A stretch of 64,000 nt of DNA. Source: Gemmatimonadota bacterium (GTDB lineage: Bacteria; Gemmatimonadota; Gemmatimonadetes; Gemmatimonadales; Gemmatimonadaceae). The stretch spans positions 496,001 through 560,000 of the forward strand of contig PLCA01000005.1 of assembly GCA_003134685.1 (NCBI GenBank), read 5' to 3'. Both the position numbers and the translations under genes were made by a program. Under the pieces are notes generated by a model. The model made no database searches, was not told the DNA's origin, and saw nothing but the letters and a program-made list of their open reading frames with translations. This document shows positions 1-64,000 of this stretch, in pieces; within the stretch, counting starts at the first letter, position 1; each line of letters opens with the position of its first letter.

Positions 1-595
1 GGACGATTACGCCGCCCGACTTGTCTGGAAGAATGCTCTGGACCTGTTCCTTTAGTCGCGCCCGCTCGGGCGACGATCCGATCTTCCGGCTCACGCCAAC
101 TTTTGATGAGTCCGGGATGTAGACCAGGAATCGGCCGGCGAGTGAGATCTGGGCCGTAACCCGCGGGCCCTTGGTCGAGATCGGCTCCTTGGAGATCTGG
201 ACCAGAATTTCCTGGCCGCGCTTCAGAGCTTCCTGAATCAGGGGGGCTTTCGCCCGGCGCCCGTTGCCCGAGTGGCCGTTGCCGTTCTTTTTCTCGACCG
301 GCTCGTCTCTCTCGTCCTCGTCGTCTTCTTCTTCATCCTCGTCTTCGTCTTCCGCCTCGTCGGCGGTTTCCCTGACGAGATCGGAGGCGTGGAGGAACGC
401 GCTCTTCTCGGTACCAATGTCGACGAAGGCGGCCTGAATTCCGGGGAGTACTGCGTCAACCCGGCCCAAATAGATGTCACCGACCATGCGTCGGTTGTCT
501 GGACGATCGGCTAGAAGCTCAACGAGCTTCCCGTCCTCCAGAATCGCGATCCGCGTTTCGCGCGGAGCCGCGTTTATGAGGATTTCTCTTTTCAT
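1..595 (-). CDS. rng: Ribonuclease E/G family protein, N-terminal part (cut by window edge)
   Basis: The visible 198 residues begin MKREILINAAPRETR and match the N-terminus of RNase G/E, the single-strand endoribonuclease that trims rRNA and turns over mRNA. The S1-like portion is recognisable from GDIYLGRVDAVLPG and AAFVDIG around residues 39-61 and AFLHASD near 66-72. The family continues with QEILVQISKEP near 128-138 and GRFLVYIP near 154-161. Between residues 76 and 115 a very acidic stretch followed by an Asn/Gly/Lys-rich segment is inserted in the S1 fold, which is longer than in E. coli RNase G. The catalytic DNase-I-like and zinc-link regions lie beyond the left edge. The ATG at 595-593 is the only sensible start; no strong ribosome site is seen. 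It could be called rne or rng; the catalytic part would decide. Confidence 0.93.
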   Translation of the reverse strand, partial: MKREILINAAPRETRIAILEDGKLVELLADRPDNRRMVGDIYLGRVDAVLPGIQAAFVDIGTEKSAFLHASDLVRETADEAEDEDEDEEEDDEDERDEPVEKKNGNGHSGNGRRAKAPLIQEALKRGQEILVQISKEPISTKGPRVTAQISLAGRFLVYIPDSSKVGVSRKIGSSPERARLKEQVQSILPDKSGGVIV

Positions 596-912
596 TGTTG
601 CCCGTCTCACCCCATCTCTCGGCGACTCGGCGAGTGAAGTGGAGGACGGTTCAAAAAAAGTCCGCGCGGTCGTGCTACAGGGCCGCGTTATGAGTTCCTT
701 TTGGTTTCACATCAGCGCCCCTCGATCCATGTGTCCGGGACCCGCGAGTCGCGCGGGTGCCCCATGCACTGAGGAGCAACAGTCACTGAGACAATTTACC
801 GCCGAAGGTCTCGTTTCCGCAACGGCGACAACAACTTACGCGCCTCGGTTGATGTCCCTGCCGAAATCCGTGGCGCGCCAACTATGTGACGCGCGGCCTC
901 AAAAGCGGTCAC
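596..912. other. Intergenic region, 317 bases, leader of rng
   Basis: No convincing gene is seen. On the minus strand a GC-rich segment (about 660-690) is followed by a run of seven T (659-653), which could be a weak terminator for the gene ending at 913. A 7-bp hairpin lies at 740-758 (arms ACCCGCG and CGCGGGT). The rest would be promoter and 5' untranslated region of the RNase gene, a place where RNase E is autoregulated in some bacteria, but no specific element can be named. Confidence 0.4.
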
Positions 913-1485
913 CTAGCGCCATAGCCTCGACGCGACATCCATGATTGGCTGATGCCAGACTAGCCAGGCCATGACGAGAACATAGGTCAGGCCTGCCTTC
1001 CATTCCCCGTGCTTCATGTAGAGGTCGAAACTGAAGCCATCGCCTTCGTCCGGATGCGTCGCCTTCCAGGGTGTCGGCCGTGGAACGAAGGCTGGAACAT
1101 TGAGGGCGTAAGCCTCGTAGTCCTCCGGAAATCTTCCGGCGATGTTGGCACGCTCGCGCTGCATCGTCGGCGCATAGATGAGCACGAAGAAGGCGACCAC
1201 CAACAGGAGCAGCGCCCAGTGCCACGCTACGGCGAAGCCCGCTGCGATCAGAAAGCTCCCGAAATAGAGAGGATTTCTGGTGTGTGCATAGGGGCCCGAG
1301 GTCGCGAGCCGCTCGTTCTTCGAGATATGGCCTGACGCCCAGGCGCGAACGATGACGCCGATGAGCGCGATGACCCCGCCAACCGCCAGTGTCAGCGGTG
1401 TGGCTCGCGCGAAAATGAGATAGCCAATGCCGAGTATGAAGCCGAGTGGAAGTCTCAGACGCTTGGCAACCTCGGAATAAGTCAA
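913..1485 (-). CDS. Isoprenylcysteine carboxyl methyltransferase-like membrane protein
   Basis: A 190-residue membrane protein with about four hydrophobic segments. The family signature GPYAHTRNPLYFGSFL near the middle and the following E-x-F-x-x-YEAY and VPAFVPRP segment are typical of the ICMT/PEMT group, which binds SAM at the membrane face. The bacterial substrate is unknown; isoprenylcysteine is unlikely. The start is a TTG at 1485-1483, preceded by AAGGAG, and overlaps the stop of the upstream acyl-CoA dehydrogenase in a TTGA junction, so the two are translationally coupled. A longer open frame reaching further upstream runs antiparallel in frame to the dehydrogenase coding sequence and is not believed. 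The C-terminal 40 residues contain one more hydrophobic helix. Confidence 0.8.
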   Translation of the reverse strand: MTYSEVAKRLRLPLGFILGIGYLIFARATPLTLAVGGVIALIGVIVRAWASGHISKNERLATSGPYAHTRNPLYFGSFLIAAGFAVAWHWALLLLVVAFFVLIYAPTMQRERANIAGRFPEDYEAYALNVPAFVPRPTPWKATHPDEGDGFSFDLYMKHGEWKAGLTYVLVMAWLVWHQPIMDVASRLWR

Positions 1486-2699
1486 TCCGCCAGCTCCTTG
1501 AGGAGGTTTCGGGCGATGACGAGTCGCTGAATCTCGGAAGTGCCCTCGCCGATTTCGCAGATCTTTGCATCGCGGAACATTCGTTCGACGGGATACTCTT
1601 TCGTGTACCCGTAGCCACCGTGGATCTGGATCGCCTTGATGGTCGTGCGCATGGCCAGCTCTGAGCAGTAAAGCTTGGCGATCGCTGCCTGCTTGCTGAA
1701 CGGCTGCTTGTTCTGAGCCATCCAAGCCGCGTGGAACATCAGGTGCTTCCCCGCCTCGATCTCCGTCGCGATGTCCGCCAGCTGAAACTGAATCCCCTGA
1801 AAGCTCGAGATCCGCTGGCCGAACTGCTTGCGTAGAGTCGAGTAGCGAAGCGAGTGCTCGAACGCGCCCTCGGCGATGCCGAGCGAAAGCGCCGCGATCC
1901 CGACGCGGCCGGAGTCGAGCGTCCGCATGAAGTTGTTGAACCCTTCTCCCTCCTCGCCGAGGAGGTTCTCGGCCGGCACTTCGACATCTTCGAAAACCAG
2001 CGACCGCGTATCCGATGCGCGCCACCCCAGCTTGTCTTCCTTCTTCCCGGACGTGAAGCCGCGCATAGAAGTCAGAGAATCATCGTGGCCGATGCCGAGC
2101 CTCTTGGTCTTGTCGAGATCGCTCGATTCCTTCGTCACGATGAAAGAGCTGATGCCCTTCGTTCCCGCGCCGGGCTCGGTCACCGCCGTCACGATAAAGA
2201 TCTCCCCAACGCCGCCGTGCGTGATGAAGATCTTGCTGCCGTTGAGAACGTAGTGCGACCCTTTGCGCACCGCGGTCGATCGGGTACTGGCTGCGTCGCT
2301 TCCGGCGCTGGGCTCGGTCAGGCCGAACCCGCCGAGAACCTTTCCGGTCGCGAGCAATGGCACGTAACGCTTCTTTTGGGCCGCCGTTCCGAAGTTGACG
2401 ATCGGTGACGTGCCAAGCGTGGTATGCGCGGAGATAGTGATGGCATGGGACGCATCGATCTTCGCCATCTCGTTGATCACGATCATGTAGCTCAGAAGAT
2501 CGAGCCCTGCCCCACCCAACTCCTCCGGCCATGGAATGCCCAGCAGTCCGAGCTCGCCCATCTTCTTCACATTCGCCCAGGGGAACTCGGCTTTCGCGTC
2601 GAGCTCCGCCGCGACTGGCGCTACTTCACCGCGCGCGAATTCGCGGACCATGTTGCGGACCGCGAGATGCTGCTCCGAGAAATAGAGTGAATCTTCCAT
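1482..2699 (-). CDS. Acyl-CoA dehydrogenase (short-chain type)
   Basis: 405 residues of a FAD-dependent acyl-CoA dehydrogenase, which makes the alpha,beta double bond in acyl-CoAs and passes electrons to ETF. The conserved GLTEPSAGSD lies near 126-135, the FAD region DSGRVGIAA near 262-270, RKQFG near 290-294, and the C-terminal IHGGYGY and GEGTSEIQR near 359-392. The catalytic base is expected to be Glu385, the short-chain/butyryl position, rather than the helix-G position used by isovaleryl-CoA dehydrogenase. Residues about 191-213 look like an insertion before the usual KKEDKLG motif. It lies 9 bases downstream of the M16 protease gene. Substrate chain length cannot be told from sequence alone. 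Confidence 0.93.
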   Translation of the reverse strand: MEDSLYFSEQHLAVRNMVREFARGEVAPVAAELDAKAEFPWANVKKMGELGLLGIPWPEELGGAGLDLLSYMIVINEMAKIDASHAITISAHTTLGTSPIVNFGTAAQKKRYVPLLATGKVLGGFGLTEPSAGSDAASTRSTAVRKGSHYVLNGSKIFITHGGVGEIFIVTAVTEPGAGTKGISSFIVTKESSDLDKTKRLGIGHDDSLTSMRGFTSGKKEDKLGWRASDTRSLVFEDVEVPAENLLGEEGEGFNNFMRTLDSGRVGIAALSLGIAEGAFEHSLRYSTLRKQFGQRISSFQGIQFQLADIATEIEAGKHLMFHAAWMAQNKQPFSKQAAIAKLYCSELAMRTTIKAIQIHGGYGYTKEYPVERMFRDAKICEIGEGTSEIQRLVIARNLLKELAD

Positions 2700-2708
2700 G
2701 GATCAGCC

Positions 2709-5567
2709 CTAACGATTCTCCGCCGCGGTAAAGTTTTCCGGGTATAGCGAGACGCGAACGTAATTGTCGATGCGCAGATACTTCACGGCGGCTCGCTGCA
2801 GGTCGGCGATCGTGAGGGCCGAGATGAGCTTATCACCGTCGGGAATCTCGGCCAGGGGCCAGCCGCTCTGGTCGAAAGACGTAATCTGCGAGACCCAGTA
2901 GCCGTTCTGCTTGATCGCAGTCTCACGGGAGCGCAACGCCGCTTCCTTCACCTTGTTCAGATACTCCGGCGTTGTTCCGAACCTCTTCACGCTGTCTATC
3001 TGGGCGAGCGCGGCCGCTGTGAGCGCTTCGAGGCGCTCGGGTGCGGACCCAAACCCAATCGTAAACCGATACGACGGCAGCGGATCTCTGGACGCACCCG
3101 GGCTCACGCTGACGCCGTACGTTCCACCCAGATTCTCGCGCAACGCTTCGCGCAGCTTGATGTTGAGCAGCTCGGCGAGCGCGCTCAGGTAGTAACGGTT
3201 CTGCCTGTTGTACTCGAACGGACCGGTGAAGATCAGAGCCGTCCGCGCCTTTGGCTCCGCTCCCTTTTTGACGACGCGTCGAACGACGCCTGTGGGGGGA
3301 CGAATTCCGGTATCGCGCCACGTTTCCTTACGCCCCGTCGACGGGAGCGCGCCGAGCCATTTCGCGATCAGAGGCTTCATCGAATCGATCGAGAAGTTCC
3401 CGACGAAGACGAACGTGAAGCCGCTCGCGTCGGAGAATCTCTCCTTGTAGAAGTCGAACGACTTGGCGGGATCGATTCTGTCGAGTGTGGCGGCCGACAT
3501 TGGCTGCTCACGCACCGAATGCCGTGCCATGGTCACCTGCAGCGTGTCGCTGAACGCCGCTTCGGGGCTGGCGCTCCGATTGGCGAGAACTCCCTTGTAG
3601 CGCCCCAGGAAGGTGTTGACCAGCGAGGTGTCGAGCCTAGGCTGGGTGAAGTAGAGATAGACGAGCTGCAGCATCGTGTCGACATCGCGCTGTGATGCGC
3701 TCCCCGATACTCCTTCGCTCAGGTCATCGATCGATGGAAATACACTGACCTCCTTTCCGGCGAGGAATTTCTGAAGGTCGATGACCGTGAACTTGCCGAC
3801 GCCGCTGGTAGTCGGAATGAGATCGGCGGCGCTGGCCGCGATGTACGATGCGTCCGAGAGAAGCGACGCGCCTCCGGGACTATACGATGTAAAAGTGATC
3901 TGATCGGCGTTGAAGTCGGTGGGTTTGAGCAGCACGCGAACGCCGTTTGAAAGCGTCCACTCCGTAATTCCGACTTCCTTGATCTGGCGCTCTGATACGA
4001 CCTTGCCGCCTATCGGATCCTTGTCGACGAGCTGCCCGGAGAGCGAAGTCTCGGAGTAGGCCGCGATGTTCGCCCCTTTGACCGCGTCGAAAGCGAGGAG
4101 AAGCTCTCCAGGAGCGGGATTCACGATCCCCGCCTTGTCGGGCGAGGTGGTCGCGAGAACCCGGTTCTTGTCGGTCATCCACTCCCCCGCCAGCTTGTTC
4201 ACTTCCGCGAGCGTGATCCCCGGGAGAAGGCGAGTGATGGCATCGAGATCGTACTGAATGCTCGTGGATGGCTCGGACTCCAGGAACGCCGACGAGTACG
4301 CCTCGGCATACACATTCGAGTTCGTTTTGTCGCGCTCCGCGTAGGCCTGCTCGATCCCTCGCTGCGTGTCCTTCCGGGCGCGATCCAGCTCCGATTGAAG
4401 GAATCCGAATTTCTTCACGCGTTCGCCCTCGGTGAGGAGAGCGTTCAGCCCGCGCTGAATTCCGTTGTCGGCGACGACTGCCGTGAGCGAAAACGCCTCC
4501 GCGGATCGAACGAGATCGCCTTGCCCGGCATCCGCGGTGATGAAGGGCGGATTCGGCTTCTGCGTGATCTCCGCGAAGCGGTCGTTGAGCATCGAGCCGA
4601 AGAGCCCCTCGACCAGATGCTCTCTGTACGTCGCCGACGTTGCGTTGAGGCGCTTCGGCTGCTTGTAGAGAAGCCTGATGGTCGACCGCGTCGCTTCCTT
4701 GTCGCTGTTGATCGAGACCAGGGTGCCGGCCTGAGGTGGAACTGGAAAGAGCGGTCGCGCCTTGGGTGAGGTCGCGCGCGGAATCGCGCCCAGGTACTTC
4801 GTGATCAAACCCTCGATCTGCCGCTTGTCGAAATCACCAACGGCGACGACAGCCATGAGATCGGGCCGATACCAGGTGTCGTAGAAACGGCGGAGAGTCG
4901 CCGGCTTGTAGGTCTCCAGAACAGACTTGAGTCCGATCGGGATGCGCTCACCATACTTTGATCCCGTGAAGAGAACCGGAAACCACTTGTTCTGCATCCG
5001 GTTCTCCGCGCCCTGCCCCAGGCGCCACTCTTCGATCACGACGGGTCGTTCCTTTTCGATCTGCGCGGGGTCGAACGCGAGGTTGTGGGCCCACTCCGCC
5101 AGAATCTCAAATCCCTTGTCCACGATCGCGGCCGTGTCCGTCGGAATCGTGATCATGTACACGGTCTCGTCAAAGCTCGTGAATGCGTTGATGTCCGGAC
5201 CGTAGCGCATGCCGACGGATTCGAGGTAGCTCGAGATCTGGTTCCCGGCGAATCGTTTCGTGCCCCGGAACGCCATGTGCTCGACCATGTGGGCGAGACC
5301 CCGTTGGTCTTCGTCCTCGAGCACCGAGCCGGCGTTGACCACGAGTCGCAGCTCGGCCCGCTTCTCCGGCTTGTGATTCTCGCGGATGTAATAGCGCATC
5401 CCGTTCGAAAGCGTCCCGATTTTTACCGCGGGATCGAAAGGCAAGGGCGCGGCGGCCGTGCCTGTTGGCTGCTGCGCGGATGCCATCGAAGGCGCGCCGG
5501 CGATGACACTCGCGAGCGAGGCGGCGCCGAACAGCAGCGCGAAGTGCAGTCTGATTTCTGATCTCAT
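2709..5567 (-). CDS. Secreted M16 family zinc metallopeptidase (pitrilysin-like)
   Basis: 952 residues, with a signal peptide (positive start, hydrophobic core, likely cleavage after SMASA near residue 31). The inverted zinc motif HxxEH is at 93-97 (HMVEH), and an EKERPVVIEEWR segment about 75 residues later supplies the third ligand glutamate. A second, non-catalytic M16 half follows (around residues 530-740 onward), so this is the full-length two-repeat peptidase that degrades peptides in the periplasm or outside the cell. Such proteins are common in envelope proteostasis of diderms. It sits between recQ (33 bases upstream) and the dehydrogenase gene; no functional link is evident. Overlap with other genes is absent. 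Confidence 0.93.
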   Translation of the reverse strand: MRSEIRLHFALLFGAASLASVIAGAPSMASAQQPTGTAAAPLPFDPAVKIGTLSNGMRYYIRENHKPEKRAELRLVVNAGSVLEDEDQRGLAHMVEHMAFRGTKRFAGNQISSYLESVGMRYGPDINAFTSFDETVYMITIPTDTAAIVDKGFEILAEWAHNLAFDPAQIEKERPVVIEEWRLGQGAENRMQNKWFPVLFTGSKYGERIPIGLKSVLETYKPATLRRFYDTWYRPDLMAVVAVGDFDKRQIEGLITKYLGAIPRATSPKARPLFPVPPQAGTLVSINSDKEATRSTIRLLYKQPKRLNATSATYREHLVEGLFGSMLNDRFAEITQKPNPPFITADAGQGDLVRSAEAFSLTAVVADNGIQRGLNALLTEGERVKKFGFLQSELDRARKDTQRGIEQAYAERDKTNSNVYAEAYSSAFLESEPSTSIQYDLDAITRLLPGITLAEVNKLAGEWMTDKNRVLATTSPDKAGIVNPAPGELLLAFDAVKGANIAAYSETSLSGQLVDKDPIGGKVVSERQIKEVGITEWTLSNGVRVLLKPTDFNADQITFTSYSPGGASLLSDASYIAASAADLIPTTSGVGKFTVIDLQKFLAGKEVSVFPSIDDLSEGVSGSASQRDVDTMLQLVYLYFTQPRLDTSLVNTFLGRYKGVLANRSASPEAAFSDTLQVTMARHSVREQPMSAATLDRIDPAKSFDFYKERFSDASGFTFVFVGNFSIDSMKPLIAKWLGALPSTGRKETWRDTGIRPPTGVVRRVVKKGAEPKARTALIFTGPFEYNRQNRYYLSALAELLNIKLREALRENLGGTYGVSVSPGASRDPLPSYRFTIGFGSAPERLEALTAAALAQIDSVKRFGTTPEYLNKVKEAALRSRETAIKQNGYWVSQITSFDQSGWPLAEIPDGDKLISALTIADLQRAAVKYLRIDNYVRVSLYPENFTAAENR

Positions 5568-5600
5568 TTACTTCGTCGTCAATGGTTGGCGCCCCGATGC

Positions 5601-7676
5601 TCAGGCGGCTTCAATGTCGTCAGCTTTCGAGATTGCATCGAGAAAGCGCGCGCCGTAGCGCTCGAGCTTCATCGGGCCGACACCGCGGACATCCTGAAAA
5701 GCAGTCAACGATCGTGGGCGCCTTACCGCGAGCTCGGCCAGCGTACGGTCCGAGAATACAATATACGCGGGCACATGTTCCTCGCGGGCGATCGTGCTTC
5801 GGACAGTCCTGAGCGCGCCGAGGAGTCGCTCATCCGCAATGCCCAGTGACACATTGTCCGCGACGTCGGCACTCCGAGCCGAATCAGCCGTGCGAGATGT
5901 CACGGGTCCGGTTCTCTTGCCGCGTCGCACTCGCCGTGGTGCTTCTTCTTCTACGCTGGCCGCCACAGTGATGCCGAGGCAGTTGTCGCAGCCTTCGCAC
6001 TTGCGCTTGGCCGCTGGATCACCGAAGTAACGGAGCACGAACCCGCGCCTGCACTCCTTCGTGTACGCGTATTTCTGCACAGCCTGCAGCTTGGAGAGGT
6101 CCGCGGCACGCCGGCGATCGATGACAGCCCAGTCGATCTTGAACTTTGAGAGCGGCGCCTTCATGTCGGCGAGATAGAGGCCGTTCCCCAATCTCTCCCA
6201 TACGAGGAACTGCCGGTCCTGGAGTGCATCGAGCAGTGGCGTGGAAGCGGCAGATCCGCCCAGTCCCGGTGGCAGTCCGTCGAGATCGACGACGGCACCG
6301 GTGTGCAGCGCAGCGCCGACGCCCCGCCAGAGCGCGCGCAGCAGGCCGAGCTCACTGTTGCTCTCGCCCGTCAGCTCGCGCTTGATACGCTCGGGGGTGG
6401 CGAGCAGGCGCACATGGACTCGCGCCTGGTCGCCGTTGCTGAGCGTCACTGCGCCCGGGCGCGTCAGAATTCGGATTGCGCCCTCGATCTCTCGACTGTT
6501 GGGCTTGGGCTTGATCGCGCGAGCGAGGTCCTCCGGCTCGGCGCTCACGAACCCTTGGTCGTCCGAGAGTTTCCTGAGCGCCTCGTATGTCTTTTCGACG
6601 ACGACCCGCTCCGGGTAAGAGCCCTTGATGAAGAACTCGTGCGTAAAGCGATCGGGAAACGCGTGCAGCAGAAACACATCCGAGTGGAGTCCATCCCGCC
6701 CCGCGCGACCCGCTTCCTGATAGTACGCCTCGAGAGTGCCAGGCATCGCGTAGTGAATGACGAGGCGCACGTTGGGCTTGTCGATCCCCATTCCAAACGC
6801 GTTGGTGGCGACAATCGCCCGGATCTTTTCGCCCATGAAGGCTTCCTGCACCTCGCGGCGCCTGCTGTCGTCGAGGCCCGCGTGATAGCCGGCCGCGCGG
6901 ATCTTCGCGCGCTCGAGAACCGTGGTGAGATGATCCACCGCCTTACGGGTGGAGGCATAGATCACCGCGAGTCCATCGTGCTTGCGCAGGATTTCGACGA
7001 TTCGCTTCTCTTTCTCGGCGTCATTTTTCGTCGGAACGACGAAGTACGTGAGGTTGGGCCGGTCGAAGCCGGTGATGATCGTCTCGGGGTTTTTCAGCGC
7101 GAGCTCGCGCGCAATGTCACGGCGGACCTCGGGCGTCGCGGTCGCCGTCAACGCGATCGTCGTCGGGGAACCCAGCGCCTCGTGGACCTTCTTCACCCGC
7201 AGGTAGCTTGGCCGGAAATCGTGCCCCCACTGGCTGATGCAATGGGCTTCGTCGATCGCGAGAAGCGAAACGCCGGCCTTGCGCAGCCGTTCGGCGGTGC
7301 GGCCATAGTCGAATCGCTCCGGCGCGACGTAGAGCAGCTTGATCTCGCCGCGGTCGGCGCGCGCGAGGCGATCCGAGACTTGCCCGGAAGTCAGCGTGCT
7401 GTTGATGAAGGCCGCCGGCAGACCCTTGGCCGTGAGCGCATCCACCTGATCTTTCATCAGGGAGATGAGTGGCGAGACGACGACAGTCAGGCCGGGCATG
7501 AGGAGCGCCGGCACCTGAAAGCAAAGCGATTTGCCGCCGCCTGTTGGCAGAACGACGACGGTGTCCCGGCCAGCGAGGACGGCCGACACGGCAGCCTCCT
7601 GGCCCGGCCGGAATGCGTCGTAGCCAAACGCGCTCTTGAGAACCGCGCGCGCGTCCTGGATTGTCGGCTTCGCCAT
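5601..7676 (-). CDS. recQ: ATP-dependent DNA helicase RecQ
   Basis: 691 residues of a 3'-5' DNA helicase for recombination and fork repair. Helicase motif I (LPTGGGKS) is at 43-50, the DEAH box with CISQW at 142-150, and the motif VI-type QEAGRAGRDG near 330. The zinc-binding cysteines of the RQC region appear as C-R-R-G...KCEGCDNC around residues 540-565, and a C-terminal HRDC domain closes the protein (LAELAVRRPRSL and VRGVGPMKLERYG). All RecQ landmarks are present. The start ATG at 7676 gives the usual N-terminus just before AVLKSAFGY. About 135 non-coding bases separate it from the upstream dehydratase-like gene. Confidence 0.96.
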   Translation of the reverse strand: MAKPTIQDARAVLKSAFGYDAFRPGQEAAVSAVLAGRDTVVVLPTGGGKSLCFQVPALLMPGLTVVVSPLISLMKDQVDALTAKGLPAAFINSTLTSGQVSDRLARADRGEIKLLYVAPERFDYGRTAERLRKAGVSLLAIDEAHCISQWGHDFRPSYLRVKKVHEALGSPTTIALTATATPEVRRDIARELALKNPETIITGFDRPNLTYFVVPTKNDAEKEKRIVEILRKHDGLAVIYASTRKAVDHLTTVLERAKIRAAGYHAGLDDSRRREVQEAFMGEKIRAIVATNAFGMGIDKPNVRLVIHYAMPGTLEAYYQEAGRAGRDGLHSDVFLLHAFPDRFTHEFFIKGSYPERVVVEKTYEALRKLSDDQGFVSAEPEDLARAIKPKPNSREIEGAIRILTRPGAVTLSNGDQARVHVRLLATPERIKRELTGESNSELGLLRALWRGVGAALHTGAVVDLDGLPPGLGGSAASTPLLDALQDRQFLVWERLGNGLYLADMKAPLSKFKIDWAVIDRRRAADLSKLQAVQKYAYTKECRRGFVLRYFGDPAAKRKCEGCDNCLGITVAASVEEEAPRRVRRGKRTGPVTSRTADSARSADVADNVSLGIADERLLGALRTVRSTIAREEHVPAYIVFSDRTLAELAVRRPRSLTAFQDVRGVGPMKLERYGARFLDAISKADDIEAA

Positions 7677-7810
7677 CTGATGAAAGCTAGCGACCCCGGG
7701 TTACGACGGGTGCCGGCTCACCGCGTCCGTAACTGTTGCGTCGCACTTGCGCGTCAACGCCTGGCAGAGCGACCGCTTCGGAGCATTGAAGTTGATCGTG
7801 CGGCGACCGC

Positions 7811-8752
7811 TCAGATCCCCTCGACGAGCTTGGCGTAGAAAGCGGGGTCGGCGTTTCCGCCGCTGATCACGCAGCACACTCGTTTGCCCTTGAACCGATC
7901 CGGTTCGGCGAGCACCGCGCCGAGCGCGAGCGCACCCGTCGGCTCGGCCTTCAGATTGGCGAGCGCGAAAAGGAGGCGAACACCTTCCTTGATCTGTTCC
8001 TCCGTTACCTCGATCACGGCGGCGAGGCCCTGGCTCAGAATCTCCCAATTCCTGTCGCCGAGTCGGAGTACTCGCGCGCCGTCAGCAATGGTGCTGGACT
8101 CATCGGGCAGGGACACGATATGTCCGGCGCGAAACGATTCAGCAGCGTCATTTGAGAGCAGAGGTTCGGCAGCGAGCACCTGCGTCTTCTTTCCACTTTG
8201 TTCGATGCCCTTCACCAAACCGGAGGTGAGCCCGCCCCCGCCTATGGGCGCGATGATGAAATCGAGGTCGAGGTCGAGAGCGACAAGCTCCCGGGCGAGG
8301 CTGGCGTTGCCCTCGATCACAAGAGGGTCGTCGTACGGGCTTGCGACGTACGCGTCGGGAAATTCCTTGGCCAGCTCGCTCAGCCGCTCGAGCCTCCCCT
8401 TCTTGTTCACGTCGACAAGATCGACTTCAGCTCCGTACTCTCGAACGGCGTCGACTTTTATCTTCGGCGCGGTCGCCGGCATCACGACGGTGCATCGCTT
8501 GTTGAACAGCGAACAAGCGTAGGCGATGGCCTGTCCAAAGTTGCCGGACGAGGCGGTGATGATGTGCGCTTGCTTTACGTGGGACGCGACGTTGTGAGCA
8601 GCGCGAAATTTGAAGCTGCCGGTGTACTGGAGGGTCTCGCTCGCAAGCACCAGATCGACGCCGAGCTTTCTGGAGAGACGTGGCGCATCGACGATTGTCG
8701 TCGGCCGCGGAGGCGTCACCTTCATGGCGGTGGTCGAGCGAGAGGAACTCAT
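7811..8752 (-). CDS. Threonine dehydratase / serine racemase-like PLP enzyme
   Basis: 313 residues of a fold-type II PLP enzyme. The Schiff-base lysine is Lys48 in GSFKFRAA, the phosphate-side SSGNFGQA loop is at 68-75, the glycine loop PIGGGGL follows near 170, and the C-terminal SGGN binds the PLP pyridine nitrogen side. There is no ACT regulatory domain, so it resembles catabolic threonine dehydratase, serine racemase or related L-threo-hydroxyaspartate enzymes rather than biosynthetic IlvA. Threonine deamination would give 2-oxobutyrate and then propionyl-CoA, which would suit the mutase genes upstream, but that link is inference. The ATG at 8752 overlaps the stop of the 54-codon gene upstream as ATGA. 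Confidence 0.88.
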   Translation of the reverse strand: MSSSRSTTAMKVTPPRPTTIVDAPRLSRKLGVDLVLASETLQYTGSFKFRAAHNVASHVKQAHIITASSGNFGQAIAYACSLFNKRCTVVMPATAPKIKVDAVREYGAEVDLVDVNKKGRLERLSELAKEFPDAYVASPYDDPLVIEGNASLARELVALDLDLDFIIAPIGGGGLTSGLVKGIEQSGKKTQVLAAEPLLSNDAAESFRAGHIVSLPDESSTIADGARVLRLGDRNWEILSQGLAAVIEVTEEQIKEGVRLLFALANLKAEPTGALALGAVLAEPDRFKGKRVCCVISGGNADPAFYAKLVEGI

Positions 8753-8913
8753 TGAAAAGGGCGCGGCTTCTTGATGAACCGGAGGATCAGCGCGATGAAG
8801 AGAAACGCGATTCCCGCCCAGCGGAGCGCGGCGTCGTCCGCTCTTATCCCCCAGCCGAGCAGGATCGCGGCGATCAACATCAGCGCGAGCTTGGCAATTG
8901 TGAATGGGCTCAC
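8749..8913 (-). CDS. 54-residue membrane protein of unknown function
   Basis: A short gene read on the minus strand from a GTG at 8913-8911 to a TGA at 8751-8749. The product begins MSPFTIAKLALMLIAAILLG and has two hydrophobic helices (about residues 5-20 and 31-45) separated by a short loop with RADD, then a basic end (RFIKKPRP). Its start overlaps the stop of the enoyl-CoA hydratase (GTGA) and its stop overlaps the start of the dehydratase-like gene (ATGA). This double 4-base overlap is the main reason to believe it is real. I do not recognise a family; the two-helix hairpin could be a small inner-membrane protein. Confidence 0.75.
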   Translation of the reverse strand: MSPFTIAKLALMLIAAILLGWGIRADDAALRWAGIAFLFIALILRFIKKPRPFQ

Positions 8914-9677
8914 TTGGCGTCCTTGTTTCGGCTGGTGAATCGTTTCACCCCTTCACGGAAGGCAGGTGTCGCTCGCGCATCGGCGTTGGCGATGATGCCG
9001 GCCGAAATGGCATCGATGAAGCTAAGCGTGTCGAGCTTGTAGAAAAGAGTCTTGGTCGCCGACATCGCGCTGGGTGGCGTGTCCGCGAGCTGCCTGAGAA
9101 CGGATTGAGAGAGTTGATCGAATTCCTTGTCCGCGAACACTCGGGACACGAGACCGATTGACCTCGCCTCTTCGGCCTTGAGGATCCGGCCAGTGCTGAC
9201 GAGGTCGAAGGCGTGCTTTTCTCCAACCGATCGACGCAGCATGGTCATCACCATCGCCGGAACGAATCCGATCGTAATTTCGGGATACGCGAAGCGGGCG
9301 TCCTCGTGCGCGAGGACGATGTCGCAAGCCGACGCCAGGCCCGCGCCGCCGGCGTATGCGCGGCCCTTGACCAGCGCGACGACCGGTTTCTCCATGCGCC
9401 GAATGGTGTGATAGACGTGTCCGAGGGCTTTGGCGTCTTCGATTTGCGCCTGACGCGGGGCGTCGAGCATCGCCTCGAGCGCGGCGAGATCGGCACCGGC
9501 GCAGAAATCGGGACCGTCCGCATCGAGAGCCACGACGTTCACGGGTGACTCGCTAAGAGCGAACAGCGCCTCCGCGAGCTCGTCGGCAGTGACGCGATCA
9601 AGCGCGTTTTTCTTATCGGGGCGCGCCAGGGTGATCCTGCCGATCGGCCCCTCAGCGGTCATACGGACATTCTTCAT
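8910..9677 (-). CDS. Enoyl-CoA hydratase/isomerase family protein (methylglutaconyl-CoA hydratase-like)
   Basis: A crotonase-fold protein of about 255 residues. The oxyanion-hole segment DADGPDFCAGADL and the GRAYAGGAGLASACDI segment are clear. The first catalytic glutamate of classical enoyl-CoA hydratase is replaced by glycine (GGAGL), while the second is kept in YPEITIG. That combination resembles the LiuC/AtuE group, which hydrates methylglutaconyl- or isohexenylglutaconyl-CoA. Its place just after AtuA-like genes and a carboxyltransferase agrees. ATG at 9677 is chosen; a GTG at 9686 would add three residues. The stop overlaps the start of the small membrane protein gene. Confidence 0.87.
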   Translation of the reverse strand: MKNVRMTAEGPIGRITLARPDKKNALDRVTADELAEALFALSESPVNVVALDADGPDFCAGADLAALEAMLDAPRQAQIEDAKALGHVYHTIRRMEKPVVALVKGRAYAGGAGLASACDIVLAHEDARFAYPEITIGFVPAMVMTMLRRSVGEKHAFDLVSTGRILKAEEARSIGLVSRVFADKEFDQLSQSVLRQLADTPPSAMSATKTLFYKLDTLSFIDAISAGIIANADARATPAFREGVKRFTSRNKDAK

Positions 9678-9705
9678 CGGGAACACTCTGCTGCCGGGCG
9701 AAGCT

Positions 9706-10059
9706 TCACGTCGCCGCCGGTAGCTCGAGACGCCTTGCCTCGGCGTCCGGAACGTCGATCACCATGCGCAGCAGCGCTGTCGAGTAGACCTTTCCCTGCG
9801 CGTCGGTCTTGAGCGACAATGTGCCGCCGCCGTCGAGCGCGCCGTGGAGCAGGAAGTTGAGCGCGTTGAGATTGGGAAGCTCGTAACGGTCCACCGAGCC
9901 CTCGATCATGCCGCGAAAGTGCTCCGCCACCCGGTTGCGCGTCACGAATTTCTCGAGCACCTGATACCAACGCGTCTCGAGCGCGATCACACCGACGTTG
10001 GCGGTGTCGCCCTTGTCGCCCGAGCGGGCGTGCGCGATGTCGACGAGGCGCACCTTCAT
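9706..10059 (-). CDS. AtuA-like small protein (AtuA C-terminal-type domain)
   Basis: 117 residues beginning [18 protein letters not shown]. The [13 protein letters not shown] motif and the [12 protein letters not shown] motif are those of the roughly 100-residue AtuA-like ferredoxin-fold domain that is often fused to, or encoded directly next to, the larger AtuA protein. Here it is a separate gene whose ATG overlaps the stop of the AtuA gene by four bases. In Pseudomonas the atu genes serve acyclic terpene (citronellol/geraniol) breakdown; the biochemical role of AtuA itself is unsettled. Soluble, with no signal peptide. Confidence 0.88.
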
Positions 10060-11417
10060 TGGATGATATCCACTTTGGTCTTCACGACGGACTTGTCGAT
10101 GAGCGCGGGCCAGTATGCCACGATTTCTTCGACCTTGGGCCGCCCGCCCGCGAATCCAGTGACACTCGGCGGTCCGTTCAGCACGAGTGGTGCAATCTCC
10201 CGCGCGAATCGTTCCACCGCGGCCCGATCGGGGCCGCGGACTCCAAAGCGCAGCTGTACCTCCGGCGCATTGCGCTGGTCTCCGGCGAGGTGTCCGTGGG
10301 TAGCGGTCGCGCCGACGAATTCGGAGAGGATGCGCCCGAAGCGGAGACCAAGTCTGTCCAGCCGCTCGCGCAGGATCTTGTCAGCCAGCTGCGCTTTTTC
10401 GAGAGCATCGGGCCACACATAGACGAGAGTGCCAACTGCCTTGAAGCCCGCCCGGTACGCCACTGACACCTTGAGCTTGTCCGTCGGCGGCGCCCCCTTG
10501 ATTCCCGATACGAGCACGCGATCATCGCCATCCCGCGCCAGTTTGATCGTCGTGAGATCGGCGATGACATCGGGCGTGATGTAGGAGTGCGGATCACCCA
10601 TCTCGTAGACAAGTTGCTCGCTAACGGTTTGAACAGACACCCTTCCACCGGTGTTCGGATGCTTCGTTACGACGAAGGTGCCGTCTGCCTTTGCCTCGAC
10701 CAGAGGATATCCGACGTTCGCCAAGTCGGGAATCGAGCGCCAATCGTAGAGGCAGTTTCCGCCCGAGCATTGAGCCCCGCACTCGATGATATGTCCCGCC
10801 ACGATTCCCGCTGCCAGCTGATCCCAGTTCGTTGCGCCCCAACCGAACTCGTGACGAAGAGGCGCCATCGTGAGGGCGGTGTCGGTCGAGCGTCCGGTGA
10901 TTACGACGTTCGCTCCTTTGCCGAGCGCTTCTACGATCGGCTCGGAGCCGATGTAGGCGTTGGCGGAAAGCACGCGGTCCCTGACGAGGGAGAGCGGCTC
11001 GCCGGTTTCCATATTTGCCAGAGGATGACCCGCCGCGATGAGCTGGTCGAGACGACCGAGCAGATCGTCGCCGGAAACAACTCCGATTCGTAGCGCGCCC
11101 CTGGCTCCCTTTTTCTCGGCCACCGCTTGTACCGCGGCTGCGCATGCCGGCGGATTCACTCCACCTGCGTTGGCGATGATCTTGACACCTCGCTCGACCA
11201 CGGCCCGAAGCACGCTCTCCATCGCGCCGACAAAATCCCGAGCATAGCCGAGAGAAGGGTCGCGCTCCTTCTGCTTCTGGAGAATCGACATAGTGACCTC
11301 GGCCAAGTAGTCGAGCATCAGGTAGTCAATCGGACCTCCCTCCACCTGACGCCGTGGTGCATCGAGATCATCGCCCCAGAATCCCTGGCCGGCGGCGACG
11401 CGAACGACCTTCTTCAC
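10056..11417 (-). CDS. AtuA family protein (DUF1446)
   Basis: 453 residues with the DUF1446/AtuA hallmarks: [12 protein letters not shown] at the N-terminus, [12 protein letters not shown], the NAGGVNP motif near 84-90, and the [17 protein letters not shown] and [13 protein letters not shown] motifs in the middle. AtuA proteins occur in acyclic terpene and some branched acyl-CoA pathways next to biotin-dependent carboxylases; their reaction is not firmly known. Here it lies between a carboxyltransferase gene (overlap ATGA, 11414-11417) and the small AtuA-like gene (overlap ATGA, 10056-10059), so the three are almost certainly co-translated. Cytoplasmic; no signal or membrane segment is seen. 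Confidence 0.92.
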
Positions 11418-13108
11418 CTGTTCTCCTCCGAGAGATGCGGGGGGAGCACGAAAGGCCCGAGGTGCGGTCCCGGATTGTGAAGCGAGGCTCGGAGCGCCAG
11501 GCTCAGCATCTCGCGCGTGTTCTCCGGATAGACGATCGCGTCGACGAATCCGCGGGCCGCGGCGTAGCGCGCATCGAGCTGGTGCTCGTAGTCGGCGCGC
11601 ATCTCGTCGACTGATTTTGCGACGTCCGGCTCCAGAGCACCGCCCTTCTTCTTCGCCGCTTCCAGCGCGGGTCCGTGCACCGCCTGTATCGCCGACTCGC
11701 CTTCCATTACCGCCATGCGGCCTGTCGGCCAGCTGAGAATGAAATCGGGATCGAACCCCTGGCCCGCCATCGCGTAGTAGCCAGCACCCGAGGCGTGGTT
11801 CACAGTAAGTACTATCTTGGGCACGCGCGCGGTCGCCATCGCTTCGACGAAGCGCGCGCCCGCACGTATGATCCCGGTGTGCTCGGCCTCGGGACCGACC
11901 ATGAAGCCGGAGACGTCCTGCACGAACAGCAGCGGAATCCCCAACCGGTCGCAGCGATCGATGAAGTACGCGACCTTCTCCGCGCTTTCCGTATATACAA
12001 TCCCGCCGAACCGCGGCTTCTCTCCCTCACGGCCTTTGATGAGACCTCTCTGGTTCGCGATGACGCCGAGCGTAATCCCATCGATTCGGGCGTCGCCGCA
12101 GATCATCTCTTTCGCGATGCCTTCCTGGAACTCGTCGATCTCGCCGTTGTCCAGAATCGCGCGCAGCACCGCATGCATGTCGTACGACATGCGGTGATCG
12201 GCGGGAAGCAGGTCGTACAAATTATCTTCATTGCTGCTGGCCTTCGCGGCCTTTGTTTTGGACCTCGGCGTGGTTGCGCCGCTGCGCAGTTTACCCACAG
12301 GCCGATCGTCTTCGGCGTTGTCCCGCGGCAGGAGCGCCTGGTCGCGTGTCGTTGTCGGCAAGCGTTCGATCAAGTCGCGAATCTTGGCGATGCACGCTTC
12401 GTCGTTGTCCAGAGCGTAGTGCGCGACGCCGCTTATCTCGGTGTGCGTCGATGCGCCGCCCAGAGTCTCCGAATCCACGACCTGTCCGGTCGCTCCCTTT
12501 ACCAGGTTCGGACCACCGAGGCCCATGAACGACGTGCCCTTCACCATGAGGATCACGTCCGAGAGCGCCGGCAAATACGCGCCGCCCGCAATGCACTGTC
12601 CCATCACCGCCGCGATCTGCGGGATGTGCAGGTAGCGCCGCATGATCGAGTTGTAGTAGAAGATGCGCGCCGCTCCGTATTGGCCCGGGAAAACGCCACC
12701 CTGATACGGCAGATTGACGCCGGCGGAATCGACGAGGTAGACGATCGGGATGCGGCACCGCATCGCGATCTCCTGAGCGCGGAGAATCTTCTTGATCGTC
12801 TCCGGCCACCATGACCCCGCCTTTACCGTCGCGTCGTTGGCGACGACGACGGTCTCGCGACTGTGCACTCTCACGATCGCTGTCACCACGCCAGCGGAGG
12901 GAGCCTGGCCTTCATACTGGTCGTAGGCGACGAGGAGCCCGATCTCGAGCATGCTCGAGCCATTGTCGCGGAGGAGCTCAACACGCTCGCGCGCCGAGAG
13001 CTTACCCTGTTGGTGCAGCTTCTCGATGCGCTTGGCTCCGCCCGCTTCACGTAGCTTCGTCTCGAGCGCCCTGACCTCGTCACTCAGCTCGCGCAGACGA
13101 TTGCTCAC
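11414..13108 (-). CDS. Acyl-CoA carboxylase carboxyltransferase (beta) subunit, methylcrotonyl-CoA type
   Basis: 564 residues of a biotin-dependent carboxyltransferase, with N- and C-terminal crotonase-fold halves. The N-half has [24 protein letters not shown] and [13 protein letters not shown]; the C-half has [24 protein letters not shown] and [13 protein letters not shown]. The G-x-C-x-AGGAY-x-PA pattern is closer to methylcrotonyl-CoA/geranyl-CoA carboxylase beta than to propionyl-CoA carboxylase. A Lys/Arg/Ser/Thr-rich linker of about 35 residues separates the halves. A partner alpha subunit with biotin carboxylase and biotin carrier is not in the window. The GTG at 13108 overlaps the upstream TAG by one base (TAGTG) and follows AGGAAG; a longer in-frame start at 13141 is less likely. 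Confidence 0.9.
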
Positions 13109-13518
13109 TACGCTTCCTGCTTTTCGCGCGTGGCGAACCACTCCTTGATGTATGCGATCAGCTCAGTCGTGGGGGTGCCCGGCCCGAAAAGTCGTCCGAT
13201 CCCGCGGCGCTCGAGAGTGTCAACGTCTTCCTTTGGGATGATTCCACCGCCCGTGATCAGTATGTCGTCGCGGCCTTGTGCGCGAACCAGCTCCTGGACT
13301 CGCGGAATGAGCGTCATGTGGGCTCCGCTCAGGATCGATAGGCCGATGACATCGACGTCTTCCTGGATCGCAGCGGTCGCGATCATCTCAGGTGTCTGGT
13401 GCAGGCCGGTGTAGATGACTTCCATCCCGGCGTCGCGAAGCGCCGCCGCGACTACCTTGGCGCCCCGGTCGTGTCCATCAAGACCGGGCTTGGCGACGAG
13501 AACTCGGATTGGTCTCAT
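13108..13518 (-). CDS. Methylmalonyl-CoA mutase small (B12-binding) subunit
   Basis: 136 residues consisting of a stand-alone cobalamin-binding domain. The DxHxxG motif is seen as D14-G-H16-D-R-G19, where His16 is the lower axial cobalt ligand. It is followed by the LSILSGAH loop and the TGGGIIP motif. This is the archaeal-type small subunit that joins the large subunit encoded nearby (14311-16035) to isomerise methylmalonyl-CoA and succinyl-CoA. Unusually, the two subunit genes are separated by a methyltransferase gene. Start ATG at 13518; its TAG overlaps the GTG of the carboxyltransferase gene. Confidence 0.95.
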
Positions 13519-13564
13519 AGAGAGTCAAAGTTAGCGGCAGCGGAGCGCGAGCGGCAATCGGGCC

Positions 13565-14314
13565 CTACTCTTTGCGGGCGACAAGGAGCATCTCGGACGC
13601 AGTTCTTCCGAGCGGTCGATCGTCGAATCCGTCCCAGGCCTGCTCCACTACCAGACCCGCATCGGCGAACAATTCCGACAATCGTGTGGCATTGTACAGT
13701 CTGAGCCTGTGCTCCCGGTTGCCGCTCTTCGTGCCCCGCCTCCACGTCGAATGAACCGTCAGCACTCCGGAGAGCGGATCGAACTCGCGCTCCTGTGCGA
13801 ATAGAGTCTTTCCCGACGTCCACCAGTCTCGCTCCAGAAAACGCGCCATCACTCCGTCCCTGCTGCCGCCGTGCCAGACGAGCACTCCGTCCGGCTTTAG
13901 CACGCGCGCGAACTCCCGCACGACGTGCACGTCCTCGGTCGGATGCGCGAAGAAGCCAAAGGACGTAAAGAGATTCAATACTGCATCGAATCGTCCGGTC
14001 CAGCGCGCGGGCATCCTTCGCATGTCACCGCGGGTGTACCGGAGTCTCGGGCCAGTGCCGCGCTTGCGAGCCACCGCCAGCAATTCACTGGAGTAATCGA
14101 GACCGTCCACATCGTATCCCGACTCGGCCAGCAGGTGCGCGTGTCGCCCCTGGCCGCACGGGACGTCGAGTACGCGCGATCCTACGGGCAGACCGAGGAG
14201 ATCAATGAGACGCGCCGTTTCCTGACGATCGCGCTCGGGTGTAAAGAGCAGGCCGTACTCCAGGAGGTAGTGGGCGTCGAAGGCAGACTCCCACCACTCG
14301 CTCGACTTCCTCAG
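13565..14314 (-). CDS. Class I SAM-dependent methyltransferase, probable CTG start
   Basis: About 249 residues with the Rossmann methyltransferase motif [16 protein letters not shown] near 45-60, acidic motif II (GLDYSSELL), a motif IV-like [14 protein letters not shown], and the late motif [13 protein letters not shown]. The substrate is unknown. The N-terminus [15 protein letters not shown] is where such proteins normally begin, yet no ATG, GTG or TTG lies close to it. A CTG at 14314-14312 overlaps the mutase stop TGA in the same 4-base pattern used by its neighbours, so I take CTG as the likely start. A TTG about 75 bases upstream is the alternative. It is embedded between the large and small mutase subunit genes. 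Confidence 0.78.
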
Positions 14315-16035
14315 AAGAAAACGGGCTCGCGGTATGCGCCGAACACCGTCTCCATCGCGGCGCGGATCTCGTAGAGGGTGCAATAGGCGCGGGCGCAATC
14401 GAGGATGTAGGGCATGAGATTGCGCGGCGTGCCCGCCGCCTCGCGCAACGCGCTCAGCCTCTTCTCGACGAGGGCGCTGTCTCTGGTTGAACGCATCTTT
14501 GCCATCCGCTGCGCCTGTTCCCGCTCGGTCTCCTCGGCGATCTTGAGCAGCTCGATCTCGAGCGCCGGTCCGTCCGTGACGAATTCGTTCACGCCGACGA
14601 TGACGCGCCGATGCTGCTCGATCTCCCACTGCTGGCGCGCGGCTGATTCATTGATCTTCCGCTGCAGCCATCCGGTCTCGAGGCCCCGCACGACGCCTCC
14701 GATCTCCGCGATTTGCTCGAACAGCTGCTCGGCCTCGCGCTCAAGCTCGGTTGTGAGAGTCTCGACGTAGTACGAGCCACCGAGGGGATCGATGACGTTC
14801 GGAACTCCCGTCTCGTACGCGAGAATCTGCTGGGTGCGAAGCGCCACCTGCACCGACTCCTCGGTGGGTAGCGCCAGCGTCTCGTCCATCGAGTTGGTGT
14901 GCAGCGACTGCGTCCCGCCGAGTGCGGCGGCCATCGCCTGGTAGGCGACGCGCACGATATTGTTCATCGGCTGCTGCGCCGTCAGCGTGACACCCGCCGT
15001 CTGCGAGTGAAAGCGCATCATGAGCGAACGCGGGTCCTTGGCGCCGTATCGATCTTTCATGTGACGCGCCCAAATGCGGCGCGCGGCGCGAAGCTTGGCA
15101 ATCTCCTCGAAGAAATCGTTGTGGATGTCCCAGAAGAATGACAGGCGCGGCGCGAACGTATCCACGTCGAGGCCGCGAGCGATTCCGCGCTCGACGTATG
15201 TAAATCCATCGGCGAGGGTGAATGCCAGCTCTTGCGCCGCCGTCGCGCCAGCTTCTCTGATGTGATAGCCGGAGATCGATATCGTGTTCCATTGCGGGAC
15301 GTGCTCGGCCGACCACTCGAAGCAGTCGACGATGAGTCTGAGCGCGGGCTCGATGGGGTAGACCCATGCGTGCTGCGCCATGTACTCCTTGAGGATGTCA
15401 TTCTGGATGGTGCCACGAAGTTTCTTGGAATCGACGCCCTGCTTCTCCGCCGCGGCGATGTAGAAACAGTAGAGAATGACGGCCGGCCCGTTGATGGTCA
15501 TCGACGTCGAGACCTTGTCGAGCGGTATGCCGTCGAAGAGCGTCTCCATGTCGGCGAGGCTCGAGATCGCGACGCCGCACTTCCCGACTTCCCCTTCAGA
15601 CCTGGGATGATCGGAGTCGTAACCCATCAACGTCGGGAAATCGAACGCCACGGACAGTCCGGTCTGCCCCTGCGCGAGCAGGAACTTGTATCGCTCGTTC
15701 GTGTCGCGCGCGCTCCCGAAGCCGGCGAATTGCCGCATCGTCCACAAGCGGCCGCGATAGCCGGTTGGGTGAACGCCCCGCGTGTACGGATAGAAGCCGG
15801 GCATTCCCAGCGCCTCGGCGCTGGTCTCAGCGGAATCGAGAGGAGTGTAGATCGGGCGAAGCTCCTTCTCCGAGTTGGTGAAGGCGATGTCGCGCACCTC
15901 GCCTTTCTCGTACTTCTTCCGCCACTCTGCGACTTCCTTGCGGAGAAGACGGAGCTCGGCGCTCTGTTCCTCGATCGTCGCTATCAATTCGTTGTCGGCG
16001 GCGCCTTTGGAGCCGGGGCTTTTGAGTTTCGTCAT
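14311..16035 (-). CDS. Methylmalonyl-CoA mutase large subunit
   Basis: 574 residues of the TIM-barrel, substrate-binding subunit of an acyl-CoA mutase. Landmarks are [19 protein letters not shown] (85-103), [20 protein letters not shown], the [13 protein letters not shown] and [12 protein letters not shown] motifs, [10 protein letters not shown], and [10 protein letters not shown]. Length and lack of a B12 domain match the two-subunit (archaeal-type) mutases. The usual P-T-M-Y segment next to the active site reads P-T-G-Y (residues 90-93), so substrate range may differ slightly. The first 45 residues are charged and probably coiled-coil. Its start overlaps the meaB stop (ATGA, 16032-16035). 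Methylmalonyl-CoA is the most likely substrate because meaB is adjacent, but isobutyryl- or other acyl-CoA isomerisation cannot be excluded. Confidence 0.92.
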
Positions 16036-17096
16036 TTATCCTCTTCTCCACTTACGAGCTCACCGCTCTGTCGCAACAGCTCGTCGGCGACGGCAAACGG
16101 GGTGGAGCGTCCCTGTTCAACCGATGGCAGCTGCAGCTCGAGCCGACTCATCGTGGCCGTGTCCTTCCAGAGGCGGACGCGGATTTTCTGCTCCACGATA
16201 TCCATCACGCGCTCCCGCAATCGCTCGCGTCTGCGCGCGCTGAGCTTCCTGCTCTGCTCAAGATAAGCGAAGTGGCGGTCGAGTGCCGCCACGAACTCGG
16301 CGATTCCCTCTTCCTTGGTCGCGATCGCGCTCAACACCGGTGGCGTCCACTGGGCCGGGCTCGGCGCGGCAGCAGCTTCGCGCGCCGCGCGCGCGGGATT
16401 CATGCGCTTGAGATCGATTCCGTGGTGCGCGGGAACGTTTCCAAACGAAACGCCCTTGCGCAGCCCCAGCATCAGCTCGACGTCGTTGCGCAAACGATCG
16501 GCGCCGGGCCGGTCAGCCTTGTTGACGACGAAAATGTCCGCCACCTCCATCACCCCTGCCTTGAGCGTCTGGATCGAATCGCCGGATTCGGGGACGAGAA
16601 TCAAGGCGGTGGAATCCGCAGTGCGAGCGACGTCCAGCTCCGATTGGCCCACACCCACGGTCTCGATCAGCAACCGATCGAAGCCGAATGCATCCAGGAC
16701 GTCGGCGACTTCCCGGGTCGCGGAGGCGAGACCACCGAGCGAGCCACGCGTCGCCATCGAGCGGATGAATACACCGGGATCGAGCGCGACACTCTCCATG
16801 CGCACGCGGTCGCCGAGCAACGCGCCGCCAGTGAAGGGCGACGTGGGATCCACAGCGATCACTCCAACCGTGAGACCCGCGTCACGAAATCGCTTCACGA
16901 GGAGGGCCGTGATCGTACTCTTCCCCGCGCCGGGCGGCCCGGTCAAGCCGATTCGCCGCGCCCGTCCCGTCCGCGGATGCAGATCGCTCAGTATCTCCTC
17001 GAATCCGTCGCGATGGTTCTCGACGATGCTGACGACGCGCGCCAGGGCCGCCGGTTTCCCGGCGTTGAAATCGTCCATCAACCGATTAGAGGACAC
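16032..17096 (-). CDS. meaB: MeaB/ArgK-type GTPase, mutase chaperone
   Basis: 354 residues of the G3E P-loop GTPase that protects and reloads B12-dependent mutases. The Walker A motif GPPGAGKST is at 53-61, followed by [22 protein letters not shown], the ETVGVGQSE switch, and the NKAD base-recognition motif. The GTG at 17096 is chosen because AAGGA lies nine bases upstream; it overlaps the end of ybeY by 11 bases. The ATG at 17078 would give 348 residues. A longer frame to 17171 lies antisense-free but inside ybeY and is not needed. The stop overlaps the mutase start, which ties the pair in function and translation. Confidence 0.94.
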
Positions 17097-17535
17097 GCGC
17101 GAGAATCCTTTCCTGTCTCCGCCACATCCGCGACGTGGTCCGTCCTTCGCCCGTCGGGTGATCGTGCCCAAGCACGTGAAGCGTTCCGTGCACTACGAGA
17201 CGCAACAGCTCCTCTCCAGCCGGTATGTCCTGACGGCGCGCGTTTTCCTGGGCGACCTCGGCGCAAATATAGACATCCCCCACGACGGCGCCGCGTTTCC
17301 CGATCCGTTCGAGTCCGAACGAAATCACGTCGGTCGATCCATGGTGACCGAGGTAGCGATGGTTGAGCTGTGACATTGTTGCCCGCCCGACGAACGTGAT
17401 CGACAGCATGGCGTCCTTTGCGCGCTCGGCTTTGAGCGCGGCGACAGCGGCGTCTCTTATTCTCGCGCGCGACACGCTGAGACGCCGCACACTCGACGAA
17501 ATATCGATCGCGAGCCCGCGCGGAAGCTGCTTCAT
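17086..17535 (-). CDS. ybeY: Endoribonuclease YbeY (rRNA maturation factor)
   Basis: 149 residues with the diagnostic zinc motif HGTLHVLGHDHP near 115-126 and the preceding STDVISFGLE motif. YbeY is a metal-dependent RNase acting in 16S rRNA 3'-end maturation and ribosome quality control. It follows phoH after 24 bases, the pairing found in very many bacteria. The C-terminal basic end overlaps the start region of meaB. All three histidines are present. Confidence 0.96.
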   Translation of the reverse strand: MKQLPRGLAIDISSSVRRLSVSRARIRDAAVAALKAERAKDAMLSITFVGRATMSQLNHRYLGHHGSTDVISFGLERIGKRGAVVGDVYICAEVAQENARRQDIPAGEELLRLVVHGTLHVLGHDHPTGEGRTTSRMWRRQERILARVL

Positions 17536-17559
17536 CCGGTCAGCGTCGCGCGAGTCTCC

Positions 17560-18519
17560 TCAGGCGCCCGAGTCTTCTGCGTATGCCTTGATGATCTCGC
17601 GTACCAGCCGGTGGCGGACGACATCGGCTTCGGTGAGATAATAGAACCCGATGCCTTCGATGCCCGGCAGTATACGCTCGATCTGAACGAGTCCCGAATC
17701 TTCCCTCTTGGGCAAGTCGATTTGCGTCTTGTCGCCGGTGATCACCGCCCTCGAGTTAACGCCGAGTCTGGTCAGGAACATCTTCATCTGCGCGGTCGTC
17801 GCGTTCTGGGCTTCGTCGAGAATGACGAATGCATCGGCGAGCGTTCGTCCGCGCATGTAAGCGAGGGGCGCGATCTCGATGGTGCGCGTCTCGAGCGACT
17901 TCAGCACGCGCTCGTGGGGCATCATGTCCTCGAGCGCGTCGTAGAGCGGCCTCAGATATGGATCGACCTTCTGCTGCATGTCTCCGGGAAGAAATCCGAG
18001 GCTTTCGCCGGCTTCGACGGCGGGGCGCGCGAGAACGATTCGACGAACGCGCTTGCGCGCGAGCGCGTCCACCGCCGCCGCCACCGCGAGGTAAGTCTTG
18101 CCGGTGCCAGCCGGGCCAATGCCGACGACGATGTCGTTCTCAGCCATCAGCTTCATGTACTCGGCCTGACCGTTTGTCTTGGCCTGAATGATCTTCCGGA
18201 CACCGGGAAGAACGATGCGCGTCTCGTTGTCCACGCCGTTTCCGTTGCCCTCGCGCGGACCCTCGATGCTCATGCGGAGCACATCGTCCGCGGTCATCGG
18301 CATTTGTTGCTTGGCGGTGTCGATCATGCGCTGGGCGATCGGGATGGCCCGCGCAACTGATTCCGCACTGCCGCTTACTGCCAGAGTCTCGCCGCGGAGC
18401 GCGATCTTCGCTCCCGTCTGGCGCGCCAGCTCGACCAGGTTCTCGTCGTTGACGCCGGCCAGCGTCAGCATGTCCGCCCCTTCAGTCGAGAGGCGCTGAA
18501 TCGTTGTCTCTTCGCTCAC
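17560..18519 (-). CDS. PhoH-like ATPase
   Basis: 319 residues with Walker A GPAGTGKT at 135-142, a VILDEAQN Walker B motif, and the conserved SRAVITGDKTQIDLP segment. The N-terminal 100 residues look like the KH-like region found in PhoH2-type proteins. It probably acts as an RNA-linked ATPase with YbeY. The start is GTG at 18519, one base after the aspS stop. A GTG start at a one-base gap supports co-translation from the aspS message. Confidence 0.94.
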   Translation of the reverse strand: MSEETTIQRLSTEGADMLTLAGVNDENLVELARQTGAKIALRGETLAVSGSAESVARAIPIAQRMIDTAKQQMPMTADDVLRMSIEGPREGNGNGVDNETRIVLPGVRKIIQAKTNGQAEYMKLMAENDIVVGIGPAGTGKTYLAVAAAVDALARKRVRRIVLARPAVEAGESLGFLPGDMQQKVDPYLRPLYDALEDMMPHERVLKSLETRTIEIAPLAYMRGRTLADAFVILDEAQNATTAQMKMFLTRLGVNSRAVITGDKTQIDLPKREDSGLVQIERILPGIEGIGFYYLTEADVVRHRLVREIIKAYAEDSGA

Positions 18520-18520
18520 G

Positions 18521-20368
18521 TCAATTCGTCATGGTCTGAAGATGGAGATCCCTCAGGTCTTCGGGTGGAACGGCGGAGGGCGCGTTCTCGAACAGCGCTC
18601 TCGCCGCTGTGGTCTTCGGAAAAGCGATGACATCGCGCAAGGACGACGCGCCCGCGAGCATCATGGCGATTCGGTCCATACCGAGCGCAATGCCGCCGTG
18701 CGGAGGCGCACCGGCGCTCAACGCGTCCAGCAAAAAGCCGAACCGGAGCTGCGCGGTTTGCGAGTCGATTCCCAGGAGCGACAGCACCTTCCGCTGCAAC
18801 GCCGGATCGTTGATACGAATGCTGCCTCCGCCGAGCTCGGTGCCGTTGAACACGACGTCGTAAGCGAGCGCGCGAACCTTCTCCGGCGACGACTCGAGAA
18901 GCTTGATGTCCTCGGGGTTGGGCGCCGTGAACGGGTGATGCACGGAGCTGAGCGCTCCATTCTGTTCCCGGATGAACAATGGAAAATCGGTAACCCAGAG
19001 AAATGATCTCTTGTCTTCAGGCACCATTGCGAGCCGCTGCGCGACTTCCTGACGCACGCGGTCCAGCGCGGGGCTGGTCACGTGCTCCGCACCAGCGACC
19101 AGGACGCAGAGGTCTCCCTCCCCAATTGCAAGCCGTTGCGCGCCGCTCTCGCCCACAAACTTTGCCGCCGGACCCTCTAGTCCGCTCGCTCCCCGTTTGA
19201 GCCGAATCAATCCGCCCGCGCCCGCCGACTTCGCGATCGCTTCAATCTCGTCTACTTGCTTGCGAGAAAGCGCCGCACCGCCCGGGATCCTGATTCCGCG
19301 AACGCGCCCACCGGCCGCGAGAGCCGAGTTGGCTATGCCGAACTCCGAACCGCGAAAAACCTCGCTCGCGTCGAATATTTCGAGAGCGTATCGAAGGTCG
19401 GGCCGGTCGCAACCAAAGCGCTCCATGGCGTCGGCGTAGGTCAGACGCTCGAACCTGGGCGGAATGTCGTATCCCGACTCCTTGAACAAAGTCGCGAGCA
19501 TTCGCTCAGTGAGCGAGATGATGTCGTCGGGCGCGATGAACGACGCCTCGATGTCGATCTGCGTGAACTCCGGCTGCCTGTCGGCGCGGAGATCCTCGTC
19601 GCGGAAGCACCGCGCGATCTGAAAATACCGGTCGAAGCCCGCGATCATCAGCAGCTGCTTGTATAGCTGCGGCGACTGCGGGAGCGCGTAGAACTCGCCC
19701 GGATGCACGCGGCTCGGCACGACGTAGTCGCGCGCGCCTTCGGGAGTCGGCTTGGTGAGGATCGGAGTCTCGATCTCGAGAAAGCCACGCTCATCGAGAA
19801 AGCGGCGGGTCGCCTGCTGGAGTCGATGCCTGAGAATGAGATTCTTCTGCAGCTCGAAGCGGCGCAGATCGAGGTTGCGATGCTTGAGGCGCAGTTCCTC
19901 GGCGGGAAGCTTTTCCCCCTTGCCGCGCGCGACGGGGATCGCTGGAGTCTCGGCCGGTCCGACAACCTTGAAATCGTGCGCCCTCACCTCTATTTCGCCG
20001 GCCTCCATCTCCGCGTTCCTCATTTCGACCGGGCGCGCGGCGACTTCACCCTCGAGGGTAATCACGGTCTCGAGACCAAGCTTGCCGGCGCGCTCGATTA
20101 CGTCAGCCGGCGTCCATTTCGGATCGAACGATATCTGGACGAGTCCCGCGCGATCGCGAAGATCGAGGAAAACGATTCCGCCAAGGTTTCGCGTGCGGTG
20201 GACCCAACCGCCGAGTTTGACGTTGGCGCCGACGTGAGACGCCCTGAGCTCTCCGCCGAGATGAGAGCGCGTGGCCGTCGCGAAACGGGATGAAGGGGCC
20301 GTGGAGGTCAGCGCCGGGATGTGTGGGTCGAATAAGGCATCGAGAGGGGTTAAATTTAGTAGTTGCAT
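18521..20368 (-). CDS. aspS: Aspartyl-tRNA synthetase
   Basis: 615 residues, the size of the bacterial-type enzyme with a GAD insertion. The OB-fold anticodon domain (ELRASHVGANVKLGGWVHRT) is near 40-60. Class II motif 2 is seen in RYFQIARCFRDEDLRADRQPEFTQ, and motif 3 in GGIALGMDRIAMML near the end. It charges tRNA-Asp (or also tRNA-Asn if non-discriminating, which cannot be told here). The first 28 residues before FATATRSH are extra compared with typical AspRS; no later ATG/GTG/TTG start is available, so ATG at 20368 is kept. It is divergent from rlmN, with only 18 bases between the chosen starts. Confidence 0.95.
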   Translation of the reverse strand: MQLLNLTPLDALFDPHIPALTSTAPSSRFATATRSHLGGELRASHVGANVKLGGWVHRTRNLGGIVFLDLRDRAGLVQISFDPKWTPADVIERAGKLGLETVITLEGEVAARPVEMRNAEMEAGEIEVRAHDFKVVGPAETPAIPVARGKGEKLPAEELRLKHRNLDLRRFELQKNLILRHRLQQATRRFLDERGFLEIETPILTKPTPEGARDYVVPSRVHPGEFYALPQSPQLYKQLLMIAGFDRYFQIARCFRDEDLRADRQPEFTQIDIEASFIAPDDIISLTERMLATLFKESGYDIPPRFERLTYADAMERFGCDRPDLRYALEIFDASEVFRGSEFGIANSALAAGGRVRGIRIPGGAALSRKQVDEIEAIAKSAGAGGLIRLKRGASGLEGPAAKFVGESGAQRLAIGEGDLCVLVAGAEHVTSPALDRVRQEVAQRLAMVPEDKRSFLWVTDFPLFIREQNGALSSVHHPFTAPNPEDIKLLESSPEKVRALAYDVVFNGTELGGGSIRINDPALQRKVLSLLGIDSQTAQLRFGFLLDALSAGAPPHGGIALGMDRIAMMLAGASSLRDVIAFPKTTAARALFENAPSAVPPEDLRDLHLQTMTN

Positions 20369-20386
20369 AGACTTGGTGGAAGGAGC

Positions 20387-21499
20387 ATGGCAGACAAAAA
20401 CACACGTCGGGAGGATTTGCCCGAGAAGCAGAACCTCCTCAACATGCTCCCTTCGGAAGCCGAGGAGCTGCTCCGCGGCTTTGCCGCGCGGCACGGCGAG
20501 AAACCCTTCCGCGGATCTCAGGTCGTGCGGCACCTGTGGCAGAACCCGGCCGAGAGTTTCGCGTCCATGACCGATCTGTCCGTCGCCTTCCGGAACCTGC
20601 TCGAGGAACACTTCACAATCCCGCGCCTCGCGCTGGCAACCCGGCAGACATCCAGCGATGGCACGGAGAAGCTTCTCTTTCGCCTCGACGACGGCGAGTT
20701 CATCGAGACGGTCGCGATTCCCGAAGGCACGCGCATGACCCTTTGCATCTCGTCGCAAGCCGGCTGCGCGCTTCAGTGTGCGTTCTGCGCGACGGGCGCC
20801 ATGGGCTTCACCCGCAATCTCCAGATGTTCGAGATCGCCGGACAGGTGCGCGAGATGAAGCTGCTTTCTCCAGAAAAGCCGATCACGAATGTCGTCTTCA
20901 TGGGGATGGGAGAGCCGCTGATGAACTGGAGAGCGGTGGATCCGACGCTCACCGTTCTCAACTCGCCCGCCGGCCTGGGAATCGGGGCCAGGCATATCAC
21001 AGTTTCGACGGTCGGAGTGCTCCCCGGGATCGTCGCGCTGGGAGAACGCCCGGAGCAATTTCGGTTAGCGATCTCGATTCACGCACCCAACGACGAGCTC
21101 CGCCAGTCGCTGATGCCTATCAACACCAAGTACCCGCTCGCGAGCGTCATCGAAGCCGCGAAAGTCTTCGAGCGGCGAGTGACATTCGAGTATGTGATGC
21201 TGGGCGGAATCAATGACGGGGGCGAGCAGGCCACGCAGCTCGCCGAGCTGGCGCGCGAGTGTGGCGCTTTCGTGAATCTCATTCCGCTCCATCCCGGTGG
21301 CGCCGGAGACTTCACCCCGAGCTCGCCCCAACAGATCCAATGGTTCGCGCGGCGTCTGAGGGCTCAGCGCGTCGAGGTCGCGGTGCGAAAGAGCCGCGGG
21401 ATGGACATCGCCGCGGCGTGCGGGCAGCTACGGGTGGAACGGCAGCGGCGGCGGGCGCCAGTCGGCCCCGATGAGGACGGTAACGTCCAGGTAGCGTGA
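20387..21499 (+). CDS. rlmN: Dual-specificity 23S rRNA/tRNA adenine-C2 methyltransferase RlmN
   Basis: A radical-SAM methyltransferase of 370 residues that makes m2A2503 in 23S rRNA and m2A37 in some tRNAs. The cluster motif C-x3-C-x2-C reads CALQCAFC, with SQAGC before it and ATGAMGFTRNL after it. VVFMGMGEPLMN, and the later GGINDG, are also diagnostic. The ATG at 20387 follows AAGGAG but only one base away; a TTG at 20363 would add eight residues. The last 20 or so residues after AACGQLR are a non-conserved tail that overlaps the convergent LytR_C gene by 72 bases. Confidence 0.95.
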   Translation: MADKNTRREDLPEKQNLLNMLPSEAEELLRGFAARHGEKPFRGSQVVRHLWQNPAESFASMTDLSVAFRNLLEEHFTIPRLALATRQTSSDGTEKLLFRLDDGEFIETVAIPEGTRMTLCISSQAGCALQCAFCATGAMGFTRNLQMFEIAGQVREMKLLSPEKPITNVVFMGMGEPLMNWRAVDPTLTVLNSPAGLGIGARHITVSTVGVLPGIVALGERPEQFRLAISIHAPNDELRQSLMPINTKYPLASVIEAAKVFERRVTFEYVMLGGINDGGEQATQLAELARECGAFVNLIPLHPGGAGDFTPSSPQQIQWFARRLRAQRVEVAVRKSRGMDIAAACGQLRVERQRRRAPVGPDEDGNVQVA

Positions 21500-21880
21500 G
21501 CTGTCGGGACGTGTCGCGATCGGAGCATTCATAGCGCGAGCAACGAGCCGCGCCCAATCCGGATGCGAAGACCGATCGTAGACAATGGTGGTCGCGCGTT
21601 GCTCGGTCACATTGCCAGAGCCAACAACATCGAAGCCGCGGTCTCGCAGATACAGCGTCGCGCGGCGGGCGAGGCCCTTCGTCTTGGTCGCGTTCAGAAC
21701 TTCCACCTTGATGCGGGTTCCCTCCGGAGCCCGCGCATCATCGGGCGCGTAGCTCACCTTCGGCGTGGAGAACGCGCTGATGACCAGCCAGACGATCCAG
21801 CCGATCACACACAGAATCAGTAGAACGAGAATGATTCTGCCGTAGCGTCGCCGGCGCGGTCGTGGCGGCGCGTCGATCAC
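21428..21880 (-). CDS. LytR C-terminal-domain membrane protein
   Basis: 150 residues: a basic cytoplasmic N-terminus (PPRPRRRR), one hydrophobic helix at about 16-38, then an extracytoplasmic LytR_C-like domain recognised from IKVEVLNATKTKGLARRATLYLRDRGFDVV and the final LDVTVLIGADW. Such domains occur on LytR-CpsA-Psr proteins or alone in genes near nadD/yqeK. The ligand and role are unknown; a cell-envelope function is inferred. The ATG at 21880 overlaps the upstream stop (ATGA). The last 72 bases overlap rlmN on the other strand. Confidence 0.82.
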   Translation of the reverse strand: MIDAPPRPRRRRYGRIILVLLILCVIGWIVWLVISAFSTPKVSYAPDDARAPEGTRIKVEVLNATKTKGLARRATLYLRDRGFDVVGSGNVTEQRATTIVYDRSSHPDWARLVARAMNAPIATRPDSSRYLDVTVLIGADWRPPPLPFHP

Positions 21881-22422
21881 CGCAGACTATTCCAGAGCTC
21901 GACGGTCTCGGGGAAAATGTGGTTGCCCTCGCGCACCGACCACTCGAGGCGGAAGCGCACAACCTGGCGAAATACGCCGTCGAAGTTGTGCGGCACCTGA
22001 GTGGCGAGAAAGCCGCGATCCTCTGCGAGAAATTTGCGGCCCGGCTCGAGATAGTCCGCCATGTACAGCGCGCGTCCCGTGCGATCCCAGCTCGCGTGTC
22101 CAACGGTGTGGTATCGAATGGCATCGAGCAGAGCCTGTCTCCGCTCTCCCTCGGCTTCGAGCTTTATCGCGACCGCGGGACCGTGCAGCAATCCGTCGGG
22201 GGATTTCCGATCGCCCGTCATCTCGCGCAGCTCGCTGATCGGCGCATCGCGCAGCGCGTCGTGCCACGTGCCGGCATCGATCCACGCATTCGCTTCGTCC
22301 GCCGCCAGGCGCATCGCGGCGCCCCATGCGCGCAGCAGCGACGTGACGCGCGCGATGTGGGCCAGACGCCTCTCACTCACCTGTGCCCATGTCGGCAATC
22401 CCGAACTCTGGAGACGGACCAT
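21877..22422 (-). CDS. HD-domain hydrolase, YqeK-like (Ap4A hydrolase type)
   Basis: 181 residues. The HD motif reads TWHDALRD near 53-60, with further metal-ligand candidates in LLHGPAVA, IRYHTVGH and the diagnostic YMADYLEPGRKF. This pattern is that of YqeK, a symmetrical Ap4A-cleaving HD phosphohydrolase. Its ATG follows the panC TGA with no gap. In many genomes yqeK sits with nadD and rsfS; here it is with panC and a LytR_C gene, so the neighbourhood is rearranged. A general HD nucleotidase is the alternative. Confidence 0.83.
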   Translation of the reverse strand: MVRLQSSGLPTWAQVSERRLAHIARVTSLLRAWGAAMRLAADEANAWIDAGTWHDALRDAPISELREMTGDRKSPDGLLHGPAVAIKLEAEGERRQALLDAIRYHTVGHASWDRTGRALYMADYLEPGRKFLAEDRGFLATQVPHNFDGVFRQVVRFRLEWSVREGNHIFPETVELWNSLR

Positions 22423-23265
22423 TCAGAAGATGATGTTGTCGATCAATCTGGTTTCGCCGACCCGCACGGCGCCGACCGCAGCGTCGCCGTGGCGTACGTT
22501 GTTTACACGCTGAAAGGTGTCGGCATTCACGGCGGCGAGATAACGGGGCGTGAGCCCCGCCACTCGTTCGAGCATCCGCCAGCCGGTCGCCTCGAGTGCG
22601 CTCGCCCGCCGCTCTCCCCTGCCGAAGGCGTCGCGCATCGCAAAGAGGGCCTTCGACAGAATGAGCCCGAGCTCGCGGTCCTTCGGAGAGAGGTATCGGT
22701 TCCGGCTCGACATGGCCAGGCCATCATCCTCTCTCACGGTGGGCGCGACAAGAATTCCGACCGGAAAGTTGAGATCGCGAACCATGGCTTTGACGGCCGC
22801 CGCCTGCTGTAGATCCTTCTGGCCGAAAACAGCCACGTCGGGCATGATGATGTGGAAGAGCTTGGCCACCACAGTGAGCACGCCCTCGAAGTGACGCGGT
22901 CGCACCGCGCCTTCCCACTCCTTTCCTACGCTGCCGGGATGGACGATCACGACGGGGGCGTGCTCCGGGTACATGTCTTCCCGCGTGGGAGTGAACAGGA
23001 AATCCACGCCCCTCTTTGAGGCCAGTTTCGCATCGTCGTCGAGCGTGCGCGGGTACCGGTCAAAGTCCTCACTGGGCCCGAACTGGAGGGGATTGACGAA
23101 GATACTCATCACCACCGAATCGGCCACCCGCTTCGCTTCGTCTATCAGCGTGAGGTGACCCTCGTGGAGCGCGCCCATCGTCGGCACGAAGGAGATGCTC
23201 TTCCCTTTTGCTCGCACCCCCGCAATCACGTGGCGCATCTCGTCAATCGTCCCGACCGACTTCAT
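22423..23265 (-). CDS. panC: Pantothenate synthetase
   Basis: 280 residues that join pantoate and beta-alanine using ATP. The HIGH-like PTMGALHEGHLTL motif is near 28-41, VNPLQFGPSEDFDRYPR near 57-73, FGQKDLQQ near 150, and the KMSKS-equivalent MSSRNRYL near 189. All are complete. It lies two bases downstream of panB, so steps two and four of the pathway are made together. panD and panE were not seen. Confidence 0.97.
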   Translation of the reverse strand: MKSVGTIDEMRHVIAGVRAKGKSISFVPTMGALHEGHLTLIDEAKRVADSVVMSIFVNPLQFGPSEDFDRYPRTLDDDAKLASKRGVDFLFTPTREDMYPEHAPVVIVHPGSVGKEWEGAVRPRHFEGVLTVVAKLFHIIMPDVAVFGQKDLQQAAAVKAMVRDLNFPVGILVAPTVREDDGLAMSSRNRYLSPKDRELGLILSKALFAMRDAFGRGERRASALEATGWRMLERVAGLTPRYLAAVNADTFQRVNNVRHGDAAVGAVRVGETRLIDNIIF

Positions 23266-23267
23266 GC

Positions 23268-24092
23268 TCAGAAGCTATGCTCGGCATCCGGATATGCGCC
23301 GCTACGAACATCGCGCGCCCAGCTTCCAATGGCCGAGCGGACCTCCGGGGCCATCTCGGCGTAGCGCTTGAGAAACTTGGGCTTGAACGTGTCGTTCAGG
23401 CCGAGCACGTCGGGGAGCACCAGTACCTGCCCATCACACTGCAGGCCCGCTCCGATGCCGATTGTCGGTATGCCGACCGCGGCAGTGATGCGCGCGGAGA
23501 CGGGCGCCGGTACGAGCTCGAGCACGATCCCGAACGCACCCGCTTCCTCCAGGCCTTTTGCCTCGCCGATCAATCTCTCCGCGCCTTCCTCTTCGCGTCC
23601 CTGAACGCGCGCGCCCCCGATCGTGTTGACCGATTGCGGCGTGAAGCCGATGTGAGCCATCACCGGAATCCCGGTGCGCACCAGGGCATGAACCGTATCG
23701 AGCATCTCGGAGCTTCCGCCTTCGACCTTTACGGCGGTCACGCCGGTCTCCTGAATGGCGCGCCCGCAATTGAGCACGGCACTCTCGATGCTTGCCTGAT
23801 ACGAGAGAAACGGCATGTCGATGATGATCAGCGCGCGCTTAACGCCGCGTCGCACGGCGGACGCGTGGTAGATCATGTGATCGAGCGTAACCGGCAGCGT
23901 CGAGGTGTATCCCATCACCGCCGTCCCAACCGAGTCGCCGACCAGGATGGCGTCCACACCCGACTCATCCACGAGCCGTCCAAAGAGCGCGTCGTACGCC
24001 GTCATCACAACCAGCTTCTCGCCTTTGCGCTTGCGCTCGGCGAAATCCCGGACGGTGATTGGGCGATCATCGGGCTTTGGCTTATCCGCCAC
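23268..24092 (-). CDS. panB: 3-methyl-2-oxobutanoate hydroxymethyltransferase
   Basis: 274 residues of the Mg-dependent, methylene-THF-using enzyme that makes ketopantoate. MTAYDALFGRLVDESGVDAILVGDSVG near 34-60, ALIIIDMPF, VKVEGG, PVMAHIGFTPQ and the C-terminal PKFLKRYAE segments match the family. The start overlaps the folK stop by 11 bases. The pairing with folate genes is sensible because the enzyme uses a folate cofactor, although that is inference. Confidence 0.97.
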   Translation of the reverse strand: MADKPKPDDRPITVRDFAERKRKGEKLVVMTAYDALFGRLVDESGVDAILVGDSVGTAVMGYTSTLPVTLDHMIYHASAVRRGVKRALIIIDMPFLSYQASIESAVLNCGRAIQETGVTAVKVEGGSSEMLDTVHALVRTGIPVMAHIGFTPQSVNTIGGARVQGREEEGAERLIGEAKGLEEAGAFGIVLELVPAPVSARITAAVGIPTIGIGAGLQCDGQVLVLPDVLGLNDTFKPKFLKRYAEMAPEVRSAIGSWARDVRSGAYPDAEHSF

Positions 24093-24498
24093 GCGAGCTC
24101 CTCAGCGCGGCAAGCTCTCTCAGCCAGAAATCGCGATTCGTCAGCTCGGGATGTGGTACCGTGAGTCCGGGCTCGCGCACGCTCTGCTTCTCGAACAGCA
24201 CGATGTCGAGGTCGAGCGTTCGCGGTCCCCAGCGCGCGCTGCGGACGCGGCCCGCGTTGGTTTCAATTCGCTTGAGCTCGGCGAGCAGGTCCTGCGGCGA
24301 AAGCTCGGTTTCGATGGCGATCATCTGATTGAGAAAGGGGCCCTGCGCGACCGGTCCGATCGGAGCGGTCTCTTCGGCGTCGGTGTGACCCAACACTCGC
24401 GTTGTGGCGAGCGTCGAGATCGCACGTCGCGCCTCCGCCAAAAATACCTCACGCTGGCCGAGATTGGAGCCGAGCGCTATGTAAGCGACATCTCTCAC
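24082..24498 (-). CDS. folK: 7,8-dihydro-6-hydroxymethylpterin pyrophosphokinase
   Basis: 138 residues, short for the family but with all marks: ALGSNLG near 8-14, PFLNQMIAIET in the middle, and the catalytic RWGPRTLDLDIVLF followed by VPHPELTNRDFWL. It transfers pyrophosphate from ATP to the pterin in folate synthesis. Its start overlaps the folB stop (ATGA), so two successive folate steps are coupled. Confidence 0.96.
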   Translation of the reverse strand: MRDVAYIALGSNLGQREVFLAEARRAISTLATTRVLGHTDAEETAPIGPVAQGPFLNQMIAIETELSPQDLLAELKRIETNAGRVRSARWGPRTLDLDIVLFEKQSVREPGLTVPHPELTNRDFWLRELAALRSSRGG

Positions 24499-24857
24499 GC
24501 ACGCTCTCGCTCGAGGGCGACTTCCGCGTACGCAAGCGGTCCCGGCAGGGCGACGTTGGGTTTCCGCACGGCTATGCGCACGCGCTCGACCAGCGGAAGC
24601 TGGAGCGCGCGCTCCGCGATTCGCTCTCCGACTTCCTCGAGAAAGTTGGTGTGGCCGTGCGTCACCACTTCCGCCACGAGGTCGTACACGCGCCGATAGT
24701 CGACGATGTCCCTGGCGGTGGGCCGCTCACCGCTGCGGCGAACCCAAAGCGACGCGTCGACCTCGATCGACTGCGCGATCTCGGCTTCGTGCGGGAGCAC
24801 CCCGATGCGCGCGTGAAACCGCATCCCTTTGAGGGTGACGACATCGCTGGTCGTCAC
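24495..24857 (-). CDS. folB: Dihydroneopterin aldolase
   Basis: 120 residues. LKGMRFHARIGVLPHEAE at the N-terminus, the VDYRRVYDLVAEVV segment, and TNFLEEVGERIAERAL are classic FolB. It cleaves dihydroneopterin to hydroxymethyl-dihydropterin, feeding FolK encoded directly downstream. It lies 54 bases after trpA; the chain of close genes suggests one transcript. Confidence 0.95.
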   Translation of the reverse strand: MTTSDVVTLKGMRFHARIGVLPHEAEIAQSIEVDASLWVRRSGERPTARDIVDYRRVYDLVAEVVTHGHTNFLEEVGERIAERALQLPLVERVRIAVRKPNVALPGPLAYAEVALERERA

Positions 24858-24911
24858 GCGCCCACCCTCGGTCGAGCGTCCCGCGCCACCTTTCTCTTCG
24901 ACGCCGGGTCG

Positions 24912-25709
24912 CTAGTCATCAAGAGCCTCTCGCAGACTACGTGTCAGCTTCAGTACATCCTCTGGGCCATGCTCAGCCGCGCTCACGAGCGCGCTGCCGA
25001 CCACGACCCCGTCGGCCAGCTTGCCGACGCTGCGCGCCTGCTCCGGGGTGGAGATTCCAAATCCAACGCAAATCGGAAGCGTGGTCGTGGATCGAAGGCG
25101 CTGGATCGTCTCGGGCAATGATGCCGCGGTCGTTTGCTGGACACCGGTGACGCCGAGCCGGCTGATAAGATAAACGAATCCGCTGCCGTGCCGCGCGATC
25201 TCGGCCATTCTGGCGCCCGGAGTCGTCGGAGCGACGAGCCTGATGAATGCCAGAGGACTGGCGCCAAGCCACTCCTCGCGCGCGGGATCCGCCCCGACCG
25301 GGATGTCGGTGACGAGGATCCCGCTGGCGCCTGCATCTGCGGCTCTCGTGAGAGCGTCAGGGCCCGCGGCGAGAATCGGATTGAGGTAGCTGAAGAGGAC
25401 GACCGGGACGCGGGGCTTTGCGCGCTCGAGGAGGGCGAGCACGCCGTCGTACGTCATTCCTTTTTCCAGCGCCTGCTGCGAGCTGGCCTGGATCACCGGA
25501 CCGTCCGCGATCGGGTCTGAGAAGGGCACGCCAAGCTCGATGATGTCGGCGCCGCCGTCCTCGAGCGCGCGCAGCGTCTCCAGAGAACGGCCGACGTCGG
25601 GATGGCCTGCTGTTACATAGCAGACCAGGGCGCGGCGGGATTCTTTTTTGAGCGCGTCGAAGCGACGCGTTATGGAGTTAGATGAGGTAGTCGCCGGGGG
25701 TGATGCCAT
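24912..25709 (-). CDS. trpA: Tryptophan synthase alpha chain
   Basis: About 265 residues. ELGVPFSDPIADGPVIQ carries the catalytic Glu and Asp, YVTAGHPD is near the start, and VGFGISTPEQA closes the barrel. It cleaves indole-3-glycerol phosphate to indole. The N-terminus is uncertain: the family normally begins close to ITRRFDALK, where only ATA codons are present. I use ATG at 25709, which overlaps the upstream HD-GYP gene by 32 bases. A further start at 25748 is possible but less likely. It is separated from trpB by two signalling-type genes. Confidence 0.94.
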   Translation of the reverse strand: MASPPATTSSNSITRRFDALKKESRRALVCYVTAGHPDVGRSLETLRALEDGGADIIELGVPFSDPIADGPVIQASSQQALEKGMTYDGVLALLERAKPRVPVVLFSYLNPILAAGPDALTRAADAGASGILVTDIPVGADPAREEWLGASPLAFIRLVAPTTPGARMAEIARHGSGFVYLISRLGVTGVQQTTAASLPETIQRLRSTTTLPICVGFGISTPEQARSVGKLADGVVVGSALVSAAEHGPEDVLKLTRSLREALDD

Positions 25710-27162
25710 AGCGATCGGGATCCGCCGTCTTGATGATGGTCCGGGCATATTGCCCTCCCGCCTCCGGAACGGCCAGGTCCACCTGAAGGGCCGGACTGAT
25801 TGTATGCCCCTGCGCGTCGCTGATGATCTTGACGATCGGTCTCGAGAGCGCCTCGGGATTCGGATTGGCCGCCGAGACGACGGCGAGCTCGAACGTGTCG
25901 AGCACTACCAGCGTTCCGACCGGGTAAATGCCCAGCAGGTTGATGAATGCTTTCACGAGCACCTGATCCAATCCGCGACGCGGATTGTCGCGCATCTCCT
26001 GGAGAACAGCCGAGGGAGCGATTACTTCCGTCCTGTAAACACGCCTCGATGTGGCCGCATCGTAGCCGTCGGCGATCGAGACGATCTTGCTGAGAAGACT
26101 GACCTGACGCGGACGAATGGATTTCGGGTAGCCCGTCAAATCCACTTTCATGTGGTGCTCCTGGCACACAGTCATGGCGCGGTACGAAAGCTCTTCCTGC
26201 TGGCGGCGGAACTGGAAAAGCACGAGCACGCCAAGCCATGGGTGGGCGGCCATCCACTTCCACTCTTCGTCAGTAAGCTCGCCAGTCTTCTGCAGCAGGT
26301 CGATCGGAACGCGCGATTTGCCGATATCGTGCATGAGCGCGGCGAGGCCGAGCTCATACAGCTGGAGCTTGGTCATGCCGAGACGGCGGCCAAGCGCGAT
26401 CGAGAAGATGCACACGTTCACCGAGTGCGTGAACGTGTATTCGTCGTAATCGCGGATCGCGGTCAGTCCGATGAGCGAGGTCTCTTCGTTCAGAACCTGA
26501 TCGACGATCCCCTGCACCACCCGCTTGATCTTTCTGATGTTCGGCGTCTTCCCAATGCGGACCGAATTGATGACATCCTTGGTGACCGCAACCGAGTGGG
26601 AGTAAGTGCGATTGGCCGCCGCCTTTGCTTCCTCGCTGAACTCCCGGTCGGTCGCGGTTTCGGTGGGAGCGTCGAGCTGGAACGTCTCGATCTTGGCGTC
26701 GCTGAGCCTGGACTGAATCTCCGTGAATCTTTCGGCGGGCGCGTTCTTGGTTTCACCGCCCATCAGCGACAAGAGCAGCGTCCACTCCCGAGCTGTTCCG
26801 TCCGTGCCGACGTGAATCGCGCCGATGCCAGCGAGCTTGCAGAGCGTCAGGATGTGTCCGAATGTTGCGTAGTTGCTGAGATCGAGCCTGAGCCGCGTCG
26901 AGTTGATGAAAATGAACTCTCCCGAAACTCTGAACTCGAGCTCACCCTCTTCGGCGCGCAGCTCTTCGGCGACATGCGACAGCTCGATCAGCGTTTTTTG
27001 CACGGCGCCGTGCTCGAGCGGATAGAGCTTGATCGCCCGCAGCGCGGCGTAGAACGCGACCATGAAAGTTCTTCCACCGCGGCGGACGTTGGCGCCGGAT
27101 ACCCTGTCTCCGTCGCCGGCGACTGTCTTCGTAGCGGGAGCTTTCTTCGTGGCCTCGGCCAT
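25678..27162 (-). CDS. HD-GYP domain protein within the trp cluster
   Basis: 494 residues. The N-terminal region (about 32-135) is a globular domain of unknown type; residues about 240-400 form an HD-GYP domain with FTHSVNV (245-251), MHDIGK (277-282), HP (307-308), EHH (335-337), GYP (344-346) and SIADGYDA. HD-GYP proteins usually degrade cyclic-di-GMP; metal ligands appear intact. A C-terminal region of about 90 residues ends in GITPGDYLI and may be a small sensor or interaction domain. Start ATG 27162 overlaps the HEAT gene stop (TGATG), and a GTG at 27165 is equally placed behind AGGAGG. Its N-terminal domain resembles that of the HEAT gene product. Confidence 0.88.
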   Translation of the reverse strand: MAEATKKAPATKTVAGDGDRVSGANVRRGGRTFMVAFYAALRAIKLYPLEHGAVQKTLIELSHVAEELRAEEGELEFRVSGEFIFINSTRLRLDLSNYATFGHILTLCKLAGIGAIHVGTDGTAREWTLLLSLMGGETKNAPAERFTEIQSRLSDAKIETFQLDAPTETATDREFSEEAKAAANRTYSHSVAVTKDVINSVRIGKTPNIRKIKRVVQGIVDQVLNEETSLIGLTAIRDYDEYTFTHSVNVCIFSIALGRRLGMTKLQLYELGLAALMHDIGKSRVPIDLLQKTGELTDEEWKWMAAHPWLGVLVLFQFRRQQEELSYRAMTVCQEHHMKVDLTGYPKSIRPRQVSLLSKIVSIADGYDAATSRRVYRTEVIAPSAVLQEMRDNPRRGLDQVLVKAFINLLGIYPVGTLVVLDTFELAVVSAANPNPEALSRPIVKIISDAQGHTISPALQVDLAVPEAGGQYARTIIKTADPDRYGITPGDYLI

Positions 27163-28862
27163 CACGCGGTTCCTCCTCGAATCGCGCGGCTGACTGCATT
27201 TCTGACGATCACATCCTTCTCGCCTGATGCGCGGTTGAGAGATTCCATCGCCTTCGTGGTATTGATCTTCCCCAGCGCCATCGCCGCACAGGCGCGCATC
27301 TCGGCATCGTCCTTCTTGCCCATGAATCCCTTGGCGTTGAGCAGACCGTCGAGCAGTGTGACCCCCGCATCGCCGCAGAGGAGACCATACGCCTCGAAGA
27401 AGGCCATCTTCTCCGTCAGGTTGCCCTCACGAAGCTCCTTGCCCTTGATCGCTGCCTCGATTCGCGGCGTCGCCGCCCTGGCGTTGCGAGCGCCGAGCGC
27501 GCGCACGGCGACAATGCGCACCTCGCGGTCCTCGTCGATCAGCGCTCGCTCGAGCATCTGCATTGCGCCGGCCGAGCCGATTTCTGAGAGCGCGGTCACG
27601 GCGGCGACGCGCATGTCGACCTCTCCGACTGTGAGCATCTTTCCGAGCGCCGGCACCGCGGCTGGGGACTTGAGCGCCGCCGCACGCCGGATCGCCTCGA
27701 CGACTACTGCTTCATCGTCCGACCCGATGAGCCTAACCAGCTCCGCGCTGTTGGCGCTGGCAAGACGACCGGCCGCGACCTCGAGCAGCATTTTGAGCGG
27801 AGGATTGGTGCTGCGTCCGATCCAGCTGAGAATCGTCTCCAGCGCGCGCGGCTGGAGGATTCCGAACAGCTCGTCCAGCTCGTGCTGGGGCGCGCGGAGC
27901 GGCGAATCCTCGAGTGCCTGAAGGAGCTGTCCCAGCGGCTTGGGATCACTCATCAGCTCACCGAGCTGAATGAGACGATTCTTCTGCGGCTCCAACACCT
28001 CGGGCGCGCGGCTCGCGGTTACGCTTGCCTCGCGCAGGAGGTAGGCGGCGTTTCGATACTGCGCGGTCGAGAGGAGGATCAGCAGGAAATAGTCGAGCAG
28101 TCCGCAGATCTCCTCGCGCACGGTCGGGTCCTTCTGGTTCTCGAATGTGTCGAGGAGCGACGCGATTACGGCCGGCCGCAAATCGGTGGAAAATTCCCGC
28201 TTGATCTCGCCCTGCAGATATTCGACTTCGCGGTCGTCGAGGAAATAGAGAGTCGCGTCGAACTCGTCCATCTTGGCGATGGAGGACTGGGTCGATTCGA
28301 GTCCCGCCTCGGTCTGCGCCGGCGAAAGGATCTTCTCCTTTTGCTCAGCCCGCTCCATGGACTCGACGCCGGGGCCGCCTTCCTGCGTGAGATCGACGTA
28401 TCGGTATTGCAGCGTCAAGAATTCACGCTCCCACATTAATGTGAGCAGATCGTCGTCGTCATCTGTCGCCTTTCTCACCCGCTGCAGGAGGTTGAAGAAC
28501 ACGCCAAGCTCTTCCTCCTCGAACCCCTTGAGCATCTTCAGCTCGCGAACGCCGTCCTTGTAGAGGAGCCAGGCGATGTTGTCGCTGGTGCGCTCCTCCT
28601 CATCGAGAACCACGCGCCCTTCCCACTCGAGGCGTGTTTCGACCACGTGCAGGTCGATTTCGTCGGTGTGCGTCCAGAGCGTGGCGAACGATTCCCTGAC
28701 AGCTTCGAGGGAGCGGGCGTGCATCGGATTGTTCGGAAGGTAGAGCTGATGCGCGCGAACGGCCTTCACAAAGGCCTTGAGCAGGTCGGTGACGTAGACA
28801 ATCGGGAACGATGGCTCATCGAGCCCACGATCCTCGGTCTTTGGTGGAACCGACGTTGTCAT
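27162..28862 (-). CDS. HEAT-repeat protein within the trp cluster
   Basis: 566 residues. Residues about 26-130 form a domain whose opening ([12 protein letters not shown]) matches that of the neighbouring HD-GYP protein (AFYAALRAIKLY). From about 330 to the end there are alpha-helical HEAT-like repeats with the recurring pattern A-V-x-AL-x-x-IG and A-M-x-x-L-x-x-A. No catalytic motif, signal peptide or membrane segment is seen. It is likely a scaffold or adaptor. Start and stop overlap trpB and the HD-GYP gene by 4 and 1-4 bases, so it is translated with the tryptophan genes. Confidence 0.82.
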
Positions 28863-30043
28863 GCGGGAAGTAGTCCCATTTCAGTTATCTGCGCGAGATC
28901 CTTGTCACCTCGACCGCTGATGCAGATAAGCACCGCGTCGCCCTTGTTCCACCGCTCTTTCTCTTTGACGACCCAGGCGACCGCGTGTGACGTTTCCAGG
29001 GCGGGGATGATCCCCTCCAGCCGGCCGAGCATTCCCAGCCCCTCGACTGCCTCGTCGTCGGTGACCGAGACGTAGAGCGCGCGGCCTGTCTCCTTGAGGT
29101 AGGAGTGCTCGGGCCCTACTCCAGGGTAGTCGAGCCCCGCTGAGATCGAGTGCGCGGGATGGACCTGGCCGCTTTCATCCTGGAGCAGGTAGCTGAGCGA
29201 GCCGTGAAGGACGCCCGGAACGCCGCGCTGAAGGGAGGCGGAATGTTCTCCCGAATCGAGTCCCCTTCCCGCCGCTTCGACTCCCACCAGCTCCACCGCC
29301 AGGTCAGGCACGAAGGCGTGGAATATTCCCATCGCGTTGGATCCGCCGCCGACGCACGCCACCACGCTCGACGGCGCCCGACCGGCCGTCTCGAGCATCT
29401 GGGCCTTTGCCTCGCGTCCGATGACTGACTGGAAATCGCGGACCATTCGAGGATACGGGGCCGGACCGACGACTGAGCCGATGATGTAGTAGCTGTCGTT
29501 GACGTTCGTGACCCAGTCGCGAATCGCTTCACTGGTCGCGTCCTTGAGGGTGCGCGTTCCCGAAAGGACGGGGACCACTTTCGCTCCCATGAGCCGCATG
29601 CGATAGACGTTGAGCTCCTGCCGTCGCATGTCCTCTTCGCCCATGTAGACCGTGCAATCGAGGCCGAAGCGCGCGCACACGGTCGCCGTCGCCACTCCGT
29701 GCTGGCCCGCGCCCGTTTCCGCGATGATGCGTCGCTTGCCCATCCGCTGCGCCAGCAGCGCCTGCGCCAGCGCGCTGTTGATCTTGTGCGCGCCGGTGTG
29801 ATTCAGATCCTCGCGCTTGAGATACACGTCGCACCCAACCGCCTGGGACAGTCGCGGCGCGGTGCTGAGCGGAGATGGACGCCCGACGTATTCCTTGAGC
29901 AGGCGGTCCAGCTCGCGCTGGAACTCCGGGTCCCGGATCGCCTGGGCGAATGCGGCGTCTAGCTCGTCGAGTGCGGGGATCAGCGTCTCGGGCACGTACT
30001 GCCCGCCAAACGCGCCGAAACGGTGATGGGTTTCCGTCGCCAC
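28859..30043 (-). CDS. trpB: Tryptophan synthase beta chain
   Basis: 394 residues, the usual length. [10 protein letters not shown]-like [13 protein letters not shown] near the start, the PLP lysine in [32 protein letters not shown], and the [10 protein letters not shown] segment are all present. It condenses indole with serine. GTG at 30043 is chosen because it gives the standard N-terminus two bases after the trpF stop; a longer frame from 30097 runs into trpF. The TrpB1 type (KTGAHKIN-like with GPEH) is expected to pair with TrpA. Confidence 0.96.
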
Positions 30044-30045
30044 GG

Positions 30046-30696
30046 CTAGCGAGGATGGAGTCCGGTGGCCGCGGCGTAGAACTCCCGCATTAGCCACGGA
30101 TCCTTGATGCCGGGCGCGCTCTCGACTCCCGAGGAGACATCGACGATATCGGGCGCGAGCGTCCTGATCGCGCTGACGACATTGTATGGGCTCAGGCCTC
30201 CCGCGAGCACGACCGCGCAGCTTCCTCTATCGAGGGCGAGATCCCGCGCCAGATCGTTCCACGGGAGAGCGTGTCCGGTGCCGCCAAGGCGGGGACCGGT
30301 CCTGGCATCCAGAACAACCGCGTCCGCCTTTTCGAACAGCAGCTCCGCGTGTGACGGAATGTGCGTTCCAGCGATTCTGATCGCCGCCCAGACCTCTCCC
30401 AGAAATTTGCCCCTGATCGCCGCCACATCCGCGGTTGTTGGATCAGCGTGCAGCTGCACGACGTCCAGGTGCGCCTCCTCGACAGACCGTTCGATTTCTT
30501 CGGGCTCATTGGTGCCGAACACGCCGACGCGCTTGACCCTGGTGCCCGCGGCGTCGAGGATCTTGCGCCCCTGGGCAGGCGAGACGCGGCGGGGGCCGTC
30601 CGCGAATACGACTCCGATGTAACTCGCGCCAATCTCGGCGGCGAGCGCGGCATCTTCGGGGCGCGTCATGCCGCAGAACTTAACCTTTGCGAGCAC
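30046..30696 (-). CDS. trpF: Phosphoribosylanthranilate isomerase
   Basis: 216 residues. [13 protein letters not shown] holds the catalytic cysteine near residue 7-8, VGVFGTNEP and DVVQLHAD follow, and [10 protein letters not shown] and [14 protein letters not shown] finish the barrel. It opens and rearranges phosphoribosylanthranilate. Two adjacent GTG codons (30699 and 30696) can start it, and the gene overlaps the trpC stop by 17-20 bases. No Shine-Dalgarno sequence is obvious, so re-initiation after trpC is likely. Confidence 0.93.
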
Positions 30697-31459
30697 CACC
30701 AGTCCGCACAACGCCGGTGAGAGAGCGCGCCACCGCTTCAGGATCGCGCGCGCCCGACAGCTCCGAGCCGATGAGCACCGCATCGGCGCCCGCGTCCGCG
30801 AAGCGCTTCACATCCGCGGCCGATTTCACTCCACTCTCCGCGATCGCCACCACGCCGCGCGGTATGAGGGGCAGGATTCTGAGCGACGTCCCGGCGTCGA
30901 GCTCCAGCGTCTCCAGATTTCGGTTGTTGACTCCGATCAGGCTGGCGTTCAGGGAAAGCGCAAGATCGAGCTCTCGCTCGTCGCGCACTTCCACCAGAAT
31001 CTCGAGCGCCACATCGGCTCCCGCCGTGATGAGATCCTTGAGACGCCCGGGCGTCACGGCGCGGGCGATCACGAGCGCGGCAGAGGCGCCAAGCATCCGC
31101 GCCTCGAAGATCTGCGACACGTCGACGTGAAAATCCTTCTTGAGCAAAGGGAGCGCGACGGACTTTCGAGCGAGCACGAGATCCTCGGCTGAGCCGCCGA
31201 ATCTCGTGGGCTCCGTGAGGACGGATATCGCGGCCGCACCGGCCGCTTCGTAGGCCCTTACCTGCGCGGCGAGATCGAGTCCGGGATTGATGGCCCCCTT
31301 GGACGGCGAAGAGCGCTTCACTTCGGCGATCACGCCGACCTGCCGACCCTGAAGCGCGCCGCGGAACGACGGGACAGTCCCGGCGCCATGCGCCATGCGC
31401 TCGAGCTCAGCCGCACGAGGACCCAGAGTTGCGGCCCGAGCGCATGCTTCGTCCGTCAA
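30680..31459 (-). CDS. trpC: Indole-3-glycerol phosphate synthase
   Basis: About 259 residues from TTG at 31459. VIAEVKRSSPSKG carries the catalytic lysine, then LTEPTRFGGS, LLKKDFHVD, LVEVRDERELD, IGVNNRNLETLE and VAIAESGV. It closes the ring of indole-3-glycerol phosphate. The start is uncertain: the frame stays open through TTG 31545 and ATG 31579, and the segment WTPPTGTLG upstream looks somewhat coding. If the longer form is real, the lexA control region would lie inside trpC. The gene is divergent from lexA. Confidence 0.93.
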   Translation of the reverse strand: MTDEACARAATLGPRAAELERMAHGAGTVPSFRGALQGRQVGVIAEVKRSSPSKGAINPGLDLAAQVRAYEAAGAAAISVLTEPTRFGGSAEDLVLARKSVALPLLKKDFHVDVSQIFEARMLGASAALVIARAVTPGRLKDLITAGADVALEILVEVRDERELDLALSLNASLIGVNNRNLETLELDAGTSLRILPLIPRGVVAIAESGVKSAADVKRFADAGADAVLIGSELSGARDPEAVARSLTGVVRTGGARKG

Positions 31460-31501
31460 CTCACCGAGGGTACCGGTCGGTGGCGTCCAGTCAGAAAAAG
31501 C

Positions 31502-31551
31502 TTGCGCTTCGGTCGATCTTCGGCTAACGTAGGAATTCGGCAAATGTTCGG
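31502..31551 (+). promoter_or_regulatory. Candidate lexA promoter with paired TTCGG direct repeats
   Basis: A sigma70-like promoter reads TTGCGC at 31502-31507, a 17-base spacer, and TAACGT at 31525-31530. TTCGG occurs four times, at 31508, 31519, 31536 and 31547, so as two boxes of TTCGG-N6-TTCGG, one in the spacer and one just after the -10. In each box the NTTC elements are seven bases apart, the same spacing as the alphaproteobacterial GTTC-N7-GTTC SOS box. LexA autoregulation is the natural guess. No binding evidence exists here. Confidence 0.5.
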
Positions 31552-31599
31552 TGGGATCGGCGGACCGGTCCTTTCTCAAAACCAGCCGCGGAAAAGGAT

Positions 31600-32208
31600 A
31601 TGTCGCTCACAAAACGCCAACGGGAGATTCTGACCTACCTCGCCACCTACTCCGATGAGCACGGCTACGCGCCAAGCTTCGAGGAGATCGCGACGCAGTT
31701 TAACTATAACTCCCTCGCTACGGTGCACGAACATCTCACGAATCTCGAGCGCAAGGGCTACATCAAGCGCGCGTACAACGAGAGCCGTGGCATCGAGCTG
31801 ATTCCGTCAGAGGTATTTCCCCGGACCGCTACCCTGCAACTGCTCGGAACGGTCGCGGCGGGCATGCCGATAGAAGCCATCCAGATGCCCGAGACCATAG
31901 GCGTCCCCGAGGACCTGGTCCGCCGCAGCGGCAACCACTACGTGCTCCGGGTTCGAGGCAACTCGATGATCGACGAGCAGATCCGGGACGGCGACTTCGT
32001 CATCGTGAACGAGAAGCACAGTGCCGACAACGGTGAAATGGTGATCGCCCTGATCGACGGCACATCCGCAACCGTGAAGAAGTTCTATCGGGAGCGTGAC
32101 GGGCGAATTCGGCTTCAGCCGGCGAACGAAACGATGAACCCGATCTACGTTCACGAGAACGACATTTCAATCCAGGGGATCGTCGTTGGGGTGTTGAGAA
32201 GGTTCTAG
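31600..32208 (+). CDS. lexA: LexA repressor (SOS regulator)
   Basis: 202 residues. An N-terminal winged helix (LTKRQREILTYLATY, GYAPSFEEIA, NSLATVHEHL) is followed by a peptidase-S24 domain. The self-cleavage site Ala87-Gly88 (VAAGMP), the nucleophile Ser122 (RGNSM) and Lys160 (ATVKKF) are intact, so RecA-stimulated autocleavage should work. The ATG at 31600 follows AAAAGGA. It stands alone between divergent trpC and convergent trpD. The recognition helix (SLATVHEHLTNLE) differs from the E. coli form, fitting a non-E. coli operator. Confidence 0.96.
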   Translation: MSLTKRQREILTYLATYSDEHGYAPSFEEIATQFNYNSLATVHEHLTNLERKGYIKRAYNESRGIELIPSEVFPRTATLQLLGTVAAGMPIEAIQMPETIGVPEDLVRRSGNHYVLRVRGNSMIDEQIRDGDFVIVNEKHSADNGEMVIALIDGTSATVKKFYRERDGRIRLQPANETMNPIYVHENDISIQGIVVGVLRRF

Positions 32209-32212
32209 AGAT

Positions 32213-32231
32213 AAAGCGTCTAAGTCGCTTT
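32213..32231 (+). terminator. Possible lexA terminator
   Basis: A six-base stem (AAAGCG at 32213-32218, CGCTTT at 32226-32231) with a seven-base loop starts five bases after the lexA stop and is followed by CTTT. It overlaps the trpD stop on the other strand. The stem is short, so this is a weak call. Confidence 0.35.
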
Positions 32232-33275
32232 CTTTGCGGGAGTTGTGTAGACGCGCCTCAACCGCTCCAGAACTGATTTTGCCTCTCCCGAGTCGATCGC
32301 CTTCGCCGCCGCGCCGACTCCTTCTCCGTACGACTTGACACGGCCGCTCACGTAAATCGCGGCGCCCGCGTTGAGCACGATTGCCGCTCGCGCCCCCTTT
32401 GGTCCCCCGCCCTCCAGGACCTTCTCGATGATCCGCGCGTTCTCGCTCGGCTCGCTCCCGGCGAGATCCGCGGGCGGGATCTTTTTGAATCCGTGCTCCT
32501 CGGGATTGATCGTCCAGCGAGTCGTTGAGCCATTCCTGACCTCGATCACGTGAGTTGGCCCGAGGGGTGATACCTCATCGAGGCCGGGCTCGCCGTGTAC
32601 GACTAGCGCATGGATCGTCCCCAGAGCAGACAACGCGGCCGCCAGAATCGGCGCCCTCTCGAGATCGGAGACTCCGACAACCTGCCTCCCCGCCCGCGCC
32701 GGGTTTGCCAGCGGACCGACGATGTTCATCACGGTGGGAATCGCCAGCTCGCGCCTGACCGCGCCGACGTGGCGCATGGCGGGGTGCATCAGCGGCGCGA
32801 ACATGAACACGATTCCGGCCTCCCTGAGCGCGCGCTCCATCACAGGAACGGTGACCTCGATGGGGACTCCCAGCGCTTCGAGCACATCGGCGCTGCCGGA
32901 GCGCGAAGTGAACGACCGATTCCCGTGCTTGGCGATCCTGACACCGGCGCCAGCAGCCACGATCGCTGCTGCCGTCGAAATATTGAACGTCGAGACGGCG
33001 CCACCGCCGGTGCCACAGGTATCGACGAGCGCATCGGGATCGTCGGCGGCGATTGAGATCATGGCCGATCTCAGCGCTCTCACCACTCCCGCCACGACCT
33101 CCGGACTTTCTCCCGTGGATCGCAGCGCCGACAGGAGAGCGGCGACCTGCACCGCGGTCGCCTGGCCCTGCATGACGATATTGAAAGCCGCTTCCGCGTC
33201 CTCGGCGGTCAGAGCCTCATGGAAGGCGAGCTTATGAATAGCGCCCTGGAGCGCGTTCGGGGGCGGGGCGTTCAT
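32220..33275 (-). CDS. trpD: Anthranilate phosphoribosyltransferase
   Basis: 351 residues. The PRPP-binding loop DTCGTGGGAVSTFNIST, KHGNRSFTSRSGSADVLE, and the later GPLANPARAGRQVVGV and HGEPGLDE motifs define TrpD. It converts anthranilate and PRPP to phosphoribosylanthranilate. It is separated from the other trp genes by lexA, on the same strand but downstream of the GAF gene (10-base gap). trpE and trpG are not in the window. Confidence 0.96.
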   Translation of the reverse strand: MNAPPPNALQGAIHKLAFHEALTAEDAEAAFNIVMQGQATAVQVAALLSALRSTGESPEVVAGVVRALRSAMISIAADDPDALVDTCGTGGGAVSTFNISTAAAIVAAGAGVRIAKHGNRSFTSRSGSADVLEALGVPIEVTVPVMERALREAGIVFMFAPLMHPAMRHVGAVRRELAIPTVMNIVGPLANPARAGRQVVGVSDLERAPILAAALSALGTIHALVVHGEPGLDEVSPLGPTHVIEVRNGSTTRWTINPEEHGFKKIPPADLAGSEPSENARIIEKVLEGGGPKGARAAIVLNAGAAIYVSGRVKSYGEGVGAAAKAIDSGEAKSVLERLRRVYTTPAKKAT

Positions 33276-33284
33276 TTGTCGGAC

Positions 33285-34196
33285 TTACAGCGAAGCTTGC
33301 TCTCTCGATGTGACGATCTGGAGCACTTCCTCGATCACCTTGCGCGAGTCCTGACCCGCCATCGCCTCCTTGAGCGTCTGCTCTACCCGATAGATGATGT
33401 TGCTCTGGGTCTGCAGCGCTTCTCCCTGCGCGTGGAGCTGCACGTGGGCCTTCTCCAGCTTGGTCACCGCGACGCGAACCTGCTCCTCGACCGCCGACAA
33501 TCGCTGCGCGGTCGCTCTCGCTTCGACCGAGGCCACCTCGATCGCGCGCTTAAGCTGCGTAACGCGAATCGTGTCCCCGGTTCCCTTCCCGTTGAGGGCG
33601 GCTTGCGCCTCGGAGAGCTTGCGTTGGAGCTCTCCCACCGCGCGCGCGTGCTCGTCGTTGAGCGAGCGAGTGAGATCTTCCAGTGCGCGAACGGCTTCTT
33701 CGCGGGCGCGCCGTTCCGCCAGCCGCGCGAACGCGAGGGCGAAAAGGTCCACCGCTGGCGCGACCTTTTCCGACAGCCTGTGGCCGAAGCGCGTCTTCGG
33801 CTCCGAGAGGGACAGCACTCCCGTGAGCTCGCCATCGACCAACAGCCCGCGCAAGAGCAGCACGCCCGCCTCCGGATTTGCTCCGACGCCGAGCAGCTTC
33901 TGATAGTCGCCGGACTCACTGGCGAGATCGGCAAACTGCTTTCCTGCCGCGAGCGCGCGGCGTATCGCGGTGGGAAGATGATCGAGGGCTACCTCTATCT
34001 GCGCGGTCCGCAATCCCTCATGGGCCGGCACCATGCGCTCCGACAGGAGCTCGCGCTTGGCGTCGTAGATGAACAGCGCGACGTGTCCGTTGCGCTCGTG
34101 CTCCAAGACATCCTGGGCAAGCGCGTTCAATGCTTCCGCCACATTTCCGACGGAAGAGAGAGCTGTTGATAGTGCGGCGAGAGTTCGAGGTGCCAT
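33285..34196 (-). CDS. GAF-like and coiled-coil protein
   Basis: 303 residues. The first 170 resemble a GAF sensor domain (VALFIYDAKRELLS, VLLLRGLLVDGELTGVLSLSEP); residues about 180-290 are a long charged, heptad-rich coiled coil. There is no output domain, membrane segment or signal peptide. It is 10 bases upstream of trpD and divergent from truA. A regulatory or scaffold role is possible, but the family is not recognised and the ligand is unknown. Confidence 0.72.
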   Translation of the reverse strand: MAPRTLAALSTALSSVGNVAEALNALAQDVLEHERNGHVALFIYDAKRELLSERMVPAHEGLRTAQIEVALDHLPTAIRRALAAGKQFADLASESGDYQKLLGVGANPEAGVLLLRGLLVDGELTGVLSLSEPKTRFGHRLSEKVAPAVDLFALAFARLAERRAREEAVRALEDLTRSLNDEHARAVGELQRKLSEAQAALNGKGTGDTIRVTQLKRAIEVASVEARATAQRLSAVEEQVRVAVTKLEKAHVQLHAQGEALQTQSNIIYRVEQTLKEAMAGQDSRKVIEEVLQIVTSREQASL

Positions 34197-34293
34197 CGTG
34201 CTAAATCAGGAGTGGAGCGCGAGCGCGCGGGAGGCCGTTCCACATTGACGAGCCGACAGGCGAAAGTCAATCATCTTCAATGGGTTACGTTCC

Positions 34294-34321
34294 TTGACAG
34301 TGAGTCTTCCCGGCGTAATTT
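34294..34321 (+). promoter_or_regulatory. Promoter of the truA-purine run, likely leaderless
   Basis: A perfect -35 hexamer TTGACA at 34294-34299, a 16-base spacer, and TAATTT at 34316-34321. Transcription would start about seven bases later, at or next to the truA ATG (34328). No Shine-Dalgarno sequence precedes that ATG, which fits a leaderless message. Confidence 0.6.
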
Positions 34322-34327
34322 CACGCG

Positions 34328-35104
34328 ATGCTGTCGCGTTCCGTGCAACTCGTGTTGCACTACGATGGCGCGGGCTTTTCCGGTTGGCAGCGGCAGGCCG
34401 ATGAGCGGACGGTTCAGGGTGAACTCGAGGCGGCAGTGTCTCGGCTGTGCGGGACACCCATCGCCGTCGTGGGCGCCGGGCGAACAGATGCGGGAGTACA
34501 CGCGCGCGGGCAGGCCGCGGGATTGCGCGTGCCTGACAAATGGAGCGCGCTCGCTCTCCGACGATCGATGAACGCCATTCTTCCGGACGATGTATGGATT
34601 GCGGCAGCCTTCGAAATGCGTGATGAGTTTCACCCGCGCTACAGCGCGGTCTCTCGCAGCTACAGCTACTACATAGGCACAGACGATCTCGCATCCTCGC
34701 CGTTTCGACGAAATCGGGAGCTGGTTTGGAAAAAACCGCTCGATTTCGACCGTTTGTCGAATGCTGCGCGATCCATTGAGGGCGAGCACCGGTTTCGCGC
34801 CTTCGCGGTCAAGGGTACGGCGCCGGAAAACGACGATCACAGGTGCACGGTATCGCGCGCGGCCTGGCGCGAGCGCGAAGGAGGACTGGTCTTCGACATT
34901 CAGGCCGACCGCTTTCTCCATCATATGGTGCGCTTCCTCGTCGGCACGATGCTGGACATCGGCGAAGGTCGGCGCGACGTGGGCGTGATCGGGCAGCTGC
35001 TCGCGCAGGACGACAACAGCCAGGTCTCTCAGCCTGCCCCGCCGCACGCTCTCTTCCTCGAGCGAGTGGAATATCCGAACGACCTTTACCTGAGAACGGA
35101 ATGA
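34328..35104 (+). CDS. truA: tRNA pseudouridine(38-40) synthase TruA
   Basis: 258 residues. The catalytic aspartate is Asp54 in GAGRTDAGVHARGQ. YDGAGFSGWQRQ near the start and RFLHHMVRFLVGTML near residue 195-210 are also typical. It isomerises uridines 38-40 in the tRNA anticodon arm. It opens the long plus-strand run, directly behind a strong promoter, and its stop overlaps the next start (ATGA). Confidence 0.96.
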   Translation: MLSRSVQLVLHYDGAGFSGWQRQADERTVQGELEAAVSRLCGTPIAVVGAGRTDAGVHARGQAAGLRVPDKWSALALRRSMNAILPDDVWIAAAFEMRDEFHPRYSAVSRSYSYYIGTDDLASSPFRRNRELVWKKPLDFDRLSNAARSIEGEHRFRAFAVKGTAPENDDHRCTVSRAAWREREGGLVFDIQADRFLHHMVRFLVGTMLDIGEGRRDVGVIGQLLAQDDNSQVSQPAPPHALFLERVEYPNDLYLRTE

Positions 35105-35766
35105 ACATCTATCTCGAGAGCGTGAATCTCGATGAAATCAGAAACACCGCGGCGGCGGGGCTCGCCGACGGCGTCGCGTTCACAGACACAGCCTCCGGCG
35201 GCGACGCGCTCGATGCCAACACCCGGGAGCGGCTCGAGGAGATCTCGCGCGAGTTTGCCTTCCCCATCTGCGTTCCGGTCGGGGCGGTAACGTCAGGCGA
35301 CATCTACGCCGAGGCGCGCGAGCTGGCGAAGGTTTCCGATCACATAGTGGTTCAGATTCCCCTTGTCGAGGACTCGCTCGTTCCAATGGCACGGCTCACT
35401 GCTGAGGGCGTGGTGGTTTGCGCGACCTTCGTCTTCAGCGCTGCCCAGGCGATCATTGCCGCGAAGGCGGGAGCCGCCGCGGTGCGGATCACTCTGGACG
35501 AGCTCGAGAACTACGGCCAGTCGGGCACGCGAACTCTCGCCGAGATCAAGAGCGCGCTCGAGGCGGGTGAGGAGGAGTGCGACGTCATGGCCGCATCCCC
35601 TCGCTCAGCGCTGGAGTTCGCGGAATGCGCCCTCGCCGGGGCGGACATCGTTTGCATTACGCCGCAAGCGCTGCGAAACCTTGTGGTCCATCCGCTCAGC
35701 GACCGCGGCATCGACAAGTTTCTGAGCCAGCTGGCCAGGCGGCCCAAGTCCCGCTCGTCCACATGA
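35101..35766 (+). CDS. Transaldolase-fold protein lacking the Schiff-base lysine
   Basis: 221 residues that align along their length with fructose-6-phosphate aldolase/transaldolase-like proteins (YLES at 4-7, GV at 24-25, VSDHIVVQIP at 78-87, FVFSAAQAIIAAKAG near 110-124, and LAASF-like VMAASPRSALE near 162-172). At the position of the Schiff-base lysine (Lys85 in E. coli FsaA as I recall) there is Gln85, Asp6 is Glu6, the TTNP loop reads AFTD, and the active-site tyrosine region reads RITLDE. A normal aldolase reaction is therefore unlikely. It may bind a sugar phosphate or have another role. Both ends overlap truA and the protease gene by four bases. Confidence 0.78.
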   Translation: MNIYLESVNLDEIRNTAAAGLADGVAFTDTASGGDALDANTRERLEEISREFAFPICVPVGAVTSGDIYAEARELAKVSDHIVVQIPLVEDSLVPMARLTAEGVVVCATFVFSAAQAIIAAKAGAAAVRITLDELENYGQSGTRTLAEIKSALEAGEEECDVMAASPRSALEFAECALAGADIVCITPQALRNLVVHPLSDRGIDKFLSQLARRPKSRSST

Positions 35767-37154
35767 CAATGCGGTTCGCGCACTTCTTTAGCGCAATTGC
35801 GCTCGCCGCGTGTCAGGGCGCGTCCAGCACTCCCTCTGCGGCGCAGTCAGCAAAGATCGAGACAACGACCAGCGCGGTGAGCGCTTCCCGCCGCACTGCA
35901 ATCACGGAGGCCGTGGCGCGTGTTGCGCCGTCGGTCGTCACCGTGCAGACGGAGGTCGTCGAGCGAGTTCCTGCTGACGTGTTCGAGCAGTTCTTTGGCG
36001 GCCGCTCGGGGCAGCGTGCCGCTGCCGGGCTCGGCTCCGGATTCATCGTGCGCTCTGACGGCGCGGTCGTGACCAACGCGCACGTCGTCGCGGGCGCGAC
36101 GCGCATTTCCGTGGCAATGAAGGACGGGACGAACTATCCAGCCCGCCTCATCGGAATCGACGAGACGAACGATCTGGCTGTCCTCAAGATCGATGCGAAG
36201 AATCTTCCCGTGGCGCCCCTCGGAACTTCGAGCAACCTGCTGATCGGCGAGTGGGCGATCGCGATCGGCAATCCCTATGGATTCATCCTCGCCAACTCGG
36301 AGCCCAGCGTCACCGTGGGCGTCGTGAGCGGCACCGGCCGGAATCTCGCGGCCCAGAGCGAGGGCGCGGGCGTGTACGTGGACATGATCCAAACGGACGC
36401 TTCGATCAATCCCGGGAACTCGGGTGGTCCGCTGGTCAACGCGGCCGGCGAAGTCATCGGGGTCAACAGCTCCATTTTTTCGCCGAGCGGCGGGTCGGTG
36501 GGGATCGGTTTCGCAATCCCGATCAATCGCGCGCGCCGGGTCACGGAGGACCTTCTCGCCCACGGTGTCATCCGACGCCCATGGATCGGGATCCAGCCGC
36601 AGCTCTCGCGCAGTCCGGCCACCGGCGGCTCCAACGCGGGCGTCGTCGTTGCGTCCGTCGTCCCGGGATCTCCGGCGGATCGCGCCGGGATTCGTCCGGG
36701 CGATCTGATGCTACGGTCGCAGAATCGCACGCTCCACAATCCATACGACTGGTATGCCGAGCTTCTGGAGCTCCGCGTTGGCGAGAGCGACTCGATCGTC
36801 GTCAAGCGCGGAGCGCGCGAGATTCCCATCAGCGTGGCGGTGGTGGATCTGCCGGACGTGAACGCTCCGCGAGTGACCGTTCTCCGCGAGATCGAGCTGA
36901 TCACGCTGACGCCTCCGATCCGAGCGCAGTATCAGCTCCAGAGCCGTCAGGGCGCGCTCGTGACCAGAGCGAGCGAGCGCGTGCAGCAACAGATTGGACT
37001 TCAATCCGGAGACGTGATCGTCCAGATCAACCGCACGCCGATCGCCAACGCTCAGGACGTGAATCGGATTCTCACGACCTTTGGACGCGGCGGGATCAGG
37101 ATGTACTTCGAGCGCGGCGGGCAGATCTACGCCACTGAATTCAGCCTGCAATAG
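35763..37154 (+). CDS. DegP/HtrA-like serine protease lipoprotein
   Basis: 463 residues. A lipoprotein signal ends in ALAAC (Cys17). The trypsin-like domain has the full triad: His in VVTNAHVV, Asp in ETNDLAVLKI, Ser in NPGNSGGPL. Two PDZ domains follow (GVVVASVVPGSPADRAGIRPGDL and a second around LQSGDVIVQINRTPI). It should handle misfolded proteins in the periplasm, tethered to a membrane. The ATG at 35763 overlaps the preceding stop (ATGA). Confidence 0.92.
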   Translation: MTMRFAHFFSAIALAACQGASSTPSAAQSAKIETTTSAVSASRRTAITEAVARVAPSVVTVQTEVVERVPADVFEQFFGGRSGQRAAAGLGSGFIVRSDGAVVTNAHVVAGATRISVAMKDGTNYPARLIGIDETNDLAVLKIDAKNLPVAPLGTSSNLLIGEWAIAIGNPYGFILANSEPSVTVGVVSGTGRNLAAQSEGAGVYVDMIQTDASINPGNSGGPLVNAAGEVIGVNSSIFSPSGGSVGIGFAIPINRARRVTEDLLAHGVIRRPWIGIQPQLSRSPATGGSNAGVVVASVVPGSPADRAGIRPGDLMLRSQNRTLHNPYDWYAELLELRVGESDSIVVKRGAREIPISVAVVDLPDVNAPRVTVLREIELITLTPPIRAQYQLQSRQGALVTRASERVQQQIGLQSGDVIVQINRTPIANAQDVNRILTTFGRGGIRMYFERGGQIYATEFSLQ

Positions 37155-38587
37155 TGCCAACCCACCGGTATAGCTCACCGCTAGCGCAACGATACGCCTC
37201 GCAAGCGATGCTGGAGCTCTGGTCGCCGGCTACGCGTCATGGCCTCTGGCGGCGTCTCTGGCTGGCGCTGGCGGAGGCGGAGCGCGAGCTGGGCGTCGCG
37301 ATTCCGGAGGAAGCGATCCGGCAGATGCACGCCAATCTCGACAAGATCGACTTCGACGCGGTGGCCGCCTACGAGAAGCGCTTCCGGCACGACGTGATGG
37401 CGCACGTCTACGCGTTCGGCGACGTCGCACCCGCGGCCAAGCCGTTCATTCATCTTGGGGCGACAAGCGCGTATGTAACCGATAACGCTGATCTGATCCT
37501 GATGCGGCGGGGACTCGATCTTCTCCGTGGTCGCGTGATCGATGTGCTGCGCTCGCTAACGGCTTTCGCCGAACAGTGGCGCGATCAGCCTACTCTGGGC
37601 TACACGCATCTCCAGCCAGCTCAGCTGACTACCGTCGGAAAAAGAGCGACGCTCTGGATGCAGGACCTCGTTCTCGACATCGCGGACATCGACTACCGGC
37701 GGCGGACGCTTCCGTTCCGCGGCGTGAAGGGAACGACGGGAACGCAGGCCAGCTTCCTCGAGCTGTTCGGGGGAGATCACGAGAAGGTTCGCCGTCTCGA
37801 CCAACTCGTGACGGAGAGGGTGTCGTTCCCCGCTTCGCTGGCGGTTACCGGGCAGACTTACACGCGAAAGCTCGACGCATTCGTGCTGTCGGTCGTGGCG
37901 GGAGTTGCCGCCAGCGCGGCAAAGTTCAGCGGCGACATTCGCATGCTTCAGTCCTTCGGCGAGATGGAGGAGCCATTCGAGAGCGAGCAGGTGGGCTCGT
38001 CGGCAATGGCGTACAAGCGAAATCCCATGCGCGCGGAGCGGATCGCGTCGTTGGCTCGCTTCGTCAACTCCCTCGAGGGGAACGCGAATGCGACGCACGC
38101 CGTTCAGTACTTCGAGCGAACGCTGGATGACAGCGCCAACCGTCGCCTCGTGATTCCCGAAATGTTCCTGGCTACTGACGCGATACTACTGTTGATGGCC
38201 AACATCTCCCGCGGCCTCGAGGTTCACCCCGCGGTGATCGCACGGCGAGTAGCGGCCGAGCTTCCATTCATGGCGACGGAGGAGCTGATAGTGCGCGCCG
38301 TGCGTGCCGGAGGCGACAGGCAGGTCGCGCACGAGGTGATCAGGAAACACAGTCAGGCCGCTGCCCGCGCGCTCAAGGATGGCGCCGAGTCCAACGATCT
38401 GCTGGACCGGCTTTCGAAAGACAAATCCTTCGGGGTGAAGCTCAAGGATCTGGAAGGCGCGATCGACCCCAAACGGTTCGTTGGGCGAGCGCCCGAGCAG
38501 GTCGACGAGTTCCTGCGCGACGTGATGACGCCACTTTTCGCCGGCGAAACCGCGAGGCCCACTCGACCTGATGAGCTGAGGGTCTGA
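37154..38587 (+). CDS. purB: Adenylosuccinate lyase
   Basis: 477 residues. [17 protein letters not shown] near 95-110, [14 protein letters not shown], and the fumarase-superfamily signature [15 protein letters not shown] are all present. It catalyses two steps: SAICAR to AICAR and adenylosuccinate to AMP. Start GTG at 37154 shares one base with the previous TAG. It is the first purine gene of the run. Confidence 0.96.
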
Positions 38588-39528
38588 TGCTGATGCAGGC
38601 GAGCTCTCTTCCGCTCAAGCCGTTCCGCCGCGGCAAGGTGCGCGACGTCTACGAGGTCGACGCTGACCGGCTCCTTCTCGTGGCGACCGATCGCGTCAGC
38701 GCCTTCGACGTCGTGATGGACGAGACCATCCCTCGCAAGGGCGCCGTCCTCACCCAGATCACGGCGTGGTGGCTGCGCCAGCTCGAGGACAAGGTCAAGC
38801 ACCACATGCTGTCGGCGAATACAGCTGAGATCGTTCGGGAAGTTCCTCAGCTCCGCGAACACGAGCAGGAGCTCGAGGGTCGCGCGATGCTTTGCCGGCG
38901 CACGACGGTTTTCCCCGTAGAGTGCGTCGTGCGCGGCTATCTCTCGGGCTCAGCCTGGAAGGAATACCGCGAACGCGGCACGTTGGCCGGCGAGGCGCTG
39001 GGCAAGGGGCTGCGCGAATCCGATCGCCTCGATCCTCCGATCTTCAGTCCCGCGACGAAAGCCGACGAGGGGCACGACGAGAACATCACCGTTGACCGCA
39101 TGCGGACGCTCATCGGCGACTCATGGGCGGGTGAGCTGGAAAGACTTTCGCGCGAGATCTACGAAGCCGGCCGAGCGATTGCGGCCCGGCGCGGGATCAT
39201 CATTGCGGACACGAAATTCGAGTTTGGGCGCGCCAGGAGCACTGGGGGCCAGGGGGTCGAGAAGGTTATATTGGTGGATGAAGTGCTCACACCCGACAGC
39301 TCACGCTTCTGGCCGGCCGACAGCTACGAGCCGGGCCACGGGCAGCCCAGCTTCGACAAGCAACCGCTTCGCGACTATCTGGACGCGGAGAAGCGCGCCG
39401 GACGATGGGACGGGAACTATCCTCCGCCGCGGCTTCCGAAAGACGTGATTGAAGCCACGAGCGAGCGCTACCTCGACATTTTCCGTCGCTTGACCGGACA
39501 CTCACTCGACCCCAACGGCTCACATTGA
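38587..39528 (+). CDS. purC: SAICAR synthetase (phosphoribosylaminoimidazole-succinocarboxamide synthase)
   Basis: 313 residues, of the longer class. [43 protein letters not shown], and [10 protein letters not shown] with [12 protein letters not shown] are diagnostic. It joins aspartate to CAIR, upstream of PurB in the path. Its ATG shares one base with the purB TGA (TGATG), preceded by GAGGG. Confidence 0.97.
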
Positions 39529-40175
39529 ACTTCGCGCGCGAAGGGCTCCTCTTCATTGCGATCGCCGCTGTCGTCGCCGCCGGCGGCTTCGGTTTCGCAA
39601 TCAGCCGGCGCTCTTGGGGACTCTGGCTTGCCGCATTCGTTCTGCTCCTTCTGGCCCTGTGGGTCGCTTACTTCTTCCGTGATCCCGAGCGAACAGGAGA
39701 CCGCGGCCCCTCGCTCGTCGTCGCGCCCGCGGACGGCAAGCTGATCATGATCACCGATGTCGACGAGCCGACCTTCATTGGGGGCCGCGCAGTCCGGCTG
39801 TCAATCTTCATGAACGTCTTCAACGTGCACGTGAACCGGTACCCGGTCGATGGCGTCGTCAAATACATCCTCTACAACAAGGGCAAGTTCTTCAACGCCG
39901 CGGCGGAGAAGTCAAGCCTCGAGAACGAGCAGATGTCGGTCGGGGTCGAGACGGGCAGGTACCGCGTGCTGGTAAGGCAGATCGCGGGACTCATTGCGCG
40001 CCGGATTGTCACCTACAGCAAACTCGGTGAGAAGGTGAAGCAGGGCGACCGGATGGGAATCATCAGGTTCGGCTCGAGAGTGGATGTCTTCCTTCCTGTC
40101 GGCTCAACCGTCCGGGCGAAGCTGGGCGATGCCACGACCGCGGGTGTGACGATTCTCGGGGATCTGCCGAAATGA
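39525..40175 (+). CDS. psd: Phosphatidylserine decarboxylase proenzyme
   Basis: 216 residues, the short type. After an N-terminal hydrophobic pair of helices (about 5-50), [16 protein letters not shown] and the C-terminal [11 protein letters not shown] appear; the Gly-Ser bond there is the expected self-cleavage site that makes the pyruvoyl cofactor. It forms phosphatidylethanolamine. A TTG start overlaps the purC stop (TTGA). It and pssA stand inside the purine run. Confidence 0.94.
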
Positions 40176-41149
40176 TGCTCGCGCCCGATCACTCGAAACG
40201 CGAACGCCTGAGGGGAGACACCGATCGGCCTCGCAACCGCGGTGTGATCATTCTTCCGAACGGATTCACGCTGATGAGTCTGTTCTTCGGAATGTTTGCG
40301 ATCGTGGCCGCCTCGCGGAGCGAGTTCGATACCGCTGGCCTTTACGTGGTGTTTGCCGGCATCTGCGATGCGCTCGATGGCCGGGTCGCGCGCGCGACCG
40401 GAACGGGATCGCGTTTCGGATCGGAGCTCGACTCTCTTGTCGATGCGATAGCGTTCGGACTCGCGCCGGCAATGATCATGTACTTTGCCGTCCTCACGCG
40501 AAGCGGCTGGGACTGGATCTTCGCCTTCCTCTTTACTGCTTGCGCGGTGATCAGGCTCGCGCGCTTCAACGTGGAACAAGCGGGCCGCGACAAGAAATAC
40601 TTCCACGGTCTTCCAAGCCCGGCTGCCGGAATCACGCTCGCGACCTATTACTGGTTCAGCCAGACGCCACTGTACAACGAGACAATCCTGGGAGACCTCA
40701 ACTGGACGACCGGACTGCGCGGATTGATGCTGCTGCTGGCGTTCCTCATGATCAGCAATGTGTCGTACCCCGCCGTGCCGACGATTGGATTCAAAAAGAT
40801 CAGCGAGATACTCGGCACGCTGGTCGTCATCACCACTTTTATCGGTGTTTTGTTCCTGAGGAAGGAGTTCTACTTCCCCGCGCTCATCGGCTACGTGCTG
40901 TACGGTCTGGCCAAGACCGTGATCTTCGGGCTAATGGACAGGCGTCCGCGCGGTGACTCGCCAGTGATCGACGACGACGACGAGCCCTTGCTGCTCACGG
41001 CGGCGGGAGTCGTGGATACGGGCGAAGCCGTTCGTCAGCGATCGCACCGCCGGAAGAGAAGACGACGCCCGCCCGGCCCCGGTGAATCACCGAGGGGCGG
41101 ACCAGGAGATTTCTCACCGCCGTCCGGTCCGAGCGGAGGCGCGCCCTGA
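40172..41149 (+). CDS. pssA: CDP-diacylglycerol-serine O-phosphatidyltransferase
   Basis: 325 residues. The CDP-alcohol motif DG-x2-AR-x8-G-x3-D-x3-D reads D-A-L-DGRVARATGTGSRFGSELDSLVD (about residues 67-92), and there are about seven hydrophobic helices up to residue 250. The last 70 residues form an Arg-rich and then Gly/Pro/Ser-rich tail that is unusual for the family and probably disordered in the cytoplasm. It makes phosphatidylserine, the substrate of Psd encoded just upstream. ATG at 40172 overlaps psd. Confidence 0.94.
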   Translation: MMLAPDHSKRERLRGDTDRPRNRGVIILPNGFTLMSLFFGMFAIVAASRSEFDTAGLYVVFAGICDALDGRVARATGTGSRFGSELDSLVDAIAFGLAPAMIMYFAVLTRSGWDWIFAFLFTACAVIRLARFNVEQAGRDKKYFHGLPSPAAGITLATYYWFSQTPLYNETILGDLNWTTGLRGLMLLLAFLMISNVSYPAVPTIGFKKISEILGTLVVITTFIGVLFLRKEFYFPALIGYVLYGLAKTVIFGLMDRRPRGDSPVIDDDDEPLLLTAAGVVDTGEAVRQRSHRRKRRRRPPGPGESPRGGPGDFSPPSGPSGGAP

Positions 41150-41406
41150 TGTCCAAATTCCGCATCGCGGTTCACATCACTCCGCGCAAAGGCCTGCTCG
41201 ATCCGCAGGGGAACGCCGTGAGGGACGCGCTGCGCACGCTCGGCTTCAACTCGGTGAAAGACGTTCACGTCGGGCGCTACATCATCGTCGAGACCGACGC
41301 CTACGATGCGCTCACCGCGGAAGACGCGGTCAGCGACATGTGCGCCAAGCTCCTGGCGAATCCGGTGACGGAAGATTTCGAGATCGAATCGGCGGTTCCT
41401 GCATGA
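41149..41406 (+). CDS. purS: FGAM synthetase subunit PurS
   Basis: 85 residues with FRIAVHITPRKGLLDPQGNAV, the GFNSVKDVHVGRYI motif, and the end of the PurS fold. It bridges PurQ and PurL in the three-part FGAM synthetase. Start follows GGAGG in the pssA tail and shares one base with its stop; the end overlaps purQ (ATGA). Confidence 0.96.
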   Translation: MSKFRIAVHITPRKGLLDPQGNAVRDALRTLGFNSVKDVHVGRYIIVETDAYDALTAEDAVSDMCAKLLANPVTEDFEIESAVPA

Positions 41407-42095
41407 AGTTCGGCATCGTCACTTTCCCCGGGTCCAACTGCGACTATGACGCGTTCCAGGCCGTCACCGATATCCTGGGTGAAGAAGCGACGTACCTCTG
41501 GCACAAGGATCACGACCTTCAGGGTTCGGACGTGATCATCCTGCCCGGCGGTTTCAGCTATGGTGATTATCTCCGCGCCGGCGCGATCGCCCGCTTCAGC
41601 CCGATCATGCGGGAAGTGGCCGCGCACGCGAAGGCCGGCGGTCCCGTGCTCGGGATCTGCAACGGCTTCCAGATCGCGTGCGAGGCCGGCTTGCTCCCGG
41701 GCGCGCTGATGCGGAACTCGCACCTTCAGTTCGTCTCCGCCGAAGTAAGGGTTCGCGTCGAGAACAGCGACACCATGTTCACGAACCTTTACGATCGCGG
41801 GGAAATCCTACGCATGCCGGTGGCCCACGGAGACGGCCGTTACGTCGCGCCTCCCGGTGTTCTTGAAGAGCTCGAGGCAGAGGGACGGGTTGTCTTCAGA
41901 TATGCGGACGCCGACGGCGGAATCAACGCGGATGCCAACCCGAACGGATCTGAGCGCAACATCGCGGGAATCATCAGCGAGGCCGGAAACGTGCTCGGCA
42001 TGATGCCACATCCGGAGCGGGCCTGCAGTCCCCTGCTCGGCTCCAACGACGGGGTGCGACTGCTCGAGTCGATCCTCGCCAGAGTGGCCGCCTGA
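41403..42095 (+). CDS. purQ: FGAM synthetase glutaminase subunit PurQ
   Basis: 230 residues of a class I glutamine amidotransferase. FPGSNCDYD at the start, [14 protein letters not shown], the nucleophile Cys in GICNGFQ, and the HPE triad part in MMPHPERA are present. It releases ammonia for PurL. It overlaps purS and purL at its two ends. Confidence 0.97.
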
Positions 42096-44401
42096 TGTCC
42101 GACGTGAAACCACGGGCCGGGGATCCGGTGATCACTCCGGCGCTCATCGCGGAGCACGGCCTGACGAAGCTGGAATACGAGCGGCTGGTCGGAATGCTCG
42201 GTCGCTCGCCCACCTTTACCGAGCTCGGAATCGTCAGCGCCCTGTGGAGCGAGCACTGCTCATACAAGCATTCGCGGCCCATTCTGAAGACGCTGCCGAC
42301 CACTGCGCCGTACGTGCTGCAGGGTCCGGGCGAAAACGCAGGCGTGATATCGATCGGCGATGGCCTCGCGGTGGCGTTCAAGATCGAGTCACACAACCAT
42401 CCGTCCGCGGTTGAGCCGTACCAGGGAGCGGCGACAGGTGTCGGCGGAATTCTGCGCGATGTCTTCACTATGGGAGCGCGTCCGATCGCGATGCTCAACT
42501 CGCTCCGGTTTGGCTCCCTCGACGATTCGCGGGTGCGGTACCTCTTCTCCGGAGTCGTGAAGGGCATCGGCGACTACGGCAATTGCGTCGGAATTCCGAC
42601 AGTCGCCGGCGAGATCGTCTTCGATCCTGCATACGCGAACAACCCGCTGGTCAATGCGATGTGTGTCGGCCTCCTGCACGAGGAGGATCTCATTCGCGCC
42701 AAGGCCGAGGGCGTCGGCAATCCGATCATGGCCGTTGGGGCGCGCACCGGGCGTGACGGCATCCACGGGGCGTCTTTCGCATCCGAAGATCTTTCCGATG
42801 CGAGCGGCGCGAAGCGCCCTCGCATTCAGGTGGGAGATCCTTTTACCGAGAAGCTTCTGCTCGAGGCGAGCCTCGAGCTGATCAAGAGCGGACACATCGT
42901 GGCGATTCAGGACATGGGCGCCGCGGGCCTGACGTCGTCATCGGCGGAGATGGCAGAGCGCGGGGATGTCGGCGTGACGATTGACGTCACCAGGGTTCCG
43001 ACGCGCGAGAGTGGAATGTCGCCGTACGAGATCCTGCTCAGCGAGTCGCAGGAGCGGATGCTGGTCGTCGCGAAGAAAGGGCGCGAGGACGCCGTTCGCG
43101 ACATTCTCACCAGATGGGATCTCACGGCGGCGGTCATCGGCGAGGTCATCGCCGAGCCCGTCTACAGAGTCACCGAAGGTGACAGAGTCGTCGCCGAATT
43201 TCCGGGATCGAGGCTGGTGACCGATTGTCCGTCGTATTCGCCCGAGGCGCGCGAGTCGAGCGCGATCGCTGATTTGCGCGCGGCCGATCCGTTCTCCATC
43301 GCCGAACGCGCTGAAGAGAGAGATCCCGCCTGGACTCTCGAGCAGCTACTCTCGGCCCCCACGATCGCGAGCAAGGCGTGGGCGTACCGTCAATACGATT
43401 CCACCGTCCGGACCAATACCGTAATTGGCCCGGGCGGAGATGCCGCCGTTCTGCGAATTCGAGGGACGAACAAGGCCATCGCGGTGAAGACGGACTGCAA
43501 TGGGCGATACGTATATCTGGATCCGCGCGTGGGCGGACGCATCGCCGTCGCGGAAGCCGCGCGCAACGTTGCCTGCACCGGTGCGCGCCCGATGGCAATC
43601 ACCAACTGTCTCAACTTCGGAAATCCGACTCGCCCTGAAGTCTTCTTCCAGCTCAAGGAAGCCGTGGCAGGAATGGGAGAGGCGTGTCGCGCTCTCGGGA
43701 CCCCGGTCACTGGGGGAAATGTCTCTCTGTACAACGAGAGTCCGTCTGGCGCCGTGTATCCCACGCCGGTAATCGGAATGGTCGGCCTGATCGACGACCT
43801 GTCGCACATTACGCGCGCAACGTTTCAGAAGGATGGCGACACAATCCTGCTGCTCGGCGAGCTCGGCGGCGAGCTCGGGGGTAGCGAGTATCTCGCCACG
43901 ATTCACGGAAAGGTGATTGGCGCGCCACCAAGGTGCGACGTCGAGCGGGAAAGGGCGCTGATTGACGCGTTGCTCGGGGCGATTCGCGCCGGCGTGGTCA
44001 GCTCCGCACACGATTGCAGTGACGGCGGACTCGCGGTCGCGCTCGCGGAATGCTGCATTGCCAATCCGGAGCACGAGAGCGGGGCGGACATCGATCTATC
44101 GAGTCATTCGGCTCTCCAGGATCGCGCGATTCTGTTCGGCGAAAGCCAGGGACGCGTAGTCGTATCGAGCCCGGCTCCCGAGCGCGTGCTTGCAATCGCC
44201 GCAAAGGCGGGAGTTCCCTGCGCGCAGATCGGAAGAGTGGCCCTCGAATCGGACACGCTCGCCATCAAGCTGCCGAAGAGATCGCTGCGGAGCCCCCTCT
44301 CACGCCTGCGTCGCGCCTATCACGAGACCATTCCGAAAATCATGGCGCGCACGCCGGAGCATTCGACGTTCGACGAGTTGGCCCCCGTGGCGGCCCACTG
44401 A
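42095..44401 (+). CDS. purL: FGAM synthetase large subunit PurL
   Basis: 768 residues, the small-type PurL that works with PurS and Pur[12 protein letters not shown] near 50, [49 protein letters not shown], and the second-half [12 protein letters not shown] and [13 protein letters not shown] motifs are seen. It forms FGAM from FGAR with ATP. It joins purF downstream by one base gap. Confidence 0.97.
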
Positions 44402-44402
44402 T

Positions 44403-45785
44403 ATGTGCGGAATCTTCGGGATCTACGGTGCCGAGAACGCGGCGGCGATGGCTCATCTCGGCCTGTATTCGCTTCAGCATCGCGGTCAGGAATCCTCGGG
44501 CATCGTTGCCGTCGATCGTGAGAAGGGCGCGAGAGCCATAAAAAGAATGGGTCTCGTATCAGACGCGTTCGCCGTGCCGGACGTCCAGGCATTGCCCGGA
44601 ACCATCGCGATCGGCCACACGCGCTACAGCACGGCCGGCTCTTCCACCATCGAGAATGCCCAGCCTATGCTGGCGAGGTTTCGCGACGGGCACATCGGCC
44701 TCGCCCACAATGGGAACCTGACGAACGCCAGCGAGCTCCGCCGAGAGCTCGAGGACGCCGGCTCGATCTTCACCACGACGATGGATTCCGAGGTGCTCGT
44801 GCACAGAATGGCGAGGTCGTCATCAGTCAAGCCAGAGCATAGGCTCGCCGATGCCCTGAAGGGCGTGGAAGGAGCCTACTGTCTCACGGTCGTCGTTGGA
44901 AACACGCTGCTGGCGGCGCGCGATCCGCGCGGGTGGCGGCCCCTGGTGATGGGCAAGCTCGGCGACGCCACGGTCTTCGCGTCGGAAAGCTGCGCTCTCG
45001 ATCTCCTTGGCGCTACGCTCGAGCGTGAGGTCGAGCGCGGCGAGATCATCGCCATCGATGAGAGCGGGATGCGCTCCATCTTCCCTCTCGAGAAGATGGA
45101 CTCCAAAAAGTGCGTCTTCGAGTACGTCTACTTCTCGCGTCCCGACAGCCAGGTATTTGGCGGCTCGGTGGACAGGGCGCGGCGAGAGCTTGGTCGCCGC
45201 CTGGCGCGCGACTTCCCCGCCCCGACGGCGGATCTCGTCTTCAGCGTTCCGGATTCGTCCAACTCGGCCGCGCTCGGTTTCGCCGAAGAGTCGGGACTTC
45301 CGCTCGAGCTGGCGCTGATTCGAAATCACTACGTCGGGCGGACGTTCCTTCAGCCGACTCAGGCCGGGCGCGACGCGAAGGTGAAAGTGAAGTACAACGC
45401 GGTTCGCGAAGTGTTGCGTGGCAAAAGCGTTGTGATGGTGGACGACTCCATCGTTCGCGGCACGACCACGCGAGGACTCGTGAACATGGTACGTGCTGCT
45501 GGCGCGCGTGAAGTGCATCTCCGAGTCAGCTCGTCGCCGGTCACCGGGCCATGCTACTACGGCATCGATACGCCGACCCGCGAGGAGCTGATCGCGGCCA
45601 ACATGAGCATCGACGAGATCACGACCGCGGTGGGCGCCGATACCCTCGGATACCTGACACTCGACGGGATGCTCGAATCGGTGCCTGGTGGCCCATCGGG
45701 ATTCTGTCATGCCTGCTTCTCCGGCGACTATCCAACGCCACCACCTGCCGACCCGGAGAAGCTCCGCTTCGGCTGTGGCTGCTGA
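44403..45785 (+). CDS. purF: Amidophosphoribosyltransferase (Fe-S type)
   Basis: 460 residues. Cys2 directly follows the start Met (MCGIFGIYG), so no propeptide is needed. LYSLQHRGQESSG, the PRPP motif VVMVDDSIVRGTTT, and the four-cysteine set expected for the 4Fe-4S cluster (KKCVFEYVYFSR, GPCYYGID, FCHACFSGDYPT) are present, as in the B. subtilis type. It makes phosphoribosylamine, the first step of purine synthesis. The C-terminus ends in an extra Cys-Gly-Cys. A longer in-frame reading into purL is not used. Confidence 0.97.
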   Translation: MCGIFGIYGAENAAAMAHLGLYSLQHRGQESSGIVAVDREKGARAIKRMGLVSDAFAVPDVQALPGTIAIGHTRYSTAGSSTIENAQPMLARFRDGHIGLAHNGNLTNASELRRELEDAGSIFTTTMDSEVLVHRMARSSSVKPEHRLADALKGVEGAYCLTVVVGNTLLAARDPRGWRPLVMGKLGDATVFASESCALDLLGATLEREVERGEIIAIDESGMRSIFPLEKMDSKKCVFEYVYFSRPDSQVFGGSVDRARRELGRRLARDFPAPTADLVFSVPDSSNSAALGFAEESGLPLELALIRNHYVGRTFLQPTQAGRDAKVKVKYNAVREVLRGKSVVMVDDSIVRGTTTRGLVNMVRAAGAREVHLRVSSSPVTGPCYYGIDTPTREELIAANMSIDEITTAVGADTLGYLTLDGMLESVPGGPSGFCHACFSGDYPTPPPADPEKLRFGCGC

Positions 45786-45790
45786 CGCCA

Positions 45791-48454
45791 ATGCCGCAGT
45801 CGGTCTTTTTCTTCGGCAATGGATCCGCCGAGGGGACGCGCGACATGACGAGCGTCCTCGGCAGCAAGGGCGCGAACCTCGCCGAGATGACGAATCTCGG
45901 CGTTCCTGTTCCGGCCGGGTTCACGATCGCGTGCAGCGAATGCATCGAGTACCTCGGTAGCGGAAAGTATTCCGACAAGCTCCGCGCGGAGGTGGAAGGC
46001 AACGTCGCGCGGCTCGAGAAGGAGACCGGCAGGAAGCTCGGTGATCCGAAGAATCCGCTGCTGGTCTCGGTAAGATCAGGAGCCCCTGTCTCCATGCCGG
46101 GAATGATGGAGACGATCCTCAACCTCGGCCTCAACGATCGCGCTGTGGCGGCGCTCGCCGAGCAAAGCCGCAATGCGCGCTTCGCGTACGACTCGTTCCG
46201 CCGATTCATCCAGATGTACTCGGATGTCGTGCTCGGCGTTTCGATCCACGACTTCGAGCACCTGCTGAAGGCGAAGCGGATGACCGAGGGCGCAGCCTCC
46301 GACGCCGATCTCAGCGAAGGCGTTTTGAAGATTCTGGTCGAGGAATACAAGTCGCTCGTCAGGAATCGCACCGGCGCCGATTTTCCGCGCGACCCGGTCG
46401 TGCAGCTCTGGGGCGCGATCGAAGCCGTGTGGAAATCCTGGACGCTCAAGAGAGCGAGGGATTACCGGCGCGTAAATGGAATCGCGGAAGATCTGGGAAC
46501 AGGGGTCAGCGTTGTGGCGATGGTGTTCGGCAATCTGGGAGATGACTCCGGAACCGGCGTCGCGTTTACGCGCAATCCATCGACGGGCGAGAGGCGCTTC
46601 TACGGTGAGTTCCTCGTCAACGCGCAGGGTGAGGACGTTGTCGCCGGGATCAGAACCCCGCTCGAGATCGATGATATGGCGGAGAAGCTTCCCGGCGCCT
46701 ACAAGGAGCTGCTGAACACGCAGGACCGGCTCGAGCGCCACTACCACGACATGCAGGACCTCGAGTTCACCGTCGAGCGTGGAAAGCTCTATCTCCTCCA
46801 GACACGCACGGGCAAGCGCACCGCCGCCGCCGCCGTGCGCATCGCGCGCGACATGGTGAGCGAAGGGTTGATTGACAAGATCGAAGCCGTGCGACGCGTT
46901 CCAGCCGCGGACCTCGATCAGCTGCTCCATCCGATCATCGACCCATCAATTCGTGCGACACCTCTCTGCGTCGGTCTTCCCGCAAGTCCCGGAGCCGCCA
47001 GTGGGCGCGCGGTATTCGACCCCGATACTGCTTCGCAGCGCGCGCTCGCCGGCGAGAGCGTGATTCTGGTCCGCGATGAAACCACCCCCGAGGATTTCCA
47101 TGGAATCGTCGCGGCACGCGCCGTACTCACAGCGCGTGGAGGCATGACGAGTCACGCCGCCGTCGTCGCCAGGGGAATGGGGAAATGCGCCATCGTCGGG
47201 TGCAAGGACATTCACGTCGATCTCGAGCGCAAATCCTTCAGCGTCAACGGAACCGACGTCGCGGAGGGCGACTGGCTGACGCTCGATGGCGCGACGGGCC
47301 GCGTCTTCGCGGGCGATCTGGCGACAATCCCGAGTGAAGTCGTGCGCGTGACGAACGGGACCCTCGCTCGCTCCCAGGCCCCGCTCTTCCAGGCGTACGC
47401 CGATCTGCTCGGCTGGGCCGACGAGGTTCGCACGCTCCGCGTGCGCGCCAACGCCGACACACCGCGCGACGCGCGCATCGCGCGCAGCTTTGGCGCTGAA
47501 GGTATCGGCTTGTGCAGAACCGAGCACATGTTCTTCGAAGGCGACCGGATCACGGCGATGCGCGAGATGATCGTCGCGCGCGAGGAAGGTGGACGCAGGC
47601 GCGCGCTCAACAAGCTGCTGCCGATGCAGCGCGCGGATTTCGAGGGAATCTTCGAGGCTATGGATGGGCTACCGGTGACGATCCGCCTGTTGGACCCGCC
47701 CTTGCACGAGTTCCTGCCGCACGGCGGAGAAGAGGCCAAACTACTTGCTCGCACTCTCGACATCCCCCGCGCCGACCTGAATCGCATCATAGAGTCTCTT
47801 CGGGAGACCAATCCGATGCTCGGGCACCGCGGGTGCAGGCTCGGCATTTCTTACCCGGAGATTACAGAAATGCAGGGTCGGGCGATTCTCGAGGCCGCGG
47901 TACGCGCGATGCGACGTGGAATAGTGGTAAAACCGGAGATCATGATTCCGCTCGTCGCGACGGTGAAGGAGTTCGACAATCAGCGCGCTATCATAGAGGA
48001 CGTGGCCGAGCGTGTGCTCGGAGCAATGGGAGAAAAGATCCCGTATCTGATCGGGACGATGATCGAGCTGCCGCGCGCCGCGCTCACAGCAGGGCAGATC
48101 GCGCAGTCCGCCGAATTCTTCTCATTTGGAACAAATGATCTGACGCAGACTACACTGGGGCTGAGTCGCGATGATGCGGGGCGGTTCCTTCCTTCTTACA
48201 TTGATCGGGGTATTTTTGCAGATGACCCGTTCCAGGTGATTGACACCGAAGGGGTGGGTAGACTCGTAAGGATCGCTGTTGAGGATGGACGACGAGTTCG
48301 TCCTAAGATAAAGCTGGGGATCTGCGGTGAGCACGGCGGAGAACCGCGATCCATTTCTTTTTTTCATTCACTCGGTCTCGACTATGTATCGTGCTCACCA
48401 TTCAGAGTTCCCATCGCGCGCCTAGCCGCTGCACATGCCGCTCTTAACGCGTAA
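45791..48454 (+). CDS. ppdK: Pyruvate, phosphate dikinase
   Basis: 887 residues. The nucleotide-binding half has VRSGAPVSMPGMMET and GTGVAFTRNPSTG; the swivelling His domain has GGMTSHAAVVARGMGK; the PEP barrel has GIGLCRTEHMF, LLDPPLHEFLPH, FFSFGTNDLTQTTLG and the Cys in YVSCSPFRVP. It interconverts PEP and pyruvate with ATP and Pi. It follows purF after five bases, so PEP metabolism is tied to the purine run. Confidence 0.97.
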   Translation: MPQSVFFFGNGSAEGTRDMTSVLGSKGANLAEMTNLGVPVPAGFTIACSECIEYLGSGKYSDKLRAEVEGNVARLEKETGRKLGDPKNPLLVSVRSGAPVSMPGMMETILNLGLNDRAVAALAEQSRNARFAYDSFRRFIQMYSDVVLGVSIHDFEHLLKAKRMTEGAASDADLSEGVLKILVEEYKSLVRNRTGADFPRDPVVQLWGAIEAVWKSWTLKRARDYRRVNGIAEDLGTGVSVVAMVFGNLGDDSGTGVAFTRNPSTGERRFYGEFLVNAQGEDVVAGIRTPLEIDDMAEKLPGAYKELLNTQDRLERHYHDMQDLEFTVERGKLYLLQTRTGKRTAAAAVRIARDMVSEGLIDKIEAVRRVPAADLDQLLHPIIDPSIRATPLCVGLPASPGAASGRAVFDPDTASQRALAGESVILVRDETTPEDFHGIVAARAVLTARGGMTSHAAVVARGMGKCAIVGCKDIHVDLERKSFSVNGTDVAEGDWLTLDGATGRVFAGDLATIPSEVVRVTNGTLARSQAPLFQAYADLLGWADEVRTLRVRANADTPRDARIARSFGAEGIGLCRTEHMFFEGDRITAMREMIVAREEGGRRRALNKLLPMQRADFEGIFEAMDGLPVTIRLLDPPLHEFLPHGGEEAKLLARTLDIPRADLNRIIESLRETNPMLGHRGCRLGISYPEITEMQGRAILEAAVRAMRRGIVVKPEIMIPLVATVKEFDNQRAIIEDVAERVLGAMGEKIPYLIGTMIELPRAALTAGQIAQSAEFFSFGTNDLTQTTLGLSRDDAGRFLPSYIDRGIFADDPFQVIDTEGVGRLVRIAVEDGRRVRPKIKLGICGEHGGEPRSISFFHSLGLDYVSCSPFRVPIARLAAAHAALNA

Positions 48455-49637
48455 GCTCGCGCACTCGCGGCGCATCGAGCTGATGCCGGCGGGATCGCTC
48501 CCGATGGCGCGCAATCAGCACGCGCGTCCACTACGCATCGCGCTGGTGACGGAGTACTACTATCCCCACCTCGGCGGGATCTGCGAACACGTCCATTTCT
48601 TCGCCCGCGAGGCGCGCCGCTACGGACACCACGTAGACATCATCACGTCGAACATTCCGGGCGCGCGCGACGAGCCGCACGTCATTCGCATCGGCAAGAG
48701 CCAGCCGGTGTACGCCAATGGATCGCAGGCGCGGTTCACGTGGGGACTCGAGCTGAGAAAGAACCTGCGACGGATATTCAGCCTCGGGCAGTACGACATC
48801 ATTCACGTCCATTCCCCTCTCAGCCCCGTCCTTCCGGTCATGGCGATCGAGGAAGCAGACTGCCCGGTCGTCGGCACGTTTCACACCTACTTCGATCGGT
48901 CGATCGCCTACGCCATCGGGAACCGATACTTTCAGAAGCGCCTGGATCAGCTCCACGCGGCAATCGCGGTGTCGCACTCGACGACGATAGCTCTCAATCG
49001 ATACTTCGAGGCAAACTGGACGATCGTCCCCAACGGAATCGACACCGACGTCTTCAACCCCCACGTTCCCCGCCCCGCCGCTTTGCGCTCCGACGTTCCC
49101 GTCATCCTCTTCCTCGGAAGATTCGACCCCCGCAACGGCCTCACCACTCTCATAGAGTCGTTCCAGAAAGTCCGGGGCAGAAACCGCGAAGCTCAGCTCG
49201 TCGTGGTCGGCGATGGACCGCTGCGCAAGCACTACTATCGCGCGGCCGGTGGCGATCCCGATATCACCTTCGTGGGCTCTGTTCTCGGAGAGCGCCCTGG
49301 TTACTACGCGCACAGCGCGATGTACGCCTGCCCGACCACCAAGGCATCGTTCGGAATCACCCTGCTCGAGTCGATGGCTTGCGAGACGCCCGTCGTCTGC
49401 TCCGACATCTACGGCTTCCGCGACGTGGTGAAGCACGAGCGAGAGGCACTAATGGTGCAGAGTGGTGACCCGGATGCTCTCGCCGATGCACTGGTGAGAC
49501 TCCTTGATGACGAAACGCTCAGGGCCAGGCTCGGAAAGCGCGGCCGGCAGGAGGCCGAGCAGTATTCCTGGTCCAAAGTGACTGAGGCGGTGCTCGACAT
49601 CTACACAGCCGTACTGGGACGGGCTACACGCGAATGA
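48435..49637 (+). CDS. Glycosyltransferase family 4 (GT-B fold)
   Basis: About 400 residues. LVTEYYYPHLGGICEHV at the N-terminal Rossmann half, DIIHVHSPLSPV, VPNGIDTDVFNP, ILFLGRFDPRNGL, and the family E-x7-E motif in SFGITLLESMACETPVV are all seen. It resembles PimA-like phosphatidylinositol or related lipid mannosyltransferases; the true acceptor is unknown. The ATG at 48435 overlaps ppdK by 20 bases; ATG at 48483 or 48504 would fit the domain better. It is coupled to a polysaccharide deacetylase gene. Confidence 0.88.
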   Translation: MPLLTRKLAHSRRIELMPAGSLPMARNQHARPLRIALVTEYYYPHLGGICEHVHFFAREARRYGHHVDIITSNIPGARDEPHVIRIGKSQPVYANGSQARFTWGLELRKNLRRIFSLGQYDIIHVHSPLSPVLPVMAIEEADCPVVGTFHTYFDRSIAYAIGNRYFQKRLDQLHAAIAVSHSTTIALNRYFEANWTIVPNGIDTDVFNPHVPRPAALRSDVPVILFLGRFDPRNGLTTLIESFQKVRGRNREAQLVVVGDGPLRKHYYRAAGGDPDITFVGSVLGERPGYYAHSAMYACPTTKASFGITLLESMACETPVVCSDIYGFRDVVKHEREALMVQSGDPDALADALVRLLDDETLRARLGKRGRQEAEQYSWSKVTEAVLDIYTAVLGRATRE

Positions 49638-50323
49638 TCGGTTACGCGGCGTTGGGAGTGTCGGTAATAGGCGGAGCGGTTCACGGAGCGTTTCACCGCA
49701 ACAGTCCGCTGTTCGGCCGCGCGCTGGGCAGAATCGCCGGCGATCGGAAAGTGGTGGCGCTCACCTTCGATGACGGCCCGAACCCCGATGCGACGCCGCT
49801 GATTCTCGACACGCTCGCCGAGAAGGGAGTGCCCGCAACTTTCTTCGTGCTGGGGAGTCACGCCGAGCGCTGGCCGGAGCTCGTTCGTCGCATCTCTCAG
49901 GAAGGCCACCAGCTCGGCAATCACGGCTACTTCCACCGCAAGCTGCAGTTCAAGAGCCCGTTCTACGTCAGCCGCGACATCCGCCTCGGCATTCGAGCAA
50001 TCAAGCGAGCGGGCGCTCCCGCGCCTCGATACTTCCGCGCTCCTCACGGCTTCCGGAGTCCGTGGACGACGCCGATCGCGAGCTCGTATGGCGAGCGCAC
50101 AATCGGATGGTCGCTCGGCGTCTGGGACAGCGATCGCCCCGGAGTCGACGAGATCGTGCGGCGCACGCTCGAAGGCGTTTCTCCGGGCTCGATCGTGCTG
50201 CTGCACGACGGCGACGGCTACAATCCGGACGGCGACCGGATGCAGACTGCCGCCGCGCTTCCCCATATCATCGACCGCCTGAAAGAACAGGGCTACGAGT
50301 TCGCGACTCTGCCCACTGAATGA
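49634..50323 (+). CDS. NodB-type polysaccharide deacetylase
   Basis: 229 residues. The metal motif reads LTFDDGPNPD (Asp-Asp), and GNHGYFHRK supplies the two histidines; YFRAPHGFRSP and SIVLLHDGDG complete the NodB active site. A hydrophobic N-terminus (about 1-18) could be a signal or anchor. It removes an acyl group from an amino sugar. It overlaps the glycosyltransferase gene and the next membrane protein gene by four bases each. Confidence 0.9.
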   Translation: MIGYAALGVSVIGGAVHGAFHRNSPLFGRALGRIAGDRKVVALTFDDGPNPDATPLILDTLAEKGVPATFFVLGSHAERWPELVRRISQEGHQLGNHGYFHRKLQFKSPFYVSRDIRLGIRAIKRAGAPAPRYFRAPHGFRSPWTTPIASSYGERTIGWSLGVWDSDRPGVDEIVRRTLEGVSPGSIVLLHDGDGYNPDGDRMQTAAALPHIIDRLKEQGYEFATLPTE

Positions 50324-51423
50324 GTCCGGGGCTGAAGAAAGGGATTCGCTGGGTGCTCTCCGCCGCGATTCTCGTCTTCCTCATTTATTTCGCGACAAAG
50401 ATCAACTGGCACCAAGCGTGGAGCTCGATGCGGCACGCATCGCTCCCGCTCCTCGCCGCGGCCATCGGCGTCAACTTTCTCTCGGTGCTGATCAAGGGCG
50501 TCCGGTGGTGGCTCTTTCTGCGGCCGATCGGGATCACGTCCCTATCTCTTGCGGTGCGGGCGACGGTCGCGGGCGCCGGCCTCAACAACGTTCTCGTCGC
50601 CAGCGGCGGAGACGCGGCGCGCGTCGTGTTCGTGTCCCGCGCTACGGGTGTCCCCAGCTCTACGGTGCTCGCCTCGATGGCGCTCGAGAAGCTGTTCGAC
50701 CCCATTGGATTCGTGATTCTGCTGGTTTTCGGCGTCCTCGCGTTCCAGCTTCCGCCGCAGTTCGAGCGGTGGAAGGTGCCGGCGGAGATACTGCTCGTCG
50801 TAATAGTTCTCCTGCTCGCGTTCTTCGTCTACGCCACCAGGCACATCAAGCCGGAGCATGTCCCTGAGCGTCGCGCCAGACCGCGCACCGTGTGGGGAAG
50901 AACTCGCGCGTATTTCAAGAGCTTCGGACAGACAGCTGGACGCCTGGCAACGGGACCCCGCTTCCTCGCGGCAATCCTGCTGTCGCTGGCGGCGTGGGCG
51001 TGCCAGCTGTGGACGTTCGAGCTCGCCGCCGCCGCCGCGCACGTCCCGATGCCGCTCGCGGGGAGCCTCGCCTGCCTGCTCGGCATCAACGTCGGGTTGA
51101 TCATCCGGGCCACTCCGGGCAACGTCGGGTTTTTTCAATTCGTGTACGCGTTGATGGCCGAGCAGTTCGGAGTGCCGAGCAACGACGCCATCGCGGTCTC
51201 GCTGCTGATTCAGACGTTACAGATTCTTCCGCTGACGGTGCTCGGCATCGTGCTCGCGCCCGAGTTCATATTCCGGCGCGGCAAGAAGGACAAGGAGACC
51301 GAGGCAATCGCGAAGAAGATCGAGACGGAGAGGCTCGCGCGCCACGGCCCGCTCTCGACGGCCGAAGAAGTTCTTCAACGCGCGGACAAGGCGGGGGTCG
51401 CGCCTGCGGCGAAAAAGCCCTGA
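50320..51423 (+). CDS. Lysylphosphatidylglycerol synthetase-like flippase family membrane protein
   Basis: 367 residues of the UPF0104/LPG_synthase_TM family, with about eight hydrophobic segments. GVRWWLFLRPIGI, the NNVLVASGGDAARVVFV motif and the SVALEKLFD-like ASMALEKLFDPIG motif are typical, as is the RATPGNVGFFQF motif near 270. Members flip lipid-linked molecules. After the glycosyltransferase and deacetylase, a role in exporting a lipid-linked amino sugar is plausible but not shown. The C-terminal 50 residues are charged and cytoplasmic. Confidence 0.85.
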   Translation: MSPGLKKGIRWVLSAAILVFLIYFATKINWHQAWSSMRHASLPLLAAAIGVNFLSVLIKGVRWWLFLRPIGITSLSLAVRATVAGAGLNNVLVASGGDAARVVFVSRATGVPSSTVLASMALEKLFDPIGFVILLVFGVLAFQLPPQFERWKVPAEILLVVIVLLLAFFVYATRHIKPEHVPERRARPRTVWGRTRAYFKSFGQTAGRLATGPRFLAAILLSLAAWACQLWTFELAAAAAHVPMPLAGSLACLLGINVGLIIRATPGNVGFFQFVYALMAEQFGVPSNDAIAVSLLIQTLQILPLTVLGIVLAPEFIFRRGKKDKETEAIAKKIETERLARHGPLSTAEEVLQRADKAGVAPAAKKP

Positions 51424-51450
51424 CTGCAACGGAAACTGCAGTTGTATCTG

Positions 51451-52746
51451 CTAAGCGCGAGCGCGTTTAAGAAACGCAATGAACTCAGCCGGGTCACGAG
51501 TGAGTCCCGTGAACGTCAAGCGCACCTTCCCGTCGGCGTCCACGACCGCGTAGAGAGGGAGGGCAACAGTCCCGAACGCCTGCTCCTGGAACGCCTGCTG
51601 TCGTTCGTAGATGGCGCCTTCACCATCGGTGTACAGGCGCGCCAGAACAAATTGCCCCAGCTCGGCACCGACGTCGGGACGACTGAAGATGTTGGCCTCC
51701 ATCCACCGGCAATTGGTGCACGTGTACCCTGTGAAGTCTACGAAAACCAGCTTGCCTGATGTCCGCGCCGTCTTGAGCGCGCCGCCGTAATCGTTGAGAA
51801 GCCAGGTTGGTACCGTGCCACCGCTCGACGCGAGGATTGCCACCGGAGTCGACGGAGGAAGAAATGCTTCGATCTGGCGCAGTGGTCGTCCTCTCATTCC
51901 CGAGCCGAGCCAGGCAGCGAGAAGGAGCGCGATGACGACCGGGATGATTCCCGTCAGACGCATTTCGCGTCGCGCGATCTGCGAACGAAGGTCGCGCCCG
52001 AGATATGCCGCCGCGACAATCGCGAGCGCCATCCAGAAAAACAGAACAACCGGTCGCGTGAACACTCCCCACGCCAGAACGAGATCTGCATTGGAGACGA
52101 ACTTGATGGCGGCGCCGACTTCGAGGATTCCGATCAGAACGCGAAGAGTCTGGATCCACTGACCCGATCGCGGCAATCGGGAAACCAGGCGTGGCGCGAG
52201 GGCGAGAGCGACGAACGGAAGCGCGAACGCGGTCGAATAAACGATCATTCCTACCACGGGCATCGCCCACGACCCCTGCGATGCGAGCACCAGCAGCGTT
52301 CCGACGAACGGCGCCGTGCAGGTGACCGACGTCAGCGTAAACGTTGCTCCCATGAGGAGGGCGCCGACCGAGCTGCCCTGTGGCGCTTCGCGCGCGGAAC
52401 GATCGACGGCGTTGACGACCCTCCACGGGAGCCGTAGCTCGAGCCAGCCAAGAAGATTCGTGGCAAACAGGAGAAAGAGCGCCGCGAGCGTGATGTTCAC
52501 CCACGGATCGGCCGCGAACCGGTTGAGACCAGCCGCTCCGAACACCGCCGCCAGCGCGAGACCGAGAACTGTGAACGTGCCGACGATTCCGAGCCCGAAG
52601 AGCAGTGCTCTTCGCACGCCCCCTCGCTCGCGGTCATGTGGCGTCGAGAAGTACGCGATGGTGACGGGCACCATCGGAAAGACGCACGGCGTAAGAAGGG
52701 AGAGCAGGCCCGTGGTCGCAGCGAGCCAGAGAAACCCCGAGCTCAT
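51451..52746 (-). CDS. DsbD-like protein, beta and gamma domains
   Basis: 431 residues: eight hydrophobic segments in the first 300, then a thioredoxin-like domain. The two membrane cysteines are seen in LLTPCVFPM (about residue 20) and TSVTCTAPF; the C-terminal domain has the CxxC motif TCTNCRWME. It carries reducing power from the cytoplasm to the periplasm for disulfide isomerisation or cytochrome c assembly. The alpha domain is a separate gene directly upstream, with a four-base overlap. Confidence 0.93.
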   Translation of the reverse strand: MSSGFLWLAATTGLLSLLTPCVFPMVPVTIAYFSTPHDRERGGVRRALLFGLGIVGTFTVLGLALAAVFGAAGLNRFAADPWVNITLAALFLLFATNLLGWLELRLPWRVVNAVDRSAREAPQGSSVGALLMGATFTLTSVTCTAPFVGTLLVLASQGSWAMPVVGMIVYSTAFALPFVALALAPRLVSRLPRSGQWIQTLRVLIGILEVGAAIKFVSNADLVLAWGVFTRPVVLFFWMALAIVAAAYLGRDLRSQIARREMRLTGIIPVVIALLLAAWLGSGMRGRPLRQIEAFLPPSTPVAILASSGGTVPTWLLNDYGGALKTARTSGKLVFVDFTGYTCTNCRWMEANIFSRPDVGAELGQFVLARLYTDGEGAIYERQQAFQEQAFGTVALPLYAVVDADGKVRLTFTGLTRDPAEFIAFLKRARA

Positions 52747-53252
52747 CTCCGTCCCGCGATTCGAATCGCTGCGTCGAGCGTGTCAGTGCGCGACGGCAGA
52801 CAGACCTTGTCGCTGCACACCTGATAGCGGGCAGCAATCTGGAATCTGCGAATGCCGGCGAGCGAATGCCCCGGCACGCCCACGGGAATCGTGAACTTTA
52901 CATTTCCGGAATAGAGCTCGGTCTCAATTCCAAAATTCTTGTCGAAGGTACGCTCCGGTTTTGGCGCGTTGATTACCCCACGCACGACCACGTCAGCGGC
53001 TCCGACGAGCTCGAGTCGCAGGGGAATCGGGCCGCCTGACTTCTGCGTCAGCGAGTAGATGTGCCAACCCTTCGCGATATCGACCTGCACCGTGATCGGA
53101 ACGGTGCGTCCCGAAACGACATCGCGAGGCGAGCTGCCACCGACCACGGTCCAGCGGACGGGCCGCAGCGACAAATCGCCAGCATTCCGCGGAACTCCGT
53201 CGTATCGATGGATGCTGAGCGACAGCAGGAGTAGATATGCGAGCTTGTTCAT
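52743..53252 (-). CDS. Periplasmic DsbD alpha-domain protein
   Basis: 169 residues with an N-terminal signal (NKLAYLLLLSLSI). The domain matches the DsbD N-terminal immunoglobulin-like module: VQVDIAKGWHIYS and the cysteine pair in YQVCSDKVCLPS. It would accept electrons from the beta/gamma partner and pass them to periplasmic targets. ATG at 53252 is preceded by GAGGT; a TTG at 53261 is the alternative. It is divergent from the DUF421 gene. Confidence 0.87.
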   Translation of the reverse strand: MNKLAYLLLLSLSIHRYDGVPRNAGDLSLRPVRWTVVGGSSPRDVVSGRTVPITVQVDIAKGWHIYSLTQKSGGPIPLRLELVGAADVVVRGVINAPKPERTFDKNFGIETELYSGNVKFTIPVGVPGHSLAGIRRFQIAARYQVCSDKVCLPSRTDTLDAAIRIAGRR

Positions 53253-53290
53253 GCACCTCAAATATACACGTCAGACGGCGCGATCCCTGC

Positions 53291-53357
53291 TATAGACTAC
53301 ACATCGGCGGCGCGAGCGTTCGGCTCAACCTCGCCGCCGCATTCACAGGCGAGGCTG
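53291..53357 (+). promoter_or_regulatory. DUF421 gene leader with two exclusive hairpins over the ribosome site
   Basis: A -10-like TATAGA lies at 53291-53296; the -35 is weak. The short leader can form hairpin A (CGGCGGCG at 53305-53312 with CGCCGCCG at 53332-53339) or hairpin B (CCTCGCC at 53329-53335 with GGCGAGG at 53348-53354). Both use bases 53332-53335, so they exclude each other. Hairpin B hides GAGG, the ribosome site for the ATG at 53358. This looks like a translation switch, but GC-rich sequence can do this by chance. Confidence 0.42.
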
Positions 53358-53900
53358 ATGGGGCACACACCCTTCTATTTTGAGAGCTGGTACAACGTCG
53401 AGCGCACCGTGACCCTGTCTATCGTCGGGTTCGCCGCGCTGTTCATCATGCTCCGTGTTTCGGGCAAGAGAACTCTTTCCAAGCTTAACGTCTTCGATTT
53501 CGTTTTCGTCGTTGCCGTCGGTTCCGTGTTCGCGTCGATGATCATCTCAAAGGACGTGACGCTGATCGAAGGCATCGCCGCGCTCGCGACTCTGATCGGA
53601 ATCCAGATGGGCCTGTCTTACGTCGCGGCCCGGTTCCCAAAGATGGAGCGCATCATCAACGGCGAGCCGACGCTGCTGCTGACGCACGGCGAGTTCATTC
53701 CCGCCGCGCTCATGAAGGAGCGCGTGACAGAGGAGGAGGTACGTGGCGCCATTAGAGCCGAGGGAGTCACGCGCGTCGAGGACGTCAGCGCCGTTACGAT
53801 GGAAAACGACGGGACGCTCACCGTCGCCTGGATGTCGAAAAAACCCGGTGAAACGAGCCTGGTTGACGCGAAGGATCCCGACCCAGACAATAGCGCCTGA
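53358..53900 (+). CDS. DUF421 (YetF-like) membrane protein
   Basis: 180 residues with three hydrophobic helices (about 18-35, 45-65, 70-88) and a soluble C-terminal domain. LRVSGKRTLSKLNVFDFVFVVAVGSV is the hallmark of the family. Such proteins occur in spore-formers and many others; their role is unsettled. The C-terminal part includes the MKERVTEEEVRGAIRAEGV motif found in the family. Leader structure suggests translational control. Confidence 0.9.
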   Translation: MGHTPFYFESWYNVERTVTLSIVGFAALFIMLRVSGKRTLSKLNVFDFVFVVAVGSVFASMIISKDVTLIEGIAALATLIGIQMGLSYVAARFPKMERIINGEPTLLLTHGEFIPAALMKERVTEEEVRGAIRAEGVTRVEDVSAVTMENDGTLTVAWMSKKPGETSLVDAKDPDPDNSA

Positions 53901-53943
53901 GCAGCCCTGGGCTGACTACGGTCCGCCCCGTCTTCACCCCTAA

Positions 53944-53977
53944 CCAGAGAGTGTTGCGTCGACGCAACACTCTCTGG
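53944..53977. repeat. Perfect 34-bp palindrome with a third arm copy
   Basis: The left arm CCAGAGAGTGTTGCGTC (53944-53960) is followed with no spacer by its exact reverse complement (53961-53977). A further direct copy of AGTGTTGCGTC follows at 53979-53989. There is no T tract, so it is not a normal terminator. A protein-binding site or a cruciform-forming element is possible. Confidence 0.9.
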
Positions 53978-54001
53978 CAGTGTTGCGTCCATGACACACC
54001 T

Positions 54002-54098
54002 ATCAGGGGCGCTGACCGGCGTAAAACGCATGCCACAAATGGTCCCCGACTTGCCCCCGCTTTGCTTGGCGCGCCGACCCGGTCAACGCGCCCCTGAT
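54002..54098. repeat. 18-bp interrupted inverted repeat around a 59-base loop
   Basis: ATCAGGGGCGC (54002-54012) pairs with 54088-54098, and TGACCGG (54013-54019) pairs with 54079-54085; the right arm has two extra bases (54086-54087). The loop is 59 bases. It lies 24 bases after the palindrome and 65 bases before the TPR/TonB gene start. It could be a structured RNA, a large regulatory hairpin or a small mobile-element remnant; no target-site duplication is seen. Confidence 0.8.
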
Positions 54099-54163
54099 CG
54101 CGAGGAAAGGCCTCGTCCTCAGTGTTCGTCGTTGAGACAGTTCACCGTTTGAGGGTCCAGTGC

Positions 54164-55981
54164 ATGGTCGACGCCGCTGCAGGCCTCGAGCGCAGTATCG
54201 ACACGACGAGCTATTCCCCAATCGCCAGCGGGGACCGCGTGAGCGCGGGCCGAGCCCCCCGCTCTCCCGATGCGTCCGTCGATGCGAATGACGGGTCACA
54301 TCAGGATCTCGCGTCACTCGTGAGGCACGGGGCGATGAGACTCGAAATGGGGAACGAGGCGGAGGCGGAGGAGTGTTTCCGCAAAGCATTGGAAATCGGT
54401 GACCGCACACTCGGCGCCGATCACCCGGATCTGATACTGCTCCTCAATGACCTGACGCGCCTCTACCTCAGGCAGTCGGCATACGCCGCGGCCGAGCCGC
54501 TTCTTCTGCGCCTGCTCGAGCTGAAGCGGAGCAAGGGAGAGGATCACCCCGAGGTGGCGACGGTCCTGGCGAGCCTGGGAACGGTGAGACAGGCGCTGGG
54601 CCACCACGAATCGGCCGAGCAGCTCTGGCGGAGAGTTCTCGACATTCGCGAGCACACCCTGGCACCGAATCACTTCGCCATCGCAACGGCGCTCGAGCAT
54701 TTCGGGGACGCGTGCGCGGCGCGCGGGAAGATTCGCGAAGCCCTCGCGGCTTTTCAGCGCGCCCTCGCTATTCGCGAGCGCACTCTTGGAAGCGACCACG
54801 CGAGTCTACGGAGCTCGCGGGAACGAATCGCGGATCTCCAGCTCCAGGCCTCGGACGATTCGCTCGATCACAGCGCCGGTGACGCGTCCACTGCCCAGGA
54901 CCGGTATCGGTTGCTGTCAGGAGAGCCTCCCGCGGTATCGTCGCTGTCGCCCGTGGCGCTGACCCGCGAGAGAGTCCCGGGCCCGAAGACTAGAAAAGCG
55001 GCGGTCATGATTCAGCCGCCATTCTCGGACACCGTGACAATCGAGAACGCGCCCGTCGTTGACGAAGCTACTCCCACCGGAGTGGCAACGGCGCAGACCG
55101 AGTCAGCGCCATATCTCCCCGTCCTCGAGACCATTCGGGAAGAGCTCGAAACGCCTGACCAGAGCGGAAGCCTGGCTGAGCGCGCTCGAGCGTACTTCGC
55201 GCGAGCGATCGCGTTCCTTGGAATGCGGCAGGTCGTAGCGGGGGCTGTGGTGCTGGTAATCGCCTCGCTCCTGATAGCGGTGGCGACAGGCGCTCATGGC
55301 TGGGGAGAAGTCGATCAGACGACTGCTCTTGCGGCGGCGCTTCCGACGCACGAATCGCTCCCGATCGCTGCTCCCTCGGCTGCGATTGCGGTGACGACTC
55401 GCGATCCAGTGCGCGCCCCCGTCCCATCTCCCACAAACGCCACCCCCAAAGCTGTGTCGCAACACTCGCGCGTAACGGAAGAGCAAAACACTTCGAGAAG
55501 GGTGACGGAGAAGAAAACGGACTCGAAGAAAATCGCGATTCCCACTTTTTCGACAGGGATGTTGTCGCGGCTGGATTCTGTCGCCTCGACGGCTGCAAAC
55601 ACCTCGCGAGCCACGGATGCCCTCGACTTCCAGCCCGCGCCGCCCTCACTCGGCACCCGGCGCTCGAACTTCGCGTCCCTGGAACAGTCAAAGGGCCCTC
55701 AGCGCGCGCGACTGATCGGCGAGCTGCCGCGCCCTCAAGTCCCGGATCAAATCGCCGATATCGAGGGTGATGTCCGGGTCCGCTTCGACGTGGATACGGA
55801 AGGGCGCCCGGTCATGTCGACCCTGTTGGTTGAGAGCTCTCCGAACCCGCTACTCACGAACGCGGTCAGAAAGGTCATCCTCAACCTCCGGTTTGAACCG
55901 GCGCGATCGGGCGGGGCGGAGTCGAAGCCTATCGGCGAGGTGGTCGGAATCGCCTTCCAGTTTGCTCGGCGAAACCGATAG
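54164..55981 (+). CDS. TPR-repeat and TonB-domain membrane protein
   Basis: About 605 residues. The first 200 contain kinesin-light-chain-type TPR repeats (EAEECFRKALEIGDRTLGADHPD and two or three more, each ending in LG-x-DHP-like). A hydrophobic segment follows near 360-385 (VVAGAVVLVIASLLIAV). A Thr/Ser/Lys-rich linker then leads to a C-terminal TonB-type domain (IEGDVRVRFDVDTEGRPVMSTLLVES). The ATG at 54164 follows GAGGG by eight bases; an earlier in-frame GTG at 54122 is not needed. It may link a cytoplasmic scaffold to envelope energy transfer. Confidence 0.83.
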   Translation: MVDAAAGLERSIDTTSYSPIASGDRVSAGRAPRSPDASVDANDGSHQDLASLVRHGAMRLEMGNEAEAEECFRKALEIGDRTLGADHPDLILLLNDLTRLYLRQSAYAAAEPLLLRLLELKRSKGEDHPEVATVLASLGTVRQALGHHESAEQLWRRVLDIREHTLAPNHFAIATALEHFGDACAARGKIREALAAFQRALAIRERTLGSDHASLRSSRERIADLQLQASDDSLDHSAGDASTAQDRYRLLSGEPPAVSSLSPVALTRERVPGPKTRKAAVMIQPPFSDTVTIENAPVVDEATPTGVATAQTESAPYLPVLETIREELETPDQSGSLAERARAYFARAIAFLGMRQVVAGAVVLVIASLLIAVATGAHGWGEVDQTTALAAALPTHESLPIAAPSAAIAVTTRDPVRAPVPSPTNATPKAVSQHSRVTEEQNTSRRVTEKKTDSKKIAIPTFSTGMLSRLDSVASTAANTSRATDALDFQPAPPSLGTRRSNFASLEQSKGPQRARLIGELPRPQVPDQIADIEGDVRVRFDVDTEGRPVMSTLLVESSPNPLLTNAVRKVILNLRFEPARSGGAESKPIGEVVGIAFQFARRNR

Positions 55982-55984
55982 GGG

Positions 55985-56176
55985 TTAAGCCCCCCTCGTT
56001 CGAGGGGCACGCGGCACAAGCTCGAAGCCATGAGGCTTCCTGTGGCGAGACACTTTCGGTGTGATTGCCAAGTAGACCACGACCGCGAGATCGAACAACA
56101 GGGCTCCAAGCACGAGCGCGATCGGAATGGCGAGTCCGACCAGTACAATCAAGCCGAACGCCGAGAAGACTTCCAT
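55985..56176 (-). CDS. 63-residue membrane protein of unknown function
   Basis: Starts at ATG 56176, after a strong ribosome site (GGGGGGTGG). The product has one or two hydrophobic helices (MEVFSAFGLIVLVGLAIP and the LGALLFDLAVVVYLAI stretch) and a basic end with HRKPHGFELVPRAPRTRGA. A longer frame to 56314 exists but lacks signal. It ends four bases from the TPR gene stop on the other strand. No family is recognised. Confidence 0.55.
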   Translation of the reverse strand: MEVFSAFGLIVLVGLAIPIALVLGALLFDLAVVVYLAITPKVSRHRKPHGFELVPRAPRTRGA

Positions 56177-56381
56177 AAGCCACCCCCCACGTCCCAATGC
56201 CGCGTGCGAGGCGCCGGAAACTCCTGCGACACGCATGCGGGCCCGGCCGGTCAACTGTGAACCTGGTGCCAGCCGCACTAACAAGTTCAGGCCCCATGCC
56301 CGCAAAGCCCACAAGGGAAACCCTGAATACGCGTACGGGAAAGACTGTCGGGGGAACCCTTCCGTGCTCGATCAATAACAA

Positions 56382-56409
56382 AGAGGCCCGTGCTTGAGCA
56401 CGGGCCTCT
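56382..56409 (-). terminator. Strong terminator-like hairpin
   Basis: A 12-base stem (AGAGGCCCGTGC at 56382-56393 with GCACGGGCCTCT at 56398-56409) and TTGA loop. On the minus strand it is followed by TTGTTATTG and lies 28 bases past the stop of the beta-barrel gene, which it should terminate. On the plus strand only CTGTTT follows. Confidence 0.8.
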
Positions 56410-56437
56410 CTGTTTCCAAAACGATACGGCGATCGGA

Positions 56438-56980
56438 CTAGTGAAGCGTTATCGCGAGTCCAAGTTGCCCGACGTTCGCGTTCACGTTCGAGTTTCTCAT
56501 CGCAAAGCCATTCCAGTACGGCGTGATGCTCGTATTCTTCGCCACCCGCATGTCATATCCAAGGCCGAAGAGCATTCCCATGCCCGTCTCGGTGGAGCTG
56601 CCGAGTCCAGAAATTGAACCGGTCACGGAACCGAGTCCGAGGCCGCCGGTCAGGAAAAAGCCACCGGTGGTGGAGGGGTAAAATCGAACGCGCGCGTCGA
56701 GCGTGCCGACGGTCAACGTTGCGCCCTGCTCCGACCTTGCCCAAGCTTCACTTCCGACGCCGAGCAGGAATCTCGGCGTAATCGTACCGCCAAGCGATAT
56801 CCCGCCGGCAAGGCCGTTCGTGCGCCCTCCGCAATTGTCACAACCAAGGGTACCGAATCCGAGCCCGCCGCTGAACCAGAAGCCGTCACGGATCTGTGCG
56901 TTTTGGGCGTTGGCGGAGGCTGCGCTTACGACAAGCGAGCCCACTACTGCGAGACACTGAACCAACTTTCTTACACCCAT
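56438..56980 (-). CDS. Outer-membrane beta-barrel protein
   Basis: 180 residues. A signal peptide with likely cleavage after SANA (near residue 25) precedes alternating Gly/aromatic strands (FWFSGGLGFGTLG, ITPRFLLGVGSEAWA, GGFFLTGGLGLGSV) typical of a small eight-stranded barrel. The start ATG at 56980 is preceded by GAGGAG. A pair of cysteines lies in CDNCGG. The ligand is unknown. The gene is monocistronic, with its own terminator. Confidence 0.78.
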   Translation of the reverse strand: MGVRKLVQCLAVVGSLVVSAASANAQNAQIRDGFWFSGGLGFGTLGCDNCGGRTNGLAGGISLGGTITPRFLLGVGSEAWARSEQGATLTVGTLDARVRFYPSTTGGFFLTGGLGLGSVTGSISGLGSSTETGMGMLFGLGYDMRVAKNTSITPYWNGFAMRNSNVNANVGQLGLAITLH

Positions 56981-57313
56981 AAAACTCCTCGAGATTACCG
57001 CACTTGGCGGCGAGAGAGGCGCGTCAGTAACGCGGGGAATCCTGCCTCGTTTGCGGCAGATCGGGAACGCGGGCTGACGGGAGATCCCACGCGTAAGTAC
57101 CCAATGCCTAAATGACTGGCCCGTCAGACAAGAGCAACAACAAAAAGGGCCTGCATTTTCTTGAACTGATTGCCCCTCTGGATAGAGCTGCCGGGGCTAG
57201 CGGGCACTCACGAAATGGCGCATATCCAAAGGCGTCAGCGGCGTGGCTTTACGTTGATTTTGTCGACCGAAGCCCGATGACTTCATCAACCCAAACGTCG
57301 AGAAGACGGCCCT
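56981..57313. other. Intergenic region, 333 bases
   Basis: It holds the leader of the divergent beta-barrel gene (TAATCT is a possible minus-strand -10 near 56990-56997) and the promoter region of the NfeD gene. No gene, RNA or strong repeat was recognised. An open frame from 57112 is in the shadow of the NfeD gene and has no family features. Confidence 0.4.
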
Positions 57314-57769
57314 ATGCCGATAAATGCCGCGTTGGTCTGGATGGCGATCGCAATAGTCGCCCTCGTGATCGAGGCGACGAATCTCAACCTTATTTTTCTG
57401 TTCGGCGGGGTGGCTGCATTGCTCGCCGGCACCCTCGCAGCCCTCGGTGTTCCGCCGGTCGGACAGATCCTCGGCTTTGCCCTGGCAGCGCTGCTTATTC
57501 CGGCGCTGCTTCGGCCCCGTCTGCTTCGAAGACTCGGCGGCATTGGCGTGCTCTCGCGCACCGATGCACTGATCGGCCAGACTGCGCGGGTGACGAAGGC
57601 CATCGATCCGGTCAACGGAGGGGGCCGCGTGCTTGTCCAGGGCCACGATTGGGCGGCCAGCAGCACCGAGCCGATTATTGAAGGCGCGCTCGTCGAGGTC
57701 CTCGGGTCCGACGGCATCGTTCTGCTCGTGGTCCCGGTCGCGGTGCTGCCGAGCGGCAGCAACAACTAA
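57314..57769 (+). CDS. NfeD-like membrane protein
   Basis: 151 residues: two or three hydrophobic helices (about 8-65) and a C-terminal OB-fold-like soluble domain (IGQTARVTKAIDPVNGGGRVLVQGHDWAASS), the short NfeD type. Such proteins partner stomatin-like proteins; a stomatin-like gene follows 18 bases downstream. A role in membrane-protein quality or microdomain order is inferred. Confidence 0.9.
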   Translation: MPINAALVWMAIAIVALVIEATNLNLIFLFGGVAALLAGTLAALGVPPVGQILGFALAALLIPALLRPRLLRRLGGIGVLSRTDALIGQTARVTKAIDPVNGGGRVLVQGHDWAASSTEPIIEGALVEVLGSDGIVLLVVPVAVLPSGSNN

Positions 57770-57787
57770 TTATCTGACGGAGCATTC

Positions 57788-58723
57788 ATGTCCTACGTCC
57801 TGATCGGATTCGTCGTTCTCATTCTGGTCGTTCTCGCCCGCTCGGTGAAAGTCGTGCCGCAGAAGCAGGTGAAGATCATCGAACGCCTCGGAAGGTTTCA
57901 TCTCCAGGCCCAGCCTGGTCTCAATCTGATTCTGCCGTTCGTCGACTCCGTTCGGGCGTCGCACGATCTGCGCGAGCGAATCACGCGAATCGAGCCGCAG
58001 CCGGTCATCACCCGCGACAACGTGACGATGGAAGTAGACGCGGTGATTTATTACTTGCTGGTGGATCCGGTCCGCGCGACGTACGAGGTGCAGAATCTGG
58101 AGATGGGCATCGAGCAGCTCACTCTCTCCGCGCTGCGCAACACGATTGGATCACTCGATCTCGATCACACACTCACGTCGCGTGACGAGATCAACAATCA
58201 GCTCCGCGCGGCCCTCGACGCGGCGACCCAGCAGTGGGGAGTCAAGGTGGTGCGCGTCGAGCTCAAGAACATCGACCCGCCGGAAGAGATAAAGCTGACG
58301 ATGGAGAAGCAGATGACGGCCGAGCGTTCGCGGCGGGCGGTGGTAACCACGGCGGAGGGAGAAAAGGCGTCGGCGATTCTTCGCGCTGAGGGGTTGAAGC
58401 AGGCGGCGATTGTGAACGCGGAAGGCCAGAAACAGTCAGCGATCCTGCAGGCGGAGGGTCAGGCGCAGGCGAGACTGGCAGTGGCGCAAGCGGAAGCGCA
58501 GGCGCTGCAGGTGATCGCGACGGGCTTGGGCGCCGAGGGGAATCCGGCGCGCTATCTGATCGCCAGAGGATATCTCGAGTCACTCACGGCGATCGCCGCG
58601 AATGCGCAGAAAACGGTTTTTCTACCCTACGAGGCGAGTGCTGCGATGTCTGCGATGGGTGCGATCAAGGAGCTGTGGAGCCTGCCGGGCGCCGGCGCCG
58701 GCGGCGGCCCCGGCGGGGGCTGA
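57788..58723 (+). CDS. SPFH/stomatin-like protein (QmcA type)
   Basis: 311 residues. One N-terminal helix (SYVLIGFVVLILVVLARS), an SPFH domain (VVPQKQVKIIERLGRFH, PQPVITRDNVTMEVDAVIYY), and a long Ala/Glu/Gln coiled coil (AEGEKASAILRAEGLKQAAI) ending in a Gly/Pro-rich tail. It oligomerises on the inner membrane. The NfeD-stomatin pair is a common conserved operon. No protease gene is adjacent. Confidence 0.93.
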   Translation: MSYVLIGFVVLILVVLARSVKVVPQKQVKIIERLGRFHLQAQPGLNLILPFVDSVRASHDLRERITRIEPQPVITRDNVTMEVDAVIYYLLVDPVRATYEVQNLEMGIEQLTLSALRNTIGSLDLDHTLTSRDEINNQLRAALDAATQQWGVKVVRVELKNIDPPEEIKLTMEKQMTAERSRRAVVTTAEGEKASAILRAEGLKQAAIVNAEGQKQSAILQAEGQAQARLAVAQAEAQALQVIATGLGAEGNPARYLIARGYLESLTAIAANAQKTVFLPYEASAAMSAMGAIKELWSLPGAGAGGGPGGG

Positions 58724-58743
58724 GCGGAACAAACCGGGGCATC

Positions 58744-59457
58744 TCACTTCGCCGTGGATATGGCCTTGTCTGCCGTGAGTGATCCGTCTGGAGCTTTCTT
58801 GGCAACGACGGCGACCTGATCCCCGACGGCCAGATTTCTCGAGACAATCTTCAGCTCCGAAACCGGCGTATTAGGCGGTACCGTCACGTTCTGAGAACCG
58901 CCCGCATACTGCACGACGAGGCTCGACCCGTTGGTGCTGCTTACGTTGCCATTCGACATGCGCGACTGCGACGCAGTCCCATTCATCATGCGGGACATTG
59001 AAACGTTGCCGTTCGTCATTCGGCTCGCCGCGGCGCTCGTGTTCGGCGCCATCATGCGACTTCCTTCGCCCATTCCTCTCAGCTCTTCGGGGAAAACGTG
59101 AATCTCGGTCGCCCGCTCGGAGCCATCAGCTTGCTTCACGGTCGTTACGCCGATGAAGGATTTCTCCGTGACGTGAGAAAGATCACTCGGAGCCCGAGTA
59201 TAAAGGTGGAAGGGCTGCGCCATTGTCACCGTCACGACGCCGGTGTCGGACTTGAGGACGAGCTTGTTCGCCGAGGCGCTAACGACAGTGCCTCTGAACA
59301 TGATCGGCGCATCGGGGTTGGGCGCCTGAGCGGTCTGCGCCGGTTGTGCAGTATCCTGCGTTGAATCCGCGCTCGGCTTACATGCAATCATTGCAAGCGC
59401 CAAGGAAAACAAAACCGATGGCCCTGCGGCCCCAATTGTCAGCATTTTCGTACGCAC
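58744..59457 (-). CDS. Lipoprotein with DUF5666-like regions and a 10-residue repeat
   Basis: About 237 residues. GTG at 59457 follows AGAGAGG, and the signal ends in LAMIAC (Cys26). Two beta-rich stretches (GTVVSASANKLVLKSDTGVVTV and the C-terminal VSRNLAVGDQVAVVAKK) look like DUF5666-type modules. Between them is a tandem repeat of SRM-x-NG plus four residues (145-150, 155-160, 165-170). The role is unknown; probably an envelope protein. The longer upstream frame is not supported. Confidence 0.68.
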   Translation of the reverse strand: MRTKMLTIGAAGPSVLFSLALAMIACKPSADSTQDTAQPAQTAQAPNPDAPIMFRGTVVSASANKLVLKSDTGVVTVTMAQPFHLYTRAPSDLSHVTEKSFIGVTTVKQADGSERATEIHVFPEELRGMGEGSRMMAPNTSAAASRMTNGNVSMSRMMNGTASQSRMSNGNVSSTNGSSLVVQYAGGSQNVTVPPNTPVSELKIVSRNLAVGDQVAVVAKKAPDGSLTADKAISTAK

Positions 59458-59549
59458 ATCGCCCTCTCTGTAGACGTGGGAAGCTCGAGCATCAAACGTC
59501 GTTGGTTCCGCACATCCCATGCTCGCACTGCCATTATTCCCGTGCCTGG

Positions 59550-60677
59550 TCAGCGCGCTCCCCGGTATGCTGTGAACACATCCTTCCCGAAACTCTCGAG
59601 CCCTGCCCTGCCCGCATAGCCGAGGTGAGCGAGCCCGAACATGTCTTCGATGCTCCGCAGCAGCGAGTAGTGATTGTACGGCACGGTCGACATGGTCCCC
59701 GGCTTGATGAATCGAGACAGCAGAACTGCTCCGGTGCGGCCGCCACCCGGGCCATTCACACCGGGCTTCGTCGTGTTAGGTCCGGACGGCTCCATACAGC
59801 AGGCCGATGAATCGAGTGTCAGGGCCTCATCAAAGGTGATGATGAGAAGACCATCGGCACGAAACGCCGGGGAATTCATGATGAGCGGAACCCAATGTTG
59901 CAGGAAAGCATCGGCCGACTCGAGGCTGCCGGGTTCGCCATTCACACAGGGCCGATCGTGTCCGTCGTGACACAGATTGGGCACGATGAACGTGTAGTTC
60001 GGCGTGCGGTTCGCGGACCGCAGCGCGTCCTCGAGCCTGGTGAGCGGGACGACGTGCTGCTTGCACGTCGCCGAATCGATAATCGCGTGGAAGTAGACGA
60101 ATGGATCGTGCTTCGTTGCGTATTGGTCGATTGGTGTGGCGATCTCGGTCGGGTCCAGAGTACCAATCTCGGGGTGACCGCAGGTCGCCGACTCGCGCGC
60201 CGGGTCGTTCCCCATGTCCTCCATGAATGCGCCCCATGTCAGCCGCTTCGCCTCGAGCTGGTTGGCGATCGTAGCGACTTGTGCGGGATATACGCATCCA
60301 TCTCCGATGAGTTGCCCATCGCGCGCGATTCCCGTCTCGACGAAATCGTCGAAGTGTGGGCAGTCGACCTGCGTCTTCGGAGTCGGAGGAACGCCGGCAA
60401 TCATCGCCAGATAGTTGCCAAGACTATAGTGCGCGATGCCGTGGTATTGACGAAGGAATGCGCCAGCCCGGCGTAGCGTGTCGGCGAAATACGGCGCGCG
60501 TGGATGTTCGTTGAACGTACTGTCGAATCCCTCGTTCTCGAGGACGATCACGAAAACGTGCCGAATGGGCGGCATCGAAGGGCGACGTTGTTGCGTGAAG
60601 GCGTGTGTCGCGGTGGCAGTGACTGCAGCGAAGGAGAGCGAGCAGGCCAGAAGGATTCGTTTACCGGATCTTGTCAT
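59550..60677 (-). CDS. Secreted phosphoesterase (alkaline phosphatase superfamily)
   Basis: 375 residues. A signal peptide (RILLACSLSFAAVTATATHA) is followed by HVFVIVLENEGFDSTF, AHYSLGNYLAMIAG, NLCHDGHD and LLIITFDEA, which are the metal-ligand and nucleophile-region motifs of the phosphoesterase family (PF04185) including acid phosphatase AcpA and phosphatidylinositol phosphatases. Several Cys pairs suggest disulfides. The exact substrate is unknown. A longer in-frame start at 60800 lacks a signal peptide. Confidence 0.88.
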   Translation of the reverse strand: MTRSGKRILLACSLSFAAVTATATHAFTQQRRPSMPPIRHVFVIVLENEGFDSTFNEHPRAPYFADTLRRAGAFLRQYHGIAHYSLGNYLAMIAGVPPTPKTQVDCPHFDDFVETGIARDGQLIGDGCVYPAQVATIANQLEAKRLTWGAFMEDMGNDPARESATCGHPEIGTLDPTEIATPIDQYATKHDPFVYFHAIIDSATCKQHVVPLTRLEDALRSANRTPNYTFIVPNLCHDGHDRPCVNGEPGSLESADAFLQHWVPLIMNSPAFRADGLLIITFDEALTLDSSACCMEPSGPNTTKPGVNGPGGGRTGAVLLSRFIKPGTMSTVPYNHYSLLRSIEDMFGLAHLGYAGRAGLESFGKDVFTAYRGAR

Positions 60678-60940
60678 GAGACCAGTGGAAGAGGCTGGAA
60701 CGGAGCAACGAGATATATCGCGCCCGACCGATAGAGAATCGCAGCACTCTGGAATGCACGCAAGTTGGCCGGCGTAGACTGAACGGCGCCTATTCCACAA
60801 CCGCCGCGCTCAATCAACAAGAGTGTGCCGGACCTGCAACGTCTTGGGAGTTAAGGCGTCGTTTAGCGAGATAACCTCATTCCCTCATCGGAGTGCCTCT
60901 TGCAATTCCACCTCGCTTTCCACCCCTAAAGAGACTTTCC
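60678..60940. other. Intergenic region, 263 bases
   Basis: Divergent leader region between the phosphoesterase and HAF-repeat genes. It must hold both promoters, but none is clear by eye, and no RNA, repeat or small gene is seen. Confidence 0.35.
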
Positions 60941-62212
60941 GTGCGTCGCCTCGCCAGTATCCCATTGGTCGTTCTTATTGTTTGCTCCTGCAACCCGTCC
61001 GATGCTGCCCTGGGCGTAGATGGAGCGTCAGAGAAAGACCCGGCCGCAGGCGCGACGATGTCCACCCCCGTGACGAGAGTGGACCTCGGGACATTGGGCG
61101 GGGCGTCGAGCTATGCCGCCGACATCAATACTGCCAACACTGTAGTCGGTTGGTCCGAGACACCTGCCGGCGCCACGCATGCGTTCCGCTGGAGCGCCGC
61201 CCAAGGCATGGTCGATCTCGGAACTCTGCCGGGCGACGCGATGAGCCGAGCTGTGGCGGTTCTGGGCGAAGGTGTGCAAGGCGGTGGACAGATCCTGGGA
61301 GTGAGCGGCGATGACGGTCGGTGGACCCCCGTCGTGTGGTCGGCGTCAGGTTCCATCAGCGCCTTGCCAATACCGTTGATACCAAACTTCACGATAGCCT
61401 TACCCACCGGGTTTAACGCTCGAGGAGATGTCGTTGGGTCAGACGCCGGCGGATTCCAACATGGGTGGATCTGGTCGGAGACCGACGGCAAGTACGATCT
61501 CTCTGCGAATATCCAAGGCGGGAGCAATGAAGGCTCCGCCAGCGCCGTCACCGGGACTGGTTTGGTTGTCCTCACCACCAGGGCCAACACGTGTACGCGC
61601 ACAGCTGAATGTTGGCGCACGTACCTGTGGACCCAAACGACAGGCTACCGTCCTCTTGGAACTCCCGGTAGCGATCCCGAGGCAAATGTCACTGGGCTCG
61701 CGCTGAACGAGACAGGCACTGTTGCCGGTTGGGTCACGTCCGGCGCGACGACTGGGACAACCCCATATCGCTGGGCGGCGGGCACAGGGTTCACGATGCT
61801 GGCGAACTATTCGTCAGGGACGTCCCGTTACGGCTACGCCACTGCGGTGAGCTCGACCGGTACCGTCGTAGGTGCCGACTTCGACCCGGCTTCGGGGTCC
61901 ATTGTTGCTTCGACTTGGCTCGCCAACGGCCGAATCGCGAAGCTGAGTCCGGATGATCCGAATCCGAGCGTTGCCGTGGCCATCAATACCCCCGGTACGA
62001 TCGCGGGTTGGGCAGCTGTTTCGAACGGCGTCAATCACGCAGTAATCTGGCAGCCCTCGTCGCAAGCGTCGCATGTGGCTATGCGAGCGCCAACCGCGGT
62101 GAATGTGCGTGTATCGAGTACACCCAGCGCTCCATGCCTCGCGGACCTTCGTTCCATCACGTCGCGCCAAGCTCTCTTCTCGTGTGTGGTCAGCGCCGAT
62201 CGCAAGCGGTGA
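60941..62212 (+). CDS. HAF-repeat lipoprotein
   Basis: About 423 residues. GTG at 60941 gives a classic lipoprotein signal (RRLASIPLVVLIVCSC, Cys near 18). The body is made of HAF repeats of about 45 residues, such as DLGTLGGASSYAADIN with HAFRWSA, DLGTLPGD, and later G-x-VVG-x-W units, which fold as a beta-propeller-like extracellular domain. Similar proteins are secreted and of unknown role. A GTG at 60893 would add 16 residues. Confidence 0.82.
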   Translation: MRRLASIPLVVLIVCSCNPSDAALGVDGASEKDPAAGATMSTPVTRVDLGTLGGASSYAADINTANTVVGWSETPAGATHAFRWSAAQGMVDLGTLPGDAMSRAVAVLGEGVQGGGQILGVSGDDGRWTPVVWSASGSISALPIPLIPNFTIALPTGFNARGDVVGSDAGGFQHGWIWSETDGKYDLSANIQGGSNEGSASAVTGTGLVVLTTRANTCTRTAECWRTYLWTQTTGYRPLGTPGSDPEANVTGLALNETGTVAGWVTSGATTGTTPYRWAAGTGFTMLANYSSGTSRYGYATAVSSTGTVVGADFDPASGSIVASTWLANGRIAKLSPDDPNPSVAVAINTPGTIAGWAAVSNGVNHAVIWQPSSQASHVAMRAPTAVNVRVSSTPSAPCLADLRSITSRQALFSCVVSADRKR

Positions 62213-62455
62213 GAGGTTCGTCGTCCCAGCCGAATTAACGCCTTCTTTCCATCCCCCTGCTCTGGTCCGACGCATAGTATTCAGGCGATCCGACGGCCTA
62301 TTGTTTCGTGCCGCCGGGCGACGCAGTTGAGTGCCGTGAGAGCGCGAGGGCGCTGCTCGAACGGTCCTCACACAAGGGGGTAGCAGATGCACAGAACGAG
62401 ATTGGTCGCGCTCGTCGCGGCTCCATCCTGGATTCAGCGGTACGAGGAGGTAGGT

Positions 62456-62884
62456 ATGCGGAAGATTTCTGGTTTGCTTGGGGCTCTCATTCTGGGGCTC
62501 GGTGTCGTTTCATGCGGCGGCGGCTCCTCGACTGGCGTGGGTGGCGGAGGAGGCGGCGGTGGTGGAGGCGGAGGAAACTGTCCTGCCAACACGTTTTGCA
62601 TGGGAGCGGCGAACTTTGTAACCACCGCTGGAACGACTACGTTGTCGATTCCGGCCAACACCCCGGTGACATGGACGAACGATTCCGGGATCACCCACAA
62701 CGTAACCTTCGACGATCCCGCGACGGCCCTCGCGGTCGGAACCGGAAGCCCTGGCAACATACCCGATAACTCGAGTGGTTCCAACGAGCGTCAGTTCGCC
62801 GTCAGCGGGAGTAGCCATCCCTTCCACTGCACGATTCACGGGACGAGCACGACGGGTATGCGCGGCACCGTCACAGTCCAATAG
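62456..62884 (+). CDS. Cupredoxin-like lipoprotein with poly-glycine linker
   Basis: About 142 residues. ATG at 62456 follows GGAGG; the signal ends in GVVSC (Cys near 20). A run of about 12 glycines follows, then a plastocyanin/azurin-like domain with a type-1 copper set: His in GITHNV, then Cys, His and Met in FHCTIHGTSTTGM. It is likely a periplasmic or outer-membrane-bound electron carrier. A longer frame from 62387 is not used. Confidence 0.86.
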   Translation: MRKISGLLGALILGLGVVSCGGGSSTGVGGGGGGGGGGGGNCPANTFCMGAANFVTTAGTTTLSIPANTPVTWTNDSGITHNVTFDDPATALAVGTGSPGNIPDNSSGSNERQFAVSGSSHPFHCTIHGTSTTGMRGTVTVQ

Positions 62885-62950
62885 TCAGCTAGTCCCACAT
62901 CGTAACCAACGAGTTCAACGGGCGCCCACAGGTGCTCGTCAGGTGATCGG

Positions 62951-63358
62951 ATGAACAGCTGGACGAGAGTATTTCTGCTGGCCTCGCTACTCGTTGGTTG
63001 CCACCATCCACTGGAGCCGTGGGAAGAGATCGATCTTTCGAAAGCCGAGAAGATCGAACCAAGCGCGCAATACGTCGCGTGGTGGAGTGAGCTCGAGACG
63101 TGCTCGGGCCTGTCAGGCGACGTTCACGCGGTCTCTTTCTACGTGGTCCCCAACGATTCGACCATTCAGGTCGGAAGCGAATCTTATTGGGGATACTGGA
63201 TCAAGAACGGAAACAAGATTGTCCTTGCGGGAGCCCACGCTTACAGCGAAAAACTGGTTAAGCACGAGGAGATGCACGCCCTGCTCCACTCCGCATTACA
63301 TCCGCCGGCGTACTTCAACGGTCCGTGCGGCGATCTCACATACGCTAACGAAGGATAG
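62951..63358 (+). CDS. Small lipoprotein with an HExxH zinc-protease motif
   Basis: 135 residues. The signal ends in LLVGC (Cys17). Near the C-terminus is KHEEMHALLHSALHPPAYF, where HEEMH fits the HExxH zinc motif and a nearby His could be the third ligand. The domain before it is unlike known peptidases. The catalytic helix lies within about 30 residues of the C-terminus. Activity is unproven; a metal-binding lipoprotein is the safer statement. Confidence 0.62.
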   Translation: MNSWTRVFLLASLLVGCHHPLEPWEEIDLSKAEKIEPSAQYVAWWSELETCSGLSGDVHAVSFYVVPNDSTIQVGSESYWGYWIKNGNKIVLAGAHAYSEKLVKHEEMHALLHSALHPPAYFNGPCGDLTYANEG

Positions 63359-63364
63359 CCGGCT

Positions 63365-64000
63365 CTAGCGTACTTTCCCACGTGCAGCGACCTTCCAGCT
63401 TCCTTCCACTCGGCCGCGGCGACCGTACCAGATTTCGTCGTGCAGGTTGACAGTCGGGCAGACATGGCTTGGCACCACCCAGACTTTCTCCCCGATGTGG
63501 GCCGGCCCATGGATCTCCACGTAGCCGTGCTCCTCATTCAGCTTGCGCATGGTCCATGGGTGCCCGACGACGAGGCCGAACGTTCCGGAACCGACAGTCT
63601 GATCACTCGAGAACGTTTTTGACCCCGCGTCGATCACGCACTGGCCCGGTACCGCGGTGCTGACGACCGTGGTGAGCACTCGGAGCGCGCAGTCCGCCTC
63701 GACGCAGGCTTTCGCCTCGATGCTGCTCGCGTCATAGAAGACGTAGGTGCCAGGTCGGATCTCGGTTGTCCTCGGAATTAGCGGCGTTTTCGAAGCACCT
63801 GGCGTCGAGCCTCCAGAGACAATCTTCGCCTGGAAGCCCGACGCGGAGAGCGCATCGAGGACGGCGTCGATCCTGACGCACGCCGCCCGGAAGCCTGCCT
63901 CGTCGAGCCACGACGGCCAATAGAAGATCCCCTGGAAATCCGAGCACGCCTTCGCGATCTCGACTGCCTGGTCGGGCGATTGCGCGCCACAGCGGCCCAC
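63365..64000 (-). CDS. D-threonine aldolase / D-serine dehydratase-like protein, C-terminal part
   Basis: The 211 residues visible are the end of an alanine-racemase-fold PLP enzyme. VSGGSTPGAS near residue 82 binds the PLP phosphate, and SHVCPTVNLHDEIW near the end holds the His and Cys metal ligands of the DSD1/D-threonine aldolase family. RPGTYVFYD and VDAGSKTFSSD are also typical. The PLP lysine and N-terminus lie beyond the right edge. It acts on a D-beta-hydroxy amino acid. It ends seven bases from the HExxH lipoprotein gene, convergent. Confidence 0.9.
   Translation of the reverse strand: MGRCGAQSPDQAVEIAKACSDFQGIFYWPSWLDEAGFRAACVRIDAVLDALSASGFQAKIVSGGSTPGASKTPLIPRTTEIRPGTYVFYDASSIEAKACVEADCALRVLTTVVSTAVPGQCVIDAGSKTFSSDQTVGSGTFGLVVGHPWTMRKLNEEHGYVEIHGPAHIGEKVWVVPSHVCPTVNLHDEIWYGRRGRVEGSWKVAARGKVR

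Follow-up and report, generated by a model that had tools for sequence, protein, structure and literature searches.

The control of exopolysaccharide and of the cell exterior by sigma-54 is an established theme (PMC3162934, PMC4641369). In the PEP-CTERM/PrsR regulon, the activator site (motif 1) is located on average 62.8 nt upstream of the -24/-12 motif, the sigma-54 response regulator is usually encoded near exopolysaccharide genes, and a TPR protein, PrsT, is included; motif 1, a 17-nt sequence ending in TTTACA, is reported in the accessible text of that work only in Proteobacteria (Haft et al., 2006, PMC1569441). In Desulfovibrio vulgaris, DVUA0057 and DVU0110, two response-regulator sigma-54 activators (bEBPs) with the GAFTGA motif, have been assigned to exopolysaccharide/biofilm operons, the former being encoded in an exopolysaccharide synthesis-related operon (PMC3333781, PMC4641369); the accessible part of one of these papers gives no validated binding site motif for either regulator (PMC3333781). 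In Vibrio, the NtrC-family protein LuxO has two sites approximately 100 bp upstream of the sigma-54 site (PMC11407668). Regarding sigma-54 in Gemmatimonadota, almost nothing was found in the literature searched: Gemmatimonas is placed on a sigma-54 phylum figure, with no regulon for it found in the accessible text of that paper (PMC3162934), and the accessible text of another does not mention Gemmatimonad- at all (PMC12316311). Neither the motif described below nor a sigma-54 exopolysaccharide regulon in Gemmatimonadota was found by title and start of abstract among the papers listed, in a search that covered mostly openly accessible work other than preprints.

Within the window (the whole stretch of 64,000 nucleotides analysed here), a palindrome of 34 bp, CCAGAGAGTGTTGCGTC/GACGCAACACTCTCTGG, lies between a DUF421 (YetF family) gene and the gene of a TPR-repeat protein with a C-terminal TonB domain (Table 1). 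As a sequence-only reading of this DNA had described, it is perfect and free of any spacer, with 17 of 17 pairs matched. No other gapless perfect palindrome of the window is as long (arm of 17, against 9 for the next best); that reading had called it too regular for chance, and about 1e-5 palindromes with arms of at least 17 are expected per window at the base composition found here. Its 18-bp core is TGTTGC-N6-GCAACA, with the dyad at 53960/53961. The same reading had reported a third, direct copy of the half-site two bases further on; the copy of AGTGTTGCGTC is indeed present (53979-53989), at a distance of one base (53978). It belongs, as the half that is intact, to a second, degenerate site that lies 29 bp away and agrees with the first at 81% over 21 nt. 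The 11-mer AGTGTTGCGTC has three copies at the locus and occurs in two further places in the genome, both within long ORFs (591 and 555 aa). The perfect symmetry over 34 bp exceeds the needs of an 18-bp site, and templated quasi-palindrome correction or extra contacts could explain it; the other sites examined, unlike the window palindrome, are symmetrical mainly around the core. In one relative (G014) the palindrome is also perfect over 34 bp, and differs from that of the window by one compensated pair (A:T to C:G) in the outer arms, at positions 53946/53975.

Table 1. Coordinates of the features at the locus and of the motif copies elsewhere in the genome (own sites).
Feature	Position	Strand	Remarks
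DUF421 (YetF family) gene, upstream neighbour	53358..53900	+	Pfam; YetF without the site in G002 and G017
UAS1, predicted primary enhancer site	53944..53977	.	Palindrome, core 53952-53969; core present in G014, G016, G009, G005 (0-1 mismatch)
UAS2, degenerate second site TGTTGCGTCCATGACACA	53979..53999	+	29 bp downstream of UAS1; contains the third half-site
Predicted sigma-54 promoter TGG-TCCCCGAC-TTGC	54040..54054	+	-24 GG 54041-54042, -12 GC 54053-54054
TPR-repeat protein gene with C-terminal TonB domain, predicted target	54164..55981	+	Pfam TPR_12, TonB_C
Own site 1	window palindrome		Before TPR/TonB gene; promoter at 81 bp
Own site 2	C11:40466		Before wzc-like/SLBB/sugar-transferase (exopolysaccharide) operon
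Own site 3	C11:42365-42382 (L115 10366-10383)		Before sigma-54 activator (bEBP) gene, inside exopolysaccharide locus
Own site 4	C11:171765		Before WbaP-like sugar transferase, downstream of CpsB/CapC
Own site 5	C15:71772		Before Big_2/ZU5 protein, near Wzt, pyruvyl-transferase and glycosyltransferase genes
Response-regulator bEBP, candidate activator	C11:40581-42275		Inside exopolysaccharide locus

Upstream of the TPR/TonB gene there is a sigma-54 (-24/-12) element, TGGTCCCCGACTTGC, of the layout GG-N10-GC, that is, with ten bases between the -24 GG and the -12 GC; the sequence-only reading had missed it. The dyad of the palindrome is found 81 bp upstream of the -24 GG and the weaker copy 29 bp downstream of the palindrome, an arrangement that agrees with a palindromic activator site some 60-200 bp upstream, often in tandem. 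Transcription from such promoters starts about 12 bases past the -12 GC, which puts the predicted start at about 54065-54067 and the dyad near -105. The -24 element of the window, TGGTCC, deviates from TGGCAC. ATG 54164, with GAGGG ahead of it at 54151-54155, is the probable start codon of the TPR/TonB gene (the mechanical ORF opens at GTG 54122), and the start region of the gene is alike in G014, G016 and G009. An imperfect inverted repeat (ATCAGGGGCG...TGACCGG, at 54002-54019 and 54079-54098) flanks the promoter; it is partly kept in G014 and G016 and lost in G009.

The region was searched against 61 genomes, 12 of which gave a match: the own genome, three relatives with long matches (G014, G016 and G009) and eight genomes with short, weak ones (E 0.001-0.008). 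The locus of a fourth relative, G005, was located by synteny. In these four members of the genus the gene is preceded by the core palindrome, which has one mismatch at the most, and by the sigma-54 element, at dyad-to-promoter distances of 81 (G014), 81 (G016), 82 (G009) and 103 bp (G005). All 15 promoter bases are identical in three of the relatives, and the element sits in 22 consecutive invariant columns of the alignment of the window with G014, G016 and G009, where no longer stretch of the region is unchanged; its counterpart in G005 is TGGTCCCTCGATTGC. Most of the second site persists in G014 and G016; in G009 it is weaker, and in the locus comparison with G005 it was not seen. Motif, promoter match, spacing, conservation and co-occurrence can be read directly from the DNA. 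The gene behind the site is the TPR/TonB gene in G014, G016 and G009. In G005 (L067), the downstream gene appears to have shrunk to a TonB-type ORF and is possibly broken, with enhancer and promoter intact. The TPR search of the named genomes returned two close relatives (Gemmatimonadota MAGs) and three distant TPR matches.

The upstream neighbour behaves differently. G002 and G017 have YetF with neither site nor promoter in the stretch fetched, and the TPR/TonB search gave weak matches only in these genomes; in G009 and G005 an extra gene lies between YetF and the site. Therefore the site goes with the TPR/TonB gene and not with YetF, which is probably outside the regulatory system (the YetF of G008, at a contig end, was left out of this synteny judgement). 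A 3′ element of YetF is rejected on the same synteny. This bears on the proposal that the palindrome serves the DUF421 gene as a terminator or as a hairpin in its RNA. The stretch 53900-54140 is predicted to fold with unusual stability (MFE -110.4 kcal/mol, z -6.7, with none of 200 shuffles as stable), which favours this proposal, but the gene order in G009 and G005 and the siteless YetF of G002 and G017 speak against it, the core sequence itself recurs elsewhere and so is not merely a hairpin, no terminator-like hairpin with a T-run was detected in 53200-54300, and no Rfam family reaches its gathering score in the window. A hairpin or terminator is thus very unlikely, and a terminator had already been discounted by the sequence-only reading. 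That reading had offered a recombination site as its second option, which found no support. A long perfect palindrome with a direct repeat would suit a recombination or mobile-element site, but the 34-mer is unique in the genome, the site stays before the TPR/TonB gene in four relatives, and none of the five neighbouring proteins scanned is a mobile-element protein, all of which makes such a site scarcely credible. A dispersed repeat (REP, MITE) was likewise rejected: beyond the locus itself (on both strands), the best match in the own genome has an E of 0.41 over 19 bases. The genome holds only the locus itself, not the common repeat family that was named at first as the alternative to an operator.

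An extended form of the core, GTGTTGCG-N4-YGCAAC, occurs with zero mismatches in five places of the 3.63-Mb genome (own sites 1 to 5 in Table 1). At four of them a TGG-N8-TTGC lies downstream, toward the gene, at 81, 61, 60 and 61 bp, and the promoters at 61, 60 and 61 bp have TGGGC-N6-TTGCG in common. For a position picked at random on a given strand, the chance that such a promoter match follows at 45-105 nt downstream is 0.0034; the background amounts to 12 matches in 218,040 strand-bases, the own four included. Downstream of the site before the bEBP gene no convincing sigma-54 promoter was found. In the case of the WbaP-like gene, the promoter falls within the mechanical ORF, so that a later start codon is needed, for instance ATG 8682 of L116. 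These recurrences weigh on a further possibility, namely that the palindrome is the operator of a sigma-70-type repressor or activator and that the -24/-12 match arose by chance. Other regulator families, too, commonly use palindromic dimer sites, and one sigma-70-like match is present at 53863-53891; however, three other palindromes have a similar element at 60-61 bp, and the promoter element of the window belongs to the longest invariant run across four genomes, so this possibility appears improbable.

The specificity of the pattern was controlled with the reversed pattern, both strands added. The 18-bp core with up to two mismatches does not discriminate genome-wide (236 against 294 for the control), and the extended pattern with up to one mismatch gives 7 against 5 in the own genome, which leaves the discrimination to exact extended matches only: the own genome has 6 of these (control 1) and the 61 genomes have 25 (control 4). 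Exact matches are present in 13 of the 61 genomes; 22 of the 25 were examined, the other three being the same palindromes read in reverse. Of those outside the genus, three (L125, L128 and L132) have a nearby promoter-like element scoring 9 of 10, which at L125 and L128 is of the TGGCAC type, with distances to the dyad of 100 and 97 bp, and at L132 is GGGCACAGGCCTTGC. At most exact matches outside G000 and G014 the promoter is weaker or absent, and the distances in G053 and G054 (97 and 100 bp) are off the ladder of two-turn steps seen within the genus. Mechanical ORFs of at least 100 aa overlap many of the relatives' sites, which is not discriminating because three of the five own sites are overlapped too. 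In G033 the core palindrome is found twice (L140 C3:11206 and L142 C3:64266), some 53 kb apart and with identical 36-base surroundings, as if duplicated.

As to the protein that might act at these sites, the genome encodes sigma-54 (one Sigma54_DBD match) together with a competent activator; eight of its 12 Sigma54_activat matches are strong. The motif at 0-1 mismatch is found at only one of these 12 loci, that of the bEBP on contig C11; the remaining 11 hold one 2-mismatch site, at a weak AAA+ match. The C11 bEBP comprises a receiver domain, an AAA+ domain that carries GAFTGA as well as GETGTGKE, and a Fis-type HTH whose HTH_8 score of 21.7 is just below the cut-off of 22. Among the matches listed for it in the 61 genomes, 34 are orthologs (49-97% identity, E <1e-145) and the rest have about 37-42% identity. 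The loci of 30 of the 34 were compared, taking 500 bases upstream of each ortholog (14,026 bp in total, two of the 30 having almost no upstream sequence) against the remaining 113,957 bp of the loci. With no mismatch, up to one and up to two allowed, the upstream regions contain 3, 11 and 21 sites, versus 0, 1 and 7 in the rest, where the sole site with up to one mismatch is the own wzc-operon site; in 200 mononucleotide shuffles of the upstream regions at most 0 and 3 sites appeared at up to 1 and 2 mismatches. The enrichment is confined to the 6-base spacer (11 sites, versus 0-2 for every other spacer from 0 to 14), so the motif that precedes this regulator and its orthologs is spacer-specific. 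By region, 9 of the 30 have a site at up to one mismatch and 17 at up to two, leaving 13 without; the near-identical G000 and G014 count as one event.

The same sigma-54 enhancer might instead be used by another bEBP, or the motif by several, and in that case the TPR/TonB gene would not necessarily be part of an exopolysaccharide regulon. The eight strong Sigma54_activat matches are in favour of this, as are G005, G009 and G016, which keep site and promoter with no C11 bEBP ortholog detected even at E 1e-8; in them long bEBP matches are of paralog level only (38-42%), and their assemblies are 67-87% complete, for which reason the absence of an ortholog is not proved, though three such misses are a difficulty for the C11 bEBP as activator. 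Site and C11 bEBP are both present in G000 and G014, and G017 has the bEBP ortholog and shows neither a TPR-gene ortholog nor, in the stretch fetched, the site. Against the involvement of a different bEBP stand the restriction of the 0-1 mismatch motif to the C11 locus and the strong enrichment upstream of the C11 bEBP orthologs; we regard it as unlikely, yet as the one alternative that deserves some weight.

The C11 bEBP is linked to exopolysaccharide by its neighbours. Homologs of the own exopolysaccharide proteins were sought around 23 of the 30 ortholog loci, and a wzc-, wza- or wbaP-like gene is near 22 of them, versus none of the seven loci of strong own paralog bEBPs. Both wzc and wza are present at 17 ortholog loci, L195 has a weak wbaP match only, and the single locus without an exopolysaccharide gene is an 8-kb contig. 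At 15 of the 16 loci with a clear wzc, this gene and the bEBP are divergent with the upstream region in common, by which measure the own arrangement looks rearranged. Upstream of wzc in the relatives, a promoter match is found in 6 of 16 cases (control 3.6%), four of them TGGGC-N6-TTGC, with the strict promoter absent in the other 10, and a site with up to two mismatches in 8 of 16 (control 4.7%). Since the stretches overlap at 15 of the 16 loci, these counts are not independent of those upstream of the bEBP, and sites in the common region may mainly serve the wzc operon.

From these comparisons we infer binding and activation, the bEBP that acts, and the physiological role. It is highly probable that the palindrome is a sigma-54 enhancer (upstream activating site, UAS), with the C11 bEBP, which has the same palindrome before its own gene and before the next operon, as the most likely activator; in that case the TPR/TonB gene would be one member of an exopolysaccharide/cell-surface regulon. 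The operator for a dimeric regulator that was proposed at first is in this way supported and specified as the site of a sigma-54 activator. A bEBP dimer would bind at the core, TGTTGC-N6-GCAACA, some 105 bp ahead of the predicted transcription start, a second dimer may occupy the weaker copy 29 bp downstream, and the AAA+ oligomer would loop to the RNA polymerase-sigma54 at TGGTCCCCGACTTGC, opening the TPR/TonB promoter. With distinctly less assurance, we lean towards a broader view in which Gemmatimonadaceae possess an undescribed sigma-54 exopolysaccharide regulon. Its non-PrsR response-regulator bEBP would recognise TGTTGC-N6-GCAACA, control operons of the wzc/wza/wbaP type, which often diverge from the bEBP gene itself, and have recruited a TPR/TonB envelope protein via a long, perfectly symmetric enhancer, at distances from the promoter of about 61, 81 or 103 bp within the genus. 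Steps of approximately two DNA turns, as these are, bear on how the activator must face the polymerase. An isolated palindrome becomes a testable regulatory link that comprises motif, promoter, candidate activator and a list of targets, and the prediction follows that the cell produces an uncharacterised TPR/TonB envelope protein along with its exopolysaccharide. As a mechanism this is classical; the motif was not found described in the literature searched.

Among the known systems, the sites of LuxO in Vibrio (TTGCA...TGCAA, at small-RNA targets) have TTGC/GCAA half-sites with a shorter spacer than here, and the C11 bEBP scores 347.8 for LuxO, for which the cut-off is 800. The Desulfovibrio vulgaris regulators, as far as their accessible descriptions go, are likewise GAFTGA response-regulator bEBPs tied to exopolysaccharide, in a different phylum. 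The best NCBIfam match of the C11 bEBP is TIGR02915 (PrsR), with a score of 367.5 that stays below the cut-off of 502.6. Judging from the accessible text of the papers on it, the PEP-CTERM/PrsR regulon is the nearest described one, similar in architecture and different in motif, which here is TGTTGC-N6-GCAACA (PMC1569441, PMC9850573).
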